A DNA stretch of 64,000 bases from Alphaproteobacteria bacterium. GTDB lineage: Bacteria; Pseudomonadota; Alphaproteobacteria; Micropepsales; Micropepsaceae. A program made the position numbers and the translations under genes. The DNA lies in the NCBI GenBank assembly GCA_025924715.1, contig JAICHV010000003.1:1-64000 (forward strand). Direction: 5' to 3'. Below the pieces are notes generated by a model. The model was not told the origin of the DNA, did not search any database, and saw nothing but the letters and a program-made list of their open reading frames with translations. This document shows, in pieces, positions 1 through 64,000 of this stretch (positions are counted from its first letter, which is position 1; each line of letters opens with the position of its first letter).

Positions 1-1268
1 GGCGGTTTGGACGGGATCGGCTGGGTCGGCGAATACCATTCGCCCGGCACATTGCCCGCCTTTCGCGGCGTTTCCGGCATCGGCCAGATCGGCTCGCCGG
101 TTTCGCGGTTCAAGACATAGAGGAAAGACTGCTTGGTCGGCTGGGCGATGGCCTTGACGATCTTGCCGTTGACCGGAATGTCCACGCACATGGCCGAGCA
201 GGGAATATCGTTGTCCCACATGCCGTGATGCACAAACTGGAAGTGCCATTTGCGCTTGCCGGTCTTCAGATCCACCGCCACCAGGCTTTCCCCGAACAAG
301 CCGGGGCCTTGACGCTTGGCGCCGATATAATCGCCGGCAGGAAGTTCGACACCGAAATAGGCCAGGCCCAAATCCGTATCGGCGCACATCTCGCCCCAGG
401 ACCCGGCATGGCCAAAAGCGCCTGCGGGATCGGAGAGCCAGGTGTCGTAACCGAACTCACCCTTGCGCGGGATGGTGTGGAAAATCCACAGCCGCTTGCC
501 GCTGCGCACATCATAGCCGCGGACATAGCCGACCGGCGGGACGGGGCCGCCTGCCCGCGGATCGTTGCCGCTATGGGCGGCGCCGATCACCACGACATCT
601 CCAGCCACCAGAGGGGTGGAATGCCAAGACACCTCGCCTGTGATCGGGTCGATCACCTGATCGTCTTCCAGCCGCAGGTCCACGGCGCCATTCTTGCCGA
701 AGCGCGGATCGGGGATGCCGGTGGCGATGTCGAGGGACAGCAGACGATAGCCCTGGGTGGTGTACAGAATGCGTTCGACTTTCCCGTCGGTCCAATAGGA
801 GCAGCCATGGCCGGACAGGATGCGCGGCGCTTGCCGGCCGCGCTCACCCTCGTCCTCGCGGTGCATCCAGATGATCTCGCCGGTGATCGCGTCCAGGCAG
901 ACAATATCGCGCCGGCTGCCGGCGGTGACATAAAGCCGGCCCTTGATCAGAATGGGCGTCGACTCCCAGTTTCCCTCGATGCGCGGGCCGAAATGGGAGG
1001 CATCGAGCCGCCAGGCGATCTGCAGATTGTTGAAATTGGTACCGGTGATCTGGTCGAGTGGCGAGTAGCGGTTGCCGTTCAGCTCATTGGCGAAGTGGTG
1101 CCATTCGGTATCCTGGGCGATGGCGCCGCGGGCCGGCGGCGGCGGATAGGCGTTGTTGAGATTGCCGCCGCCGTTCGGGCTGCGCTGGGCCTGCGCGGGT
1201 ATCAGCGTGGCATAGGCGAAGGTGGCCGCGGAGCCGTAGAGCATGGAACGTCTGGAAAGAGGCGACAT
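1..1268 (-). CDS. PQQ-dependent (quinoprotein) dehydrogenase, C-terminus truncated by window edge
   Basis: Minus-strand reading frame from ATG at 1268 (MSPLSRRSMLYGSAATFAYATLIPAQAQ..., signal peptide) open to position 1; WHHFANELNGNRYSPLDQI, ITGEIIWMHRE and GEPIWPMPE match quinoprotein propeller repeats. Missing from ORF track because it runs off the window. Confidence 0.85.
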   Translation of the reverse strand, partial: MSPLSRRSMLYGSAATFAYATLIPAQAQRSPNGGGNLNNAYPPPPARGAIAQDTEWHHFANELNGNRYSPLDQITGTNFNNLQIAWRLDASHFGPRIEGNWESTPILIKGRLYVTAGSRRDIVCLDAITGEIIWMHREDEGERGRQAPRILSGHGCSYWTDGKVERILYTTQGYRLLSLDIATGIPDPRFGKNGAVDLRLEDDQVIDPITGEVSWHSTPLVAGDVVVIGAAHSGNDPRAGGPVPPVGYVRGYDVRSGKRLWIFHTIPRKGEFGYDTWLSDPAGAFGHAGSWGEMCADTDLGLAYFGVELPAGDYIGAKRQGPGLFGESLVAVDLKTGKRKWHFQFVHHGMWDNDIPCSAMCVDIPVNGKIVKAIAQPTKQSFLYVLNRETGEPIWPMPETPRKAGNVPGEWYSPTQPIPSKP

Positions 1269-1573
1269 CAAGGATCACTCCGTTTGCGAGAAAAAGACGG
1301 TATCGATGCGTTCGCGACAAACCGGATCAGGGGTATCCGATCGGTTCGGCGAGCGCGAAAAACTTCCCAACCCGTTGCGCAGATGTCGGCGGTCCAGCAG
1401 GCCCCCTTGACCCACCCCCGGCTCTCGCAAGCCCTCGCCCTTTAGCGTGGCGATGTGGGCGCATATGAAGCGTCAAAGCCGCCGCAGGTCAATATGTGGC
1501 GTGTAAAGGTTCAGCTTTGACGCACCGCAGCATTACCGCGAATGCAGGTTCCCCACGGCGCGGAAATAGGCCG

Positions 1574-2857
1574 CTACCAATTGGTGAAGGAGCCGTCGGG
1601 CCGGTGGTTGAGCAGGTTCCCGGCGCGGTAGGTGGTGTATTCGCCGATCCGCGTCAATTTGGACACGTCCACTTCAACCCCAAGCCCCGGGCGGTCGTTG
1701 GGCCAAAGCTTGCCGTTCTTGAAGTCATAGACCTTGGGCAAATAGGGCCAGGCGCGGCTGCCATTGCCCAGCATTTCCATGATCGCCGGTACCGAGGTGG
1801 CGGTGAGGCACTGCACCAAGGCCGCCTCGGAAATGGGGCCGGTGAAATGCGGGATCATGCCGACATAATGAGTCTCGGCCATGGCGACGATCTTCATGAA
1901 CTCGCTGATACCGCCAACATTGGGCAGCGTGACGCGGGCATAATCGATCAGCTGGCGTTCGATCAGGGTGTTGACATCCCATTTGTAGCCGAACTGCTCA
2001 CCCACGGCGATCGGCAGCTTGGTGTGCTGGCGGATATTTTCATAGGCATCGACATTTTCACTGCGGATCAGGTCCTCGCAGAAATACGGGGCCAGATGCG
2101 CATCCTCGATCAAGGCGCAAAGCCGCAGCGCGTCCGGCGGATCCAGTTCGGTATGGAAGTCCAGCGCCCAGCCGCCGTCACCGCCGCCCTTTTGCATGGC
2201 GGTGCAGTCGTCGAACAGCTTGTGCACCAGTTTGAAGCGGTCGACTTCGCGCCCGCCCCCAATATCGGCGGCGCTGCGATAGACCCGAAAACCCGCATCC
2301 CGGCACGCCTTGGCGCTGTCTTCGATCGTGGCGGTCGGGGTCGGACGCGGATATGCGGTGGCATAGAGCTCGACATAGTCGCGCGATTTGCCGCCCAGCA
2401 ATTGCCAGATCGGCACGCCCAACCCCTTGGCTTTGAGATCCCAAAGCGCCAAGTCCAGCGCCCCCAAGGAATGGGTCTTCTCGCGCCCGGCGGGATAGAA
2501 ATAACCCCGCATCATGCGCTGCCACAGATTGTCGATGCGGAAGGGGTCGAGCCCGATCAGCAAGGCCGCGCATTCTTCCATGGTGCGCGGCTCGCCGCCC
2601 TCGCCGATGCCCTTCAGGCCTCTTTCGGTTTCGATGATCACCACATTGGTGGATTGATTGACCATCGGCTGGCCCTGGCGGCCCTGGGTGTCGCCTGGCG
2701 TGGTGTAGTATCGGATCGCCTTGATCTTGTCGTCAGGCAAGCCCAGCGCGTCGGCGGATGGCGGCAGCCAGACGGCGCCCGCGCCGGCGCTTGCCAAACC
2801 CGCTATGACGTTACGGCGATTCCATCCCAGCATGACGATGCCCCTTTTTTTGAACAT
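1574..2857 (-). CDS. Enolase superfamily (mandelate racemase/muconate lactonizing-type) sugar-acid dehydratase with TAT-like signal
   Basis: 427 aa; WNRRNVIAGLASAGAGAVWLPPSADA signal, then GALDLALWDLKAKGLGVPIWQLLGG and IAVGEQFGYKWDVNTLIERQLIDYARVTLPNVGGISE typical of the family. Confidence 0.85.
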   Translation of the reverse strand: MFKKRGIVMLGWNRRNVIAGLASAGAGAVWLPPSADALGLPDDKIKAIRYYTTPGDTQGRQGQPMVNQSTNVVIIETERGLKGIGEGGEPRTMEECAALLIGLDPFRIDNLWQRMMRGYFYPAGREKTHSLGALDLALWDLKAKGLGVPIWQLLGGKSRDYVELYATAYPRPTPTATIEDSAKACRDAGFRVYRSAADIGGGREVDRFKLVHKLFDDCTAMQKGGGDGGWALDFHTELDPPDALRLCALIEDAHLAPYFCEDLIRSENVDAYENIRQHTKLPIAVGEQFGYKWDVNTLIERQLIDYARVTLPNVGGISEFMKIVAMAETHYVGMIPHFTGPISEAALVQCLTATSVPAIMEMLGNGSRAWPYLPKVYDFKNGKLWPNDRPGLGVEVDVSKLTRIGEYTTYRAGNLLNHRPDGSFTNW

Positions 2858-2988
2858 TTTTAGACAGGCACACTCTTTACGAGAGGTCCCGCTTTATTGC
2901 GGCGGAGCTTATTCATCAGCTTGGGCGCCTTGCAAGTGGCGCAGCACAATTACCGCCCCTCGGTATTGCGATTGACGCGGGCTTCGCA

Positions 2989-4236
2989 TCAGCCCGGTGA
3001 GCTGCCCTGAATGCCCACCCGCACGATGTAGATCGACTGGGCGGCGGTCATGAACAGATAGTCGCGCTTGGGACCGGCGAAACACAGATTGGGGCAAGTT
3101 TCCGGCAGACGAATGCGCCCGAGCAGCTTGCCCGCCGCATTCCACACCGTCACCCCGGCATAGCCGAGCGGCGCCGTCGAGCCGATCCACAGATTGCCGC
3201 CGCGGTCCACCCGCATGCCGTCGGGACGGCAATTCACGCCATCGACCACGCAATCGGTGATCTGACGGGGATTGGCGAGCTTGGCGCCTTGCACGTCATA
3301 GGCCCAGATCGTGCCGCCGCGCATGGTGTAAAGGATTTTGTTGTCGGGCGAGAACGCAAGTCCGTTGGGGCCGCCCAGGCTGCCATCCACCACCATATCC
3401 ACTCTTCCGCTGGGGTCCCAGCGATAGGTATTGGCGGGCAATTCCTGCTTCAGATCGCCGATGCGGATGGCACGGCTTTCAAGACCAAGTCCGCCTTCGC
3501 CGATATTGGGATCGTCGCGGCCTTCCGGGTTTGAGCCCGCGCCCGGCGTATCGGCATGGCCTTCGCTGAGCGAACCGCCGAAGCGCGGATCGGTGAACCA
3601 GATGCTGCCGTCCTTGTGCGTGACCACGTCGTCGGGCGAGTTCAGCGCTTTGCCCTGGAAGGAATCGGCGATCACCGTCAGCGTGCCGTCATGCTCCCAG
3701 CGCACGATGCGGCGCAGATAATGCTGGCAGGAAACCTGGCGGCCCTGAAGATCGAAACAATTGCCATTGCTGTTGTATGAGGGGCGGCGAAAGGGCGTGA
3801 CCTGGCCGGTTTCCCAGATATAGCGATATTGCACATCGCCTTTGACATCGCTGAACACGACATATTGGCCTTCCGCCGACCAGGCGGGCCCTTCGGCCCA
3901 TTGATAGCCGGTCGCCACCCGTTTGATCACGGCCTGGCCCAGGCGCAGCCGCCCGAAAGCGGGATCGATCACCAGAATGTCCGGATCGGGGAAAATATTC
4001 GGCGGCGCGCCTTCGCCCCAGATGCGTGGCGGATTGCTGACGACCGTCGCCGGCTGTCCCAGCACGGCATTTGGGGAGGGTACGCGCGGCGCGGCGCCGG
4101 GAGGACCGCCCTGCGCCAGTGCCAACGTGGACGCCAGTGTGGGCGCCACCGCGGCGCCGCCCGCGATCACGCCGCGACGCGTCAGATCATTGGACATGGT
4201 TTTCCTCCCAAAGGCGCATGAGCGCCCCAACATCAT
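2989..4236 (-). CDS. SMP-30/gluconolactonase/LRE family protein, signal-peptide bearing
   Basis: 415 aa; LTRRGVIAGGAAVAPTLASTLALAQ TAT-like signal; EGPAWSAEGQYVVFSDV, LNSPDDVVTHKDGSIWFTDPRFG, GGPNGLAFSPDNKILYT, RPDGMRVDRGGNLWIGS. Confidence 0.88.
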   Translation of the reverse strand: MMLGRSCAFGRKTMSNDLTRRGVIAGGAAVAPTLASTLALAQGGPPGAAPRVPSPNAVLGQPATVVSNPPRIWGEGAPPNIFPDPDILVIDPAFGRLRLGQAVIKRVATGYQWAEGPAWSAEGQYVVFSDVKGDVQYRYIWETGQVTPFRRPSYNSNGNCFDLQGRQVSCQHYLRRIVRWEHDGTLTVIADSFQGKALNSPDDVVTHKDGSIWFTDPRFGGSLSEGHADTPGAGSNPEGRDDPNIGEGGLGLESRAIRIGDLKQELPANTYRWDPSGRVDMVVDGSLGGPNGLAFSPDNKILYTMRGGTIWAYDVQGAKLANPRQITDCVVDGVNCRPDGMRVDRGGNLWIGSTAPLGYAGVTVWNAAGKLLGRIRLPETCPNLCFAGPKRDYLFMTAAQSIYIVRVGIQGSSPG

Positions 4237-4257
4237 GATGCCATGCCGTGCGGCGGT

Positions 4258-5622
4258 CTAGCGCGGACCGGTATCCGGCCCATTATCCCAGGGGAAGCCA
4301 TAGGTGGGCAGCTTGGCGGGAAGCTTGAATTTGGCATATTCGACGCGGCTGTTCACGGTGACGAGCTGCAGGATTTCCTCGCCATTGCCCAGCGGAATCA
4401 TGGTCTGACTATAGCCGTCATTGTTGATGTCATAGTCGATCGGGGTCTCGATCAGCGACCAAAGGCCTTCGCCGCCGTTGCGGTTGACGAACAAGCCCTG
4501 CCCGATGCGGCCAATATCGTCGCGCACCACCGAACGGGCGCTGACAATCAAGGTCCCGTTGGGTCCGCCCCAAGGCGACCAGACGATATAGGGCGTGCCG
4601 TTGGGAAACTGGCGCCAGCGATCCTGGATCAGGGTGCCGGGAAGCTTGAAATCGCCCCAGTTCAATCCGTCGGTCGAAGTGCGGAAATGAGCGGCGTTGG
4701 TCCGCGGCTCCAGCGGATAGCCTGGCGCGCTGACCAATTCATAGCTCATGTAATATTTGCCGTTGCCGTCCTTGGCGATGATCGCCATGCCGGGGCGGGA
4801 CAGGCCGTCGGGAATGGCGACGTCATAGACCAGCGGCCCCCAGCTGCGGCCGCCATCTTCCGACACCACATGATCGAGAAGCTGGCTATAGCCGCTCTTT
4901 TTGTCCCGCTCGTCGGAAAAATACGCCACCAGGCGGCCATGGCTGTCGGTGTAGAGATAAGGCTCGAAGATGGGGTTTTGATCGCGCGACAGGCCGGCCC
5001 GGTCGGTGGGGTCATAGCGGCCGGACCCGCCATAGGCGATGGTGCTGAGATAGGCCCAGGTCTTTCCGCCGTCCTTGCTATAGGCCACATCGAGCGGCCG
5101 CTTGGTGGGATCGGTGCCGGAGGTGCCGTTGCCGCAGGCCATGACGGTGCCGGCGGGGAATTCCCCCATCTTCACGGGCAATTCGTACAGGCAAGGCTGA
5201 CCGCGCAGTTGCGGCACTTCGGAGAACAGCGACCAGCTATCGCCATTATCGGTGCTGCGCCAAATCGGCAGGTTACCGCGATGGCTGTAGGTCGCCAGCA
5301 AGGTGCCCTTGTTGGGACCGAATTTGAGCTGGATGACGCGCGGATATTGCGCACCCGGATCGCGCTCCATGGTGAAGAAGCCGATCTTGGAGGTAAACAC
5401 GGTCGTCGTTGGCGTTCCATAAGCGGGCGTCGCGGCCGGACGTACCGTCGCGGCGGGCGCAGGCCCGCCTCGGCCGGGGGCGGGTGCCGGTTGAGCCAGC
5501 ACTGCCTGGCCGGCAAAACCCAGCAATGCAGTGGCTGCCGCAGCGGTTGCGATCTTGGCAAAATTTCTCATTCTTTCGTGCCTCCGCGTCGAAGTTGCAT
5601 CGCAGGCGCCCAGAACCGCCAC
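4258..5622 (-). CDS. Sialidase-like BNR/Asp-box repeat secreted protein
   Basis: Signal peptide; several Asp-box motifs (STDNGDSWSLF, SKDGGKTWAYL, SEDGGRSWGPL). Confidence 0.75.
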   Translation of the reverse strand: MAVLGACDATSTRRHERMRNFAKIATAAAATALLGFAGQAVLAQPAPAPGRGGPAPAATVRPAATPAYGTPTTTVFTSKIGFFTMERDPGAQYPRVIQLKFGPNKGTLLATYSHRGNLPIWRSTDNGDSWSLFSEVPQLRGQPCLYELPVKMGEFPAGTVMACGNGTSGTDPTKRPLDVAYSKDGGKTWAYLSTIAYGGSGRYDPTDRAGLSRDQNPIFEPYLYTDSHGRLVAYFSDERDKKSGYSQLLDHVVSEDGGRSWGPLVYDVAIPDGLSRPGMAIIAKDGNGKYYMSYELVSAPGYPLEPRTNAAHFRTSTDGLNWGDFKLPGTLIQDRWRQFPNGTPYIVWSPWGGPNGTLIVSARSVVRDDIGRIGQGLFVNRNGGEGLWSLIETPIDYDINNDGYSQTMIPLGNGEEILQLVTVNSRVEYAKFKLPAKLPTYGFPWDNGPDTGPR

Positions 5623-5665
5623 GCTTCAAAAACTCTACCGATTTGCCCGGGCCCACACAAAAAGA

Positions 5666-5692
5666 AAAAGCCGGGCACAGGCCCGGCTTTTC
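5666..5692 (-). terminator. Rho-independent terminator downstream of the NHL-propeller gene
   Basis: aaaaagccgggc-acag-gcccggctttt, GC-rich stem flanked by A/T runs, just past the stop at 5719. Confidence 0.7.
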
Positions 5693-5718
5693 CATCGTGA
5701 CGCTTGATAAGGCCGAGA

Positions 5719-7137
5719 TTAACTCGGCTTCACCCATTCGGTGATACGACCATTGGTGGTATCGCCGGTCCACATATTGCCGTGGCTGTCCCAGCGGATA
5801 TAGCCGGTCTCGCCTTCCTGGCCATCGCCGCGGCCCGGACCATTGCCGATCACGCCAAGCACCTTGCCGTCGCGGCTCATATGCAGGTACTGACCGTCGC
5901 CGCCGGTTCCGATCCACATCTCGCCTTTGGAATCGAATGCGACATTGCAGGTGAGGTTGCGGGTCTGCACCGTCTTGATGAACTGGCCGTTGGCGCTATA
6001 GACCACCAGGCGATATTGCTCCCGGTCTCCGATCCAGACATTGCCCGTACGCGGATCGACGGCAAGATCGTGAACCTGGTAAAACTTTCCCGGTCCGACG
6101 ACGTCGCCATACCACTGGTTGATGAAATTGCCGTTCTTGTCGAGATGAATGACACGCGCGGCGCCCGACTGATTGGCCGGATCGTCGGTCTTGAAATCGT
6201 TCGGGCTCTCATTGGCATGGCCCTCACCGATATAAAGATCGCCATTGGGAGCAAAGGTCAGCGCGATCGGCTGCCAGATCAAGCGCTGACCGGTCTTTTC
6301 ATTCCAGTCCCCGCGATGGCCCCGGATGCCGATGGTCTTCAAGAGCTTGCCGTCCGGGCTCACTTCCTCAACGGTCGAGCCATATTCGTCGCAAAGCCAG
6401 ACATTGTCATTGGCATCGACATTGATGCCATGCGCCTGCACCAGATGGCCGATCACATTGTCGCCGATTGAGAACAACAATTTGTGGTCGGGCGAAAATT
6501 TGTTGAGCTGCGCTATGCCCGCGGCGTTGCGCTGGACCACCCAGAGGTTGTCGTGATGATCGACCGCCAAGGACACCGCGCCCCCAGTACCTTCGGTGGG
6601 CAGATGAATGGGATAGGCCGGTTTCCAGCCGAGATTGAGCGGCTTTGACTTCCATTCGACGCGGATATAACCGCCCACGCCGCCACGGACGCCATCGGGA
6701 TTGTTGAGGTTACCGATGCCCGCGCCGGTGCTGGCGGTGCAGATCGGCGAGTGTTCGCAGATCGGGATACTGATATCGCCGTTGTTGACGCGGAACCGCG
6801 AGCCTTCCAGCGCGGTCTTGCATTCCTTGCTGATAGTGCCGCTGTTTTCCTGCAGGCAGCTTTGCGCTTCCGTCGCGGCTTTCCCTGAGCAAAATTTGGC
6901 GATGTCGGCATTGCAAGCGTCGCTCACTCTGTTCCTGCCCCCGCGGCCGGGCCTGGCGGCGGCAACCGCCCCCGGCGCCCCCGCAGCGGCGGCCGGCGCG
7001 CGGTTTTGCTGATAAATGAACCAGGCGGGTTCGCCATTCTTGGCGGGCCCGCTTTGGGGCACCGCATCCTGCGCAAGACAAACCGCTGCGCTTGCGGCCG
7101 CCAGCACGGCAGCCAAGCCGAAAGTCTTTGTTCTCAT
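5719..7137 (-). CDS. NHL/six-bladed beta-propeller secreted protein with N-terminal cysteine-rich repeat
   Basis: 472 aa; signal peptide; CNADIAKFCSGKAATEAQSCLQENSGTISKECKTAL (Cys-rich GLG1-like repeat); NHL-like repeats DHHDNLWVVQRNAAGIAQL, DANDNVWLCDEYGSTVEEV, DPRTGNVWIGDREQYRLVVY. Confidence 0.78.
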   Translation of the reverse strand: MRTKTFGLAAVLAAASAAVCLAQDAVPQSGPAKNGEPAWFIYQQNRAPAAAAGAPGAVAAARPGRGGRNRVSDACNADIAKFCSGKAATEAQSCLQENSGTISKECKTALEGSRFRVNNGDISIPICEHSPICTASTGAGIGNLNNPDGVRGGVGGYIRVEWKSKPLNLGWKPAYPIHLPTEGTGGAVSLAVDHHDNLWVVQRNAAGIAQLNKFSPDHKLLFSIGDNVIGHLVQAHGINVDANDNVWLCDEYGSTVEEVSPDGKLLKTIGIRGHRGDWNEKTGQRLIWQPIALTFAPNGDLYIGEGHANESPNDFKTDDPANQSGAARVIHLDKNGNFINQWYGDVVGPGKFYQVHDLAVDPRTGNVWIGDREQYRLVVYSANGQFIKTVQTRNLTCNVAFDSKGEMWIGTGGDGQYLHMSRDGKVLGVIGNGPGRGDGQEGETGYIRWDSHGNMWTGDTTNGRITEWVKPS

Positions 7138-7358
7138 GGTGGTTTATTCTCCCCGGTTTTTTTGTGAATGCTTCTTTTCGCGCTGCAATGCGGCGTAAAA
7201 ATCCACCCACGCCGGGCAGCAAAACCGCGCGAAGGTTAGCGCTCCCACAGGGGAATGCAAATGGGCTGGCGCTCGGGTCGTCCCATGGACGAAGGGCACG
7301 CTACAAACAATTGTTGAGTATTTTCCGCCAGTTGCCACGCGTGGCGCTGCGGTGGAAA

Positions 7359-9305
7359 CTATTCCGCCGCTGTCAGGCCCAACACATCCTTCCGGCGTGG
7401 CCTGGCGATGGGGGCGGTATGCACATCGCGCAAAAACTTGTCGAACATCCAGCACAGCCACAGCGTGCGGCTATGGTCGCTGAGGCCGCCGCGGTGCTGC
7501 TGCAGCAGAGACTTTATGTAGGGGATCTCAAAATCGCCGGATGCCGCCAACCCGTTTGCCGCGCCCAGATCGCGCTCGAAGGCAGCGCCCAGGGGCCCGC
7601 GAAACCAAGCGGCCAGCGGAACGGAAAAACCCTGTTTGGGCCGGGTGAGCAATTCCGCCGGCAGACATTTGGCGGCGAGGCGGCGCAGGACTTTCTTGGT
7701 CTGGCCGCGGTCCAATTTGCAGCCGCGCGGCAGATTGAGAGCCCACTGCACCAGATTGCCGTCCAGCATCGGCACCCGCACTTCCAGGCTATGCGCCATG
7801 GCGGTTCGGTCCACCTTGGTGAGAATGTCACCCGGCAGCCAGGTCTTGATGTCGACATATTGCGCTTTGGCGACGGCATCCTGGAACGGCGCCCGTGCGA
7901 AATGTGCCGCGATCGCATCGCGCGCGCGATAGCCTGACTGCGCCCGCCGCAACGCGGGGGAGAACAAGCGGCGCCGCTGCGCCGCGCCTGTCACCGCCAG
8001 ATTGGCGAAATAGCCGTCGACCGTGTCGCAGCTCAGCTCGTGAAAGGTCTGCCGCGCCCGCAAGGGCCGCGGCGCCCAATCAAGTTGCGGATACAGCGCC
8101 GCCAGGGCGCCGAAAAGCGGCCGGCGCAAGCCGGCGGGCAACAACTTGCGAAAATTCTCTTCCCGGGCGTGAAAGCCGTAGCGGCGGTAACCGGCGAACA
8201 GTTCATCGCCGCCATCGCCCGACAGCGCCACCGTCACATGGCGCCGCGCCAGGCCCATCAGACGAAAGGCCGGGATCGCCGAACTGTCGCCGAACGGCTC
8301 GCCGAACACGCGCGCTAGCGGCGCGGCCAGATCTTCCTCGTCACCGCACAGCGTCTCTTTGCGATGTTCGGCGCCATAGCGGCGCGCAACTTGGGCGGCC
8401 AAAGCGGTCTCGTCGAAGCGGGGATCGGAAAAGCCGATGGTGAAACAGTTCAGCGATGGCCCCGATTCTCGCGCCATCAACGCGGTGGTGACCCCTGAAT
8501 CGATGCCGCCTGATAGGAACGCGCCGATCGGCACATCGGACACCATCTGGGCCGCGACAGAGGCCGACAGCCGCTCTTCCAATTCCTGCACGAAATCGGT
8601 GTCACGGCCGGCCCGAAGCGGGGCGTCGCTGACGTCCCAATAGGATTCCAGGCGCGGCGCCGCGCCCCGCCGCAAGGTCAAACGATGCGCGGCCGGCAAT
8701 TTGGCGACATCGGCATAAATGGTGCGCGGCTCGACGATATAGCCCAGGGCAAAAAACTCCTCCGCCGCGCCCGGATCGATCCGCCGCCGCAAGGCGGGCA
8801 GCGCCAGCAGCCCTGCCATTTCCGAGGCAAAGGCAAAGCTGCCATCCGGCAGGGTGGTATAATAAAGCGGCTTTTCGCCCAGCCGGTCGCGCGCCAGGAA
8901 CAGCGTGCCCGCCTGTTCGTCCCACAGCGCGAAGGCGAACATGCCGTTCAGCCGCGTGACGCAGTCCTCGCCCCATTTCTTCCAGGCTTCCAGAATGACT
9001 TCGGTGTCGGAGCGGGTCTGGAAACGGTGGCCGCAGGCGGCCAATTCGGCTCTCAGCTCGGCGAAATTGTAGATCTCGCCATTGAAGGTGATGGTGAAAG
9101 CGCCGGTGGTATCTTTCATCGGCTGCGCGCCGGTGGACAGATCGATTACCGCCAGACGGCGATGGGCAAGGCCGAGGCCGGGCGCGGTAAAAAACCCTTC
9201 GCCGTCCGGACCACGATGGGCGATGGCATCGGCCATGGCTTGCAATTGCGCCGCGTCCGCCGGCCGGGCACCCACAGGATCGAACCAGCCGGCGATGCCG
9301 CACAT
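7359..9305 (-). CDS. XrtA-locus amidotransferase, asparagine synthase (glutamine-hydrolyzing) family
   Basis: 648 aa; MCGIAGWFDP N-terminal nucleophile Cys, FNGEIYNFAELR, SGGIDSGVTTALMAR (PP-loop), SGDGGDELFAGYRRY; adjacent to exosortase A. Confidence 0.93.
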   Translation of the reverse strand: MCGIAGWFDPVGARPADAAQLQAMADAIAHRGPDGEGFFTAPGLGLAHRRLAVIDLSTGAQPMKDTTGAFTITFNGEIYNFAELRAELAACGHRFQTRSDTEVILEAWKKWGEDCVTRLNGMFAFALWDEQAGTLFLARDRLGEKPLYYTTLPDGSFAFASEMAGLLALPALRRRIDPGAAEEFFALGYIVEPRTIYADVAKLPAAHRLTLRRGAAPRLESYWDVSDAPLRAGRDTDFVQELEERLSASVAAQMVSDVPIGAFLSGGIDSGVTTALMARESGPSLNCFTIGFSDPRFDETALAAQVARRYGAEHRKETLCGDEEDLAAPLARVFGEPFGDSSAIPAFRLMGLARRHVTVALSGDGGDELFAGYRRYGFHAREENFRKLLPAGLRRPLFGALAALYPQLDWAPRPLRARQTFHELSCDTVDGYFANLAVTGAAQRRRLFSPALRRAQSGYRARDAIAAHFARAPFQDAVAKAQYVDIKTWLPGDILTKVDRTAMAHSLEVRVPMLDGNLVQWALNLPRGCKLDRGQTKKVLRRLAAKCLPAELLTRPKQGFSVPLAAWFRGPLGAAFERDLGAANGLAASGDFEIPYIKSLLQQHRGGLSDHSRTLWLCWMFDKFLRDVHTAPIARPRRKDVLGLTAAE

Positions 9306-10810
9306 CAGGAACCATCCTTACCGGCAAGGCCGGACAAAACCCAGGACGCGGATTCCAGCTTTTTGCGCGCATCCTGCCGGCTGCCGGTGACCGGCACCGA
9401 TAGAGCGACCAGGCTTGCGCCGCCGTCGCCGCGCAGAAGATTGCGCAGGGCCATCCATTTCAGCGCGGTACCGCTGGTGGTGAAGCGGCCGTCCTTCCAA
9501 TAAGACCACCACACCAGCCGCGTCTCGCCGGCCGAGGACAGCAAAAATTCCTGGAAGGGCACCGCCTGATTGCTCACGTTTGGATATACGTCCGCGTGAG
9601 AGACCAGATTGTAGCGCTGCTCATCCCACAGCCGCTGCGGCGCCACCACCAGGGTATCGTCCTTGCCGGTGCCGGCGTAATAATCGACCAGCACATCGAC
9701 GGGGTCACCACCGGCCTGGCGCATCGAAAAACGAGTGCTCTTGTCGGCCGGCGGCAGATCGGGCTGCCAGGGGCTGGTGGCGGCGCCGACCTTCCAAGCG
9801 GCCCGCGCCGGCCGCGCCAGCACCGGCTCGCCGTGACGCATCAGGCTCTGCTGAGTCTGGGCCAAAGCCGGCGGCATGCAGGCCAGAAAAATCGCGGGGA
9901 TGGCCAGCCAGAGGCCGGAGCCGGTCTGTTTGGCGCGCAAAACCGGAGGCTGCTGCTCGGCCGGCACCTCGTCGCGATAACGGCCGGCGATGGCGAACAG
10001 CGCGAGCAGGATCAGGACCGAAAAACCCCAGCCATAGACAATGTGATCGGCGCCGGTGGCCAGGCGATTGTTGCTCCAATGCGCGATCAGCACGATCCCC
10101 AGCGCCCGGATGCCATTGGCGATCACGGGAATGACGATCGAGGCCGCCATGAAGAGCGCCATCTTATAAGGACGGCGAAAGGCGCAATAGGCAAAGACCG
10201 TACCCAGCACGATGGTGGCGATCAGGAAGCGCAAGCCGGCACAGGCTTCCGCCACCTCGAACGTGCCGTTCGCCAACTGGATCACATTGCCTTCGGTATA
10301 ATGCAAGATGCCAAGGAAGGTCAGGCCATGGGAGACGAAGGCGGTGGTCAGGCTTTGCAAGGGCGGCACCAGATATTGCCCCATCGGAACCAGGAAGAGC
10401 AGAAACAGACAGGGGAACAGGATGGTTCGCACCACACCGGGGCCCAGCAACAGCAGAAGCAAAGCCTCGAACTGGAGCATGACCGCGAGCTGCTCGGCTT
10501 CATTGATGGCGGCAGCCTTCCCCACCAGCCACAGCAGCGCCACGGGGATCATGATCCACATCGCCGAGGCGTAAAATTGCGGATGGGCTTTGGCCAAATA
10601 GCGGCGGCGCCGCCAAATCAGCCAAACGGAAATTGGAACGACCAGAAAGCAATGCGAATAGGTGGGAGAGATCCACCAGATCTGAACGGCGCGGGCAATA
10701 TCGCCCTGATAGGCGAAGGCCCATAAGATCATCGCCGCCGCCAGCAGGCCCAGATGCAGCGGCCAACGCGTGGCGCCATAGGCCGGCTGGGCGACGGCAC
10801 TACTCGACAC
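9305..10810 (-). CDS. xrtA: Exosortase A with C-terminal EpsI-type domain
   Basis: Multi-TM protein; FEVAEACAGLRFLIATIVLG (catalytic Cys) and VIANGIRALGIVLIAHWS (Arg/His) exosortase signatures; soluble C-terminal EpsI-like region. Confidence 0.93.
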   Translation of the reverse strand: MSSSAVAQPAYGATRWPLHLGLLAAAMILWAFAYQGDIARAVQIWWISPTYSHCFLVVPISVWLIWRRRRYLAKAHPQFYASAMWIMIPVALLWLVGKAAAINEAEQLAVMLQFEALLLLLLGPGVVRTILFPCLFLLFLVPMGQYLVPPLQSLTTAFVSHGLTFLGILHYTEGNVIQLANGTFEVAEACAGLRFLIATIVLGTVFAYCAFRRPYKMALFMAASIVIPVIANGIRALGIVLIAHWSNNRLATGADHIVYGWGFSVLILLALFAIAGRYRDEVPAEQQPPVLRAKQTGSGLWLAIPAIFLACMPPALAQTQQSLMRHGEPVLARPARAAWKVGAATSPWQPDLPPADKSTRFSMRQAGGDPVDVLVDYYAGTGKDDTLVVAPQRLWDEQRYNLVSHADVYPNVSNQAVPFQEFLLSSAGETRLVWWSYWKDGRFTTSGTALKWMALRNLLRGDGGASLVALSVPVTGSRQDARKKLESASWVLSGLAGKDGS

Positions 10811-12080
10811 CGGCGGCCTCCCTCAGTCCGAAATGCGGAAGCGTCTGGGGGGCGGCCAAAGGCGCGGGCGCGCCGCTTTCCAACAGCCGATCGAAATCGG
10901 CAAGGCTTCGGGACCAGTCATGATGGCGCTCGACATAGCGCCGGCCGAGAAAAGCAAGCCCGGCGGCGGTGATGGGATCGAAAGTCCGCAGCACCGCGTC
11001 GGCGAATGCGTCGGGCTCATCTTCAATCAGCACATGACGCTGCGGTGTCACCGCCAGCGCCCGGGTGGCGGCCGTGGTGGCGACCACGGGCCGGCGCATT
11101 GCCATCGCTTCCAGGACCTTGTTCTGCACGCCGCGGGCGATTTGCAGGGGGGCGACCACGACCTCGGCATGGGCGAGATAGGGGCGCATATCGGGCACGC
11201 GGCCAACCACCGTCACGCCCGGCATGTCGGCCAGCAGGCCCGGAGGCGGATTGGCCCCGACGACGAAGAATTGCAGCGATGGGATGGTGCGCAGCAAATT
11301 GGGAAGCACCTGGGTGGCGAACCATTGCGCGCCTTCGATGTTCGGCCGGTAATCCATCAAGCCGGTCATTACGATCGGCCGCTTGCCGGACGGAAACGGG
11401 GATGCAAAAGCGCGGTCGGGCTGAAAATAATTCAGATCGACGCCATTGCCGATGCTGACGATGCGGCCTGCGCTTTCCGGCGCCATGCCGGCGAAGGTGG
11501 CGGCCTCGAAGGGCGAAACCAGCACCGTGTGTCCGAAGGCGGCGGCGGCGCGGCGTTCCAGCCGGGCCACGCTGGCGGCTTCATAGCGATAGAGAAATCT
11601 GCGCGGTCCTGGCGTCGCCTGCGCATATTGGCGCCATTTGTCGGAATCCACATCCACCAGATCCAGGATGGAGCGCGAGACATCCAAGCGCGGTTCACCC
11701 ATCACCAGGGGCGCCATCGCCGAGCCGAAAGCGATCGCCCGGCGGATGGAATGCTGCCGCACCACCTGGCTGATCCAGTTTTTGAACCGCCGGCCGCCGA
11801 AATATTCCTCGCTGAGGGAGCGGCCCCTGGTTACCGCCAGCGCGGCGCGCGCGCCCGCGACCCTGCGATCCAGCGGCAAAAACAGGCATTCGCCGCCCAG
11901 CATCTTGCGCAACGTGTCGGCATGTCTGAGGTCGTCGGGATCGTCGACATTGCAGCCCAGATGAATGCGATAGCGGGGCGACAGGTGCTTCAGGATCGCA
12001 TGGGCCCGGATCTTATCCCCTTTGTTGGGGGGATAAGGCATGCGGTGGGACAGAAACAGCAGATCGGGAGGGGCCGCCAT
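10800..12080 (-). CDS. XrtA/PEP-CTERM-associated sugar transferase (GT4 family)
   Basis: MAAPPDLLFLSHRMPYPPNKGDKIRAHAILKHL start at 12080; GLMDYRPNIEGAQWFATQVLPNL, VGRVPDMRPYLAHAEVVVAPLQIARGVQNKVLEAMAMRRPVVAT. ORF track extends further upstream, but a start at 12080 overlaps the upstream stop. Confidence 0.88.
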   Translation of the reverse strand: MAAPPDLLFLSHRMPYPPNKGDKIRAHAILKHLSPRYRIHLGCNVDDPDDLRHADTLRKMLGGECLFLPLDRRVAGARAALAVTRGRSLSEEYFGGRRFKNWISQVVRQHSIRRAIAFGSAMAPLVMGEPRLDVSRSILDLVDVDSDKWRQYAQATPGPRRFLYRYEAASVARLERRAAAAFGHTVLVSPFEAATFAGMAPESAGRIVSIGNGVDLNYFQPDRAFASPFPSGKRPIVMTGLMDYRPNIEGAQWFATQVLPNLLRTIPSLQFFVVGANPPPGLLADMPGVTVVGRVPDMRPYLAHAEVVVAPLQIARGVQNKVLEAMAMRRPVVATTAATRALAVTPQRHVLIEDEPDAFADAVLRTFDPITAAGLAFLGRRYVERHHDWSRSLADFDRLLESGAPAPLAAPQTLPHFGLREAAGVE

Positions 12081-12991
12081 CACGCCTCCGCAACGGGAAA
12101 TATCCGGTCGATCCGGTCCCAGGAAAATCGCGCCAGAAGGGATCCGATCCGCCGCGCCGTGCGGCCGAGATTGGTGTAATGGCGCAAGGCCGATTTCAGG
12201 GGCAGACCGGAAATCCGCGGTTGTCCGGGATCGATCTCCCAGGGGTGGAAATAAAATACGCAAGGGCGCTTTTCGCGGTCGCGGATATGCGACAGCGTCG
12301 CCAGCGACAGCGACAGCGGCAGGAGCCGGAAATAGCCGCCTCCCCCGCTTGGCCAGTTACGGCCCAGCAGCCGCACCGAACTGACCGGGATTTCCAGGAA
12401 TTGCTGCCCGGCAAAAGGATAGAACGCGTGGCGGGGGGCTTCGGGCATCCCGTAAGCGTCATGATGGATCGGGTAGATGCTCGAACTGTAGCAATAGCCC
12501 GCGCCTTCCAGCACATCGAGCGCCCAAAGATTGCGCGCCGAAATCGAAAAACATGGCGCGCGATAGCCGCGCACGGCTTTGCCGCTTATGTCCTCCAGCA
12601 GCGATTTGGAGCGAGAGATATCGTCTTCAAATTCCGTCCGGCTTACCCGATCGGCGCGCTGATGATGAAACCCATGCGAGGCAAGTTCGTGACCCTGCTC
12701 CGCAACCCTGCGGATCAGCGCCGGATAGCGCTCCGCAATCCAGCCCAGGGTGAAGAAAGTGCCTTTGGCGCCCGCCGCCTCGAACATCTCCAGGATATGT
12801 TCGACATTGCGTTCGATCCGGCATTCATGGCTATCCCAGGCGTCGCGGTCGATCCGGCCGGCAAAGGCTTCGACCTGGAAATAATCCTCGACGTCGACCG
12901 TCAAGGCGTTGCCGGACCCGGCGGTTTCGCGCACCGGGCGCGCCGCCCAGGACCGCACATCTGCCATCGACATGGGTGCATACATGTTCAT
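12080..12991 (-). CDS. XrtA-locus polysaccharide deacetylase (DUF3473 type)
   Basis: NALTVDVEDYFQVEAF, GTFFTLGWIAERYPALIRRVAEQGHELASHGFHHQ, YRAPCFSI, FYFHPWEIDP. Confidence 0.92.
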   Translation of the reverse strand: MNMYAPMSMADVRSWAARPVRETAGSGNALTVDVEDYFQVEAFAGRIDRDAWDSHECRIERNVEHILEMFEAAGAKGTFFTLGWIAERYPALIRRVAEQGHELASHGFHHQRADRVSRTEFEDDISRSKSLLEDISGKAVRGYRAPCFSISARNLWALDVLEGAGYCYSSSIYPIHHDAYGMPEAPRHAFYPFAGQQFLEIPVSSVRLLGRNWPSGGGGYFRLLPLSLSLATLSHIRDREKRPCVFYFHPWEIDPGQPRISGLPLKSALRHYTNLGRTARRIGSLLARFSWDRIDRIFPVAEA

Positions 12992-13983
12992 CCGGAGACC
13001 ACGTCATGGTCCCGGTCCCCCAAAACGGAGCGCAGATAATTTAGCAGGGCGGCGGCGGCCCCATCCGCGGGCGAGCTGGAAACGCCAAGCTTCTGCTCGA
13101 TCCGGTCCAGCCGCGCCGACAAGGCCATATCGGGCACCGAAACAGTTTCGCGCATAGCCGGCTGAGGCTGCGGCCCCTCCGATCCCAGATCGGCCGCGAC
13201 CCGTTCGACATCCTCGGCGGCAAAGTGATGCAGCTTTTCGAGAAAACCGTACAGCAAAAGCCGGCTGCACAGGGCATTGATGCGGCGCGGAACGCCGCCG
13301 GTTTCGCGGAAAATTGCGTCGATGGCGCCCTGTTCGAGTTTGGGATCGTTCAGCCAGCCGGCCTTCAGCATCCGGTGGTTGATGTATTTGCCGACCTCAT
13401 CGCGCTCCATCGGGCCCAGGTGATAGGAGGTGACCACGCGTTGACGCAGTTGCTCCAGCTCGGGATTGGCCAGCACCTGGCGAAATTGCGGCTGGCCGAC
13501 CAGAAAGGTCTGGAAAGGCGCCGTGCTGCCGATCTGAAAATTGGACAGCATGCGCAACTCTTCCAAGGCGCTGATGGACAGATTTTGCGCCTCATCGACG
13601 ATCAGCAGGGCGCGGCGCCCCTTGCGATGCCAATGTTCGAAGGCCGACTGCAATTTCAGCAACATCGCGCTTTTTTCGGATGGGATATCGCCGATACCGA
13701 AAGCGCCCAGCACCAGGCGGATAAGGTCCGAGCCGGACACCATGGTGGTGACGACATGGGCGGCCACGATCCGGCGCGAGTCCAGACAGGCGCATAACTG
13801 CTTGACCAGCGTGGTTTTGCCGGCGCCCACCTCGCCGGTGACGACGATAAACCCCTCCCCCCGCTTGATGCCGTAAATCAGATGGGCCATGGCCTGTGAA
13901 TGGACATCGCTGTCGTAATAAAAGCGATGATCCGGAGTGAGCAGGAACGGCTCCGCCTGCAGCCTGTAGTATTCCAGATACAT
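12988..13983 (-). CDS. XrtA-locus AAA ATPase (ExeA-like)
   Basis: MYLEYYRLQAEPFLLTPDHRFYYDSDVHSQAMAHLIYGIKRGEGFIVVTGEVGAGKTTLVKQL; Walker B LLIVDEAQNLS. Start at 13983 chosen over the 576-aa track ORF. Confidence 0.92.
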   Translation of the reverse strand: MYLEYYRLQAEPFLLTPDHRFYYDSDVHSQAMAHLIYGIKRGEGFIVVTGEVGAGKTTLVKQLCACLDSRRIVAAHVVTTMVSGSDLIRLVLGAFGIGDIPSEKSAMLLKLQSAFEHWHRKGRRALLIVDEAQNLSISALEELRMLSNFQIGSTAPFQTFLVGQPQFRQVLANPELEQLRQRVVTSYHLGPMERDEVGKYINHRMLKAGWLNDPKLEQGAIDAIFRETGGVPRRINALCSRLLLYGFLEKLHHFAAEDVERVAADLGSEGPQPQPAMRETVSVPDMALSARLDRIEQKLGVSSSPADGAAAALLNYLRSVLGDRDHDVVSG

Positions 13984-14984
13984 CAGGGAACGCCTGGCTC
14001 GGCGACCATCTGCGGATCGGTCATGTTTCCGACCGCGGCCCCGGAGGAGCCGTGGTAATTGTAATAGTAAGTCTCCCGCCGCCAGCGGGGAGATTTGTTG
14101 AACAACAGACTGACATGGGGGCAAGGCGCCAGATGCTCCAGCGCTTCGCGCAACTGGTGCCTGGAAGTCTGCTGCGCCGCCACCACCATGATGGCGTGAT
14201 CGATATGGGTGGCGAGAGCGGCCGGTTCGGGGCTGATCACCGGCGAGCAATCGATCACCACGAAGAGATCGGGATAGAGGCGCGCCAGTTCGGCAAAAAT
14301 CTCTTCCATCCGCGCGCTCGCCATCAGTTCGGATGCCCGGGGATTGGATGTGCCTGAGAACATGACGCTTAAATTTTCGACATCGGCGCAGGAATGGATC
14401 GCATCCGCAACGCTGGCGACCCGGCCATCCAGCACATCGATAAGACCGGCACGGTTCTGCTGACCGGTGAAATAATCGAACAGCGAAGGCTTGACGGCGT
14501 CCCCATCGATCAGCAGGACATGCATGTTGCGCTCCGCCGCGAGCACCGCCGCCAGGTTGAGCGCGGTGAAGGTCTTGCCTTCCCCCGGCATGGCGGAGGT
14601 CACCAGCACGGTGCTGGGACGCCCTTCGCGTGTCTTGGCTTCCTGCATCGCCAGAAGCAGGCGGCGCTTGACGGTGCGGAACTCGTTCAGCGTGGCGATA
14701 TCCGCATTGCCGGGACAAATGATCTTGTCGTCCCGAAATCGCGCATAATTGAGACGCAATTCCGACGCGCCCCGGCTTTCGCGCATGATCGGTCCACGAT
14801 CCTGGGCGCGCCGGCTGCTTTCCGCCAGCAAATCGTCCCCGAGCCGGCTGGAGATCACATCGGGGGCGGGTGCCACGGGCTGGCCCAGGACCGAACGCTC
14901 CAGCCCCATCGTCATCGCCCGCTGCACCAGATTTAAACCGCTCGCCTTCTTATTATCCACGTCGCACCTCAAAATACATGCCAC
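13983..14984 (-). CDS. XrtA-associated tyrosine autokinase (CpsD/CapB-like BY-kinase)
   Basis: VLVTSAMPGEGKTFTALNLAAVLA (Walker A), VLLIDGDAVKPSLF (Walker A'), LFVVIDCSPV (Walker B), Tyr cluster ETYYYNYHG. Confidence 0.9.
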   Translation of the reverse strand: MACILRCDVDNKKASGLNLVQRAMTMGLERSVLGQPVAPAPDVISSRLGDDLLAESSRRAQDRGPIMRESRGASELRLNYARFRDDKIICPGNADIATLNEFRTVKRRLLLAMQEAKTREGRPSTVLVTSAMPGEGKTFTALNLAAVLAAERNMHVLLIDGDAVKPSLFDYFTGQQNRAGLIDVLDGRVASVADAIHSCADVENLSVMFSGTSNPRASELMASARMEEIFAELARLYPDLFVVIDCSPVISPEPAALATHIDHAIMVVAAQQTSRHQLREALEHLAPCPHVSLLFNKSPRWRRETYYYNYHGSSGAAVGNMTDPQMVAEPGVP

Positions 14985-16513
14985 TGCGATATCAGGATCA
15001 GCACCCCATAGAGGGCTGCCAACATCGCCAAACCGCTCGTCATCATCACCGCCGAGTGCCGCATTTCGAGTTGCTGCGACACCGCATTCACCCGGCTGAC
15101 GGAGCCCAGGACGGGCAAACCGAAGGCTTCCAGCAATTCGTCACTCACCGCGAAGGAATCCTCGTTCAGGTAGAGTGCAAAGGTGGCCACGATACCGGCG
15201 GCAATGCCCAGGGCCAGGATCACGCTGTTCAGCATCATCCGGTTGGGACTGACCGGCGCATCCGGTTTGCGGGGCGGTTCGATCACCCGGAAAATGGTGT
15301 CCGATTCCTGATCGCCCACCGCACGGGAAAGACGGGCCGCTTCGCGCCGTGACAAGAGGTCCTGATAATTCTTGTGAATGACGTCATAATCGCGGTCCAG
15401 ATCGTGATATTGCCGGGCAACGGTTTCGGCCTGCGCCATGTCGTTGCGCGCCCGCAGTTCATTCGCGGTCGCCTGGGCCAGGCGGCGCTGCTGCAACACC
15501 ACGCTGGTTTGGGCGTCGGCAAGCTTGCTCTGCAGGTTGATATAGACAGGGTTCGGCACGCCTTGATGACCGCTATAGGGACTGCTTGCGCTGCCGGAGC
15601 TCGAGGCCTGCGCCTTGAGCCGCTCCACCAACTGGCGGGCGGCGACCACATCGGGATGCTTGTCGGTAAAGCGCGCCTGCAGATTGTTCAGCGCCGATTG
15701 GGCCTGCTCCAGGTCCTGGGAACCGCCGCTGGGCGTGCCGTTATTGACCACCATCGGAGGCGCCGCTTCGACCCGCATCGTGGGCGATACGGAACGCAGT
15801 TGCGCGGAGAGGTTGTCGCGCCGCGCGATCTCGATGCCCAACTGGTTTTGCGCGTCCAGCAATTCGCTATGGGCCTTGTCGATCATCACGCTGGCGTCGC
15901 CGTTGACGCCGGAGAGATATTCCATATTGGCGGTCTGGAAATCGGCGCGGCGCTTTTCCATGTCGCGCAACTGTTTTTCGTAGCCGGCGATCTGCTGGTC
16001 CAGGAAGGATTCGACACCGTTGACGTTGCGGCGCTCGCTGCCGATGTTGGAATTCACCAAAAGCGACACCAGCGACTGGGTCACGCTCTGCGCCGTGGCG
16101 GGGTTGCTGTTGGTATAGGCGATGTTGAAAAGATTCTTGGTATCCAGCGGCCGCAGGGTGATGTTTTTCTGAATCTCGTCCGCCCGGGCCGAAAGCTGCG
16201 CCTGCGAGGCATGCACCAGGCTGGGATCGGACAGTTTGGCGACTTGCTCGATATTCGGCCGGGTGACCAAGGTGCGCATCATCACCTCGACTTCCTGGTC
16301 GACATTGGGGGTGATTGTCATGCCCGCCATCAACGGACGCATGACGGTATCGGTATCAATATAGACCTTGGCGGCAGACTCATACTTGTTCGGAATGGCG
16401 AAGATAACCAGCCAACCCACGAGACAAACCGCCCAGGTCACCGCCAAGCCCCACCAGCGATAGCGCCACATTCCGGCGAGGCGGCTAAACAGGAAGATCT
16501 TCCAATACTGCAT
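14969..16513 (-). CDS. XrtA-locus chain length determinant (Wzz/GNVR family)
   Basis: 514 aa; two terminal TM regions, YESAAKVYIDTDTVMRPLMAGMTI, coiled coil, RVIEPPRKPDAPVSPNR preceding C-terminal TM. Confidence 0.9.
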   Translation of the reverse strand: MQYWKIFLFSRLAGMWRYRWWGLAVTWAVCLVGWLVIFAIPNKYESAAKVYIDTDTVMRPLMAGMTITPNVDQEVEVMMRTLVTRPNIEQVAKLSDPSLVHASQAQLSARADEIQKNITLRPLDTKNLFNIAYTNSNPATAQSVTQSLVSLLVNSNIGSERRNVNGVESFLDQQIAGYEKQLRDMEKRRADFQTANMEYLSGVNGDASVMIDKAHSELLDAQNQLGIEIARRDNLSAQLRSVSPTMRVEAAPPMVVNNGTPSGGSQDLEQAQSALNNLQARFTDKHPDVVAARQLVERLKAQASSSGSASSPYSGHQGVPNPVYINLQSKLADAQTSVVLQQRRLAQATANELRARNDMAQAETVARQYHDLDRDYDVIHKNYQDLLSRREAARLSRAVGDQESDTIFRVIEPPRKPDAPVSPNRMMLNSVILALGIAAGIVATFALYLNEDSFAVSDELLEAFGLPVLGSVSRVNAVSQQLEMRHSAVMMTSGLAMLAALYGVLILISQWHVF

Positions 16514-16779
16514 TCAATATCCCCCACAGCGGAAAATGGCGGCAACAAATAACACGCAGGCTTCCCCAGTCGGCGCGAGACGAGTTTCTCGCGGGGGTGT
16601 AAACCGCCTGAACGGCGATCCGTTCCTTGTGGTTCTGCCGCCGACGCATCGATCGTTGGATTTGGTAAAACCGGCAACAGTTGTGCGCGGTCCCGCACAT
16701 TTGCGGGATCTGCGAGCGTCCCGGTTGTCAATCGCGCTTACGCTTTTCCGGTTCCGCCTGCCGCGTCGGGATCGGCCGC

Positions 16780-17727
16780 TTACTGCGCCGCTTGCAGAGC
16801 GCCGTCGCAGCATGCGGGCGGGGAACGCAGCGCCTTCAAGGCTGCGGCGGTATAATCGCGGTAGGTCGTGCCGGCATAACGATAGGTGCCTACAAAGTGC
16901 AAAAAGCAGGCCTCCCGCGGAACCGTGTCGCCCCAGTAATTGCGGTACTTGGCATAGGGCAGCAGCAGCGGAGCGGCGCTATTGGCCACGACGTAATTCG
17001 AGGTGACCTGCTCGCTACCCCAGCTCGCCCATTTGTCGCGGCCGACCAGTGTTTCGGCAAAGTGGCTGAACGCTTCGGCGGCCGGTTTCATGCCACCCCC
17101 CCGCGCGAAGCCGGCAAAGCCGGCACAGCCGCGCACATAAAAGCGGCTTTCCGCCTCGGGGTGCCGATCCAAGTTGCGCTCCACCACCTGCTGAACATGG
17201 TTCCCGGCCTCAGTTCGGTACGCGGCGGAAAACGCCGCCAATGTCATCAAGCCCTTGTCCCCCGCCGACTTCTCTCCCAGCAAGGTGAAGCTTCGATTGG
17301 CCCCGACGGCCTGTTTGATCTCCGGCAAATCCCCGATGGTGACGGTGTCCGAATCGAGCTGGATGACATAATCGTCCCTCGTCAGGTCCAGAAGGGTCAG
17401 CAATCTTTCCCAGCAGCCCCCCCGGGGGCAATCGCCGGTCCGTACTTCATCCAAGCGGTATACCGCCGGCTTGCCCAGATGATGGGACAGCAACCGCCGA
17501 TCCCGGGCGGTCAGGGTGCCGTCGTCCAGGATGACCACCCGCCCCAGCCCCAGCCGCGAATGCAGCGATTTGACCGCGACCAGATAGGGAAGAACCACTT
17601 TGGTCCCGATCATCGAGAACAGCACCAAACGGTCGTCGGTGGGACATATGGGGGGCGTGCGCAGGACCTGCCGGGCGACATGATAATGCTCGGCTTGCCG
17701 GACCCATTTGAGAAATCTGCTGATCAA
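16780..17727 (-). CDS. Putative GT-A-fold glycosyltransferase-like protein, function unknown
   Basis: 315 aa; DYVIQLDSDTVTIGDLPEI (DxD-like), SWGSEQVTSNYVVANS; inside EPS locus. Confidence 0.6.
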   Translation of the reverse strand: MISRFLKWVRQAEHYHVARQVLRTPPICPTDDRLVLFSMIGTKVVLPYLVAVKSLHSRLGLGRVVILDDGTLTARDRRLLSHHLGKPAVYRLDEVRTGDCPRGGCWERLLTLLDLTRDDYVIQLDSDTVTIGDLPEIKQAVGANRSFTLLGEKSAGDKGLMTLAAFSAAYRTEAGNHVQQVVERNLDRHPEAESRFYVRGCAGFAGFARGGGMKPAAEAFSHFAETLVGRDKWASWGSEQVTSNYVVANSAAPLLLPYAKYRNYWGDTVPREACFLHFVGTYRYAGTTYRDYTAAALKALRSPPACCDGALQAAQ

Positions 17728-17769
17728 GGTCTTTTCACCCTGGGCTGTGCAACGCGGGTCATCAGCGGT

Positions 17770-19314
17770 TCACTCGGGTGGGGCGGCGGGGATATCGGCC
17801 ATCGGCCGGACGGGCGGCAATCTCAATCTCTCCTGGAACAGGGAAATTCCATGCTGCCAGACCTTTTCCAGTTCGGCTCGGAGGCGGTGACCGCAGAGCC
17901 AAATGCCCAAGAGCCAGCCGACGCCACCGGCAGCCGCGCAAACCGGAAATTGCACCATAGGAGGCGCATGTCCCAGAACGGGTGTCGTCATCAACAAGAC
18001 CGGCATGGCGAGGGTGGCCAGGGTGACCGCCACCGAGTGCCAACACACCGTCATCAGTTCGCGGCGCGGCATCACGGCATAAGGCCAAACCGCCCGCCAA
18101 TAAAACGGCACGGCCAGGAAACTGGGGAACACCACCCCCAAGACGGCATACCAGATTCCGTAAGGCGCCAGCAGGAGGGCAGCGGCGAGCCGCAGACACA
18201 TCATCACCACTTCGATCGAGAAGATGGACTGGACCCGGCCTAGGGCGGTCAAGACACGTGCATTGACGATGCATAGCGTTATGGCCATCGCCGCCAGGCA
18301 GATCAGGCGAAACAGCGGCGCCGCCGCCACCCAGTTGGGCCCATACAAAAGATAAAACATCGGCTCGGCCAGCAGCGCCATAAGGGCATAGGCCGGCCAT
18401 AAGGCGCCGGTGAGATTTTCCAAGGTGGTGAGAAACAGCGCGCCCAATTCCGCCGGCTTATCCTTGGCGCGGGCGATCGCGACATAAACCACCTGCATAA
18501 CCGGAAACGTCAGTCCGCTGCTGACATAGCTGCTCATGCTCTGGGCCCGGTCATAAAGTCCGAGCGGCGCAAAGCCCAGCAAGCGTCCGAAGATCGCGGT
18601 GACCGACTGAGCCGAGATTTGCCCGACAAGCGCCGTGCAGGTTGTAAAAAACCCGAAATGGAAAATCCGGCCCCAGCCCGAAAACACCGGCAGGCAAAAT
18701 ACGGCTTTGGGGCGCGCCGCCGTGCGCAAAGCCAGCAGCAGCGCCATCTGTACGAATTGCGCCCAGGCCAGGCTGTAGAAGCTGAAGCCGCGCCAAGCCA
18801 GCAGGATCGCGGTCGCGCTTCCGGCAAGGGTGGCGATCAGCGACATCATTTGCAGGCTGGCGAATGCCAGTTCGCGCTCCATCGTCACCAGAGCGCCCAA
18901 TCCGAATGGCATCAGCAAATAGGTCAAGGTCGCGATGCCGATCAATCCGACGAGGCGCGGCTCATGAAAGAACGCGGCGATCGCGCCGCGCCCGAACCAC
19001 AGAGCGGCGGCACAGGCCAGTGAGATGCATAGCATCACTGCGAAGACGCGGCCGATGCCGCGGGGCGTGATCTCGCCGCTGCGGATCAGATAGTCCCCTG
19101 CCCCAAAATCGCGCAGGGTCGCGGACAGGAAGATCGCCGCCTGGGCAACGCCCCAAACACCCATTTCCGCCGGCGTCATCAGCCGCGACAAGACCATCGA
19201 CGTGGCGATCTGGATGGCGAAGACGCCATAGGTGCCGGCCAGGGATGCGAATACGGAGCGCCGCAGAGTCACCGCAGGCCACTCCGGCCTGGTGGCTTTT
19301 CTTCGGGCTGCCAT
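17770..19314 (-). CDS. Oligosaccharide flippase family protein (Wzx-like)
   Basis: SVFASLAGTYGVFAIQIATSMVLSRLMTPAEMGVWGVAQAAIFLSATLRDFGAGDYLIR plus many TM segments; probable start MAARRKATRP at 19314. Confidence 0.85.
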   Translation of the reverse strand: MAARRKATRPEWPAVTLRRSVFASLAGTYGVFAIQIATSMVLSRLMTPAEMGVWGVAQAAIFLSATLRDFGAGDYLIRSGEITPRGIGRVFAVMLCISLACAAALWFGRGAIAAFFHEPRLVGLIGIATLTYLLMPFGLGALVTMERELAFASLQMMSLIATLAGSATAILLAWRGFSFYSLAWAQFVQMALLLALRTAARPKAVFCLPVFSGWGRIFHFGFFTTCTALVGQISAQSVTAIFGRLLGFAPLGLYDRAQSMSSYVSSGLTFPVMQVVYVAIARAKDKPAELGALFLTTLENLTGALWPAYALMALLAEPMFYLLYGPNWVAAAPLFRLICLAAMAITLCIVNARVLTALGRVQSIFSIEVVMMCLRLAAALLLAPYGIWYAVLGVVFPSFLAVPFYWRAVWPYAVMPRRELMTVCWHSVAVTLATLAMPVLLMTTPVLGHAPPMVQFPVCAAAGGVGWLLGIWLCGHRLRAELEKVWQHGISLFQERLRLPPVRPMADIPAAPPE

Positions 19315-19557
19315 GTCGAGACTGACAGATATTCCGGCCTTGCGGCTGCGTTGCGCTGGTTTACCGTCATGCCTCACGACAGGGCTTATATGTCCGGGAG
19401 CAACCCGGACGGCGATTGCCACCCGTCCCCCGGCGGCCTCTCCAACGCTTATTCCCGAAAATAGTTCCCGGTTTACGCAGCCTTGGCGCCGGCACCGGAA
19501 CCTGAAGGTTCCTTTCCGCGTTGCGAAACGCAAGCTCTTCTCGTCGATCGATACGTC

Positions 19558-21087
19558 ATGGACCTCATGTCATCATCCGGGGCGGGCCCGGGGCGGCAGA
19601 TGCTGCGCGGCTCCGCCTGGATGATTGCGCTGCGCTGGTCGCTGCGGCTCTTGGGGGTGATCAGCACCTTTATTCTGGTCCATCTTCTCAGGCCCGAGGA
19701 TTTCGGGGTTGTCGCCATGGCGATGCTGTTTGTGGGCCTGGTGGAAGCCTTGGCCGACACCGGCGAACGCCTCGCCTTGTTGCGCCTTCCCGCGCCCGAG
19801 CGGCGGCATTACGACACCGCCTGGACTTTGCAGCTTGGCGTCGGCGTGACGGTGGCGGCGGCGATCTTCCTGTTGGCGCCGCTGACGGCCGCCTATTTTC
19901 ACGATTCCCGCGCCATTCTGGCGACCCGCTGCCTTTCCTTGCGCGCCTTGCTGGGCGGCTTGGAAAATATCGGCTCGGTGGATTTCCGCCGCGACCTTCG
20001 TTTCGGCTCGCTGTTCAATCTCAACCTGCAAGCCAAAGCCGTCTCGCTGATCGTGACCTTGGGACTGGCCCTGATACTGAGGAACTATTGGGCCCTCATC
20101 GCCGGTATTATCGCCAGCCAGGCGGCGCTCACCGCGCTGAGCTATGTCCTGCATCCCTACCGGCCGCGGCTATGCTGGTCGGGCGGCAAGGAGTTGTTCG
20201 GCTTTTCCGCCTGGACCTTGCTGCGCACGACCGCCCTTTACGTCGCGGGCCAGGTGGATCAATTCGCGGTCGGCAGCTTCGCCAATGCGGCGGCCATGGG
20301 CCGCTATGCCGTGGCGGCGGACGTCGCCGCCAGCCCGACCGCGGAAATCAATGAGCCGATGGTGGCGGTACTCTACCCGGTGATGTCGCGGATCTCCGGC
20401 GATCCTGCCGCCTTGCGCCGTCTTTATCTGCGGGTGCTGGCCTGGTCTGCCCTGATCTGCACCGCCACCGGCACCGGCGTCGCCCTGGTCGCGGCCGATT
20501 ATGCCGCCGTCATCCTGGGCAGGAACTGGCAAGGCTTGGAAGGCCTGATCCAATGGCTGGCGATCGCGGCAGCCCTGACGGGGCTGTCGAGCGGCGCCGA
20601 TACGACCTTTGATTCGCTCGGTCAGCCCCAGCGCAGCGCGCGGCTGCATTGGCTGCGGCTCGGCCTCTTGACCGTCAGTACCATGGCAGCGGCGCTGTGG
20701 TGGCACAGCCTGATCGCCGTGGCGGCGGCGCGCATGCTGGTCGCGCTGGGGTTTTTGGTCGTGCTGCTTTTGGCCATCGGCCGGGTCACCGCGCTCGGTT
20801 GGCGGGACTATGGCGCGGTGCTGTGGCGCCCCCTCGCGGCCGCGATGGTGATGAGCGCGGCCATTGCCGGTTTTGATCACATCACCACATGGAGCGGACT
20901 GCCCCGGCTTGCGATCTCGGTTCCGCTGGGCGCCGCTTTTTATATCGGCACCTTGCTGGGCCTGTGGCGCGCCTGTGGGAAGCCGGCCGGACCGGAAGGC
21001 GACCTGCTGAACCTGCTCAAGTCGCCCCTGACGCGCAAGGCTGCGGTTCCCGCGGTGCCCGTCACGACCGAATGCGAGCCGGGCTGA
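19558..21087 (+). CDS. Second oligosaccharide flippase family protein (Wzx-like)
   Basis: GSAWMIALRWSLRLLGVISTFILVHLLRPEDFGVVAMAMLFVGLVEALADTG plus multi-TM profile; start MDLMSSSG at 19558. Confidence 0.85.
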   Translation: MDLMSSSGAGPGRQMLRGSAWMIALRWSLRLLGVISTFILVHLLRPEDFGVVAMAMLFVGLVEALADTGERLALLRLPAPERRHYDTAWTLQLGVGVTVAAAIFLLAPLTAAYFHDSRAILATRCLSLRALLGGLENIGSVDFRRDLRFGSLFNLNLQAKAVSLIVTLGLALILRNYWALIAGIIASQAALTALSYVLHPYRPRLCWSGGKELFGFSAWTLLRTTALYVAGQVDQFAVGSFANAAAMGRYAVAADVAASPTAEINEPMVAVLYPVMSRISGDPAALRRLYLRVLAWSALICTATGTGVALVAADYAAVILGRNWQGLEGLIQWLAIAAALTGLSSGADTTFDSLGQPQRSARLHWLRLGLLTVSTMAAALWWHSLIAVAAARMLVALGFLVVLLLAIGRVTALGWRDYGAVLWRPLAAAMVMSAAIAGFDHITTWSGLPRLAISVPLGAAFYIGTLLGLWRACGKPAGPEGDLLNLLKSPLTRKAAVPAVPVTTECEPG

Positions 21088-21491
21088 CTCATCGTCCTCA
21101 CGCGCAGGCGCCATCCGCGCGCACGCCCACCATCGGCATCGTCCCCGCGCAATTGTAATCGCCGTTGACGCCGCGCGATCGCGTGATGTTCGCGAAACGC
21201 GATTTTCGATGCCGCGCATGACGCGATATGCCGACGCGATGGATGTCAATCGCGCTTCCAATCTCAGCGTTTTGGAAATTCAATTTGCGATCCGACTGTA
21301 CCGTCTTGTAATCGCCAATGACTCAAAAAACGCCGCCCGCGATATTTCTTAAGAAAGCGTGCAATTTTTCACGACAGCCGGAACGGTTTCTGAATCGCTG
21401 GCTTTACAGGCAGACCCATGGGGGCAGTTGGAAGGTGGGTTTTCATTTTGGACGTCGACGCATTCTTCAAGGGCACTAGGAGTTTTCAAAA

Positions 21492-22973
21492 ATGGTGGTC
21501 ATGCCGCGGGATCCCGCCAGGGGTTTACAGCACTGCGATAACTGGAACTCGAAGCCAACGCGATTCTCGAACATACCCGACGCTGTCGCCATTCTTTTTC
21601 TGCTCGACCTGGTCTGCTTGAGCCTGACCTATGCGGCGGTGCTCTATCCCATCCAAACCCGGCTCGATATCTGGAACCACACGCAGCTGGCGGTTCTCAC
21701 TTGCCTACAGACCGCGACCAGCCTGCTGCTGCTCTACGCCGCCGGCAGCTATCGCCGCGACGGTTTGGTACGGTTCTCAACCGCGATGATTCCGCTGGGT
21801 CTCGCCCTAGGATGCAGCGTCGCCCTGATGGTGCCGGTGATGCATGTCGCGCTGGGCGCGATCTATCCGGACCTGCTGATCTATCGCAGCATCAGCCGCA
21901 GCGCCACCTTGGCGCTGCTGGGCAGCGGGATCACCTTGGCCGCCGGCATCGGCGTGCGGCTGGCGTTTTTCGCGATGTCCCGCCGCGGCTGGTTTCAACG
22001 CAAGATCCTGGTGATCGGCACGTCCGAAAAGGCGCGCTATATTTTCGACATGCTGTCGGATGAAAAATACCGCGGCTTCTCCGATCTCAGCTTTCTGTCC
22101 GAAACCGTGCTGGGCGGGCAAGAGATCGCGCCGGAAGTTCCGGAGGAAAAGATCATCAAGGCGGGCGATCGTTCGCTGTTTGAGATCGCCTCGGAATTGC
22201 GCGTGGACGGGATCGTGGTGGCGGCGGAGAACGACGCCCTGCTTCTGGATCCGCTGCTCACCTGCAAGACCGTCGGCTTGCCGGTTCTGGAGTTCAACAG
22301 CTTTATCGAGCGCGAAACCGGCCGTGTCGATCTCAGATGGGTGGATCTGTCCTGGCTGGTCTATTCGCATGGCTTCGAAATCCGGGTGATGGACATCTTC
22401 CTCAAGCGGCTGACCGATCTGGTGGTGGCCTCGATCATGCTGTGGGCAGCGCTTCCGGTGCTGCTGATGTCGGCGCTCGCCATCCGCCTGGAAGGCAAGG
22501 GCCCGATCTTCTATCGCCAAACCCGCGTCACCCGCGGTGGCCGCACCTTCGAGCTTTACAAGCTTCGTACCATGCGGGTCGATGCCGAGCGGCATGGCGC
22601 GCAATGGGCGGCGGAACGCGACCCGCGCATCACCAAAGTGGGCAATGTCCTGCGCCGCTTCCGGCTGGACGAGATTCCCCAATTGATCAACGTGCTCAGG
22701 GGCGACATGTCGCTGGTCGGTCCGCGCCCCGAACGTCCGGTCTTCGTCGCCCAGCTTTCCGAGCAGATCGTGATGTATGGCCTGCGCCATAACGTCAAGG
22801 CTGGGATTACCGGATGGGCGCAGCTCAACTACCCTTACGGCGCCTCGGTGGAAGATGCCCGCCGCAAGCTGGAATACGATCTTTTCTACATGAAGCATTT
22901 CAACGTTCTGCGCGATCTGGCCATCCTGCTGCAGACCTGCCGCATCGTCTTGTGGCCCGAGGGCGTGCGCTGA
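21492..22973 (+). CDS. XrtA-locus initiating sugar transferase (polyprenyl glycosylphosphotransferase, EpsB-like)
   Basis: C-terminal KRLTDLVVASIMLWAALPVLLMSALAIRLEGKGPIFYRQTRVTRGGRTFELYKLRTM...RRFRLDEIPQLINVLRGDMSLVGPRPERPVF. Confidence 0.93.
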   Translation: MVVMPRDPARGLQHCDNWNSKPTRFSNIPDAVAILFLLDLVCLSLTYAAVLYPIQTRLDIWNHTQLAVLTCLQTATSLLLLYAAGSYRRDGLVRFSTAMIPLGLALGCSVALMVPVMHVALGAIYPDLLIYRSISRSATLALLGSGITLAAGIGVRLAFFAMSRRGWFQRKILVIGTSEKARYIFDMLSDEKYRGFSDLSFLSETVLGGQEIAPEVPEEKIIKAGDRSLFEIASELRVDGIVVAAENDALLLDPLLTCKTVGLPVLEFNSFIERETGRVDLRWVDLSWLVYSHGFEIRVMDIFLKRLTDLVVASIMLWAALPVLLMSALAIRLEGKGPIFYRQTRVTRGGRTFELYKLRTMRVDAERHGAQWAAERDPRITKVGNVLRRFRLDEIPQLINVLRGDMSLVGPRPERPVFVAQLSEQIVMYGLRHNVKAGITGWAQLNYPYGASVEDARRKLEYDLFYMKHFNVLRDLAILLQTCRIVLWPEGVR

Positions 22974-22975
22974 AG

Positions 22976-24154
22976 GTGACAACCTTGCGAATTCTCTATC
23001 TGCACCGCACCCGCGCGGGCGACGGCCAGTCGGTCCATATCGACGAGCTGATCGAAGCCTTTCGCCAGGAAGGCCATAGCGTCGAAGTGATCGGGCCCAA
23101 ACGCATCGATGCCATGAAAAGTGGGCTGGAGCGCAGCCTGCTGCCGCCGGCGCTTTACGAATTCGCGGAATTGGGATTCAGCGGCGTGGAATTTTTCCGG
23201 CTGCTGGCCGCCGCCCGCCGTTTCCGGCCCGATGTGATCTACCAGCGCGCGAATCTGCACATGCTCTCAGGCGTCTGGCTGTCGCGCCTGTTGCGGCTGC
23301 CGCTGTTCGTGGAAGTCAACGCCCCGCTGGCGCAGGAGCGCCGGCGCTTCGGCAATCTGGTCTGGCCGAAGCTCGCGACATGGAGCGAAAACACCCTCTG
23401 GCGCCGCGCCACCCGCGTGTTGCCTGTCACCGCCGTGTTGGGAGAGATGGTTGCCGCGAGCGGCGTGCCGCAGGCCCGCATCAGCGTGGTCGCCAATGGG
23501 GTGGATACCGATCGCTTCGCGATATGCGACCGGGATGCGGCCAAGGCGGCGCTGGGATTGGACGGCAAGCTGGTTCTGGGTTTTGTCGGCTATGTGCGCG
23601 CCTGGCACGGCTTGGAACAGGTCCTGGACCTGCTGGTCGAAGATCCCGGGTTGGCCCAGGCACATCTGATCGTGATCGGCGATGGGCCGGCGCTGGCGCC
23701 TTTGGCCGAGCGCGCGGCGCGGCTGGGCGTGGCGGACCGCATTCATCTGGCCGGCATCATCGCACGCGAGCAGATTGCCGGCCATGCCGCCGCTTTCGAC
23801 ATCGCCCTGCAGCCGGAGGTGACGCCCTATGCCAGTCCCCTCAAGCTGTTCGAGTATATGGCGCTGGGCCATGCCATCGTCGCGCCCGATATGGCCAATA
23901 TCCGTGAAGTCCTCACGAACGGCGATGATGCCCTGCTCTTTGCGCCCGGCGACCGGCAGGCTTTTGCCGCGGCCGTGGCGCGTCTGGCCGCCGACCCGCA
24001 ATTGCGCCAGCGGCTGAGCGCGGGCGCGCGGGACAATATCGAGCGCAATGGCCGAACCTGGCGCGGCAATGCCCGTCATGTCGCAGCGTTGGCGAGATCG
24101 CTGCTGGAAAGACAGGGCAACACCGCGCCCCTCGTCGCTCCCAGCGAAGCTTAA
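22976..24154 (+). CDS. Glycosyltransferase family 4
   Basis: GTG start (VTTLRILYLHRTRAGDGQSVHIDELIEAF); VVANGVDTDRF, KLVLGFVGYVRAWHGLEQVLDLL, PYASPLKLFEYMALGHAIVAPDMANIREVL. Confidence 0.88.
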   Translation: MTTLRILYLHRTRAGDGQSVHIDELIEAFRQEGHSVEVIGPKRIDAMKSGLERSLLPPALYEFAELGFSGVEFFRLLAAARRFRPDVIYQRANLHMLSGVWLSRLLRLPLFVEVNAPLAQERRRFGNLVWPKLATWSENTLWRRATRVLPVTAVLGEMVAASGVPQARISVVANGVDTDRFAICDRDAAKAALGLDGKLVLGFVGYVRAWHGLEQVLDLLVEDPGLAQAHLIVIGDGPALAPLAERAARLGVADRIHLAGIIAREQIAGHAAAFDIALQPEVTPYASPLKLFEYMALGHAIVAPDMANIREVLTNGDDALLFAPGDRQAFAAAVARLAADPQLRQRLSAGARDNIERNGRTWRGNARHVAALARSLLERQGNTAPLVAPSEA

Positions 24155-25110
24155 TTGGTCAGTGGCGCGAGCGCGCTGCGCCGCCGCTGCTTCAGCCAGC
24201 GTCCCGGCGGACCGGCGGCCGCCAAATGATAGACATTGCGCCAAGGCCGATTGCGCAAGGCGATGGCATGCAGGATCAGGCCCGCCCCGGTCTCGAGCCG
24301 GCCGCGGGCATAAATGGTGCGTCCGATCCGTCCCAGCCTTTCGCCTTTGATGGCGCGGCGCTCGGCGGCGCTGAGCCGCGGCCCCAAAGCGGCCAGGTGC
24401 CGCATCACCATCGGCCAAGTATAGTCGAGTTCATCATCGACGCGCAGATTGGAAAGACCGGCGGGCCGGATATGCACCCGCACCAGGCTTTCATCGGCGA
24501 AATCGATGGCGCCGTCCAGGGCAAGACGAATCCACATATCCTGGTCTTCGCCCACCTTCAGCCTGGTATCGAAACCGCCCAGCGCGACCAGGCGCGCGCG
24601 GGCTGCAATCACCGTGGGGGTGGCGACGAAATTTGAAGCCAGCAAGGCGCGCCATGCTTGATCGCCCCGGCGCGGCGCCGCGTCCGCGAAAGTGTCGCCC
24701 CGATCAACCCCGTCCGGACCGATTTCATTGCTGCGGCAATAGCTGAAAACGAGGTCTTGCCCATGGTGCAGCGGCATCTGCCGGGCGAGTTTGTCCGGCA
24801 GCCATTCATCGTCGGCGTCCAAGAAAGCGATCCAGGGCGAGCCGGCCACCCGGATCCCGGCATTGCGGGCCGCGGCAGCGCCTTGATGATGCTGCTGCAA
24901 CAACCGAACGCCGAAAGCGGCGGCAATCTCAGCCGTCGAATCGGTGCTGCCATCATCCACCACGATGATCTCGGCGGCCGGCAGGGTTTGCGCCAATACC
25001 GAGAGCAGCGCCCGTTCGAGGGTGGCAGCGGCGTCAAAGGCGGGGATCACCACACTGACGTCCAAAGAAGGATCAGCGCCCAAGGGCGGAGCGGGTGCGG
25101 CTATGGGCAT
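24151..25110 (-). CDS. Glycosyltransferase family 2
   Basis: DVSVVIPAFDAAATLERALLSVLAQTLPAAEIIVVDDGSTDSTAEIAAAF and WIAFLDADDEWLPDKL. Confidence 0.92.
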   Translation of the reverse strand: MPIAAPAPPLGADPSLDVSVVIPAFDAAATLERALLSVLAQTLPAAEIIVVDDGSTDSTAEIAAAFGVRLLQQHHQGAAAARNAGIRVAGSPWIAFLDADDEWLPDKLARQMPLHHGQDLVFSYCRSNEIGPDGVDRGDTFADAAPRRGDQAWRALLASNFVATPTVIAARARLVALGGFDTRLKVGEDQDMWIRLALDGAIDFADESLVRVHIRPAGLSNLRVDDELDYTWPMVMRHLAALGPRLSAAERRAIKGERLGRIGRTIYARGRLETGAGLILHAIALRNRPWRNVYHLAAAGPPGRWLKQRRRSALAPLTN

Positions 25111-25422
25111 GGGTTTTGATGTCCGGCTGTGGGGGATCGCTACGCATCATGTCCGATCCCGATGGCATGGTCGCCGCCCTTCCGCTCCGACCGTACGAAC
25201 CATGCGGCCATGTCTTCGAAAGCGACAGAAAGTCCCTGCAACAGTGTTATCCAAGTTGACGACAGGAGGGGAACCAGCTCAGGCGCGCAGCGTTCCTCGA
25301 CAGGATCTTAAAAAAATGCAGGGCGCTCCCGGCTCGCTCTTTATGAATCGTCTTCGGCAGGCAGGACAGCCGGCGCCACGCCAGGCGGATCCCGGCGGTA
25401 CCGGCCCGCCAGGAAATGGCCA

Positions 25423-26598
25423 ATGAATCCGGACGCGACCAGCGAGATCAACACCCAAACCAGCAGGGCTTTCAGGATCCACATTCGGCCCGCTTTATCC
25501 GATTTCCGCAAACAAAGCGACACAGAGTTGCCATCTATCGGACAAACCGCTGCCGCAGAGCCCCGGGTCGCGCTTGTGCCCCTGGAGCGGGGCTTGGCGG
25601 AAGCCGGGGAACTTTTTGCCCAACATCCCAGTGCCGAGATGAGTGCGGGCTGGTTCCGCAGCCTGGCAGCCACCACACTGGCCCCGGGCGAAAGCGCTGT
25701 TCTGGCCCTGCTTTTCACCGGCACGGTGGCGCGCGCCGGCTTGCCGCTTGTCCGCACGCCGGCGGGAACTTTACGCGGCCTGACCGCTCTTTATACCACC
25801 CGCTTCGGCGTCGCGGCACGAACCGCGTCCGACGCGGCGCAGTTGGGGCGCGGCATGGGCGGAGCCGTGGCAGGCGTCCTGCGCCTCGACTGCTGGGACG
25901 CCGATTGCGCGGCGTCGAACGCTTTTTTGGAGGGGTTGAAAAGCAGCGGACTTGCCGTGGCGCATTACCGGCACTTCGCCAATTGGCGCCAGAGGGTGGA
26001 GGATTTCCCCTCTTATTGGGCGTCGCGCCCCAGCCGCCTGAGAGAGACGGTGCGGCGCAAAAACGCCAAGGCGCAAGCGGTGGGCCTGGAATTTTTTTGT
26101 GTGGAGTCTCCCGGCGATATCGCCGCCGAAACGCCGCGGTATCTGCGGCTCTATGCCGATTGCGGCAAGGTCGCCGAGCCCGACCCGGATTTTCTTCCCA
26201 CCATGATGCGAAATCTTGGCGCGGAAGGATCGCTCCGGCTGGGATTCCTGATTGTCCGGGGCGAGACCGCCGCGGCGCAAATCTGGTTGGTCCGCCACGG
26301 GCGCGCGACCATCTTCAAGCTGGCCCACCACCCCCGCTTTATCGGCCTATCGGCGGGAACTCTTTTGACCCATCGAATGTTCACTCACCTGCTGTCGCGC
26401 GACGGGATTACCGCGGTCGATTTCGGACGCGGCAATGATGGATATAAACGCGATTGGCTCGACGCCTGCGGTTTTCGGGAAGGGATTATTGCTTGCAGTC
26501 CGACCAGCGTGGTGGGTTTGTACCATTTCGCCACGAATATTTTGCCGACCTGGGCCGGACAGATTCTGCGCCGGTCGCGACCGCCGCTGCCGCAGTGA
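25423..26598 (+). CDS. GNAT/FemAB-like (CelD-type) acyltransferase in EPS locus
   Basis: 391 aa; FPSYWASRPSRLRETVRRKNAKA, AAAQIWLVRHGRATIFKLAHHPRFIGLSAGTLLTHRMFTHLLSRDGITAVDFGRGNDGYKRDW. Confidence 0.75.
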   Translation: MNPDATSEINTQTSRAFRIHIRPALSDFRKQSDTELPSIGQTAAAEPRVALVPLERGLAEAGELFAQHPSAEMSAGWFRSLAATTLAPGESAVLALLFTGTVARAGLPLVRTPAGTLRGLTALYTTRFGVAARTASDAAQLGRGMGGAVAGVLRLDCWDADCAASNAFLEGLKSSGLAVAHYRHFANWRQRVEDFPSYWASRPSRLRETVRRKNAKAQAVGLEFFCVESPGDIAAETPRYLRLYADCGKVAEPDPDFLPTMMRNLGAEGSLRLGFLIVRGETAAAQIWLVRHGRATIFKLAHHPRFIGLSAGTLLTHRMFTHLLSRDGITAVDFGRGNDGYKRDWLDACGFREGIIACSPTSVVGLYHFATNILPTWAGQILRRSRPPLPQ

Positions 26599-28775
26599 GC
26601 GGGAGCGGGCCGCGGGTCCTGCACCTGTATCGCCGGTTTCGCCCCGACTTCACCGGGGACGGTATTTATTATGAGCAGTTGATTCCGGCCATGGCGCGAG
26701 ACGGCTCGCGCCACACCATTCTGGTGTTCGAGACCCCCGCCCCGCCGGCCTCCGAAACCCCGCCCCTGGACCTCATCTATCTGGAGGCTGCCCCGGACAG
26801 TCCGTTGACCTTGCTGCGCTGGATCGCCGCCCACCGGCACGATTTCGACATTCTACATATTCATACCCATGTCGATCGCATGTTCCTGGGCTATGCCTTT
26901 GCCCGGCTGGCGGGATGGAAAATCATCTATTCCTCCACCCTGGCGGATCGGATCGACGAACTGGTGGCTACTTATCGCCCGATCTACCGGCCGATCGTGC
27001 GGCACTTGTTCGGATTGATCGATGTCTTTGTGGGGATTTCGCCGCGCCTGTTTTCCGGCGATACGCTTCCCGCACCGCGCGTCCGGCTGATCCCGCAAGG
27101 TGTCCGCCGGCAAGACGCCGCCATGGCCGCCGCGCGCGATCAGACGCGCCGCGCGCTTGGAATCGGCGATGACGAGGTCGTGCTGCTGTATGTCGGCTCG
27201 GTCTGTGTGCGCAAAGGCGTCCATCACGTGGTGGAGAATTTCGTCCAACAATCGGCCGAGCAGCATAACCTTCGCCTCATTCTTCTCGGACCGGTGTTGG
27301 AACGCGACTATGGCGATCAGACCATGCGGATCGCCGAGGAGGCCGGTCTGGCCGACCGGCTTACCCATATTCCCTTCGACCCCGCCCCCGACCGGCTCTA
27401 TGCCGCGGCCGATATCTTCCTGTTCGCCTCCACCGAAGAAGGGTTCGGCAATGTCCTGCTGGAAGCGATGAGCCATGGCTTGCCGGTCGTATCGCGTTAT
27501 CTCGCAGGCGTGACGGATGCCTTTATCGAGCATGACCACAATGGCTTTCTGTTCTCCCGCCCCGAAGCGTTCCACGATCTCACCCGGGCCTTGATTCTGG
27601 ATCCGGCTCTCAGGGGGCGGGTGGGAACGGCGGCGCAGGCCACTGTTGCCGAACATTACCGCCTGGACGGGATCGCCACCCGCTATTGCGCGCTTTATCG
27701 CGAGCTCGGGGGCGCCAAAGCACCCACCGAAGGGGGGACTGCCGCGGCCCGCGTGATGCGGCAGGCCGATGATTTCGCGCGCCGGCCGGTGCATTATCGG
27801 CCCGACCGCCCGACCTTGTTTGTGGTGATCGACACCGAGTCGGAATTTGACTGGTCCAAAGGGGTCTCCGCCGATTTCGGCAGAGTCCGTTCGATCGAAA
27901 AACTGCACAGCGTGCAGTCGGTCTTCGAGAAATTCGCGATCACGCCCTGCTATGTCGTCGATTATCCGGTCGCCACCGGCAAAACCAGCGCCACGATCAT
28001 GCGCCAAATGGCGGGCCGCGGCGCCGAAATCGGCGCGCATCTGCAACCTTGGACCACCCCGCCATTCCTGGAACCGGTCGGCGACCGCCATGCCTTTCCG
28101 GGGAATCTGCCGCTTTGGCTGCAGCGACAGAAATTGCTGCGCTTGGGCGAAGCCATTGAGTCCGGCATCGGCGTGCGGCCCCTGGTGTTCAAAGCGGGAC
28201 GCTATGGCATCGGCGCCGCCACCCTGACGCTTTTGGAAGAGCTCGGTTATAATGTCGATCTCAGCGTCGCGCCGGGCTTCGATTATAGCCGCGAACAAGG
28301 TCCGGATTTCCGCGGCTTCGGCGCCGAACTGTCCTGGTTCGGCCAAGAACGTCCGATGCTGGAAATACCCACCACCAGCGGCTTCGCCGGCTTGCTGCGC
28401 AAGGGCGGCCCGCGTCTCTGGAAGATGCTGGAACATGCGGGGCTGCGCCAAATGCATGCGCGCGGGGCGCTGGACCGCGCCGGCCTGTTTTCCCGAATTC
28501 GCCTTTCTCCCGAAGGCTACAGCCTGGCCCAGATGAAGCGGCTGACCACGGAGTTGATCAAGAGCGGCCAGTTGTTCCTCACCTTGAGCTTTCACAGTTC
28601 GTCGCTGCAGCCGGGTTACACTCCTTATTGCCGCACCGCCAAAGATGTCGAGGCCCTGGTGGCAAGGATCGCTGCCTATTTGGAATTCTTCACCCGGGAT
28701 CTGAACGGGGCAAGCGCCAGCCCCCTCGCCATGCATCGCTTCCTGGTCGAGCGCGAACAGGCACCCCTGCCGTGA
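26595..28775 (+). CDS. Fusion of GT4 glycosyltransferase and polysaccharide deacetylase/WalW-like domain
   Basis: GTG start at 26595 overlapping upstream TGA; N-terminal VLHLYRRFRPDFTGDGIYYEQLIPAM...FLFASTEEGFGNVLLEAMSHGLPVVSRYLAGVTD; C-terminal RPTLFVVIDTESEFDWSKG...RGAEIGAHLQPW...FKAGRYGIGAATLTLLEELGYNVDLSV. Confidence 0.85.
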   Translation: MSGSGPRVLHLYRRFRPDFTGDGIYYEQLIPAMARDGSRHTILVFETPAPPASETPPLDLIYLEAAPDSPLTLLRWIAAHRHDFDILHIHTHVDRMFLGYAFARLAGWKIIYSSTLADRIDELVATYRPIYRPIVRHLFGLIDVFVGISPRLFSGDTLPAPRVRLIPQGVRRQDAAMAAARDQTRRALGIGDDEVVLLYVGSVCVRKGVHHVVENFVQQSAEQHNLRLILLGPVLERDYGDQTMRIAEEAGLADRLTHIPFDPAPDRLYAAADIFLFASTEEGFGNVLLEAMSHGLPVVSRYLAGVTDAFIEHDHNGFLFSRPEAFHDLTRALILDPALRGRVGTAAQATVAEHYRLDGIATRYCALYRELGGAKAPTEGGTAAARVMRQADDFARRPVHYRPDRPTLFVVIDTESEFDWSKGVSADFGRVRSIEKLHSVQSVFEKFAITPCYVVDYPVATGKTSATIMRQMAGRGAEIGAHLQPWTTPPFLEPVGDRHAFPGNLPLWLQRQKLLRLGEAIESGIGVRPLVFKAGRYGIGAATLTLLEELGYNVDLSVAPGFDYSREQGPDFRGFGAELSWFGQERPMLEIPTTSGFAGLLRKGGPRLWKMLEHAGLRQMHARGALDRAGLFSRIRLSPEGYSLAQMKRLTTELIKSGQLFLTLSFHSSSLQPGYTPYCRTAKDVEALVARIAAYLEFFTRDLNGASASPLAMHRFLVEREQAPLP

Positions 28776-29980
28776 GCGCCACGCCCCTTTCGGTCCTGAC
28801 CTTCACGACGCTCTTTCCCAATCCGGCGCGGCCTTCGCACGGCATCTTCGTCGCCAACCGGCTGGACAAATTGGTGGCCAGCGGCCAGGTGCACGCCCAT
28901 GTGATCGCACCCGTGCCCTGGCGCCCCGGCTTCCTCGATGATCCGCAGTTGGGGAGGCTGGACCAGGTTCCCCTGCGCCGCCGGCACCGCGACTTGGCGG
29001 TGGAGCATCCGCGCTATGCGGTGATCCCCAAAATCGGCATGAGACTGGCGCCCACGCTTCTCTATCGCGCCGCCCGCCGGTCCTTGGAAGGCTTGCTGCG
29101 CGCGGGCCATCGCTTCGACCTGATCGATGCCCATTATTTTTATCCCGACGGCGTCGCCGCGGTCAGGCTGGCCCAGGATTTCGGTCTGCCCGTGGTGGTG
29201 ACCGCACGCGGGACCGACCTGAATCTTATTCCGCGTTATGCCGGTCCGCGGCGCCAGATCATTTGGGCGGCACGCAATGCTAGTGGCCTGGTAACGGTAT
29301 GCGAAGCCTTGAAAACCGAGTTGGTCAAATTGGGAATCCCACCCGAGCGGGTGACCGTGCTGCGCAATGGCGTGGACCTTGCGCGCTTTCACCCTCTGGA
29401 CCGCGATGCCGCGCGCCGGCAGCTTGGGCTGCGCCGCCGCACGCTGTTGTCGGTGGGGCATCTGATCGAGCGCAAAGGCCATCATCACATTATCGAAGCC
29501 CTGGCGCGCCTGCCCGATACCGATCTTTTGATCGCCGGACAGGGGCCGCAGGCGGAAGACTTGGCCAAGCTGGCGCTCCAGCACCATGTGAGCGACCGCG
29601 TCCGCTTCCTGGGAACTTTGGATCCGCAGCGCCTGCGCGAAGCCTATAATGCCGCCGATGCGCTGGTGCTGGCGTCCAGCCGCGAAGGCTGGGCCAATGT
29701 GCTGCTGGAATCCATGGCCTGCGGCACGCCGGTGGTCGCCTCCGCCGTGTGGGGCACACCGGAAGTGGTGGCCGGCCCGGCGGCCGGCGTGCTGATGCGA
29801 AGCCTGGACGCGCAGGGAGTCGCCGAAGCGGTGGAGCGTTTATTTTCGCAATTGCCGCAGCGGGAAGAGACCCGGCGCTATGCGGAAGCTTTCGATTGGG
29901 AGCCCACCACCGCGGGCCAGCTCGCGCTGTTCGGCCGCGTGGTGGCGCAATATCGCGATCAGCCCAGCAGGGCCGCGTAA
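28772..29980 (+). CDS. Glycosyltransferase family 4
   Basis: GTG start (VSATPLSVLTFTTLFPNPARPSHGIFVANRL); VTVLRNGVDLARFHPLDR, LLSVGHLIERKGHHHIIEAL, ADALVLASSREGWANVLLESMACGTPVVAS. Confidence 0.9.
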   Translation: MSATPLSVLTFTTLFPNPARPSHGIFVANRLDKLVASGQVHAHVIAPVPWRPGFLDDPQLGRLDQVPLRRRHRDLAVEHPRYAVIPKIGMRLAPTLLYRAARRSLEGLLRAGHRFDLIDAHYFYPDGVAAVRLAQDFGLPVVVTARGTDLNLIPRYAGPRRQIIWAARNASGLVTVCEALKTELVKLGIPPERVTVLRNGVDLARFHPLDRDAARRQLGLRRRTLLSVGHLIERKGHHHIIEALARLPDTDLLIAGQGPQAEDLAKLALQHHVSDRVRFLGTLDPQRLREAYNAADALVLASSREGWANVLLESMACGTPVVASAVWGTPEVVAGPAAGVLMRSLDAQGVAEAVERLFSQLPQREETRRYAEAFDWEPTTAGQLALFGRVVAQYRDQPSRAA

Positions 29981-31077
29981 TCGCGCAGCATCTGCGCCAA
30001 ATCGAACTTTTGAAAAGCCAGCGCCTGATTGGCATGCCCCAGCTCCGCCCGTAGTGAAGAGGACTGCGCCAAAGTCGCAAGGGCCCGCCGGAACGCCTCT
30101 TCATCATCCGGCGCAATGGACGCGAAGGCGGAATTTTCCGGCGCCACCATATGGGGCACATCGCCCACCGCGAAAGAAACCACTGGCAGACCGGAGGCCA
30201 TGGCTTCCAATACGCTAAGCGGCATTTGTTCGGTGTCCGAGGAAAGGGCGAAGACGTCGAACCGGGCCAGTTCCAATTCCGGCGCCGAACAACTGCCGGT
30301 GAAACGGATCGCCGAGGCCATGGGGCTGCGGGCCGCGGCCTGTTCCAGCGCGCCGCGTTCCGGCCCCTCGCCCACGATCACCAATTTCAACGGCACCGCG
30401 CTTTGCCCCACCACCTGCGTGAAGGCCTCGATTAGACGCGCCAGATTTTTTTCGCGCCGAAGGGTCGCTACCGTACCGATCGTGACCTCCCCGGTTTGGC
30501 CGCGCGCGGTCGGCACTGCGGCGAACCGCGCGCAGTCCACGCCATTGGGAATGTAGCGCAACCCCCGCGGGGGCAACCGCCACGCCTGCAGCGCGATATT
30601 TTCCAGGTTGCGCGAGGGAACCACCACGACGCAGCCGCCCCGCAAGGCAAACCTGCGGGTCAACGCCCGGCGCGGCAATTGACGGTGTCGCTCCTCCGGG
30701 CCGAAGCCGTCTTCAATATGAACATGGCGGGCCACCGGTCCGAAACGATTCGCCAGACACCAGTCCATCGCGCCCCAGTTATAGGTCAACAGCACGTCGG
30801 GCTCGAGCTCACGCAGCAAGGCGCGGATGCGGCGCCATCCCGAAATGCCGGACTGCTTTGGGATCTGCGGGGTCAAGATGCGGACCGGAACTTCCGCGGG
30901 CAGGTGGCGCGCCATCTCGCAGTTCCCATCCAGCGCGATAATGGTGTGGCGATATCGTTCCGGCGCCGAGCGCACAATTTGCCCCAGGCGAATCTGGGAA
31001 CCGCCAACCGCGAAGGTTGGAAAAATATGCGCGAGGTGCGGCCGCGCCGACGAGTTGTAAATGGCGTTTCCAAACAT
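29959..31077 (-). CDS. XrtA/PEP-CTERM-type GT4 glycosyltransferase
   Basis: HLAHIFPTFAVGGSQIRLGQIVRS, YIPNGVDCARFAAVP, GTVATLRREKNLARLIEAF, FALSSDTEQMPLSVLEAMASGLPVVSFAVGDVPHMV; start MFGNAIYN at 31077 inferred. Confidence 0.85.
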   Translation of the reverse strand: MFGNAIYNSSARPHLAHIFPTFAVGGSQIRLGQIVRSAPERYRHTIIALDGNCEMARHLPAEVPVRILTPQIPKQSGISGWRRIRALLRELEPDVLLTYNWGAMDWCLANRFGPVARHVHIEDGFGPEERHRQLPRRALTRRFALRGGCVVVVPSRNLENIALQAWRLPPRGLRYIPNGVDCARFAAVPTARGQTGEVTIGTVATLRREKNLARLIEAFTQVVGQSAVPLKLVIVGEGPERGALEQAAARSPMASAIRFTGSCSAPELELARFDVFALSSDTEQMPLSVLEAMASGLPVVSFAVGDVPHMVAPENSAFASIAPDDEEAFRRALATLAQSSSLRAELGHANQALAFQKFDLAQMLRDYAALLG

Positions 31078-31181
31078 CCAGTGTACTGACAATGATTCTT
31101 GCAGTTTCAACGCGCGAGTGGAACAGAACGCATCAACAAGCATTCCGATAGCAGAGATTTTCTTCTGCATTTTAGACTGGG

Positions 31182-33200
31182 ATGGGCTTGTCTTTTCGAA
31201 CCCTCGATTTCGCGGTGGTCGCGCTCGCCTATGGCGTGTTGGCCTTGGCCCTCTGGCGCAAGGGGCGCCGGAGCCTGCATACCGTTGCCCTGCTCGGCGC
31301 CATAACGCTCACTTCGGTCTGGGCTGTCTTGCAAATCGGCGAGCCCCCGCTTTGGTTGCAGCGGATCTCGCCCTCCCTGCGGGATGCCGGCTGGATTTTC
31401 CTGCTGCTGGTCCTGATCCGGTCCGCCGCTTCGACCCAGAAACTTTGGCGCGGGCTGGCCGTGGCCGGTCTGGTGGTGATCGCCACCGATGCGGTGTTCA
31501 ACCTGGTTCCCGTCGAAATCGCCACCGGCGCGGGGCTGCGGCTGAATTCCGCCTTCACCCGCATAGCGGCCGGGGCCCTGGGCTTGGTGCTGGTGGAAAA
31601 CCTGCTGCGCAACGCCACCCGGGACCAACTTTGGGGACTGAAGCTACTGGGGATCGGCCTGGGCCTCAGCTTCGCCTTTAATCTCTTCGTCGAAATCCCG
31701 CCTTTGTTCGGCAACACCCAGCTGGGGAGCTTGGCGCTGGCACAACCACTGATCTATGTGGCGGTGTTGCCGCTTTTGGCAGTGGCGGCGATCCGGATAC
31801 CCAGCATGTCGCTCAAGCTGCACTCGTCGCGGCGCGTGGTATTTCATACCGCGACCTTGGCCGCCACCGGCGTGCTGCTGGAATCCGCGGCGCTCGCCGC
31901 CTTCTATGTCCGCAACTATGGGGGCACCATCGGCACCGTGCTGGCGCTGGTATTGGTTTTTTCCTGCTTGGCGGGGGTTCTGACCGCGGCCGCTTCCGGC
32001 ACCTTCCGCTCGCGCGTCCAGCGCTTCATCAGCGAAAATTTCTTCAGCTACAAATATGATTATCGGGCGGAATGGCAGCGTTTCATCCGTTCCCTGTCGG
32101 CCCAGGACGACGACAGCGTGTCGTTGCAGGTCTTGCGCACGCTGGCGGATTTGCTGGATTGCCCCGGCGGCTTGCTGCTGGTCTGGCGCGAAAATTGGGG
32201 CCGATACATGCCCGGCGCGCAATGGGGAGTCGAGGCGGACCCGGTGCCGATCGAGCCCAATGATGCGATGCTCGAACCCTTCCGCGACGAAGCCAAGGGT
32301 TTTTTGGAACTGGGAAATGACAGCGCGGGGCCGGCCGCCGCGGCATGGCGGCGCCATCATGGCTTTGGCTGGCTGGCGGTGCCCCTTCACTATCGCCACC
32401 AGCTGGTGGGTATCGCGGTGCTGCCTGCGCCGCGGGCCAAGCGCCGGCTGGACTGGGAAGATTGCAATCTGATCTCGCTGGCCGCGGCTCAGCTGGCGAT
32501 TTATCTGGTGCATGACGACACCGCCAAGGCCCTTGCCGATGCCAAGCTGATGGAAGAATTCAATCGCCGCACCGCCTTCATCGTGCACGACATGAAAAAC
32601 GCGATCGGGCAGCTCAGTTTGGTGGCGCAGAATGCCGCGCGTTTCGGCGAAGACCCCCGCTTCCGGGAGGACATGGTGGTCTCGATCCGCCGGTCGGTGG
32701 AACAGCTTCAGGAATTGCTGGCCCGCCTGCGCGGCAAACCCGCACCGGGGCCCCAGGCGGCCCGGATGGATCTTTATGTGTGGCTCGCAGATTTCGTGAA
32801 GGAAAAGAAAAACCTTGGCCTGCCGGTTTCGTTCCAGGCGCAGCCCTGCGATGTCGCGGCAACGGAAATCGATCAGGCGGCGCTGCGCAATGTCCTCAAT
32901 CATGTGGTCGACAATGCGCTGGAAGCGGCGCCGGGATGCGAAGTCGAAATCGGGTTGGACAAGCAGGGCGCGGCCTATCGCATCTCGGTCCAGGACAAGG
33001 GCAAGGGCATGGCGCCCACCTATCTCAGCGACGAATTGTTTCGTCCGCTGCGCAGCACCAAGTCCGGCGGCTTCGGCATCGGCGCCTTCCAGGCCCGCCA
33101 GACGATGCGCGAACTTGACGGTGATCTGCAGGTGTCAAGCAAGCTGGGACGCGGAACCACTGTGCAGTTGACGGTACCCCAACGCGACACTCTGCCATGA
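31182..33200 (+). CDS. prsK: XrtA/PEP-CTERM system histidine kinase PrsK
   Basis: 672 aa; N-terminal multi-TM, GAF-like middle, FIVHDMKNAIGQLSLVAQNAARF H-box, NVLNHVVDNALEAAP and GKGMAPTYLSDELFRPLRSTKSGGFGIGAFQARQ. Confidence 0.93.
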   Translation: MGLSFRTLDFAVVALAYGVLALALWRKGRRSLHTVALLGAITLTSVWAVLQIGEPPLWLQRISPSLRDAGWIFLLLVLIRSAASTQKLWRGLAVAGLVVIATDAVFNLVPVEIATGAGLRLNSAFTRIAAGALGLVLVENLLRNATRDQLWGLKLLGIGLGLSFAFNLFVEIPPLFGNTQLGSLALAQPLIYVAVLPLLAVAAIRIPSMSLKLHSSRRVVFHTATLAATGVLLESAALAAFYVRNYGGTIGTVLALVLVFSCLAGVLTAAASGTFRSRVQRFISENFFSYKYDYRAEWQRFIRSLSAQDDDSVSLQVLRTLADLLDCPGGLLLVWRENWGRYMPGAQWGVEADPVPIEPNDAMLEPFRDEAKGFLELGNDSAGPAAAAWRRHHGFGWLAVPLHYRHQLVGIAVLPAPRAKRRLDWEDCNLISLAAAQLAIYLVHDDTAKALADAKLMEEFNRRTAFIVHDMKNAIGQLSLVAQNAARFGEDPRFREDMVVSIRRSVEQLQELLARLRGKPAPGPQAARMDLYVWLADFVKEKKNLGLPVSFQAQPCDVAATEIDQAALRNVLNHVVDNALEAAPGCEVEIGLDKQGAAYRISVQDKGKGMAPTYLSDELFRPLRSTKSGGFGIGAFQARQTMRELDGDLQVSSKLGRGTTVQLTVPQRDTLP

Positions 33201-34561
33201 TGGAACAAAAAACAGTGGTCGAACCAAAAAGCATTCTTCTGGTCGAAGACGATGACGGGCTGCGGCGGCAACTGGAATGGGCCCTGGCGCCGCGCCCCGT
33301 CCTGGCCTGCGCCAACCGCGTCGAGGCGATGAAGCGATTTCGTCTGGCGGAGAATTGCCATATCGCGATCATCGATCTGGGCCTGCCGCCGGACCGCGAT
33401 GGCGCCGGCGAAGGCCTGGCGCTGTTGTCCGAGATTCTGGCCTGCGAACCGCGCGCCAAGGTGATCGTGGTCAGCGGCAATGACGACCGCGCCAATGCGG
33501 TAAAGGCCGCCGGTCTGGGCGCTTTCGATTTCATCGCCAAGCCGGTCGATGTCGACCTTCTCACCCTGATCGTCACCCGGGCCGAACGCATGCATGCCCT
33601 GGAAGAAGAAAATTTCGTGCTGCGCGAATATACCAAATCGGCCACCCCCGGCATGATCTGCCGCTCGCCCCAGATGCTCGAGGTACAGCGCATGATCGAG
33701 CGGCTCGGCCCGCGCGAGGTCAGCGTGTTGATCCAGGGTGAAAGCGGCACCGGCAAGGAAGTGGTGGCCCGGCTGCTGCATCAATCCTCGCCCCGCCGCA
33801 ACGAGAAATTCATCGCCATCAATTGCGCCTCTATCCCGGAAAATCTTCTGGAAAGCGAATTGTTCGGCCATGAGCGGGGGGCCTTTACCGGCGCCTTTAA
33901 GCAAACACCGGGCAAATTCGAGCTTGCCAACAACGGCACCCTGTTCCTGGACGAAATCGGCGACATGCCGCTGCTGCTTCAGGCCAAGCTTCTGCGCTTC
34001 CTGCAAAGCCGCGAAATGGAGCGGGTGGGCGGACGGGCCACCATCCGTATCAATGTCCGCGTGATTTCGGCCACCAATCAAAGACTGGAGCAGCTGGTCG
34101 CCGAGCAGCGCTTCCGCGAGGACCTTTACTACCGCCTGAACGAGGTCTGCATCAGCCTTCCGCCGCTGCATATGCGCGAAGGCGATCAGACCATCCTGGC
34201 CCATCATTTCCTCAATCTCTGCAACAAAGCCAATGGACGGGCCATCCGCGGCTTCTCGCCCGACGCCTTGGCGGCCATTGCGTCGCATTCCTGGCCCGGC
34301 AATGTGCGCGAATTGGAAAACCGCGTGAAACGCGCGGTGGTGATGGCCGATGGGGCGCTGATTACCGCCGCCGATCTGGATCTTCCGGGCGGCAAACAGC
34401 AAACCCGCAGTCTCAATCTGAGAGCGGAAACCGAGAAACTCGAACGCATGCTGCTGGAGGAAGCCCTGGCCATTTCCGGCGGCAATATTTCGCAGGCGGC
34501 CAAGTTGATGGGAGTGAGCAGACCCTATGTCTATAATCTCAAACGCCAAGCGCAAATCTGA
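33197..34561 (+). CDS. prsR: Sigma-54-dependent response regulator PrsR
   Basis: Receiver [22 protein letters not shown]+ [49 protein letters not shown]-terminal [27 protein letters not shown]. Confidence 0.95.
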
Positions 34562-34562
34562 C

Positions 34563-37358
34563 ATGCCGCAATTCACCACTAGCACCGGCGCGGGCTGGCG
34601 AAAATCGCTTCTGCTGTCGCTGCTGCTGAGCGGCTTTTGCGTCGCACAGGCGCAGGCTGCTAAAAGCCTTCCGCCGCAATCGGGCGAAGTGCAGTCCCTG
34701 ATGAAACGCGCCGCCGATGCGGTGCGCGCCGGTGATTTGCGGGTCGCCGTCCTGCTGCTGAAAAATGCCGCCGCGGCGGCGCCCCAGGATGGACGGGTCG
34801 GCGCCGAGCTGGGAACCGTTCTGGTGATGCAAGGCGAAATGCCGGAGGCGGAGCGGGTGTTGCGCGATGCGCGCGCCCATGGCGCGCCGGACACCATGGC
34901 GCTGCCGCCGCTGTTCCAGGCGATGTTGTCCCGGCAGGAGGCGCAAGCCCTGCTCGATCAGTTCCCCGAACCCGGTGCCCAAGATAAGTCCGAACTGGCG
35001 TCGGATATCTGGCGGGCGCGGGCGCTTGCCCATTTTTCGACCGGCAATGCCGACGCAGCGCATAGCGAGATCGACAAGGCCTTGGCGCTTCGCCGCACGG
35101 CGCCCTTGCTGCTCGACAAGGCGCAGTTCGCGCTGGCCGCCGGCGACCGCGATCAAGCCACGGCCTATACCGATCAGGCGCTGAAAATGGCGCCCAAGGA
35201 TCTCAACGCCCTGATCACCAAGATCGGCTTGCTGGAAGCCAAAGGCGACTATGCCGCGGCCTCGGCCTATGCCGATCGCATGGTCGGCGCCGCGCCCAAC
35301 AGTCCCCTGCCGCGCATCCTGCGGATCGAGGTGCTGGGCCAGCTTCACCGCGATCTACCGGCCAAGAGCGATATCGACTGGTTGCTGCAACGCTCCCCGA
35401 ACTTGCCGATCGCGCTTTATGACCGGGCGATGCTGCGCCTGCGGGCGGGCGATATCAAAGGCGCCTGGGAAGTGGCTCAAGCCCTGCCGCCGGAATTCCT
35501 TCACACCATGCCGCAATTCGGCGTCCAGGTGGCGGCGATCGCGGAGGCTTCCGGCAATCGTCAGATCGCGGAAGCCGACCTGGAATCGGCGATTTCCTAT
35601 TTCCCCAAATATGAAGAGAGCCGCGTCCGCCTGGCCAGGATGCGGCTGGCCGACAAGAATCCGCAAAGCGCGCTTACTTTGCTGGATCCGATCAAAGCCA
35701 GCGCGGACCGGCGCGTGTCCATACTGATGGCGCAGGCCTATACAGCCACGGGCCAGACCGCCCAGGCAAAGGCGCTGCTTTCCAAGAACAAGGGCTCGCA
35801 GAGCAGTCCCGACTTGGTGCCGGTGTTAGCCCTGTTCCAATCGGGCAAGACCGAACAGGGCATCGCCCAGCTTGCGGCCATGCACCAGAAGGAGCCCAAA
35901 CGCGCCGATATCATGGGCCCACTGGTGGGCTTCCTGATTCAGAACGGGCGCGCGTCCGACGCCGCCCAAGCCGTTGGCAGCTTCGAAAAGGCGGGCGGCG
36001 ACGCCGCCATGACGGCTTTTTACCGGGGACAGGTTTTGGCGGCAAAGGGCGATTTCGATGGCGCGCAAGCGGCGCTGAGCACCACCCTGAAGCTGCGTCC
36101 GTCATTTCCGGCCGCGCTTTATTATCACGCCCAGTTGGCAGCCCTTCGCGGAGATTTCTCCGCTGCCAATAGCGATCTTGACGCGATGCTGCGGCTCGAT
36201 CCTTCCGATACCCAGGCACTGGGCAAGAAAGCGCAACTTGCGGCGCATGCCGGCCGCGACGCCGAAGCGGAAGCGCTGTATCAGCGCGCCGTGACGGGCG
36301 CGCCGGCCGATCCGGGGGCGCGCCTGGCCTTGGCGGATTTCTACTTGTCCCACCGCCAATATGCCAAGGCCGAGGCGGCGGCTGCGCCGCTGGCCGCGGC
36401 CCATAATGCGGCGGCGTTGTCCCTGGTCATTCGCAGCCAGGCCACGCGCGGCGATCTGGGTGCCGCAACCCGCAGTGCCAGGGCGCTCGCCGCCGCCTAT
36501 CCCAAATCGGCCGAGGCCCAGGTGACTTTGGCCGCGGTGTTGGAGACCGCCAAGAATACCAACGAAGCCGCCGCGGCCTATGCCCAGGCCATGCGCGATG
36601 ACCCCGGTCAGATCGCCGCCTATCGCGGCGCGATCCGCATTTCGCTGGCCGCGGGCAAAACCGACAAGGCGATCGAAATGGCGCGCGCTTTCGCCAAGAG
36701 CCATGGCGGCCCTGCCGCCAGCAAGCTTGTCGCCGATACTTTGGCGGCCGCCAAGCAGCCCGATGCGGCAAAAAAGGAACTGGCCTCCAGCCTGGCGCGG
36801 CAGCCCGACAGCGGCTTGGTACTGGCGCTGGCCGATCTTGAGGCCAAGTCAGACCGTAACGCCGGCAAGCGCCGGCTCTCCGACTGGGTCGAGAAACATC
36901 CCGAGGACACCGGCGTCACCAGCCAATATGCCACCATGCTGATTACCGATGGCGATATGGCGGGCGCGCGCGGTCAGTTGGAAAAACTGGTGCAGCGCGA
37001 GCCCTATAACGCATCGGCCCTCAACGATCTGGCCTGGAGCCTGCAGAAGACCGATCTGACCCGCGCCGTGGCCCTGGCGAGCAAAGCGGCACGGCTCTCT
37101 CCGGGCTCGGCGGAGATTTTGGACACAATGGGTTGGCTGAAATGGCAGCAGCATGACCGCAAGGGTGCGCTCGATGCCTTGCGCCAAGCCCATAGCCTCA
37201 AGCCCAATGAACCGGAAATCGGCTATCACTTCGCGGTGGCGCTGGATGGTTCGGGTGACCGGCAGGGTGCGCGCCAGGCTTTGCAGCCGATCCTCAATTC
37301 CAATGTGCACTTCGAGAGCCAGGCTGACGCCCGCAAGCTCGCCAGCAGTTGGCGCTGA
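34563..37358 (+). CDS. prsT: PEP-CTERM system TPR-repeat protein PrsT
   Basis: About 930 aa TPR repeats after signal peptide (MPQFTTSTGAGWRKSLLLSLLLSGFCVAQAQA); directly downstream of prsR. Confidence 0.88.
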   Translation: MPQFTTSTGAGWRKSLLLSLLLSGFCVAQAQAAKSLPPQSGEVQSLMKRAADAVRAGDLRVAVLLLKNAAAAAPQDGRVGAELGTVLVMQGEMPEAERVLRDARAHGAPDTMALPPLFQAMLSRQEAQALLDQFPEPGAQDKSELASDIWRARALAHFSTGNADAAHSEIDKALALRRTAPLLLDKAQFALAAGDRDQATAYTDQALKMAPKDLNALITKIGLLEAKGDYAAASAYADRMVGAAPNSPLPRILRIEVLGQLHRDLPAKSDIDWLLQRSPNLPIALYDRAMLRLRAGDIKGAWEVAQALPPEFLHTMPQFGVQVAAIAEASGNRQIAEADLESAISYFPKYEESRVRLARMRLADKNPQSALTLLDPIKASADRRVSILMAQAYTATGQTAQAKALLSKNKGSQSSPDLVPVLALFQSGKTEQGIAQLAAMHQKEPKRADIMGPLVGFLIQNGRASDAAQAVGSFEKAGGDAAMTAFYRGQVLAAKGDFDGAQAALSTTLKLRPSFPAALYYHAQLAALRGDFSAANSDLDAMLRLDPSDTQALGKKAQLAAHAGRDAEAEALYQRAVTGAPADPGARLALADFYLSHRQYAKAEAAAAPLAAAHNAAALSLVIRSQATRGDLGAATRSARALAAAYPKSAEAQVTLAAVLETAKNTNEAAAAYAQAMRDDPGQIAAYRGAIRISLAAGKTDKAIEMARAFAKSHGGPAASKLVADTLAAAKQPDAAKKELASSLARQPDSGLVLALADLEAKSDRNAGKRRLSDWVEKHPEDTGVTSQYATMLITDGDMAGARGQLEKLVQREPYNASALNDLAWSLQKTDLTRAVALASKAARLSPGSAEILDTMGWLKWQQHDRKGALDALRQAHSLKPNEPEIGYHFAVALDGSGDRQGARQALQPILNSNVHFESQADARKLASSWR

Positions 37359-38576
37359 TCAGGACAGGCACCCGCGCAGAAATCGCCCCGCCCGCTCAAG
37401 ATGGAACAACAGGCGGGGCTGTTGCAGCCGGCACCACAGCAAGGCCTCGCCGGGCGCGGCAAGCGAGCGCTTGTAGCGGGCCTCGCCGGCAAGAAAGTCG
37501 TAAACTTGAAATCCGGCGCGCATCGCGCGCCCAATGGCCAGGTAATGCATCACCAGCCCGGGATGATGGCGATTGTCGGGTCCCCGCTGCCAGCCGGTCT
37601 GATAGGACAGGACGCGGCCGCGATAGAGGAAATTGTATAAATAGCCGAACGGTATTTCGCCCGCGGTGACGGCGATCAGTTCCGCCTCGCCGCGCGGCAC
37701 GGCCACCGCCAGCAGCCGCCGGTGAAAGGCTTGGCGCGCCGGCGTGGAAAACGCCCCCTGCCCGCCACGGCGATCGAGATTTTGCAGGTGGCCCAAAAAT
37801 TCCTGCGCTTGCGCGGCATCGCGGGCCGGCGTCAGGGTCAGCGCACCTTGCGCCTCCGCCAAGCGCAAGGCCCGGCGCAATTGCCCCCGGCTATTTGCCG
37901 AAAGCGTCGCCATCACCTCGCCGCCGGCCGCCTTCAGCGCCGCCAAGTCGATGGCAAAATCGGGGGCGGCGTGATCGATGACGCAGTCCAGCCCCGCCGC
38001 CCGCGCGCTTTCGACAAACCCGCGTGAAACACCGGGCAGCACACATTCCTGCCAGCCCGCTTGGTCCCGCAGAAAAGCGAACAAGGCGGCCAGCACATCC
38101 GGGCCCAGGCCGCGCCGCAACAGGACGCCGTTATATTCGATGGCAAGGCGGTCGAGATCGGGATCCCCTGCCGCGTTCAAATGCCATTGCCGGCTTCGCA
38201 CCACCGCATGGCGCCGCACGGTACGGGGAACAAGTACGGCCAAGCCGGCCGTCTCAGCCCCGTCGCGAATACGCAGGAGCAAGCATGGTGCTTTCAGGGA
38301 TTGCAGCCAGGTTCCGATCCAACTCCAGGACAGAAAAAAGCTGCCATCGGCATTTTCTTCCAGGGCGCGCCATTGCGGCTCCAGCGCCGCGACATCGCCC
38401 ACGGGAGCGATTTCGAAACGCCATCGCCCCGCCGCGCTCAATTCAGATGCCGGATCAGCAGGGGCCCCAGCAGGTTGGCGAGGGTCAGCGGCATCTGCTT
38501 CCAGCTTTCCACAAAGAAGCGATATTTGGGACTGGCGGAATTGTTGTCCGGCAGGCTGGCGCCGTCGCGCAGCCAA
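37359..38576 (-). CDS. GNAT/CelD-like acetyltransferase in EPS locus
   Basis: WRFEIAPVGDVAALEPQWRALEENADGSFFLSWSWIGTWLQSL; GEIPFGYLYNFLYRGRVLSYQTGW...HPGLVMHYLAIGRAMRAGFQVYDFLAGEARYKRS. Confidence 0.8.
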   Translation of the reverse strand: MAARRRQPAGQQFRQSQISLLCGKLEADAADPRQPAGAPADPASELSAAGRWRFEIAPVGDVAALEPQWRALEENADGSFFLSWSWIGTWLQSLKAPCLLLRIRDGAETAGLAVLVPRTVRRHAVVRSRQWHLNAAGDPDLDRLAIEYNGVLLRRGLGPDVLAALFAFLRDQAGWQECVLPGVSRGFVESARAAGLDCVIDHAAPDFAIDLAALKAAGGEVMATLSANSRGQLRRALRLAEAQGALTLTPARDAAQAQEFLGHLQNLDRRGGQGAFSTPARQAFHRRLLAVAVPRGEAELIAVTAGEIPFGYLYNFLYRGRVLSYQTGWQRGPDNRHHPGLVMHYLAIGRAMRAGFQVYDFLAGEARYKRSLAAPGEALLWCRLQQPRLLFHLERAGRFLRGCLS

Positions 38577-39487
38577 TATTCATATTCCAGCCATAGCGGC
38601 TCGAAGCCCCAGTTCTTTTTGAAAGAGAATGCCCCGGTGCCCACTTTGCTGCGCCCGAAATCGAAACGCCGCAAGCCGCGCTCGGCCGCATGGCGCATCA
38701 CCGCCCAATACATCAGATCGTTGGCGCCGGATTTGCGGGCGGCGGCCAGCCCGCCGCCATAATAGGGCAGCACCGTATCCTTATAGGTGAAATTCAGCAC
38801 CGCGCTCACATCGCGTCCCGCTTCGCTGACCACCATGACATCGCAGGCGCCGGGGAATTGCTGGAACAGGGCGCGGAAATAGGCTTTCGAAAAAACCGGC
38901 GTTCCCAGATTGTGAACGCTGGCGGCATAGATCGGATAGAAACGCTCGGGATCGTTGACCACCTCGGTGCGCAGGTCCCCTTGCAAGGTTTTGCGCAGCA
39001 CGGCGCGCTGCTTGCGCGGAATGCGCGTCAGATCGGCGTCATGATCGGTGGAAATTTCGCGGGCAAAGGTGGCGTAAAGACCGGACTTGACTTGCCAGCC
39101 CGGCCGGCTGGCGGTGCGGCTGCGATATTCGATATAGCGGCTGGCGGTGCTGTCCATCAACTCGCGTGCCGCGCCGTCAAGCGCGGCGCGGGACGCCTCG
39201 TCCTGCGCGACCGGGCCGCCCTCGACGCAGAACGGGGCGGAGATCAAGCCATGGCCGAACAGCAGGCTCTTTTGTTCCACCAGCGGCAGCACGCCGGTGA
39301 TGCGGCCCTCGCGCTCGGCAAACAAATAATGGGTGCGCAGCCGAAAAACATCCTCGAAAATCCGCCGCCACCCGGAGAGATGAAAGAAGGTCCCTTCGCC
39401 CCGCTCGGTCAGGAATGCATCCCAGGCGGCGGTTTTCGGGTCCGCGAGGCGATGAATGCGTGGCGGATCGCCGGCGGACGTGACCAT
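38438..39487 (-). CDS. XrtA-associated FemAB-like protein
   Basis: AWDAFLTERGEGTFFHLSGWRRIFEDVF, DVSAVLNFTYKDTVLPYYGGGLAAARKSGANDLMYWAVMRHAAERGLRRFDFGRSKVGTGAFSFKKNWGF. Confidence 0.88.
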   Translation of the reverse strand: MVTSAGDPPRIHRLADPKTAAWDAFLTERGEGTFFHLSGWRRIFEDVFRLRTHYLFAEREGRITGVLPLVEQKSLLFGHGLISAPFCVEGGPVAQDEASRAALDGAARELMDSTASRYIEYRSRTASRPGWQVKSGLYATFAREISTDHDADLTRIPRKQRAVLRKTLQGDLRTEVVNDPERFYPIYAASVHNLGTPVFSKAYFRALFQQFPGACDVMVVSEAGRDVSAVLNFTYKDTVLPYYGGGLAAARKSGANDLMYWAVMRHAAERGLRRFDFGRSKVGTGAFSFKKNWGFEPLWLEYEYWLRDGASLPDNNSASPKYRFFVESWKQMPLTLANLLGPLLIRHLN

Positions 39488-39495
39488 GCAGGTTT

Positions 39496-41139
39496 TCAGA
39501 AATTGTAGCGCAAGCCTGCGCCCAGTTGCAGATCGCTGGTATTGCCGGCGGAAATGACGGTGAAATTCCTGGCATCGCGGCTGATGTAATTGGCCTGGCC
39601 GTTGATCGACCAATTCTCCGCCAGAGCATAATTCAGCGTGACGTTGAAGCCGGCGATCTTGTCGATGCCGCCGAACTCATGGGCGATGGAATAATCGCCC
39701 CGGATCGTGGCGCTGAACTCGTGGCTGAGTTCATGGGTCAGGCTGACATCGCCACCATAGATGGTCTGGCGCAAACTCCCCACCGTGACGGGCAACAGGT
39801 AATCGCGCACGCTGCCATAAGCCGTTACCGTATAGGTCCAGCGGGGCATTTTGTGCACCAGAGAGGCGGTCGCCGTGCGATAGCGCGACATCGCATTGTC
39901 CAGCGCCAGGCCGTCGAGCGGCGCGATATCGACGGGGGCGCCGGTGTTCGGGATCAGCCCCGTCAGCAAGGCCTGGTCGGGCAGATTGCTGCCGCTGAGC
40001 GAAAAACCACCTTGGTCCGCGCTGAGGCCGTTAAGACCCATCAGCAGACGTTCCTGCGGCGTGGTGACGGTGTCGTCCACCGTGGCGGTGACCGCGCTTT
40101 CGGCCGTTACTTGCCACAGCAGCTTTCCGGTATAGGAATCGAAATTATACTGCCGCCCGTATTTGGCGAGCAGCTCAAACGAATTGTCCAATTCGTAGGA
40201 AAAACCGCCCATTGCGATGATGCCGGAGATATTGTGATTGAGCGTCGGCCGGGACGCATAGTTGCGGTAGCCGACATTGCCGACCAACGCGAAATTGCGG
40301 TCGAGGTGATATTCGAGCTCCGCCTGGCCAATCCGCTCTCTTTGCGAAAAGGCGCCCTGCGCGGAATCGGTCCCCGACGCGATCAGAACCCATTTCAGGC
40401 GCCCGAAATTTTCGCCGCTGGTAATACGCTCGCTTACCGTGGTCGCTTGCGCGCTGCTGGGCGTACCAAAGGGGAAAAGGGCAGCCGGCGGGTTGTTGCC
40501 GAGCGTGGAAAAGAATTGTCCGCTCTGCTGGATGCTGAGATCCGACTGGGCATAGCCGTCGAGCTGCAGCAGGAAGTCTGGGGACACCAGATAGCCGTAA
40601 GCATTGCGGCTATTGCCGCTGGCCGAATTGCCGTTTCCGGCATCGAGCGGTCCCAACCGGGTGATGAAGGTAGGCCAGGCGAAGGCGCGCCCGGTTAGAT
40701 ACAAATGCTCCGGAACCAATTCGGCATGGCCCAGGGCATTGAGATAATTCTGAATCGAGTTCAGGTCCGGGTGGTCCGGATGGTAATTGGCGTTCAGGCC
40801 ATAGGCGAGATCGCCGACAAAATGGGCGCTCTGTTCATGGGCCCGCAAATCCACCCCGCCCTGGACGCTGCCGCCGGAGCCGCCGGAGCCGCCATTGCCC
40901 CCCCCCGCGAGGTCGGAATCGTAAAGTCCGCCCAGATATGCGGCGCCGTCGACGAAGAAAGGCCGGCTCGCGGCGGCCACGGCGGCGTCTTCAGCATCCG
41001 GCTTACTGCCGGCATCCACCTCGGTGCCCTGGGAGGGCGTTTGCGCCCTGGCCGCCGGTACGACAATTCCAAATAGCGAAAGGGCCGCCCAAAGGCAGCC
41101 TCTCAGCGCCGACCGCGCGCCGCGCCCTGCATTCATCAC
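39496..41139 (-). CDS. XrtA/PEP-CTERM-associated outer-membrane beta-barrel protein
   Basis: 547 aa; signal peptide, alternating amphipathic strands, terminal aromatic residue (LGAGLRYNF); next to export protein gene. Confidence 0.8.
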   Translation of the reverse strand: MMNAGRGARSALRGCLWAALSLFGIVVPAARAQTPSQGTEVDAGSKPDAEDAAVAAASRPFFVDGAAYLGGLYDSDLAGGGNGGSGGSGGSVQGGVDLRAHEQSAHFVGDLAYGLNANYHPDHPDLNSIQNYLNALGHAELVPEHLYLTGRAFAWPTFITRLGPLDAGNGNSASGNSRNAYGYLVSPDFLLQLDGYAQSDLSIQQSGQFFSTLGNNPPAALFPFGTPSSAQATTVSERITSGENFGRLKWVLIASGTDSAQGAFSQRERIGQAELEYHLDRNFALVGNVGYRNYASRPTLNHNISGIIAMGGFSYELDNSFELLAKYGRQYNFDSYTGKLLWQVTAESAVTATVDDTVTTPQERLLMGLNGLSADQGGFSLSGSNLPDQALLTGLIPNTGAPVDIAPLDGLALDNAMSRYRTATASLVHKMPRWTYTVTAYGSVRDYLLPVTVGSLRQTIYGGDVSLTHELSHEFSATIRGDYSIAHEFGGIDKIAGFNVTLNYALAENWSINGQANYISRDARNFTVISAGNTSDLQLGAGLRYNF

Positions 41140-41183
41140 TCACCCCCTCGCGCCCGGCGAACAGCCCCCCGGGCCCCTCCGAA

Positions 41184-41831
41184 CTAGAAATAGCTTTCCG
41201 GAATAATGAGAACATCTCCCGGCCTCAAGGCCACGTTCGCACGAATATCCCCGTCTTTCAAAAGATCGTCCAAATGCAGCGGTACGCTCTGCTGTTTGCC
41301 GTCCGCGCTGCGCACCAGCACGGCGCGATTGCCGGCCGCATAAGGCGTGAGGCCCCCCACCGCGATCATGGCATCCAGCACCGTCATGTCCTGGCGATAG
41401 GAGATCGAATGAGGCTTGGAGGCCTCCCCGACGACGCGGACCTGTTGCGAGTAGGGACCGTTGAAATCATTGACGATTACGGTCACGACCGGATCGTTGA
41501 CATAGGCCTTGAGGCGGGTTTCGATGGTACGGGCCAATTGGGTCGGCGTCTTTCCCGAACAGTCGATGTCCTCGGCCAGGGGGATGGAAATCCGTCCATC
41601 GGGGCGCACCGGCACTTTTACCGACAGTTCCGGGTTGTGCCACACAAACACCTCCAGCGAATCACCGGGGCCTAGAATATAATTGCCGGTGTAACTGGGT
41701 GTCACGTCGGCCGTCCGCACCGTCGTCCCGTTCGGGGCGCAGGCGGCCAGGCTCGTCATGGCCGCCAAAGCACCACAGAAAGCGATTTTGGCGATGTTTG
41801 ACTTGGCGATCAGCCGATCCAGCACAATCAT
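41184..41831 (-). CDS. XrtA-locus polysaccharide export lipoprotein (Wza/EpsE family)
   Basis: Lipobox-like AMTSLAAC; YILGPGDSLEVFVWHNPELSVKVPVRPDGRISIPLAEDIDCSGKTPTQLARTIETRL; SLBB-like VGGLTPYAAGNRAVLVR. Confidence 0.92.
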   Translation of the reverse strand: MIVLDRLIAKSNIAKIAFCGALAAMTSLAACAPNGTTVRTADVTPSYTGNYILGPGDSLEVFVWHNPELSVKVPVRPDGRISIPLAEDIDCSGKTPTQLARTIETRLKAYVNDPVVTVIVNDFNGPYSQQVRVVGEASKPHSISYRQDMTVLDAMIAVGGLTPYAAGNRAVLVRSADGKQQSVPLHLDDLLKDGDIRANVALRPGDVLIIPESYF

Positions 41832-41902
41832 GGCAATTCTCCCCTAGGAAATAAGGTGGCAGCGTTTATTAATGTACGAAATCATACATAGAGAGAGGTC
41901 GG

Positions 41903-42115
41903 TCAGGCGCGTTTGCGCCGATGCGTGTGCGTCGCCGAGGAGGCGCCGTGCGGATGACGAAGTTCATAGGCGGAGCGTTCGAGCGCCGCGGCAAAATTCT
42001 GCAGGTCGGTCACGGTCTGCGGTTCGGTAAAGCCGCTCGCAAAAACACGGGCATCCGCCGCCTCGCGCGCCAGCGCGCGAGCGGTCTGAAGATTATGGGA
42101 ACGGTGCTGCATCAT
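41903..42115 (-). CDS. Small hypothetical protein
   Basis: 70-aa ORF isolated between export gene and PEP-CTERM gene; no recognised family. Confidence 0.4.
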   Translation of the reverse strand: MMQHRSHNLQTARALAREAADARVFASGFTEPQTVTDLQNFAAALERSAYELRHPHGASSATHTHRRKRA

Positions 42116-42216
42116 TTGCCTCCGTGGCTTAAACGCTGCTCCTACCAGAGCGTTCCACGGCGCAAATCGGCGGTGTCAACGCCGCATACAGGCGCCGCTG
42201 CCACGCCGGCCAGCCT

Positions 42217-42231
42217 GTCAACGCGATTGAC
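42217..42231. promoter_or_regulatory. Candidate activator (PrsR) upstream site, perfect dyad GTCAACGCGATTGAC
   Basis: GTCAA-N5-TTGAC located 53 bp upstream of the sigma-54 -24 element; related sequences at 16727 and 21245. Confidence 0.45.
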
Positions 42232-42283
42232 GGTCCGCCGCTGCCCCTCTCGTAAGCCCTTGTTTTCGAACACCCCGAAGAAC

Positions 42284-42298
42284 GGCATGGCGCTTGCA
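42284..42298 (+). promoter_or_regulatory. Sigma-54 (-24/-12) promoter
   Basis: GGCATGGCGCTTGCA: GG-N10-GC spacing, close to TGGCACG-N4-TTGCW. Confidence 0.75.
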
Positions 42299-42336
42299 AC
42301 AGTGGGTCCCTAGGCAACCTTCACTGGAGTATGACA

Positions 42337-43185
42337 ATGCTTTTCAAGAAATCACTTCTGGGAGCCGCAGCGGTGCTGATGCTCTCGACGGGTGCTGCCA
42401 TGGCGGTCCCCACCGCCACGGTGGACGGGATCACCATCCCGATCGACAGCGCATCGGGCGGCGCGGTGTTCTCGGTGCAGACCGATACCGAGAGCTTGCT
42501 CTTGGGCCCGGGTAGCATTCTTCAAGGTGTGGGTATCGTCAACCAGATCAAGGATGCTCCCAGCAACACCGTCACCTATGGCCAACCCTGCTATACGGTC
42601 GGCTGCGCCGGCACCTTCCTCACCGATGCCTTCAAAAATTTCGTGGTGCGGACGACTCAGACCAATACCGACGGCACGACGACGGTTTTCCTCACGGGCG
42701 GGCAGCTGAACTACTACGTGCAAAGCTCAATGCCCAACCTGAACACCGGAAACCAGCTGACCGATATAGCCAATGCTTCGGCCGGTACGCTGTTCCTGTC
42801 TCTTCTGCCGGCGCCGATTGACGAGTTCAATGACACCTTCACCATCATCATCCCCGGCTCAGATTTGGGGAACTTCTCCGGGGTTGCGCAGGGTCAAGGC
42901 TACCTCAATGTCACTGGCGGCGACGCGGCAACCAACTTCAACACCAATTCGTTCGCGACCGGCGGCACCGGCCCCTACACTGGCACAGTGGCGGACATTA
43001 AATTCGTGGGAAATGCCAACCTGATAACCGGAGCCAGCGTAACTCCGGACTTCCCCGTCACCGGCAGCGACGACACCTTCTCCAACACGGTGCCCGAGCC
43101 TGCCTCTCTGGCACTTCTCGGCGCGGGTTTGTTCCTGCTCGCGTGGTCTTTGAGGCGTAAGTCCTCATCGCCAACGGCGATCTAA
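42337..43185 (+). CDS. PEP-CTERM sorting domain-containing protein
   Basis: Signal peptide MLFKKSLLGAAAVLMLSTGAAMA; C-terminus VPEPASLALLGAGLFLLAWSLRRKSSS (PEP, TM, Arg-rich). RBS ggag fits ATG 42337 better than 42331. Confidence 0.93.
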   Translation: MLFKKSLLGAAAVLMLSTGAAMAVPTATVDGITIPIDSASGGAVFSVQTDTESLLLGPGSILQGVGIVNQIKDAPSNTVTYGQPCYTVGCAGTFLTDAFKNFVVRTTQTNTDGTTTVFLTGGQLNYYVQSSMPNLNTGNQLTDIANASAGTLFLSLLPAPIDEFNDTFTIIIPGSDLGNFSGVAQGQGYLNVTGGDAATNFNTNSFATGGTGPYTGTVADIKFVGNANLITGASVTPDFPVTGSDDTFSNTVPEPASLALLGAGLFLLAWSLRRKSSSPTAI

Positions 43186-43198
43186 CTCCAGAAGAAGG

Positions 43199-43234
43199 AA
43201 AAGGCGGTTCCATTTATGGAACCGCCTTTTTTTT
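43199..43234 (+). terminator. Strong rho-independent terminator of the PEP-CTERM gene
   Basis: AAAAGGCGGTTCCA-TTTA-TGGAACCGCCTTTT followed by T tract. Confidence 0.93.
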
Positions 43235-43517
43235 ACCCGCTCCGACAGTCGCTTGTAAATCTTCAGCAAGAAATCATTGCTACCATGGAGATGTTGCGAA
43301 GTTCCCTGCGAGGCGTGCACCGAGGATGGCGAAGCTCTTCGAATTCCGGCCAAACGACAGAGCACTCGCGCCGATCACCCCAAGCCTCAGCTATTTCAAC
43401 TCCCGCCCCGGGCACAAATTTGCCCAGATTGCATGTCGATACTCTGCGCGTCGGAGGGATCGACGCGGTTGGCGGGAGTGCGCCAGGGTCGGTGTTTGCG
43501 CCAGCCAGACAGCCGAA

Positions 43518-44280
43518 AATGCTCGCAAAGGGGGCCAATAATATGCAGGTGCAGATGCAGGCCGCATCGCCGTCATGGCGCGGCGCCCAGGAAAGCCTTC
43601 TGGATCGATACAATCAGGACTTCCGCTGCGTGACCGCGGACACGCCCGATCTTCTCCGCCAGGCTTATGAAACCCGCTACCAGGTCTATTGCGTCGAAAA
43701 CCCGTTCGAGAACCCCGAGGAACATCGCGATGGACGCGAAACCGATCCGCTCGACGCGGTCTCCGCCCATAGCGTATTGATCGCGGGCAGCGAAGTGATC
43801 GGAACGGTTCGCCTGGTTCTTCCCCACCCCCGGCTGCCGTTCAGTTTCGCTGTCAAGCGGATCATCAGCCATTTCGGGACGAGCTTGCCCATTCCGGTCA
43901 TGTCGACGACGGAAGTTTCCCGCTTCAGCATTTCCAAGTCGCGCCGCAGCATCGGCAATACCGTCCCCCTGCACCGCGAGCGCCCGCCAGCCATGCGCCC
44001 GGCCGAACCGCTGATGAGCCTGGGCCTGATCCAGGGACTGGTGCGGATGAGCGGGCAAAACCGCATCACCCATTGGTGCGCCGTGATGGAACCCAAACTG
44101 CTGCGGATGCTGGCCGCCATGGGCATTCATTTTCAGCCCGTAGGACCGCTGATCGAATATCATGGCTTGCGGCAATTATGTTATTGCCGTGTCGCCAGCG
44201 TCCTTGAAAATGTCCGGCTGGTACGTCCAAGCTTTTGGGAAATCATCACCGACGGGGGAGCTTTGGTCCCCACGGACTGA
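43518..44280 (+). CDS. PEP-CTERM/exosortase system-associated acyltransferase (N-acyl amino acid synthase-like, autoinducer-synthase fold)
   Basis: LLRQAYETRYQVYCVENPFENPEEHRDGRETDPLDAVSAHSVLIAGSEVIGTVRLVLP; C-terminal HWCAVMEPKLLRMLAAMGIHFQPVGPLIEYHGLRQ. Exact start uncertain (43518 or 43542). Confidence 0.88.
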
Positions 44281-44292
44281 GGTGGGGGCCGC

Positions 44293-46167
44293 ATGGCCGA
44301 ACCGACTTACTTTCCGTTCTTGAAAGCCTTCGACCGCAACATCGGTTGGCTGACGGAATGGGAGCAATTGGCTCTCAAGGGAAAACGGGTGGCGATCGCC
44401 GGCATGGGCGGCGTCGGCGGATTTCATCTCCTCACCCTGGCGCGGCTGGGCGTGGGCGGTTTTTCCATCGCCGATTTCGACCGTTTTGATGTCGAGAATT
44501 TCAATCGCCAGGTGGGCGCCAATATGGGCACCATCGGGCGGCCCAAGGTCGAGGTGCTGGCGGAGATGGCCAGGGCGATCAATCCCGACCTGGATCTGAG
44601 GCTCTTTGCGGAAGGCGTGCAGGACAGCGATATCGATCAATTCCTGGATGGCGCCGATCTGTTCATCGACGGCTTCGATTTTTTTGTCCTGGGCATCCGC
44701 CGCAAAGTCTTCGCCCGCTGCCAGGAACTGGGAATCCCGGCCCTGACGGCGGCGCCGATCGGGATGGGCGTCGGCTTCGTCGCTTTCACCCCCGGCGGCA
44801 TGGGCTTTGAAGAGTATTTCCGCTTCGAGGGCCGCTCCGAGTTACGGCAATATGTCCATTTTCTGCTAGGCATGGCGCCAAAGGCCATCCATCGGCACTA
44901 TTTGGCGGATCCCAGCCGGCTGGATTTCGCCCGCAAGAAAGCGCCCTCCACCATCGTCGGGGTGCAGCTCGCCGCCAGTGTGACCGCCGCGGCCGCCGTC
45001 AAGCTGTTGCTGGCGCGCGGCAGCGTCGAGCCAGCGCCGCACCATCATCATTATGACGCCTATCTGGCCAAGCTGGTGACGACCAATTTGCGCTGGGGCA
45101 ATGCCGGGCCGCTGCAGCGGTTCAAAGCCGATATGGCGGAAAAGGCCTTCCAACGCTTGGCGCAAATGCCGCCGCAACCTCTGCCGGTCCGCCCCGCCTC
45201 GACGGTGGAAGAGATCATCGATGTCGCGCGCTGGACTCCCAGCGGCGACAATTCCCAGCCCTGGCGGTTTCGCCGTACCGGCGATGATGCCTATGTCATC
45301 CGCATCGCCGACAAAAGCGCCGAGAATGTCTACGAATATGCCGGCGGCCAGCCCACGCTGCTCTCGGCCGGCATGCTGCTGGCGAGCCTCGACATCGCGG
45401 CCTCGGCGGCCGCGATGCGGCTGGACTGGTCTTATAGCGGACACGGCCCGGGCGGTTGGGAGATTGCCATCCGGTTTTTGCCCGAACCGGACCGGCGCAT
45501 CGATCCGCTCTACAGCTATATTCCGCTGCGCTCGGTCGACCGCCGTCCTTATCGCTTGACGCGCTTGCTTGCGGCGCAAAAGGACATGCTTGCTGCCAGC
45601 CTGGGACCGGACTTGGCGATCGCCTGGTATGAGACCACAGGCGCCCGGCTGGCGATGACCCGGCTGAATGCGGCGGCCACCGCCATTCGCTTGCGGATAC
45701 CCGAGACCTTCGAGATTCACAAAAACCTGATCGACTGGAATCGCAGCCGCAGTCCCAGCGGCATCCCGGCCGGAGCGCTAGGGCTCGACCGCGGCACCCT
45801 GGCCGTCATGCGCTGGGGCATGCAGAGCTGGCCGCGCATGAATCGCCTTAACCAAACGGCGGGAACTTTCGGGGCCTCGCTGCAGATGGATTATCTCCCG
45901 GGCCTGTTCAGCGCCGCCCATTTCAGCATCCGCACCCGGCTCTCGGCGGAACACCGCGAGCGGGACTTGCTGAACGCCGGCGCGGCGCTGCAGCGCTTCT
46001 GGCTGAATGCCACCAGGCTCGGTTTGGCGATGCAGCCCAGCCTGGCGCCCCTGGCTTTTGCCTATTGGGGGCGGCATGCGCTGCCTTTCACCACCGACCT
46101 GAAGATGCGCGTCGCAGCGGCCCGGCTGGAGCGCGAGACCGACAGCGTCTTGGCCGGCGGCGGCTAG
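44293..46167 (+). CDS. ThiF/E1-like adenylyltransferase fused to nitroreductase-like domain
   Basis: KRVAIAGMGGVGGFHLLTLARLGVGGFSIADFDRFDVENFNRQVGANMGTIGRPKVEVL (E1 ATP site); IIDVARWTPSGDNSQPWRFRR (nitroreductase FMN site). Confidence 0.88.
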   Translation: MAEPTYFPFLKAFDRNIGWLTEWEQLALKGKRVAIAGMGGVGGFHLLTLARLGVGGFSIADFDRFDVENFNRQVGANMGTIGRPKVEVLAEMARAINPDLDLRLFAEGVQDSDIDQFLDGADLFIDGFDFFVLGIRRKVFARCQELGIPALTAAPIGMGVGFVAFTPGGMGFEEYFRFEGRSELRQYVHFLLGMAPKAIHRHYLADPSRLDFARKKAPSTIVGVQLAASVTAAAAVKLLLARGSVEPAPHHHHYDAYLAKLVTTNLRWGNAGPLQRFKADMAEKAFQRLAQMPPQPLPVRPASTVEEIIDVARWTPSGDNSQPWRFRRTGDDAYVIRIADKSAENVYEYAGGQPTLLSAGMLLASLDIAASAAAMRLDWSYSGHGPGGWEIAIRFLPEPDRRIDPLYSYIPLRSVDRRPYRLTRLLAAQKDMLAASLGPDLAIAWYETTGARLAMTRLNAAATAIRLRIPETFEIHKNLIDWNRSRSPSGIPAGALGLDRGTLAVMRWGMQSWPRMNRLNQTAGTFGASLQMDYLPGLFSAAHFSIRTRLSAEHRERDLLNAGAALQRFWLNATRLGLAMQPSLAPLAFAYWGRHALPFTTDLKMRVAAARLERETDSVLAGGG

Positions 46168-46302
46168 ATCACGATCTTTGCCGGGCGGATCGGCGTGCCG
46201 AAACCCCGCCCCGGCTTTTGCCGTTCCACACGGTTGCCGTTTGGGGAACTATTCGAACCTGTGGCGGGTTAGCTCTCTCGATTTCGAAAGATCGGGTGGA
46301 GT

Positions 46303-47283
46303 ATGGCCAATATTCTCGTCACCGGCGGCGCCGGCTATATCGGCAGTCACATGACCTATGCCCTGGTGGACCGGGGACATAGTGTAACCGTTGTTGACAA
46401 CCTCTCCACCGGAGTTCGCGGCCTGGTTGCGCCGCAAGCCGAATTCGTCGAAGGCGATATTGGCGACGAAACCTTGGTGCGCCCCCTCCTGCGTCATCGC
46501 AATATCGAGGCGGTGATCCATTTCGCGGGCTCGGTGGTGGTGCCGGACTCGGTCGAACAGCCGCTGCGCTATTACAACAACAACACGATGAAATCCCTCA
46601 CCCTGATCGATGCCTGCGTGCAGGAAGGCGTGGGCAAGTTCATCTTCTCTTCCACCGCGGCAGTTTATGGCATGGGCGAAGACCATCCGGCCTGCGAAAG
46701 CGATGAAAAATCGCCGATCAACCCCTATGGCCGCTCCAAATTGATGACCGAATGGATTTTGGAGGATGCCGCCAAGGCCTATGATTTCCGCTATGTGGCG
46801 CTGCGCTATTTCAACGTCGCGGGCGCCGATCCCCAAGGGCGCACCGGCCAATCGACGCCGCGCGCCACCCATTTGATCAAAAAGGCCTGCCAGGTGGCGC
46901 TGCAGCGCGCCCCCGAATTGGAGATTTTCGGCGGCGACTTTCCCACCCGCGACGGCACGGGGATCCGCGATTATATTCATGTCAGCGATTTGATCGAATG
47001 CCATTTGCTGGCCTTGGATCATCTCATCAAGGGCGGCGAACCCAAGGTCCTCAATTGCGGTTATGGCCAGGGCTTCTCGGTGCGCGAAGTGGTCGAGGCG
47101 GTCTCGCGCCAGATCGGCCGGCCGCTTCCGGTCCGCATTGCGCCGCGCCGCGCCGGCGATCCGGCGCAGTTGATCGCCAACCCCAGCCGCATTCGCTCGG
47201 AATTGGGCTGGCGTCCCGCCCATGCCGATCTGTCGGACATTGTCGCCAGCGCCTATGCCTGGGAACAGCGCCAGAACGCCTAG
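46303..47283 (+). CDS. galE: UDP-glucose 4-epimerase
   Basis: ILVTGGAGYIGSHMTYALVDRGHSVTVVDNLSTG, YGRSKLMTEWIL, RDGTGIRDYIHVSDL. Confidence 0.95.
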   Translation: MANILVTGGAGYIGSHMTYALVDRGHSVTVVDNLSTGVRGLVAPQAEFVEGDIGDETLVRPLLRHRNIEAVIHFAGSVVVPDSVEQPLRYYNNNTMKSLTLIDACVQEGVGKFIFSSTAAVYGMGEDHPACESDEKSPINPYGRSKLMTEWILEDAAKAYDFRYVALRYFNVAGADPQGRTGQSTPRATHLIKKACQVALQRAPELEIFGGDFPTRDGTGIRDYIHVSDLIECHLLALDHLIKGGEPKVLNCGYGQGFSVREVVEAVSRQIGRPLPVRIAPRRAGDPAQLIANPSRIRSELGWRPAHADLSDIVASAYAWEQRQNA

Positions 47284-47306
47284 AGCGGATGAGGAATGCG
47301 ATTGCG

Positions 47307-48032
47307 CTAAGGCGAGAGCCCCGCCTTGGCCATGCGGGTCGCCACCGATGGGTCGATCGCCGCGGCCGCTTTCAGGTCGGCCTGGCCTGCCGAATCCCCA
47401 GTCTTGAGTTTGGCGATACCGCGGCCGTAAAGCGACTCCGGCAGGTTGGGCGCGGTTTTGAGCGCCTCGTCATAGCTGGTGATCGCCGGGCCATATTGAC
47501 CGAGCCGGACATATACCAACCCCAGGGAATCCAAAGTCTTGGGATCGTCGGGCGTGAGCGATAGCGCCTTGCGGCAATCGGCGATCGCGTCTTGCGCCCG
47601 GCCCAATTCCGCCAAGGCGTAGCAGCGATTGTTATAGGCGCCGGCATAATTGGGATTGAGCTTGATCGCCTGGTCGTAATCGTCGACCGCGCGCTGATAT
47701 TGGCCTTGCGCTTCATAGGCCAGGCCCCGGTTGGAATAGGCGATGGCATAAGACGGAAACAGCTGGATCGCCTGGTCGAAATCCTGGATCGCCGCTTCGC
47801 TCTGGCCCGTCTGGCTATAGGCGAGGCCGCGGTTGTTGTAGGCCACCGGCGTGTTCACATCGGAGCGGTCCGCGCTTTTGATCAGGACGGAGCAGGCGCG
47901 AATGCGGGTTTGCGGATTGGGGTCGGCACAATCATTGCGCGTTTGCTGGTCGCTCTGTCCCAGCGCCGGACTGGCGGCCAACATGCTCGCCAAGCAGCAG
48001 GCGACAAAAAGAGCTTGCGACAGCGGCTTCAA
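47307..48032 (-). CDS. Secreted TPR-repeat protein
   Basis: Signal peptide plus TPR units (NNRGLAYSQTGQSEAAIQDFDQAIQLFPS, NRGLAYEAQGQYQRAVDDYDQAIKLNPN). Confidence 0.85.
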   Translation of the reverse strand: MKPLSQALFVACCLASMLAASPALGQSDQQTRNDCADPNPQTRIRACSVLIKSADRSDVNTPVAYNNRGLAYSQTGQSEAAIQDFDQAIQLFPSYAIAYSNRGLAYEAQGQYQRAVDDYDQAIKLNPNYAGAYNNRCYALAELGRAQDAIADCRKALSLTPDDPKTLDSLGLVYVRLGQYGPAITSYDEALKTAPNLPESLYGRGIAKLKTGDSAGQADLKAAAAIDPSVATRMAKAGLSP

Positions 48033-48118
48033 GGCTTTGGTGTCCTAATCAGACACTGGAACCCGTGGCCGGGGGAAATGTTCCCTCGGAACTTCAGGGA
48101 ACTTCCCGGCAAGCCGCG

Positions 48119-48241
48119 TTAGGCCAGCAGAAGGCCGAAAAAAGCGACCAATACAGTGGCCGTCAGCAGCAGCGACCAGCTCGGCACCCCGCCGACATCC
48201 CGGCTCGGTGCGGTCTTTTGTTCGAAATTCAGTCTGCGCAT
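48119..48241 (-). CDS. Small 40-aa single-TM protein
   Basis: MRRLNFEQKTAPSRDVGGVPSWSLLLTATVLVAFFGLLLA preceded by strong RBS (ggaggaggtg on minus strand). Confidence 0.6.
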   Translation of the reverse strand: MRRLNFEQKTAPSRDVGGVPSWSLLLTATVLVAFFGLLLA

Positions 48242-48628
48242 GGAACACCTCCTCCGAGCGATAGGGTCGATCATAGGGGGCAGCCGCAAAGGAGTGATTA
48301 AGGGAAAACCTCGATTTCTATTCGGTTTTTTTTTACCTAACCGCACGGGACGGGCCGACCGCGAAGGTCGGTCCCCATATCGGCCGATGCCCTTCTCGCT
48401 CGGGTCATCGCCGGTCCATCGCCCTAGCCGATCGAAAAGAGTCCGGACGACAAACCGCGCCGGGCGCGCCGATCACGTCCACGCGATGGTCGTCCTCTTT
48501 GTGCAGTTATCTCGCCGCGACGACCGACGCGGCATTTTGCAGATTGTCTTCGCGGCCCCGGCGAAGGCGATGAGATGTGATCGCCGCGCGCTAGCGTACA
48601 AAGTCGCTAGCCCTTTCGTTCCAGGATA

Positions 48629-48653
48629 GGAACGGCAAGACCTTTAATGCGTT
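48629..48653 (+). promoter_or_regulatory. EcfG (general stress response ECF sigma) type promoter
   Basis: GGAAC-N16-CGTT (GGAAC 48629-48633, CGTT 48650-48653), upstream of gene pair starting at 48690. Confidence 0.65.
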
Positions 48654-48689
48654 GGGAGGCTAGCCATCGCAAGAAAAAGGACCCAAGCA

Positions 48690-48764
48690 ATGAATGGCAT
48701 CATCTATCTGGTCGGCCTTGTCGTCGTCATCATGGCGATCCTTTCTTTCTTTGGTATGCGGTGA
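48690..48764 (+). CDS. 24-aa hydrophobic small membrane protein
   Basis: MNGIIYLVGLVVVIMAILSFFGMR*, overlaps the next start (TGATG); below the track's length cutoff. Confidence 0.7.
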   Translation: MNGIIYLVGLVVVIMAILSFFGMR

Positions 48765-49597
48765 TGAGCTCGGTCGCTGAGGTGGCCGTGCCGCTGCGCA
48801 GCTCCCACTTCCAATGGCCAGCGATCTTCGCGGGCGCGATTGCCGCCGCCGGCATCTCTTTCACCTTGCATGCCTTCGCGCTGGGAATCGGTCTGTCGAT
48901 GGTTTCCACAGCCCCTACCTGGCGCGACTCCAGCGGCGCCTATTGGCTGCTGAGCGGGGTGTATCTTCTGTTCGTCGCGCTTAGCGCGTTTGCGGTCGGC
49001 GGCTATGTCGCGGGCCGGATGCGGGCGCCGCTAAATCTCGACCCTCTGGAAATGGAATTCCGTGACGGCATGCACGGATTGATCACCTGGGGTTTGGCCA
49101 TCACCATGACCGCTATTCTTGCGCTGGGCGTGGCCGCCACCGGCAGCCCGGCCGCGGCGCCGGCCGGCGGTAGCGCAGGCGCCGCGCAATCGGTGGCCGG
49201 CGAAAATATCATCGCATCCGAGTTGGACGAATTGTTCCGCTCGGACAGGCCGGTCGACAACATCGCTTATCATCGGTCGGAAGCGGCGCGGATTTTGATG
49301 AAGTCCTCCAGCCATGACGGCATTCCCGCTTCGGACCAGGATTATCTGGTGCAGATGGTTGGGCGTGTCGCGGGTCTCAGTTCGGCCCAGGCGCAAGACC
49401 GGGTCGACCGGGAAATCGCGGCCTCCCGCCAGGAGCTCCACCGCGCGCGGGCCGCGGCCGTGCTGCAGGCGTTTTTCATCGCCGTGGCCTTGCTGCTGGG
49501 TGCCGCGGTGTCGTGGTTTACCGCAGCCGAAGGCGGACGCGACCGCGAGCGGGGGACCTATCCCGGTGCACGCGTCGTACACACCCCAAGGCTTTAG
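48764..49597 (+). CDS. Multi-TM membrane protein of unknown function
   Basis: MSSVAEVAVPLRSSHFQWPAIFAGAIAAAGISFTLHAFALGIGLS...LLSGVYLLFVALSAFAVGGYVAGRMR; start at 48764 overlaps small ORF stop. Confidence 0.8.
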   Translation: MSSVAEVAVPLRSSHFQWPAIFAGAIAAAGISFTLHAFALGIGLSMVSTAPTWRDSSGAYWLLSGVYLLFVALSAFAVGGYVAGRMRAPLNLDPLEMEFRDGMHGLITWGLAITMTAILALGVAATGSPAAAPAGGSAGAAQSVAGENIIASELDELFRSDRPVDNIAYHRSEAARILMKSSSHDGIPASDQDYLVQMVGRVAGLSSAQAQDRVDREIAASRQELHRARAAAVLQAFFIAVALLLGAAVSWFTAAEGGRDRERGTYPGARVVHTPRL

Positions 49598-49673
49598 CGC
49601 GTCGCGAAGACCCAATAGGCTCCTCGCGGACAAGCTTCTCGCCCTAGACGTCTTTGCCCCTTAATCTGGCGGC

Positions 49674-51071
49674 ATGGATCGGATCGCCGCATCGACTCCC
49701 GCAAGCGAAAGGAACGGGCCGGGCGCGTTCCGCCCCGTCGGCGCGCCGGTGCATCGCCGGCGCCTCAGCCGGCTGGAAACGGCCCTGATCGCAAGGCGCA
49801 ATGTGCTGGAGATCATCCCTGCCCTCGCTTATCGCCAGCCCATGGTCTCGGGCGAGATGCTGGTGCGATGGCACATGCTGGCCGACCCGGCCGGGATGAA
49901 ACGGGTGATGCTGGACAACCTGGCCAATTACCCCAAGTCCGAGATCATGCGCCGGATGCTGCGGCCGGCCATCGGCGACAGTCTGTTCAATGCCGATGGT
50001 GCGGCCTGGAAATGGCAGCGCCAGGCAGTGACGCCGGTCTTCACCCATCGCAACGTCGTTGCGTTGGCGCCGGCCATGACCGCGACCGCCGCGCGCGCCG
50101 CCGCCCGGCTGCGCGGCACGGGGCGCAAATGCGAGATGGTGCGGGAGATGCTGACCGCGACCTTCGATGTGATCTGCGATGTTGCCCTGTCGGGGCGCGA
50201 GCATTTCGACGCCGCCACCTTCGGCGCCGCGATCAGCCAGTATTTTCGCACCGCCGGCCGCGCCTCGTTGCTCGACTTCCTGGGCTTTCCCGATTGGTTT
50301 CCGCGCCCGGGCGAATTGCTGGCCGGAGGTTCGGTGCGCACCATGCACCAGATGGTGGCCGCGGCGATCGAGGCCCGGCGGCGAGAAACCGCGCCCCGCG
50401 CCGACGACCTGCTTGCGCATATGCTGGCGGCGCAGGATCCGGAAACCGGACAGCGCATGAGTGCGGAAGATCTCGTTTATAACATGCAGTTCTTTATCGT
50501 CGCCGGGCATGAGACCACTGCGCTCGCCCTGGCGTGGTCGCTATACCTGCTCGCCCATTCTCCCGATTGGCAGGATGTGGCGCGGGCGCAGGCGCGCGCG
50601 CAATTGGATGGCCGCGCCGCCACGCAAGCCGATCTCGCCGCGATGCCGTCCATCGTTCAGGTCCTGGAAGAAGCGATGCGGCTTTACCCGCCCGTGGGGC
50701 TGCTGGCGCGCACGGTGCTGGCACAGGACCAGCTTTGCGGCCGAGCCCTGCAGCCGCGCGACATCTTGTTCTTGCCGCTTTGGGCGCTGCATCGCCATGA
50801 CATGTGGTGGGAGCGGCCGGACCAGTTCGATCCGGGACGGTTCAGCGTCGAGCGCCGCGGCCGAATCGACAAATATCAATATCTGCCCTTCGGCGCCGGC
50901 CCGCGGGTCTGTGTCGGCGCCAACTTTGCCATGATGCAGGCGCAGATCATTTTGGCCACCTTGATCCAGGAATTCGTGTTTACCCCCGCCCTGCCCGGGC
51001 CGCATCCGGTCATGAGCATGACGGTGCGGCCCGAGCCGGGGGTTTTCCTGAAGGTGGAACGCGCTACTTGA
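49674..51071 (+). CDS. Cytochrome P450
   Basis: I-helix FIVAGHETTALALAW, ExxR EEAMRLYPP, heme loop FGAGPRVCVGANFAMMQ. Confidence 0.96.
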   Translation: MDRIAASTPASERNGPGAFRPVGAPVHRRRLSRLETALIARRNVLEIIPALAYRQPMVSGEMLVRWHMLADPAGMKRVMLDNLANYPKSEIMRRMLRPAIGDSLFNADGAAWKWQRQAVTPVFTHRNVVALAPAMTATAARAAARLRGTGRKCEMVREMLTATFDVICDVALSGREHFDAATFGAAISQYFRTAGRASLLDFLGFPDWFPRPGELLAGGSVRTMHQMVAAAIEARRRETAPRADDLLAHMLAAQDPETGQRMSAEDLVYNMQFFIVAGHETTALALAWSLYLLAHSPDWQDVARAQARAQLDGRAATQADLAAMPSIVQVLEEAMRLYPPVGLLARTVLAQDQLCGRALQPRDILFLPLWALHRHDMWWERPDQFDPGRFSVERRGRIDKYQYLPFGAGPRVCVGANFAMMQAQIILATLIQEFVFTPALPGPHPVMSMTVRPEPGVFLKVERAT

Positions 51072-51570
51072 TGCGGCCCTGAATCTTGGCGATGGCCGCC
51101 TTGGCGCAGACTTCATCGGCCTGTCCGGTGGGCGAGCCCGATACGGCAATGGCGCCGACCAGATCGGCGCCTGCCATCAGCGGGAAAGCGCCCGGGCGCG
51201 CGGCGCCCAAGGGCGCCATCACGGCGGGATCGGCTTTGGCGCCGTCGGCCGAGGGGCCTTTGGTCTTGATCGAAATCATCGCCTTGCCCATGGCGATGCG
51301 CTGGGTGATGGCGGCAGCGCCGTCATCGGAAACCATGGCGATCGGAACACCCTCGCTATCGACCACGATGGTGGTCGTCTTGTTGCCATTGGCCAGGCAG
51401 GTGGCATTGGCGGTTTGGGCGGCCTCGACCGCCAATGCGCTGGGGATGCCGCGGGCGCGGGCCGGACGCGGGGCGCGGGCTTCGTCATTGGTGGGATTGG
51501 GCAGCAGGGTCTGGGCGAAGGCGGGCGCGGCGGCGAGCAGCAGGACGGCGGTAAAGGCGGATAATCTCAT
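51064..51570 (-). CDS. Secreted GlcG/HbpS-type heme-binding family protein
   Basis: Signal MRLSAFTAVLLLAAAPAFAQ; TTTIVVDSEGVPIAMVSDDGA, RPGAFPLMAGADLVGAIAVSGSPTGQADEVCAKAAI. Confidence 0.8.
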   Translation of the reverse strand: MRLSAFTAVLLLAAAPAFAQTLLPNPTNDEARAPRPARARGIPSALAVEAAQTANATCLANGNKTTTIVVDSEGVPIAMVSDDGAAAITQRIAMGKAMISIKTKGPSADGAKADPAVMAPLGAARPGAFPLMAGADLVGAIAVSGSPTGQADEVCAKAAIAKIQGRIK

Positions 51571-51620
51571 TTTTGGTTCTCCCCGGAAAAACAGGACGCT
51601 AGACTCAATCATGGCGCTTG

Positions 51621-52859
51621 TCAGGTGCCTTTGCGCAGCACCGCGTAAAGACCCATCACCTCGTCGGTATATTCCCAGCGCAAAAAGGCCTCATTCAGGT
51701 ACATCACGGTAAGGCCGGCCGCCTTGGCGACCTCCCGCACATGGTCCGGGTGGTGGGTATAGCGGCCGGTATCGGTGAGGAAAAAGGGGTATTTCTCTCC
51801 CCGCTCCATCGACAGGACGAAGACCCCGCCCGGGACCAGGCGCCGCGCCGCCGCCTGGGTGATGGGTCCCAGATCGCCAAAATAGATCAGGCAGTCGCAG
51901 GACATGATCAGGTCGAATGTCTCGTCATGACTGTCCAGCCATTGGGTGATTTCCCCCTGCTCCAGCCGGTCATAAATTCCCCGCGTGCCGGCCCTCTCCA
52001 GCATTTCCGGCGACAGATCCACCCCCGTAAGCGAGGCGGCCCGCGGACGGATCATCATGCCGCTGAGACCCGAGCCGCAGCCCAGATCCAGCACCTTCAT
52101 ATCCTTCTTCTCGCCGATCACCGTTTTTAGCGCGTCTTCGATGCGCTGCGGCCCCGCATATTTGAGGTCGTCCACCATCCGCTTTTCATAGGTTTCGGCG
52201 AAGCTTTTGTAGATCTGGAGAATGGCGCGGTCCGAGGCCCGGGACGGCGGCGCATCGTCGCGCAGCGCGATCAAAAGATGTTCGATCTCGCCGTCATCCT
52301 GGTTGGCGTCGAAATATTTCTGATAGGCGATGCGGGCCTCGTCGCGCTTGCCCAGGCATTGGGCGATCTCGCCCAGCTTGTACCAGGCGTCCCAATTCTC
52401 CGGCTCCATCTCCACCACTTTCCTGGCGCAGAGATAGCCGGTCTGGATATTGCCCAAGGCGCCGAGCCGCTTGGCCAGAGTCTGCAATTCGGCGGCAGAG
52501 AGCTCCTGGCGGGTGGCGGATGGACTGCCTTCCCAGACCAGAAGCCCGGCCTTGATTCCCTCTTCGACCCAGCGCGGGATTTCGCCGGTTTGACCGTCCG
52601 CCAGCAGCGGCCCGGCCACTTCGCAGACTTGGTCGACGCTGCGGCTGCCGTCACACAATTCGGTGAGGAAGGCCGCCATGGGATTGAGCTGGTGCAGATT
52701 GTCCTGCACCGGATCATAGGCGACGTAACCGTCCTCGACCGGCGACAACAGTATGACCGGATTCACCATGGGATTGGGCATGAAGCGCTCTTCAAAAGGA
52801 AGCGGCCACATGCTCCAGGAATGGAACACGCGGCCGCCCGTCGCCGGCTGAAAAATCAA
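51621..52859 (-). CDS. PqqD-like (RRE) domain + TPR + SAM methyltransferase fusion protein
   Basis: N-terminal VNPVILLSPVEDGYVAYDPVQDNLHQLNPMAAFLTELCDGSRSVDQV (PqqD-like); ETYEKRMVDDLKYAGPQRIEDAL...MKVLDLGCGSGLSGMMIRPRAASLTGVDLSPEML (methyltransferase motif I). Confidence 0.8.
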   Translation of the reverse strand: MIFQPATGGRVFHSWSMWPLPFEERFMPNPMVNPVILLSPVEDGYVAYDPVQDNLHQLNPMAAFLTELCDGSRSVDQVCEVAGPLLADGQTGEIPRWVEEGIKAGLLVWEGSPSATRQELSAAELQTLAKRLGALGNIQTGYLCARKVVEMEPENWDAWYKLGEIAQCLGKRDEARIAYQKYFDANQDDGEIEHLLIALRDDAPPSRASDRAILQIYKSFAETYEKRMVDDLKYAGPQRIEDALKTVIGEKKDMKVLDLGCGSGLSGMMIRPRAASLTGVDLSPEMLERAGTRGIYDRLEQGEITQWLDSHDETFDLIMSCDCLIYFGDLGPITQAAARRLVPGGVFVLSMERGEKYPFFLTDTGRYTHHPDHVREVAKAAGLTVMYLNEAFLRWEYTDEVMGLYAVLRKGT

Positions 52860-52884
52860 CCGGCGCAGATAGCATTAAGGCCTA

Positions 52885-53121
52885 TTATTCTGCGGCCTTC
52901 TTCTTGCGCGGCGCGGCGCACTTGCCGGTCTTCTTGCTGACGACCAGGCCGTCATCGCACTTGCCGCCGGCGCCGGGATCTTCGCCTTCCTTCTGCGCCA
53001 TCGCCTGGGTGGTCATCAGCGGAATCGCCGCAACGGCGGTGCCGATGAACAGGGTCTTGAAGAAGCCACGACGGTCGTTGCTGACATGGGCCAAAGCCTT
53101 GTCCAAAACGTTCTGAGACAT
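52885..53121 (-). CDS. Small TAT-signal-bearing Cys-containing peptide (candidate substrate of the adjacent PqqD-methyltransferase)
   Basis: MSQNVLDKALAHVSNDRRGFFKTLFIGTAVAAIPLMTTQAMAQKEGEDPGAGGKCDDGLVVSKKTGKCAAPRKKKAAE; RBS aggagg upstream. Confidence 0.75.
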   Translation of the reverse strand: MSQNVLDKALAHVSNDRRGFFKTLFIGTAVAAIPLMTTQAMAQKEGEDPGAGGKCDDGLVVSKKTGKCAAPRKKKAAE

Positions 53122-53151
53122 GAAAAAACCTCCTGAGTTGAAACGACAAAT

Positions 53152-53198
53152 TGTCCAAGCGGACATCTGTCCAGACGGACAATCTATCCAAGCGGACG
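53152..53198. promoter_or_regulatory. Triple dyad operator-like array upstream of the small peptide gene
   Basis: TGTCCAAGCGGACA (53152), TGTCCAGACGGACA (53168), TATCCAAGCGGACG (53185), spaced 16-17 bp. Confidence 0.7.
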
Positions 53199-53421
53199 CT
53201 ATGTAGGTGACTGGTCCCCCATCCACCCGTCGAAGACGGTAACGGTATTTGCTTCAGGCGAGAAGGCTGAAAACGTCACAGACGTCACCGCCGGCTCTCC
53301 ATAATTCTTACATTATCGTAATGGAAGAAATTCGCCCGCGAACCGGCACGGGCGCCGAATCGCTCGCTTTTGTACGAAAGCTCCAAGACGACCCCGGCGC
53401 CTTCGCATATGCAGCATGGAA

Positions 53422-53631
53422 TTAAGTGGTGGCCGGCGGGGTGAGCGGACGGCCTTCCGGATTCTTCACCGTCAGCAGGCATTCGGCATAGGTATCGAGA
53501 ATCCATTTGCGGTCGGCCTTGCCCCAGCCATCCAGATCCTTGTTCTCGGCCCAGGCCACCACATACATCAGCTTATAGGCGACTTCCTCCGGCGAGGGGC
53601 TGCCATGACTTTCCGCCAAATCTGCCATCAC
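53422..53631 (-). CDS. Small hypothetical protein (69 aa)
   Basis: MMADLAESHGSPSPEEVAYKLMYVVAWAENKDLDGWGKADRKWILDTYAECLLTVKNPEGRP; protein-like composition. Confidence 0.6.
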   Translation of the reverse strand: MMADLAESHGSPSPEEVAYKLMYVVAWAENKDLDGWGKADRKWILDTYAECLLTVKNPEGRPLTPPATT

Positions 53632-53721
53632 TTGCGTCCTTGCTGATCGATCTACCGCCGACCCGTAGCGAGCCGGAGGGGTTTTGTCGAGAAGGCGTCT
53701 GAACGCGTTTTGCGCGCAGCT

Positions 53722-54441
53722 TTAGGCGAAGCTGCCGCGCACTTGGTAGTAACGGGGAAACACCGCCCGCACCGGATGGGTTTCCGGCAGCACATAAATC
53801 ACACCATCGCCCGATCCGAAGGTCGGCTTCACCACATTGTTGAAGAATTTTTCCGCCACATTGATGCAGCCAAAGGAAATGCGATTGTCCGCGGCGGATG
53901 GGGTTTGCAGGCGGTCCAGGCGGTGCTCCCAGGGACGGGTGGTGATCACCGGATGCAGGGCGATGTCGTCATCATAATCCACCCACAGAACCTTGGCTCC
54001 GGCGGTATCGACTCCCGCCACCCCGACAAACCGTCCTGCCGGCGTAATGCGCTCTTCGGGACGAAGGCGCGCAGACATCCGTTCGCCCTTGGTCGGAGCG
54101 ATATCGTCGCCGCGCGCCAGACCCAGCAACACCGGCGCCGCGCCCCGGATTCGTCCGTCTTTGCCGAACACAAAAATTTGCGCATTGATCTTGTCGACAA
54201 CCATGAACGGCATGCCGTGATTGTCACCGGAAACCGTAACCCAGTCGGCCATGCGCCGAGCCTGGCGGGAAACCAGTGCCGGCCCGAAATCCGCCATGGC
54301 GGAAGCCGCCACGAATTGCGTAGTGGATTCCCCATGGGGGGCCGGCCTGGCCGAAGCTCCGCACAACACCGCCACCAGCGCCGCCAGAACCAATTTTCTC
54401 GCCGTTTTCGAAGGCCGATTCACAATCGCTACCTCGCACAA
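53722..54441 (-). CDS. L,D-transpeptidase (YkuD-like) family protein
   Basis: Signal peptide; MVVDKINAQIFVFGKDGRIRGAAPVLLGLARGDD and catalytic-like ADNRISFGCINV. Confidence 0.75.
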   Translation of the reverse strand: MCEVAIVNRPSKTARKLVLAALVAVLCGASARPAPHGESTTQFVAASAMADFGPALVSRQARRMADWVTVSGDNHGMPFMVVDKINAQIFVFGKDGRIRGAAPVLLGLARGDDIAPTKGERMSARLRPEERITPAGRFVGVAGVDTAGAKVLWVDYDDDIALHPVITTRPWEHRLDRLQTPSAADNRISFGCINVAEKFFNNVVKPTFGSGDGVIYVLPETHPVRAVFPRYYQVRGSFA

Positions 54442-54595
54442 AGGCGCTTATTTCGCGTCCAATAGAAAACGCGAACTGGCAAGCCGGGGTTTCACCCCCG
54501 CGGGAACCTCGCCCAAAAAAACCCCCAAAAACCGCAAAAAAACGGGACCAAGATGCCGCACTGCTGCCGGGCGAGTTCCGGTCTACATAGTTCCC

Positions 54596-54958
54596 ATGAA
54601 GAACATGATCGATATGCGCATCGCGGGCCTGCGGGCGATTGCCGGCCGCTGCCCCTGCTGCGGCGGCGCACCGCTGTTCCGCGCCTATTTGAAACAGGTC
54701 GACAATTGCAGCGCCTGTGGCGAGAAATTCGGTGCCATCCGCGCCGATGACGCCGCGCCTTGGCTGACCATCCTGATCGTCGGGCATATCTTCCTGCCCC
54801 TGATGCTGTATTTCCAGACCGGCAGCAGCGTCCCGGCCTGGATGACCGCGAGCCTGTGGTCGGCCGTGTTCATCGGATTGTCGCTGGCCATCCTGCCGCG
54901 CGCCAAAGGCTTGTTCATCGCCATCCTGTGGCAGACCGGCGCGCCCGGCAGCCGCTAG
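54596..54958 (+). CDS. DUF983 family protein
   Basis: GRCPCCGGAPLFRAYLKQVDNCSACGEKFGAIRADDAAPWLTILIVGHIFLPLML. Confidence 0.88.
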   Translation: MKNMIDMRIAGLRAIAGRCPCCGGAPLFRAYLKQVDNCSACGEKFGAIRADDAAPWLTILIVGHIFLPLMLYFQTGSSVPAWMTASLWSAVFIGLSLAILPRAKGLFIAILWQTGAPGSR

Positions 54959-56574
54959 GCTGTTTCGTTTTCGCGCGCCAGAATTTTTTCCAGCGCCGCG
55001 ATCTCATCGGCCTCGCGGGCCGGCTTGTCCCAGCGGATGCGGTTGATGCGGGGAAAGCGCATCGCCACCCCGGATTTGTGGCGGGGCGAACGCTGCAAGC
55101 CCTCAAAGGCGACTTCCAGCACCAGGCCGAAATCCTTGTCGGCCCGCACCGCCCGCACCGGACCGAAGCGCTCTACCGTGTTGTCGCGGACGAATTTGTC
55201 CAGCCGCAGCAATTCCTCGTCGGTGAAGCCGAAATAGGCCTTGCCCACCGGGGTCAGCCCCCGCTCGCCATTTTGGTCAAGCTTCCAGACGCCAAAGGTG
55301 TAGTCGGAATAAAATCCCGACCGCTTGCCATGGCCGCGCTGGGCATACATCAACACCGCATCCACCAAATACGGATCGCGTTTCCATTTGAACCAGGGCC
55401 CCTTGGGACGGCCCGCCTCGTAAAGCGAATCCCAGCGCTTGAGCATCAGGCCTTCGGCTTTTTGCGCGTCCCCGGGCGGCGGGGCGGCGCGCAGCCGCGC
55501 GAGCTCGTCCCAATCGGCGAAAGCTTGTAGCGGCGACAGGTCCAGCCGCGGCTGTTTCAGCCGCGCGATGAAGTCCTCAAGCCGCCGCCGTCTTTCCAAA
55601 AAAGGCAGGCGGCGCAAATCCTCGCTACCCTCCAACAGCAGATCATAGGCTCGGATGCCGGCAGGATATTTCTCCTGCAGCGCCGCATCGGCGGTTTTGC
55701 GGTTGAGGCGCTGCTGCAGTTCAGAAAAGCTGCCGATGCGCCCATCCCGCAAGATCAGCAATTCCCCGTCGATCACGCCTTCGAAGGACAGCGCCGCCAG
55801 CAGATCGGGAAAGCTTTTGCCGACATCGTCGCCGGTGCGGCTATAGAGCCGGCGCTGGCCGCCCTCGATCACCGCCTGGACGCGGATGCCATCCCATTTC
55901 CACTCCGCCGCATAATCGGCCGGCGCCAGTTTGGGAAATTCCGCTTCGTCCAGCGCCTGTGCCAGCATCACGGGGCGAAAGCGCGCCGGCGTATCGGCGC
56001 TAGGCTTGTCGCTGCGCTTTTCCAGCCAGGCGAATAGATCCTGATAGGGCGGTGCCTGGCCGTGCCACACCTCCTCGATCTCGCCCACTGCCACACCGCC
56101 AAGATCGGCCAGCGCCTGTTTCGCCAGCCGGGCCGAGACCCCGACGCGCAACCCGCCGGTGAGCAGTTTGAGCAAAGCCCAGCGGCCGTCGGCATCCAGC
56201 GCGTCCAGCCAGCGCTCCAGCAATTGCGGGACTTCCCGGCGTGACGCGCTGCGCAAAGTGTCGACCACTTCCGATAATTCTGGTTCGGTATTGGCACCTG
56301 GCCTCACCGGCCAGGCGAGCGCCACGGTCTCGGCCAGATCGCCCACGAAATCATGGCTGAGGGCGAAAAGCTGCGGGTCCATGCGCGCCTCCACCGCCTT
56401 GCGGATCATCGACGGCTTGGCCTCATCGAAGGCGAGATCGCCGGTGAGGCTGGCCAGCGCCCAGCCGCGTTCGGGATCGGGTGCGCTTGCCAGATAATCG
56501 CGCAGCAAGGTCAACTTCACATTGCGTGCGGGGCTGAAGGAAAGCCGGTCCAGCAACAGGGCGAAGGCGCGCAT
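54955..56574 (-). CDS. ATP-dependent DNA ligase
   Basis: AEWKWDGIRVQAVIEGGQRRLYSRTGDDVGKSFPDL (KxDG), GVIDGELLI, EGLMLKRWDSLYEAGRPKGPWFKWKRDP. Confidence 0.95.
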   Translation of the reverse strand: MRAFALLLDRLSFSPARNVKLTLLRDYLASAPDPERGWALASLTGDLAFDEAKPSMIRKAVEARMDPQLFALSHDFVGDLAETVALAWPVRPGANTEPELSEVVDTLRSASRREVPQLLERWLDALDADGRWALLKLLTGGLRVGVSARLAKQALADLGGVAVGEIEEVWHGQAPPYQDLFAWLEKRSDKPSADTPARFRPVMLAQALDEAEFPKLAPADYAAEWKWDGIRVQAVIEGGQRRLYSRTGDDVGKSFPDLLAALSFEGVIDGELLILRDGRIGSFSELQQRLNRKTADAALQEKYPAGIRAYDLLLEGSEDLRRLPFLERRRRLEDFIARLKQPRLDLSPLQAFADWDELARLRAAPPPGDAQKAEGLMLKRWDSLYEAGRPKGPWFKWKRDPYLVDAVLMYAQRGHGKRSGFYSDYTFGVWKLDQNGERGLTPVGKAYFGFTDEELLRLDKFVRDNTVERFGPVRAVRADKDFGLVLEVAFEGLQRSPRHKSGVAMRFPRINRIRWDKPAREADEIAALEKILARENETA

Positions 56575-57587
56575 CAGCTTTCGCCCTCCTCTTCGCCATA
56601 GCCCACCAACTCCAGCGCGCGGGCGGCGATGCCGTTCAGCTGCGACCAGCGCAGCAAGGCCTCTTCATTGCCATGCGTGATCCACACCTCCCGCGGCGCC
56701 AGTTCGGCGATGGTGCCGGTCAGTTCGTCCCAATCGGCATGATCGGACAGAATGAGCGGCAGCTCGACATGGCGTTGGCGGGCGCGGGCCCGCACCCGCA
56801 TCCAGCCCGAGGCCATGGCGGGCAAGGGATCGGAAAATCGCCTGGCCCATCGGTCGGCGATCGCCGAGGGGGGCGCGATCACGATCTTGCCCGGCAGTTT
56901 GTCGCGTTTGTCGGTCGTCGCCGGCGCCAGGCTGCCCAAACTCACGCCATGCCGTTCATACAGCGCGTTCAAATTGGCCACCGCACCATGGATATAAATG
57001 GTGTCGTCATAGCCGGCTTCGCGGAGCAGGCAGATCAGCCGCTGCGCCTTGCCCAACGCGTAAGCGCCCACCAGATGGGTACGCTCGGGAAATTGGCGCA
57101 GCGATTTGAGGAGTTTCTGGATCTCCTCGCCATCGGGCGGATGACGGAACACCGGCAGTCCGAAGGTCGCTTCCGTGACGAAGACATCGCAGGCCACCGG
57201 CTCGAAGGGTAAGCAGGTGGGATCGCGGCGCCGCTTGTAATCGCCGGATACCGCCATGGTCATGCCCTGCCAGCGCAGCAGGCATTGCGCCGAGCCCAGG
57301 ATATGTCCGGCCGGTGCCAACCAGACTTCGACATCCTTGTGGCGGATGATCTCGCCATAGCGGGCGCTTTGGGTGGCGCCGGCAAAGCCTTCACCCCAGC
57401 GCGCCGCCATGATCGCCAACGTCTCGGCGGTGGCCAGCACCGCCCCGTGGCCGCTGCGGGCGTGGTCGCCATGGCCATGGGTGATGACCGCGCGCTCCAC
57501 CGGCCTGACGGGATCGATGTAAAAATCGCCGGGCGGGCAATAAAGCCCAGCCGGCGTGGGACGCAGAAGATCGGAGAATTTGGCCAT
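56574..57587 (-). CDS. Ligase-associated DNA exonuclease (metallo-beta-lactamase/beta-CASP fold)
   Basis: RAVITHGHGDHARSGHGAVLATAETLAIM, GHILGSAQCLLRWQGMTMAVSGDYKRR; abuts ligase gene. Confidence 0.92.
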   Translation of the reverse strand: MAKFSDLLRPTPAGLYCPPGDFYIDPVRPVERAVITHGHGDHARSGHGAVLATAETLAIMAARWGEGFAGATQSARYGEIIRHKDVEVWLAPAGHILGSAQCLLRWQGMTMAVSGDYKRRRDPTCLPFEPVACDVFVTEATFGLPVFRHPPDGEEIQKLLKSLRQFPERTHLVGAYALGKAQRLICLLREAGYDDTIYIHGAVANLNALYERHGVSLGSLAPATTDKRDKLPGKIVIAPPSAIADRWARRFSDPLPAMASGWMRVRARARQRHVELPLILSDHADWDELTGTIAELAPREVWITHGNEEALLRWSQLNGIAARALELVGYGEEEGES

Positions 57588-57639
57588 GGTGAGGGTTTAA
57601 AGCCTACACCGAAACGCTGGGCGGGGCCGCCAAGTTCCG

Positions 57640-58293
57640 CTAGCCCGGCTTCACGATCGTCCGCGTGGTGACCCGCCAAAGCGCGATGGCTGCGCGCGGG
57701 TTGAATGGGAGAGCTGCCAGGGCCTGCCCGATCTGCCGCCCCGCGGCGCTTGCGGCCTCATCATCCGCAAACCACATATGCAAGAACATGTCCGCCGGAT
57801 GGGGCGGCACGGGCAGGAAATTCGGCTTGGCGATGGTGGCAATGACATCGTCCCGCAGGACCGCGTCCCCGTCTGCTGACGCCATCACCGCGTCCGCCAG
57901 ATCGACATCGCCGCCATGGCGCAGCGCCACCACCAGCTTGGCGCCTTCCAGCGCTTCTTGAAGGGGTGCCGAGGCCAGAATGGCGTAGTTCGAGCCATGG
58001 CCGAGATAATTCACTTCGTCGGCAATCAGGTCGCGCACCACCGGGCTGTTATAACCACGCTGCATTTGAGCGGTGTTGCGCCACAACTGTTCCACCAGTC
58101 CGTCGCCCGGAAAGCCCGGATGCGGCAAAGAAAACTCCTCCACGATATGGTTCTGCACATAGGCGTAGAGGAACGGCATGCGCGAAACCATGCCGCCATG
58201 GATTTGATGCCAGTGGCGCGAGAAATAATCCCGATCGTCACCCGGCCGGCGTTCCAGGATGGACATGCGCTTGATGGGGGCGACGGGGTACAT
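57640..58293 (-). CDS. EthD-like domain protein
   Basis: KRMSILERRPGDDRDYFSRHWHQIHGGMVSRMPFLYAYVQNHI; start at 58293 inferred, the longer track ORF overlaps the SDR gene. Confidence 0.65.
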   Translation of the reverse strand: MYPVAPIKRMSILERRPGDDRDYFSRHWHQIHGGMVSRMPFLYAYVQNHIVEEFSLPHPGFPGDGLVEQLWRNTAQMQRGYNSPVVRDLIADEVNYLGHGSNYAILASAPLQEALEGAKLVVALRHGGDVDLADAVMASADGDAVLRDDVIATIAKPNFLPVPPHPADMFLHMWFADDEAASAAGRQIGQALAALPFNPRAAIALWRVTTRTIVKPG

Positions 58294-58298
58294 GCGGG

Positions 58299-59006
58299 TC
58301 AGGCGATGGAAGCGCCGCCATCCATCGTCACGATGGTTCCGGTCGCATAGGGCGTTCCGGCCAGGAGCAACAACAGACGGGCGATGTCTTCGGGCTGACC
58401 GATGGCGCCGGCGGGATATTTTTCCTTCAGGCCGTCCAACATGGCCCGGCGCGCGTCCGGCGCCATACCATGCCACATTTCGGTATCGACCACCGCCGGC
58501 GAAACCGCATTGGTGCGTACGGGCTTTAATTCCAGTGCCAGGCCCTGCACCAGGCTTTCCAAAGCACCATTGATGGCGCCCATCAGCGCCCGGCCCGCCG
58601 TGGGCCGTGTGGCCAAAAACCCCGCCACCACACCCAGCGAACCGCCAGCGCGGATATTGGCGGCGCGGGCCACGCGGTAGAAACCCCAAAATTTGCTGTC
58701 CATCGCCGCCAAGGCGTCATCCATGGCCAGTGTCTTGACCGCGGCCATCTTCACCGCAGAGCCGGTGACGATGACATGGTCCCACACCGTGCCATCGGCA
58801 AAAAAGCGCTGGACGCTGTCCGGGTCGGTGACGTCCAATCTACGCCCTTGTCCGCCCAGGCGCTGCGCGGCGCTGCGAACTTTATCTTCCGAGCGCGAGG
58901 CGATGGTGACCGCCGCGCCCATGTCCTTTGCCAGCTTCGCCGTGCTGAAGCCGATACCGGAGCTGCCGCCAACCACCAATATCGTCTGGCCGGAAAAGTC
59001 GAACAT
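58299..59006 (-). CDS. SDR family oxidoreductase
   Basis: TILVVGGSSGIGFSTAKLAKDMGA; AGAIGQPEDIARLLLLLAGTPYATGTIVTMDGGASIA. Confidence 0.9.
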   Translation of the reverse strand: MFDFSGQTILVVGGSSGIGFSTAKLAKDMGAAVTIASRSEDKVRSAAQRLGGQGRRLDVTDPDSVQRFFADGTVWDHVIVTGSAVKMAAVKTLAMDDALAAMDSKFWGFYRVARAANIRAGGSLGVVAGFLATRPTAGRALMGAINGALESLVQGLALELKPVRTNAVSPAVVDTEMWHGMAPDARRAMLDGLKEKYPAGAIGQPEDIARLLLLLAGTPYATGTIVTMDGGASIA

Positions 59007-59144
59007 GCCGTCTCCTCTGCTTTGCGCGCCCGCGGAAAGCCGGCAGACTATCGCAATTCATTGCCTTCCAAAGCGCTTTCTCGGTATACGATGGCGTATG
59101 CTCGCCTCGTCTGAGCTAGCCGCGAACCTCTCAGGGGCTTTGTC

Positions 59145-59819
59145 ATGTTTCTTGAGCATCCCGATTTCCTAGAGCCCGCCGAGGTGGCGCGCCTGGTGGC
59201 GCTGAGTCAGACCCTGAAATTCGTCGAGGGACGGCTTTCCAATCCGGCCAATGTCACCAAACAGAATCTGCAGGCCGATCTTACCCATCCCGATTACGCG
59301 GAAAGCTCATCGATCGTGATGAAGGCATTCGAGCGTTCGCGCCCTTTTCGCGACTTTGCCTTTCCCAAGAAAATCGCATCGCCGCTTTTGTCCCGCTATG
59401 AGCCCGGGATGAAATATGGCCCGCATCCCGACACCGCCTTCATGACGGTGCTGACGCCCCAGGGACCCTTGGGGCTACGCTCCGACATTTCCTGCACCGT
59501 CTTTCTCAGCGATCCGGCAAGTTATGAGGGCGGCGAACTGGTGCTGCATATCGGCACCAAGCCGGTGGCGATCAAAGGTCGGCCGGGCGAGGCTTTCGTC
59601 TATCCCTCGACCCTGCTGCATGAAGTGCGTCCGGTGCGCTCGGGCGTGCGGCTGGTTTCGATCACCTTCATCGAGAGCATAATCCCCCGCGAGGACCACC
59701 GCACCGCGCTTTACGAAATGACCGAGGTGCTCGCCTTGGAAGGACTGAAGATGGAGTGGCTGAACCGGGTGCGCCTCAGCGTGGTGATCGAAAACCTGAA
59801 GCGCGCCTGGTCGGTTTAG
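59145..59819 (+). CDS. Fe(II)/2-oxoglutarate-dependent dioxygenase (PiuC/PKHD-type hydroxylase)
   Basis: YEPGMKYGPHPDTAFM (HxD), YEGGELVLHIGTKPVAIKGRPGEAFVYPSTLLHEVRPVRSGVRLVSITFIES. Confidence 0.9.
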   Translation: MFLEHPDFLEPAEVARLVALSQTLKFVEGRLSNPANVTKQNLQADLTHPDYAESSSIVMKAFERSRPFRDFAFPKKIASPLLSRYEPGMKYGPHPDTAFMTVLTPQGPLGLRSDISCTVFLSDPASYEGGELVLHIGTKPVAIKGRPGEAFVYPSTLLHEVRPVRSGVRLVSITFIESIIPREDHRTALYEMTEVLALEGLKMEWLNRVRLSVVIENLKRAWSV

Positions 59820-59820
59820 C

Positions 59821-60501
59821 TCATCTTCGCTTTTCTTCAATTCGCGACAGATCCAAACTCGTCTTGGTGCCAGCTACCAGGTAAAGCGCCATGGCAATCA
59901 GCAGAGGAATGACCGCGCGACCGATCAATACATGCGTCAAGAGGGGACCAAACAGAACCGAGGGGCTGTAGAACCGCAAAGCAGGTAACACCTGTTCCAA
60001 CGCAAAAGTCACCGTTGCGGGCAAAAAAGCCAGGGCGAACCAGCGAAGCGCAGCCACCTTCTTGCCGATCAGCGCAATGGCGGACAGCGCGAAAAGCCCG
60101 CCCGCCAAGAGCGATGCGGCCTGCACGGCCAAAGGAACGGAAGGCCAATAAACGCAGATAATCCTGTCGTCGGGAAAGAGCGCAAGCACGTCAAGCGCGG
60201 ACGCAGAAAGGTGGACATAGCACCCCAACGCCTGCGCGGGACCAACAACGTTCTGGCCGGCCAGGTAAAAAATCAATGCGGCGAGGAATGCTCTCGGCAG
60301 AATGCCGTTCACGAGATGGGACCTGAGCGCTTCCCGATAGCTTGCAAATACGCACCCCGCTGCCCAGGACAAAGCGGCCCGGTCATCGCGAATATGGTGG
60401 ATTTCCTGCTCTATACCTTCTGCCCAGAAGGCGTTCCGTTTCCACAGCACCCAGCGTGCATGACCGCCGAGGATCAGGGCCATTCGTCTAAGCATGGCCA
60501 C
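59821..60501 (-). CDS. Membrane protein of unknown function, downstream of PadR regulator
   Basis: 226 aa, several hydrophobic segments; 6 bp after padR-like gene. Confidence 0.65.
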   Translation of the reverse strand: MAMLRRMALILGGHARWVLWKRNAFWAEGIEQEIHHIRDDRAALSWAAGCVFASYREALRSHLVNGILPRAFLAALIFYLAGQNVVGPAQALGCYVHLSASALDVLALFPDDRIICVYWPSVPLAVQAASLLAGGLFALSAIALIGKKVAALRWFALAFLPATVTFALEQVLPALRFYSPSVLFGPLLTHVLIGRAVIPLLIAMALYLVAGTKTSLDLSRIEEKRR

Positions 60502-60507
60502 CCTCGT

Positions 60508-60822
60508 TCATGAAAACGATCCACTCAACTTGGGACGAAGCTTGCGCTTGATATCTTGAGGTTCCAGGCTGCGGGCGAATGCGATCCCGCTTGGGGTCAG
60601 CCGATAGACATGCCGCGGAGGCGTGCCCGCCCGCTCCGCCTCTTCCCATCGGGCTTCTAAAAATCCTTGTTCCTTGAGGCGGATCAGGAGCGGATAAAGC
60701 GTGCCCGACTTCAATTCCGTATCCTGCGACAAGCCGTATCCGTGGCGCCATTCTTGCGGCGTTCGCAGCATCTCCCGCAAGACCGCATGGGTCTGCTTTG
60801 AGGCATTGGGGGTGCGTCCCAT
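60508..60822 (-). CDS. PadR family transcriptional regulator
   Basis: HGYGLSQDTELKSGTLYPLLIRLKEQGFLEARWEEAERAGTPPRHVYRLTPSGIAFA. Confidence 0.92.
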   Translation of the reverse strand: MGRTPNASKQTHAVLREMLRTPQEWRHGYGLSQDTELKSGTLYPLLIRLKEQGFLEARWEEAERAGTPPRHVYRLTPSGIAFARSLEPQDIKRKLRPKLSGSFS

Positions 60823-60833
60823 TGCATAACTCT

Positions 60834-60841
60834 ACATATGT
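60834..60841. promoter_or_regulatory. Palindrome ACATATGT, candidate PadR operator
   Basis: In the 58-bp divergent intergenic region between padR-like and dsbA-like genes. Confidence 0.35.
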
Positions 60842-60880
60842 TGATTATTCTGTCAACCGTCCGGCGAAGGAGACCAAAGG

Positions 60881-61552
60881 ATGCATCGAATTGTCCTGTT
60901 TGTCCTGGGTGCGGCAGCCTTGGGGGCGCTTGCAGTTGCCTGGCTCGAATTTGCGCCGGCGAGGAACGACGCGCTACCTGTCGCAGCACCGGGTTTTTCC
61001 ATCAGCGAATATGACCGCACCGTGGGGAATCCCAAGGCCCCTGTCGTGCTGATCGAGTATGGCGCGCCGGTGTGCCCGCATTGCGCGCAATTCGATATGG
61101 AAGACTTTCCGGAACTGAAGACAAGCTACATCGATACGGGCAAGGTCTTCTACGTTTTCCGCGTCTATCCCGTCCGTCCCGGTGACGGGCCTGCCGAAAG
61201 ATTGCTTCGCTGCCTGCCTCGGGAAAAGTATTTTTCCTTTTTGGACCTACTGTTCCGCAACCAACCGCAGTGGGATGGCGACGAATATCCGGTGGCCGAT
61301 TCCCATGCCGGGCTCATTCGCATGGCGCGGATTGCCGGAATGGGTGCAGAGCAGGCCGAAGCCTGTATGCAAGACGATTCGACGAACGATGCCATTAATC
61401 AGATCGCGCAGGATGGCCAGAAACGCTATGGCCTGACCGGCACGCCGACTTTCGTGGTGGATGGTGTCCCCGCTGCGGCCGGCGAGCATTGGCCGCAACT
61501 GCGTTCCAGGCTGAACACAGCATTAGCGGCGAAAGGCGCGACGGTGCCCTAG
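60881..61552 (+). CDS. DsbA family thioredoxin-fold protein
   Basis: N-terminal TM; PKAPVVLIEYGAPVCPHCAQFDMEDFPEL; YGLTGTPTFVVDG cis-Pro loop. Confidence 0.9.
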   Translation: MHRIVLFVLGAAALGALAVAWLEFAPARNDALPVAAPGFSISEYDRTVGNPKAPVVLIEYGAPVCPHCAQFDMEDFPELKTSYIDTGKVFYVFRVYPVRPGDGPAERLLRCLPREKYFSFLDLLFRNQPQWDGDEYPVADSHAGLIRMARIAGMGAEQAEACMQDDSTNDAINQIAQDGQKRYGLTGTPTFVVDGVPAAAGEHWPQLRSRLNTALAAKGATVP

Positions 61553-61555
61553 TGT

Positions 61556-62161
61556 TCAGACCCAGGGAGCCTGGGCGCGCTGGCGGGATTCGTAATCCGA
61601 AATCTTGTCCTCGCTGCGCATGGTCAGGCCGATATCGTCCCAGCCGTTGAGCAGGCATTGCTTGCGAAAGGGATCGACCTCGAATTTGAGGCAGCCGCCA
61701 TCGGGGCCGCGGATTTCCTGCGCTTGCAGATCGATGCTGATGCGGGCATTGGCGCCGCGTTCCGCGTCGTCCATCAGCTTGTCGACCTCCGCCTGAGGCA
61801 GCTTGATCGGCAGGATGCCGTTCTTGAAGCAGTTGCCGTAGAAAATATCGGCAAAGCTGGGGGCGATGATGCAGCGGATGCCGAAATCCAGCAGCGCCCA
61901 GGGCGCGTGCTCGCGGCTGGAGCCGCAGCCGAAATTGTCGCCCGTCACCAGAATCTTGGCGCCCTTATAGGCGGGCTTGTTGAGAATAAAGTCGGGATTG
62001 TCGCTGCCATCGGGATTGTGGCGCAATTCGTCGAACAGCGCGTTGCCCAGCCCGGTGCGATGGATGGTTTTGAGATATTGCTTAGGAATGATCATGTCGG
62101 TGTCGACATTGATCATGTTCAGGGGGGCGGCGATGCCGTCGAGTTTGATAAAAGGTTCCAT
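61556..62161 (-). CDS. leuD: 3-isopropylmalate dehydratase small subunit
   Basis: [78 protein letters not shown]. Confidence 0.95.
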
Positions 62162-62237
62162 GGTGGCGGGACCATAATCAAAGCACAGGCCCAATGCCAC
62201 ATCGTAATTTACTCAAGTTTTCAAAGGCTTGATCCGC

Positions 62238-63665
62238 TCAGGAGGAGCAGGAAACCTCCAGCCCGCACAGCGCCGGTGGGGGCGGCGCGGCGAATTCCTC
62301 GTTCTGCGGCTGCTCGCCATAGGGGTTTTGCAGCATGGTGAAAATGCGGTCCAGCATGGCGATGTCGCCGCGGTCCTCCACGGCGCGAATGGCGGTTTCC
62401 GCCACCCAATTGCGCAGGACATATTTGGGATTGGCCGCGTTCATCGCCGCCGCCCGCTCCCCCTCGCCCGCCAGCCGGGCTTTGTAACCCGTCGCCCAGG
62501 CTTCGGCGTCGCCGCGCGCTGCGCCGAAAGAAGCCAGCCAGTTTTCGTCCAGCCGCGACAAGCCGCGGAAAGTCAGGGTGTAGTCCACCCGCGCCCCGGC
62601 CATCAGCGCAAGCAGGCCGCCCATCAAGCGGTCATCGCCCTCCTCCAGCCGAACCAAGCCGAATTTGGCGCGCATGCGGGCGCGATAATGTTGGGTGAAA
62701 TATGTTTCGTAGTGGCCCAGTTTTTCCTTCAGCTCTTCGCTGGGGATAAGGCTCGAAAGTGCCACCGCCAAAGCGTGCAAATTCCACAGCCCGATACTGG
62801 GCTGGTTGTCGAAGGAATAGCGGCCGGTCTCATCGGTGTGGTTGCAGATGAACCCCGGATCATAGGCTTCCATGAAGCCGAACGGCCCATAATCCAAGGT
62901 GAGGCCCAGGATCGACATATTGTCGGTGTTCATCACCCCATGGGCAAAGCCGACCGCCTGCCAATCCGCCATCAGTTCGGCCGTGCGCTTGACCACTTCG
63001 CCGAACCAGCCGGGATAATCACCTTTGTACGGCGCAAAATATTCCCCGATGACGTGATCAGCCAGCAGCCTCACCTGTTCATGCCGGCCGGAATGATGGA
63101 AATGCTCGAAATGGCCGAAGCGGATATGGCTGCGCGCCAGCCGCGTCAGAATGGCGCCCGGCTCTGATGTCTCACGCTGTACGGTTTCGCCGGTGGCAAC
63201 GATGGCCAGGGCCCGCGTCGTGGGGATACCCAGCGCCGCCATGGCTTCGCTGCAAAGATATTCCCGGATGGTGGAGCGCATCACCGCCCGTCCGTCACCG
63301 AAGCGCGAATAGGGCGTCCGGCCGGCGCCTTTCAATTGCACATCCCACAATTCGCCGCGGCGATTGCGCAGTTGCGCGATCAGCAGGGCGCGGCCGTCAC
63401 CAAGCTGCCCCGCCCAGACCCCGAACTGATGACCGGAATAGACCATGGCCAGGGCCGTGGCGTCCGCGATGGGCCGATGGCCGGAGAAAATCTGGGCAAA
63501 TTCGGGGTCGCCAAAGACTTGCGGATCCAGATCGATCAGTGCCGCCGCGCGGGCATTGGCGTGGATCAGGCGCGGCGTCTGCCCCACTTTTTCCGCCGGC
63601 ATCGCGGTATAGAAATCGCCCGGCAGCTGCGCAAAATGATTTTCCGGCCTCAGAGCAAAACTCAT
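62238..63665 (-). CDS. selO: SelO/YdiU family protein (pseudokinase-fold AMPylase)
   Basis: MVYSGHQFGVWAGQLGDGRALLI, DVQLKGAGRTPYSRFGDGRAVMRSTIREYLCSEAMAALGIPTTRALAIV. Confidence 0.94.
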   Translation of the reverse strand: MSFALRPENHFAQLPGDFYTAMPAEKVGQTPRLIHANARAAALIDLDPQVFGDPEFAQIFSGHRPIADATALAMVYSGHQFGVWAGQLGDGRALLIAQLRNRRGELWDVQLKGAGRTPYSRFGDGRAVMRSTIREYLCSEAMAALGIPTTRALAIVATGETVQRETSEPGAILTRLARSHIRFGHFEHFHHSGRHEQVRLLADHVIGEYFAPYKGDYPGWFGEVVKRTAELMADWQAVGFAHGVMNTDNMSILGLTLDYGPFGFMEAYDPGFICNHTDETGRYSFDNQPSIGLWNLHALAVALSSLIPSEELKEKLGHYETYFTQHYRARMRAKFGLVRLEEGDDRLMGGLLALMAGARVDYTLTFRGLSRLDENWLASFGAARGDAEAWATGYKARLAGEGERAAAMNAANPKYVLRNWVAETAIRAVEDRGDIAMLDRIFTMLQNPYGEQPQNEEFAAPPPPALCGLEVSCSS

Positions 63666-64000
63666 GAGGAGAGCTTGGCCCGTTTCAGCGCCGCGATGCA
63701 ATTTTCCAGTTCGCCGAGGAAGCTGGAACGATCCTGGCGGGAAAAGCCGGCATGCCGGGTCTCGCCGCCGCTCAGTTCCCGCAAATGGCGGCTAAGTTCG
63801 CGCATTCCCAGCGCCATGCCGATGCTCTGCGGCGTAAAGGCTTTGCCGTTGGGCGCCAGGACCCGCGCGCCTTTGTCCAGGCAGCGCGCCGCCAGGGGAA
63901 TATCGGCGGTGACCGCGATATCGCCGGCGGCGATGTGCCCCACGATCCAATCATCGGCGGCGTCCGCTCCTTGCGCCACCGTGACATGGCGCAGCAGCGG
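63662..64000 (-). CDS. YaiI/YqxD (UPF0178) family protein, N-terminus beyond window
   Basis: ADDWIVGHIAAGDIAVTADIPLAARCLDKGARVLAPNGKAFTPQSIGMALGMRELSRHLRE. Confidence 0.88.
   Translation of the reverse strand, partial: PLLRHVTVAQGADAADDWIVGHIAAGDIAVTADIPLAARCLDKGARVLAPNGKAFTPQSIGMALGMRELSRHLRELSGGETRHAGFSRQDRSSFLGELENCIAALKRAKLSS

Follow-up and report, generated by a model that had tools for sequence, protein, structure and literature searches.

A PEP-CTERM-associated acyltransferase and its neighbouring ThiF-flavin oxidase fusion as a probable oxazolone synthetase

What does an exosortase-associated acyltransferase make together with a neighbouring ThiF-nitroreductase fusion? This question is raised by two adjacent genes, ORF1 and ORF2, in the window, i.e., the whole 64,000-nucleotide stretch of contig JAICHV010000003.1 analysed here (Table 1). 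The initial annotation of this DNA proposed an N-acyl amino acid as the product of the acyltransferase, activation of its carboxylate by the E1 (ThiF) domain, and a redox step by the nitroreductase domain. This three-step order is supported in outline and is the mechanism published for this architecture (PMC10404671, PMC12856293); the proposal did not reach the points that the redox step would be a desaturation that requires O2 and is catalysed by an Acg-like flavin oxidase and that the product would be an oxazolone. The pair is likely to be an oxazolone synthetase of the OxzA/OxzB kind that is associated with the PEP-CTERM system. Because the chemistry has already been published, the core of this finding is not new.

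The window contains a full XrtA/PEP-CTERM locus with genes for an amidotransferase, exosortase A, glycosyltransferases, a deacetylase, a chain-length determinant, a tyrosine kinase, PrsK, and PrsT, and it also encodes polysaccharide export and FemAB proteins. The presence of exosortase A makes the host an XrtA genome, and a PEP-CTERM substrate does lie beside the pair, as had been claimed. A few kb downstream of the pair, we noticed a cytochrome P450 gene (49674-51071, + strand) that matched named NCBIfam families but did not reach the cut-off of any of them. In addition, a gene for a PqqD-TPR-methyltransferase protein (51621-52859, - strand) adjoins that of a small protein that looks secreted and has cysteine in its C-terminus (52885-53226, - strand), and this - strand segment (51621-53226) is possibly a small peptide-modification cassette.

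Table 1. Positions in the window of the acyltransferase-ThiF pair, its parts, and context genes
Feature	Position	Strand	Evidence
Exosortase A (context)	9305..10810	-	TIGR03109, 287 bits (cut-off 208)
PrsT, XrtA/PEP-CTERM TPR protein (context)	34527..37358	+	TIGR02917, 404 bits
PEP-CTERM protein directly upstream of the pair; homologues at the equivalent position of L003 and L004	42331..43185	+	PF07589
TIGR03694 acyltransferase, predicted NAS (ORF1)	43543..44280	+	TIGR03694, 192 bits; AHL-synthase/FeeM fold
ThiF/E1-nitroreductase (flavin oxidase) fusion to in-frame TAG, 624 aa (ORF2)	44293..46167	+	Pfam ThiF and Nitroreductase; NF006077/PRK08223, 385 bits; ThiF and Acg folds
ThiF adenylation/cyclase domain, residues 15-260 (R15, GMGGVG, D61, R72, K85, D126, D129)	44335..45072	+	Pfam; MoeB alignment; invariance in homologues
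Acg-like flavin-dependent oxidase domain (nitroreductase fold), to TAG	45175..46164	+	Pfam; 2ymv, E 8e-8 (profile) and E 1.4e-11 (fold)
In-frame TAG cutting the oxidase domain before its conserved tail	46165..46167	+	Homologue profile match spans it; relatives open here
Conserved oxidase C-terminal tail, readable in frame behind TAG (ITIFAGRIGVPKPRPGFCRSTRLPFGELFEPVAG)	46168..46269	+	58-59% protein identity to L003 and L004; invariant residues
galE-type UDP-glucose 4-epimerase downstream; pathway role not implied	46303..47283	+	TIGR01179, 430 bits; recurs in 8 loci

The longest frame of ORF1 extends from 43216 to 44280 on the + strand, with the TIGR03694 domain in its C-terminal 220 aa, and a start at 43216 is probably an over-extension. 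The in-frame ATGs are at 43519 and 43543 (the initial annotation had placed the start at 43518, off by one); because a Shine-Dalgarno-like AAAGGGGG precedes only the ATG at 43543, translation probably starts there, with 43519 as the alternative. ORF1 scores well above the cut-off of 112 bits for TIGR03694, "PEP-CTERM/exosortase system-associated acyltransferase," which we take to be the N-acyl amino acid synthase family (NasY) of Craig, Cherry, and Brady (2011). The exosortase system after which the family is named is present in the host, as the window encodes exosortase A together with PrsK, PrsT, and further XrtA proteins. The AlphaFold model of ORF1 (pLDDT 86.5) resembles the AHL synthases LasI and BjaI as well as the N-acyl amino acid synthase FeeM, in agreement with the autoinducer-synthase fold attributed to it earlier. 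Based on family and model, ORF1 is predicted to be an N-acyl amino acid synthase (NAS). The host genome contains a second TIGR03694 acyltransferase (L068:9363-10094; contig C22:28895-29554; 248 bits) that is 47% identical to the first; the 19.5 kb inspected around it did not contain a ThiF partner.

ORF2 follows ORF1 after a gap of exactly 12 bp. Pfam identified a ThiF domain (1.5e-34) followed by a Nitroreductase domain (5e-12), and the ThiF half exceeds the curated cut-off of 266 bits for NF006077/PRK08223; that model covers ThiF alone (296 positions), whereas the window protein adds an oxidase domain. The ATP-site motifs are all in place (GMGGVG at 37, DFD at 61, and NRQ at 71), and D129, R72, and K85 occupy the places of MoeB D130, R73, and K86. 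These three residues as well as R15, the glycines of GMGGVG, D61, D63, N69, and D126 are invariant across all aligned homologues. By sequence, the best solved relatives of the ThiF domain are MoeB, ThiF, and TcdA. In the ORF2 model (pLDDT 82), the first half resembles ThiF/MoeB/MccB-type enzymes and the second half the Acg homologue of Mycobacterium smegmatis (2ymv), on which the profile search agrees. In the fold comparisons for the two ORFs, AclA (9egb) was the second-best match, and a literature search on it found nothing. C143 is the sole cysteine in the 624 residues, and zinc-binding CxxC pairs are absent. In two homologues (L009 and L010), this position is Ala, so that C143 is rejected as the thioester residue of an E1 and, more generally, as a catalytic cysteine or thiol; for the same reason, the Cys-to-Ala mutation proposed in the initial annotation would be uninformative. 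That annotation was otherwise right about ORF2 in respect of its length, spacing, domain fusion, ATP-site motifs, and single cysteine; it missed that the stop codon is premature.

A profile built from ORF2 homologues runs through the stop, matching positions 4-653 of 663 with one TAG inside. The 34 codons behind the TAG retain the similarity to relatives listed in Table 1, and F629, R632, G634, R644, and R647 encoded there are invariant among 12 aligned sequences; residues 627-636 form a strand in the ORF2 model. The window copy is the only one in which the oxidase domain is incomplete, with the TAG preceding the invariant tail residues. We note that the host genome is assembled in 153 contigs with 92.9% completeness and 5.8% contamination; the TAG is a recent nonsense mutation, an assembly error, or a read-through codon. 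It deprives the oxidase domain of conserved sequence, and the desaturase of the window copy may therefore be damaged if the TAG is neither a sequencing error nor bypassed by read-through. In the same-genus relatives G333 and G348, the frame is open across this position; the TAG therefore weakens the case for the desaturase of the window copy and not for the kind of system.

Three features expected of an oxazolone synthetase of the OxzAB kind, i.e., an adjacent NAS gene, an intact ThiF ATP site, and a fused Acg-like oxidase domain, are found in the window pair. As presented in later accounts (PMC10404671, PMC12856293), de Rond, Asay, and Moore (2021) described OxzA and the ThiF-nitroreductase fusion OxzB of Pseudoalteromonas rubra as an oxazolone synthetase. 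On these descriptions, OxzA/OxzB resemble the window pair in that a NAS gene adjoins the fusion gene and that an amino acid is acylated, cyclised, and desaturated; the premature TAG is peculiar to the window fusion. Mycobacterium tuberculosis has the tyrazolone pathway TyzA/TyzB/TyzC (PMC10404671), and M. tuberculosis and relatives have the tryptazolone pathway TrzA/TrzS (Rv1356c/Rv1355c) (PMC12856293). The common sequence is that the acyltransferase forms an N-acyl amino acid, ThiF with ATP converts it to the oxazolone, and the flavin oxidase desaturates the latter with O2 (PMC10404671, PMC12856293). In TrzS, D217A stops cyclisation while R540A and Q651A impair desaturation, and cyclisation precedes desaturation (PMC12856293). 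TrzA/TrzS, like the window pair, combine a NAS with a ThiF-oxidase fusion that would cyclise and then desaturate, and the Asp essential for cyclisation in TrzS is the counterpart in role of D129 (MoeB D130); the two pairs differ in phylum and synthase family. ORF2 scores 136 bits against the Rv1355c/TrzS family NF005901 (cut-off 476) and is thus a cousin and not an orthologue of TrzS. TyzA/TyzB/TyzC have the same three activities as those proposed here, but as three separate proteins, of which TyzA is FeeM-like with low sequence identity.

For the window pair itself, we infer product, substrate, and role as follows. The TIGR03694 acyltransferase would attach a fatty-acyl chain to a probably aromatic amino acid at its amino group. 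The ThiF domain would cyclise the N-acyl amino acid with ATP to an oxazolone, in which the Acg-like domain, using O2, would desaturate the alpha-beta bond to give a dehydro-acyl-oxazolone. As suggested by genome context, this lipid may serve the XrtA/PEP-CTERM/exopolysaccharide surface programme. Our literature search found no measured product for members with a TIGR03694 synthase.

Do the two genes belong together? The initial annotation had named a lack of consistent neighbourhood co-occurrence as one of three outcomes that would refute it, and the result here was positive. A scan of public genomes identified ORF2 homologues on 11 contigs (45-66% identity for the ten full-length ones), and an acyltransferase gene adjoins the homologue on all 11; an N-terminal extension of the L005 homologue matched nothing in Pfam or NCBIfam and is probably an over-extended ORF rather than an extra domain. 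Among 399 evenly sampled Pseudomonadota genomes, the ThiF family is present in 16 and TIGR03694 in 32, with TIGR03694 in 14 of the 16 ThiF genomes (Fisher p = 2e-15) and in all cases within about 4.3 kb. The remaining two (G651 and G701) at first counted as exceptions but have a FeeM-type synthase beside ThiF, so that a NAS gene of one of two different families lies within about 4.3 kb of ThiF in 16/16 genomes. These genomes are not independent, as nine fall in one family-level group, although eight such groups are represented. In the host's order, all six ThiF genomes have TIGR03694, which in G320 is on another contig. Gene orders and strands vary (upstream, downstream, divergent, and convergent). 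Single inheritance of an acyltransferase-ThiF block was rejected: the acyltransferase tree requires 11 changes of linkage (of which at least 8 are forced by supported branches) compared with 17 for shuffled labels. Acyltransferases in short loci were labelled on the basis of whole-genome ThiF absence or of being paralogues on other contigs. The coupling of ThiF and NAS is not due to chance. Near a more divergent ThiF in G033, which at 265 bits just misses the PRK08223 cut-off (266), neither synthase family is represented. A ThiF relative with 43% identity on a Bdellovibrio plasmid (L108:7977-8852) lies beside genes for a 388-aa protein and an ABC transporter.

A fused form of this coupling is found on a plasmid of Nitratidesulfovibrio vulgaris, where a single 989-aa protein (L107:8062-11031) consists of FeeM (E 5e-44), ThiF, and oxidase domains; its gene is flanked by an XrtA exopolysaccharide operon on one side and by two PEP-CTERM genes on the other. 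This fusion places the synthase, cyclase, and oxidase in a single pathway and links all three to the exosortase setting. The protein (PRK14852/NF011425) shares ThiF, oxidase, and PEP-CTERM setting with the window pair but differs in that its own NAS is fused N-terminally and belongs to the FeeM family; a TIGR03694 assignment of this N-terminus was discarded, as the acyltransferase profile barely scored and Pfam gave FeeM.

ThiF is linked to exosortases as well. An exosortase is present in 14 of the 16 ThiF genomes vs 73 of all 399 (p = 1e-9) and lies within 50 kb of ThiF in 10 genomes. Among genomes with the acyltransferase, 13 of 23 with an exosortase have ThiF compared with one of nine without. 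PrsT-like TPR genes lie near ThiF in 14 of 34 loci, and galE and the genes for PEP-CTERM proteins and UDP-sugar dehydrogenases are recurrent neighbours as well. We also observed in gammaproteobacterial-type ThiF loci a patatin-like phospholipase gene in 5 (L051, L055, L056, L058, and L062) and a trypsin-like peptidase gene in 10 (L054-L063). The oxidase is fused to ThiF (in the window and several relatives), encoded separately beside it (L047-L049, L051-L053, L058, and L062), or absent; ThiF genes without an oxidase lie beside the acyltransferase in L054-L065 and other loci. A whole-genome profile search (E <= 1e-10) detected no oxidase of the ORF2 kind in 9 of the 16 ThiF genomes, and desaturation of an oxazolone is therefore not the common denominator. 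If the published chemistry holds, oxidase-less loci would close the ring without desaturating it. Both the ThiF-exosortase link and the absence of the oxidase in these genomes are apparently unreported so far; the main texts of PMC10404671, PMC12856293, and PMC12479983 do not mention PEP-CTERM or exosortases. The PEP-CTERM-linked N-acyl amino acid synthases (NasY) share the genetic link to PEP-CTERM/exosortase genes, and the accessible portions of the accounts on them (PMC11072679, PMC4897644, PMC8776678) do not mention a ThiF/oxidase tailoring partner. In Methylomonas LW13, knockout of a PEP-CTERM N-acyl amino acid synthase abolishes a polysaccharide band that complementation restores (PMC11072679); this and the genome context suggest that the product of the window pair may be tied to exopolysaccharide/PEP-CTERM biology.

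Could ORF2 be an ordinary sulfur-carrier or cofactor E1 of the MoeB/ThiF type that neighbours the acyltransferase by chance? General E1/ThiF homology and the identity of its best solved relatives would fit, but we rejected this reading as extremely improbable: the protein lacks zinc cysteines and its single cysteine varies among homologues, inspection of neighbouring ORFs revealed no recognisable ThiS/MoaD-like gene, and the coupling to NAS is essentially universal, with the domains fused in one species. Moreover, contig C57 of the host genome carries a further ThiF/MoeB-like gene. A different end product deserves more weight. In this alternative, the pair makes an open N-acyl 2,3-dehydro-amino acid of the thalassotalic, kyonggic, or stieleriacine type, and the oxazolone is only an intermediate that enables the oxidase to act and is then hydrolysed. 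Oxazolones are acid-labile (PMC12856293), and a 2025 study found that N-acyl dehydrotyrosine producers carry NAS, ThiF, and nitroreductase clusters, while a related species making only saturated compounds lacks ThiF and nitroreductase (PMC12479983). Producers of the stieleriacine type have this gene trio as well, yet no oxazolone has been seen in them (PMC12479983), which counts against an oxazolone as the product. Since the oxazolone itself was recovered in all three reconstituted systems, and since hydrolysis would leave the many ThiF loci without an oxidase unexplained, we regard an open end product as unlikely.

The oxidase-less genomes speak for another alternative, a lipid-modification ligase: the N-acyl amino acid, once activated by ThiF, would be handed to an exopolysaccharide sugar, a PEP-CTERM protein, or another lipid, and the oxidase would be optional. 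Saturated oxazolones act as reactive acyl donors, which is the basis for reading the oxidase-less loci in terms of transfer. The strong exosortase and exopolysaccharide context and the polysaccharide band lost in the Methylomonas knockout point the same way. Yet, no acceptor or transferase was identified, the context gives association and not transfer, and the window protein and its relatives have a fused oxidase, as do OxzB and TrzS, both of which yield free oxazolones; for the window pair, we therefore judge transfer to be quite unlikely and favour the oxazolone synthetase. As a long shot for exosortase bacteria at large, this ThiF family might serve to activate lipids: with the NAS, it would make a saturated, reactive acyl-oxazolone, in effect an activated N-acyl amino acid, that is passed to a surface polysaccharide or PEP-CTERM protein, with the flavin oxidase, present in some lineages only, converting the acyl-oxazolone to a stable free lipid. 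If this were true, exosortase-associated acyltransferases would gain a role in lipid-modifying the cell surface.

That many exosortase-associated acyltransferases come with a probable oxazolone synthetase, in numerous lineages and gene arrangements, points to a likely class of product for them, and the very consistent placement beside PEP-CTERM/exosortase genes hints at a use of such lipids by this poorly understood surface system. For exosortase genomes with NAS and ThiF but no oxidase, the new question is what product is made when the ring is closed and not desaturated.
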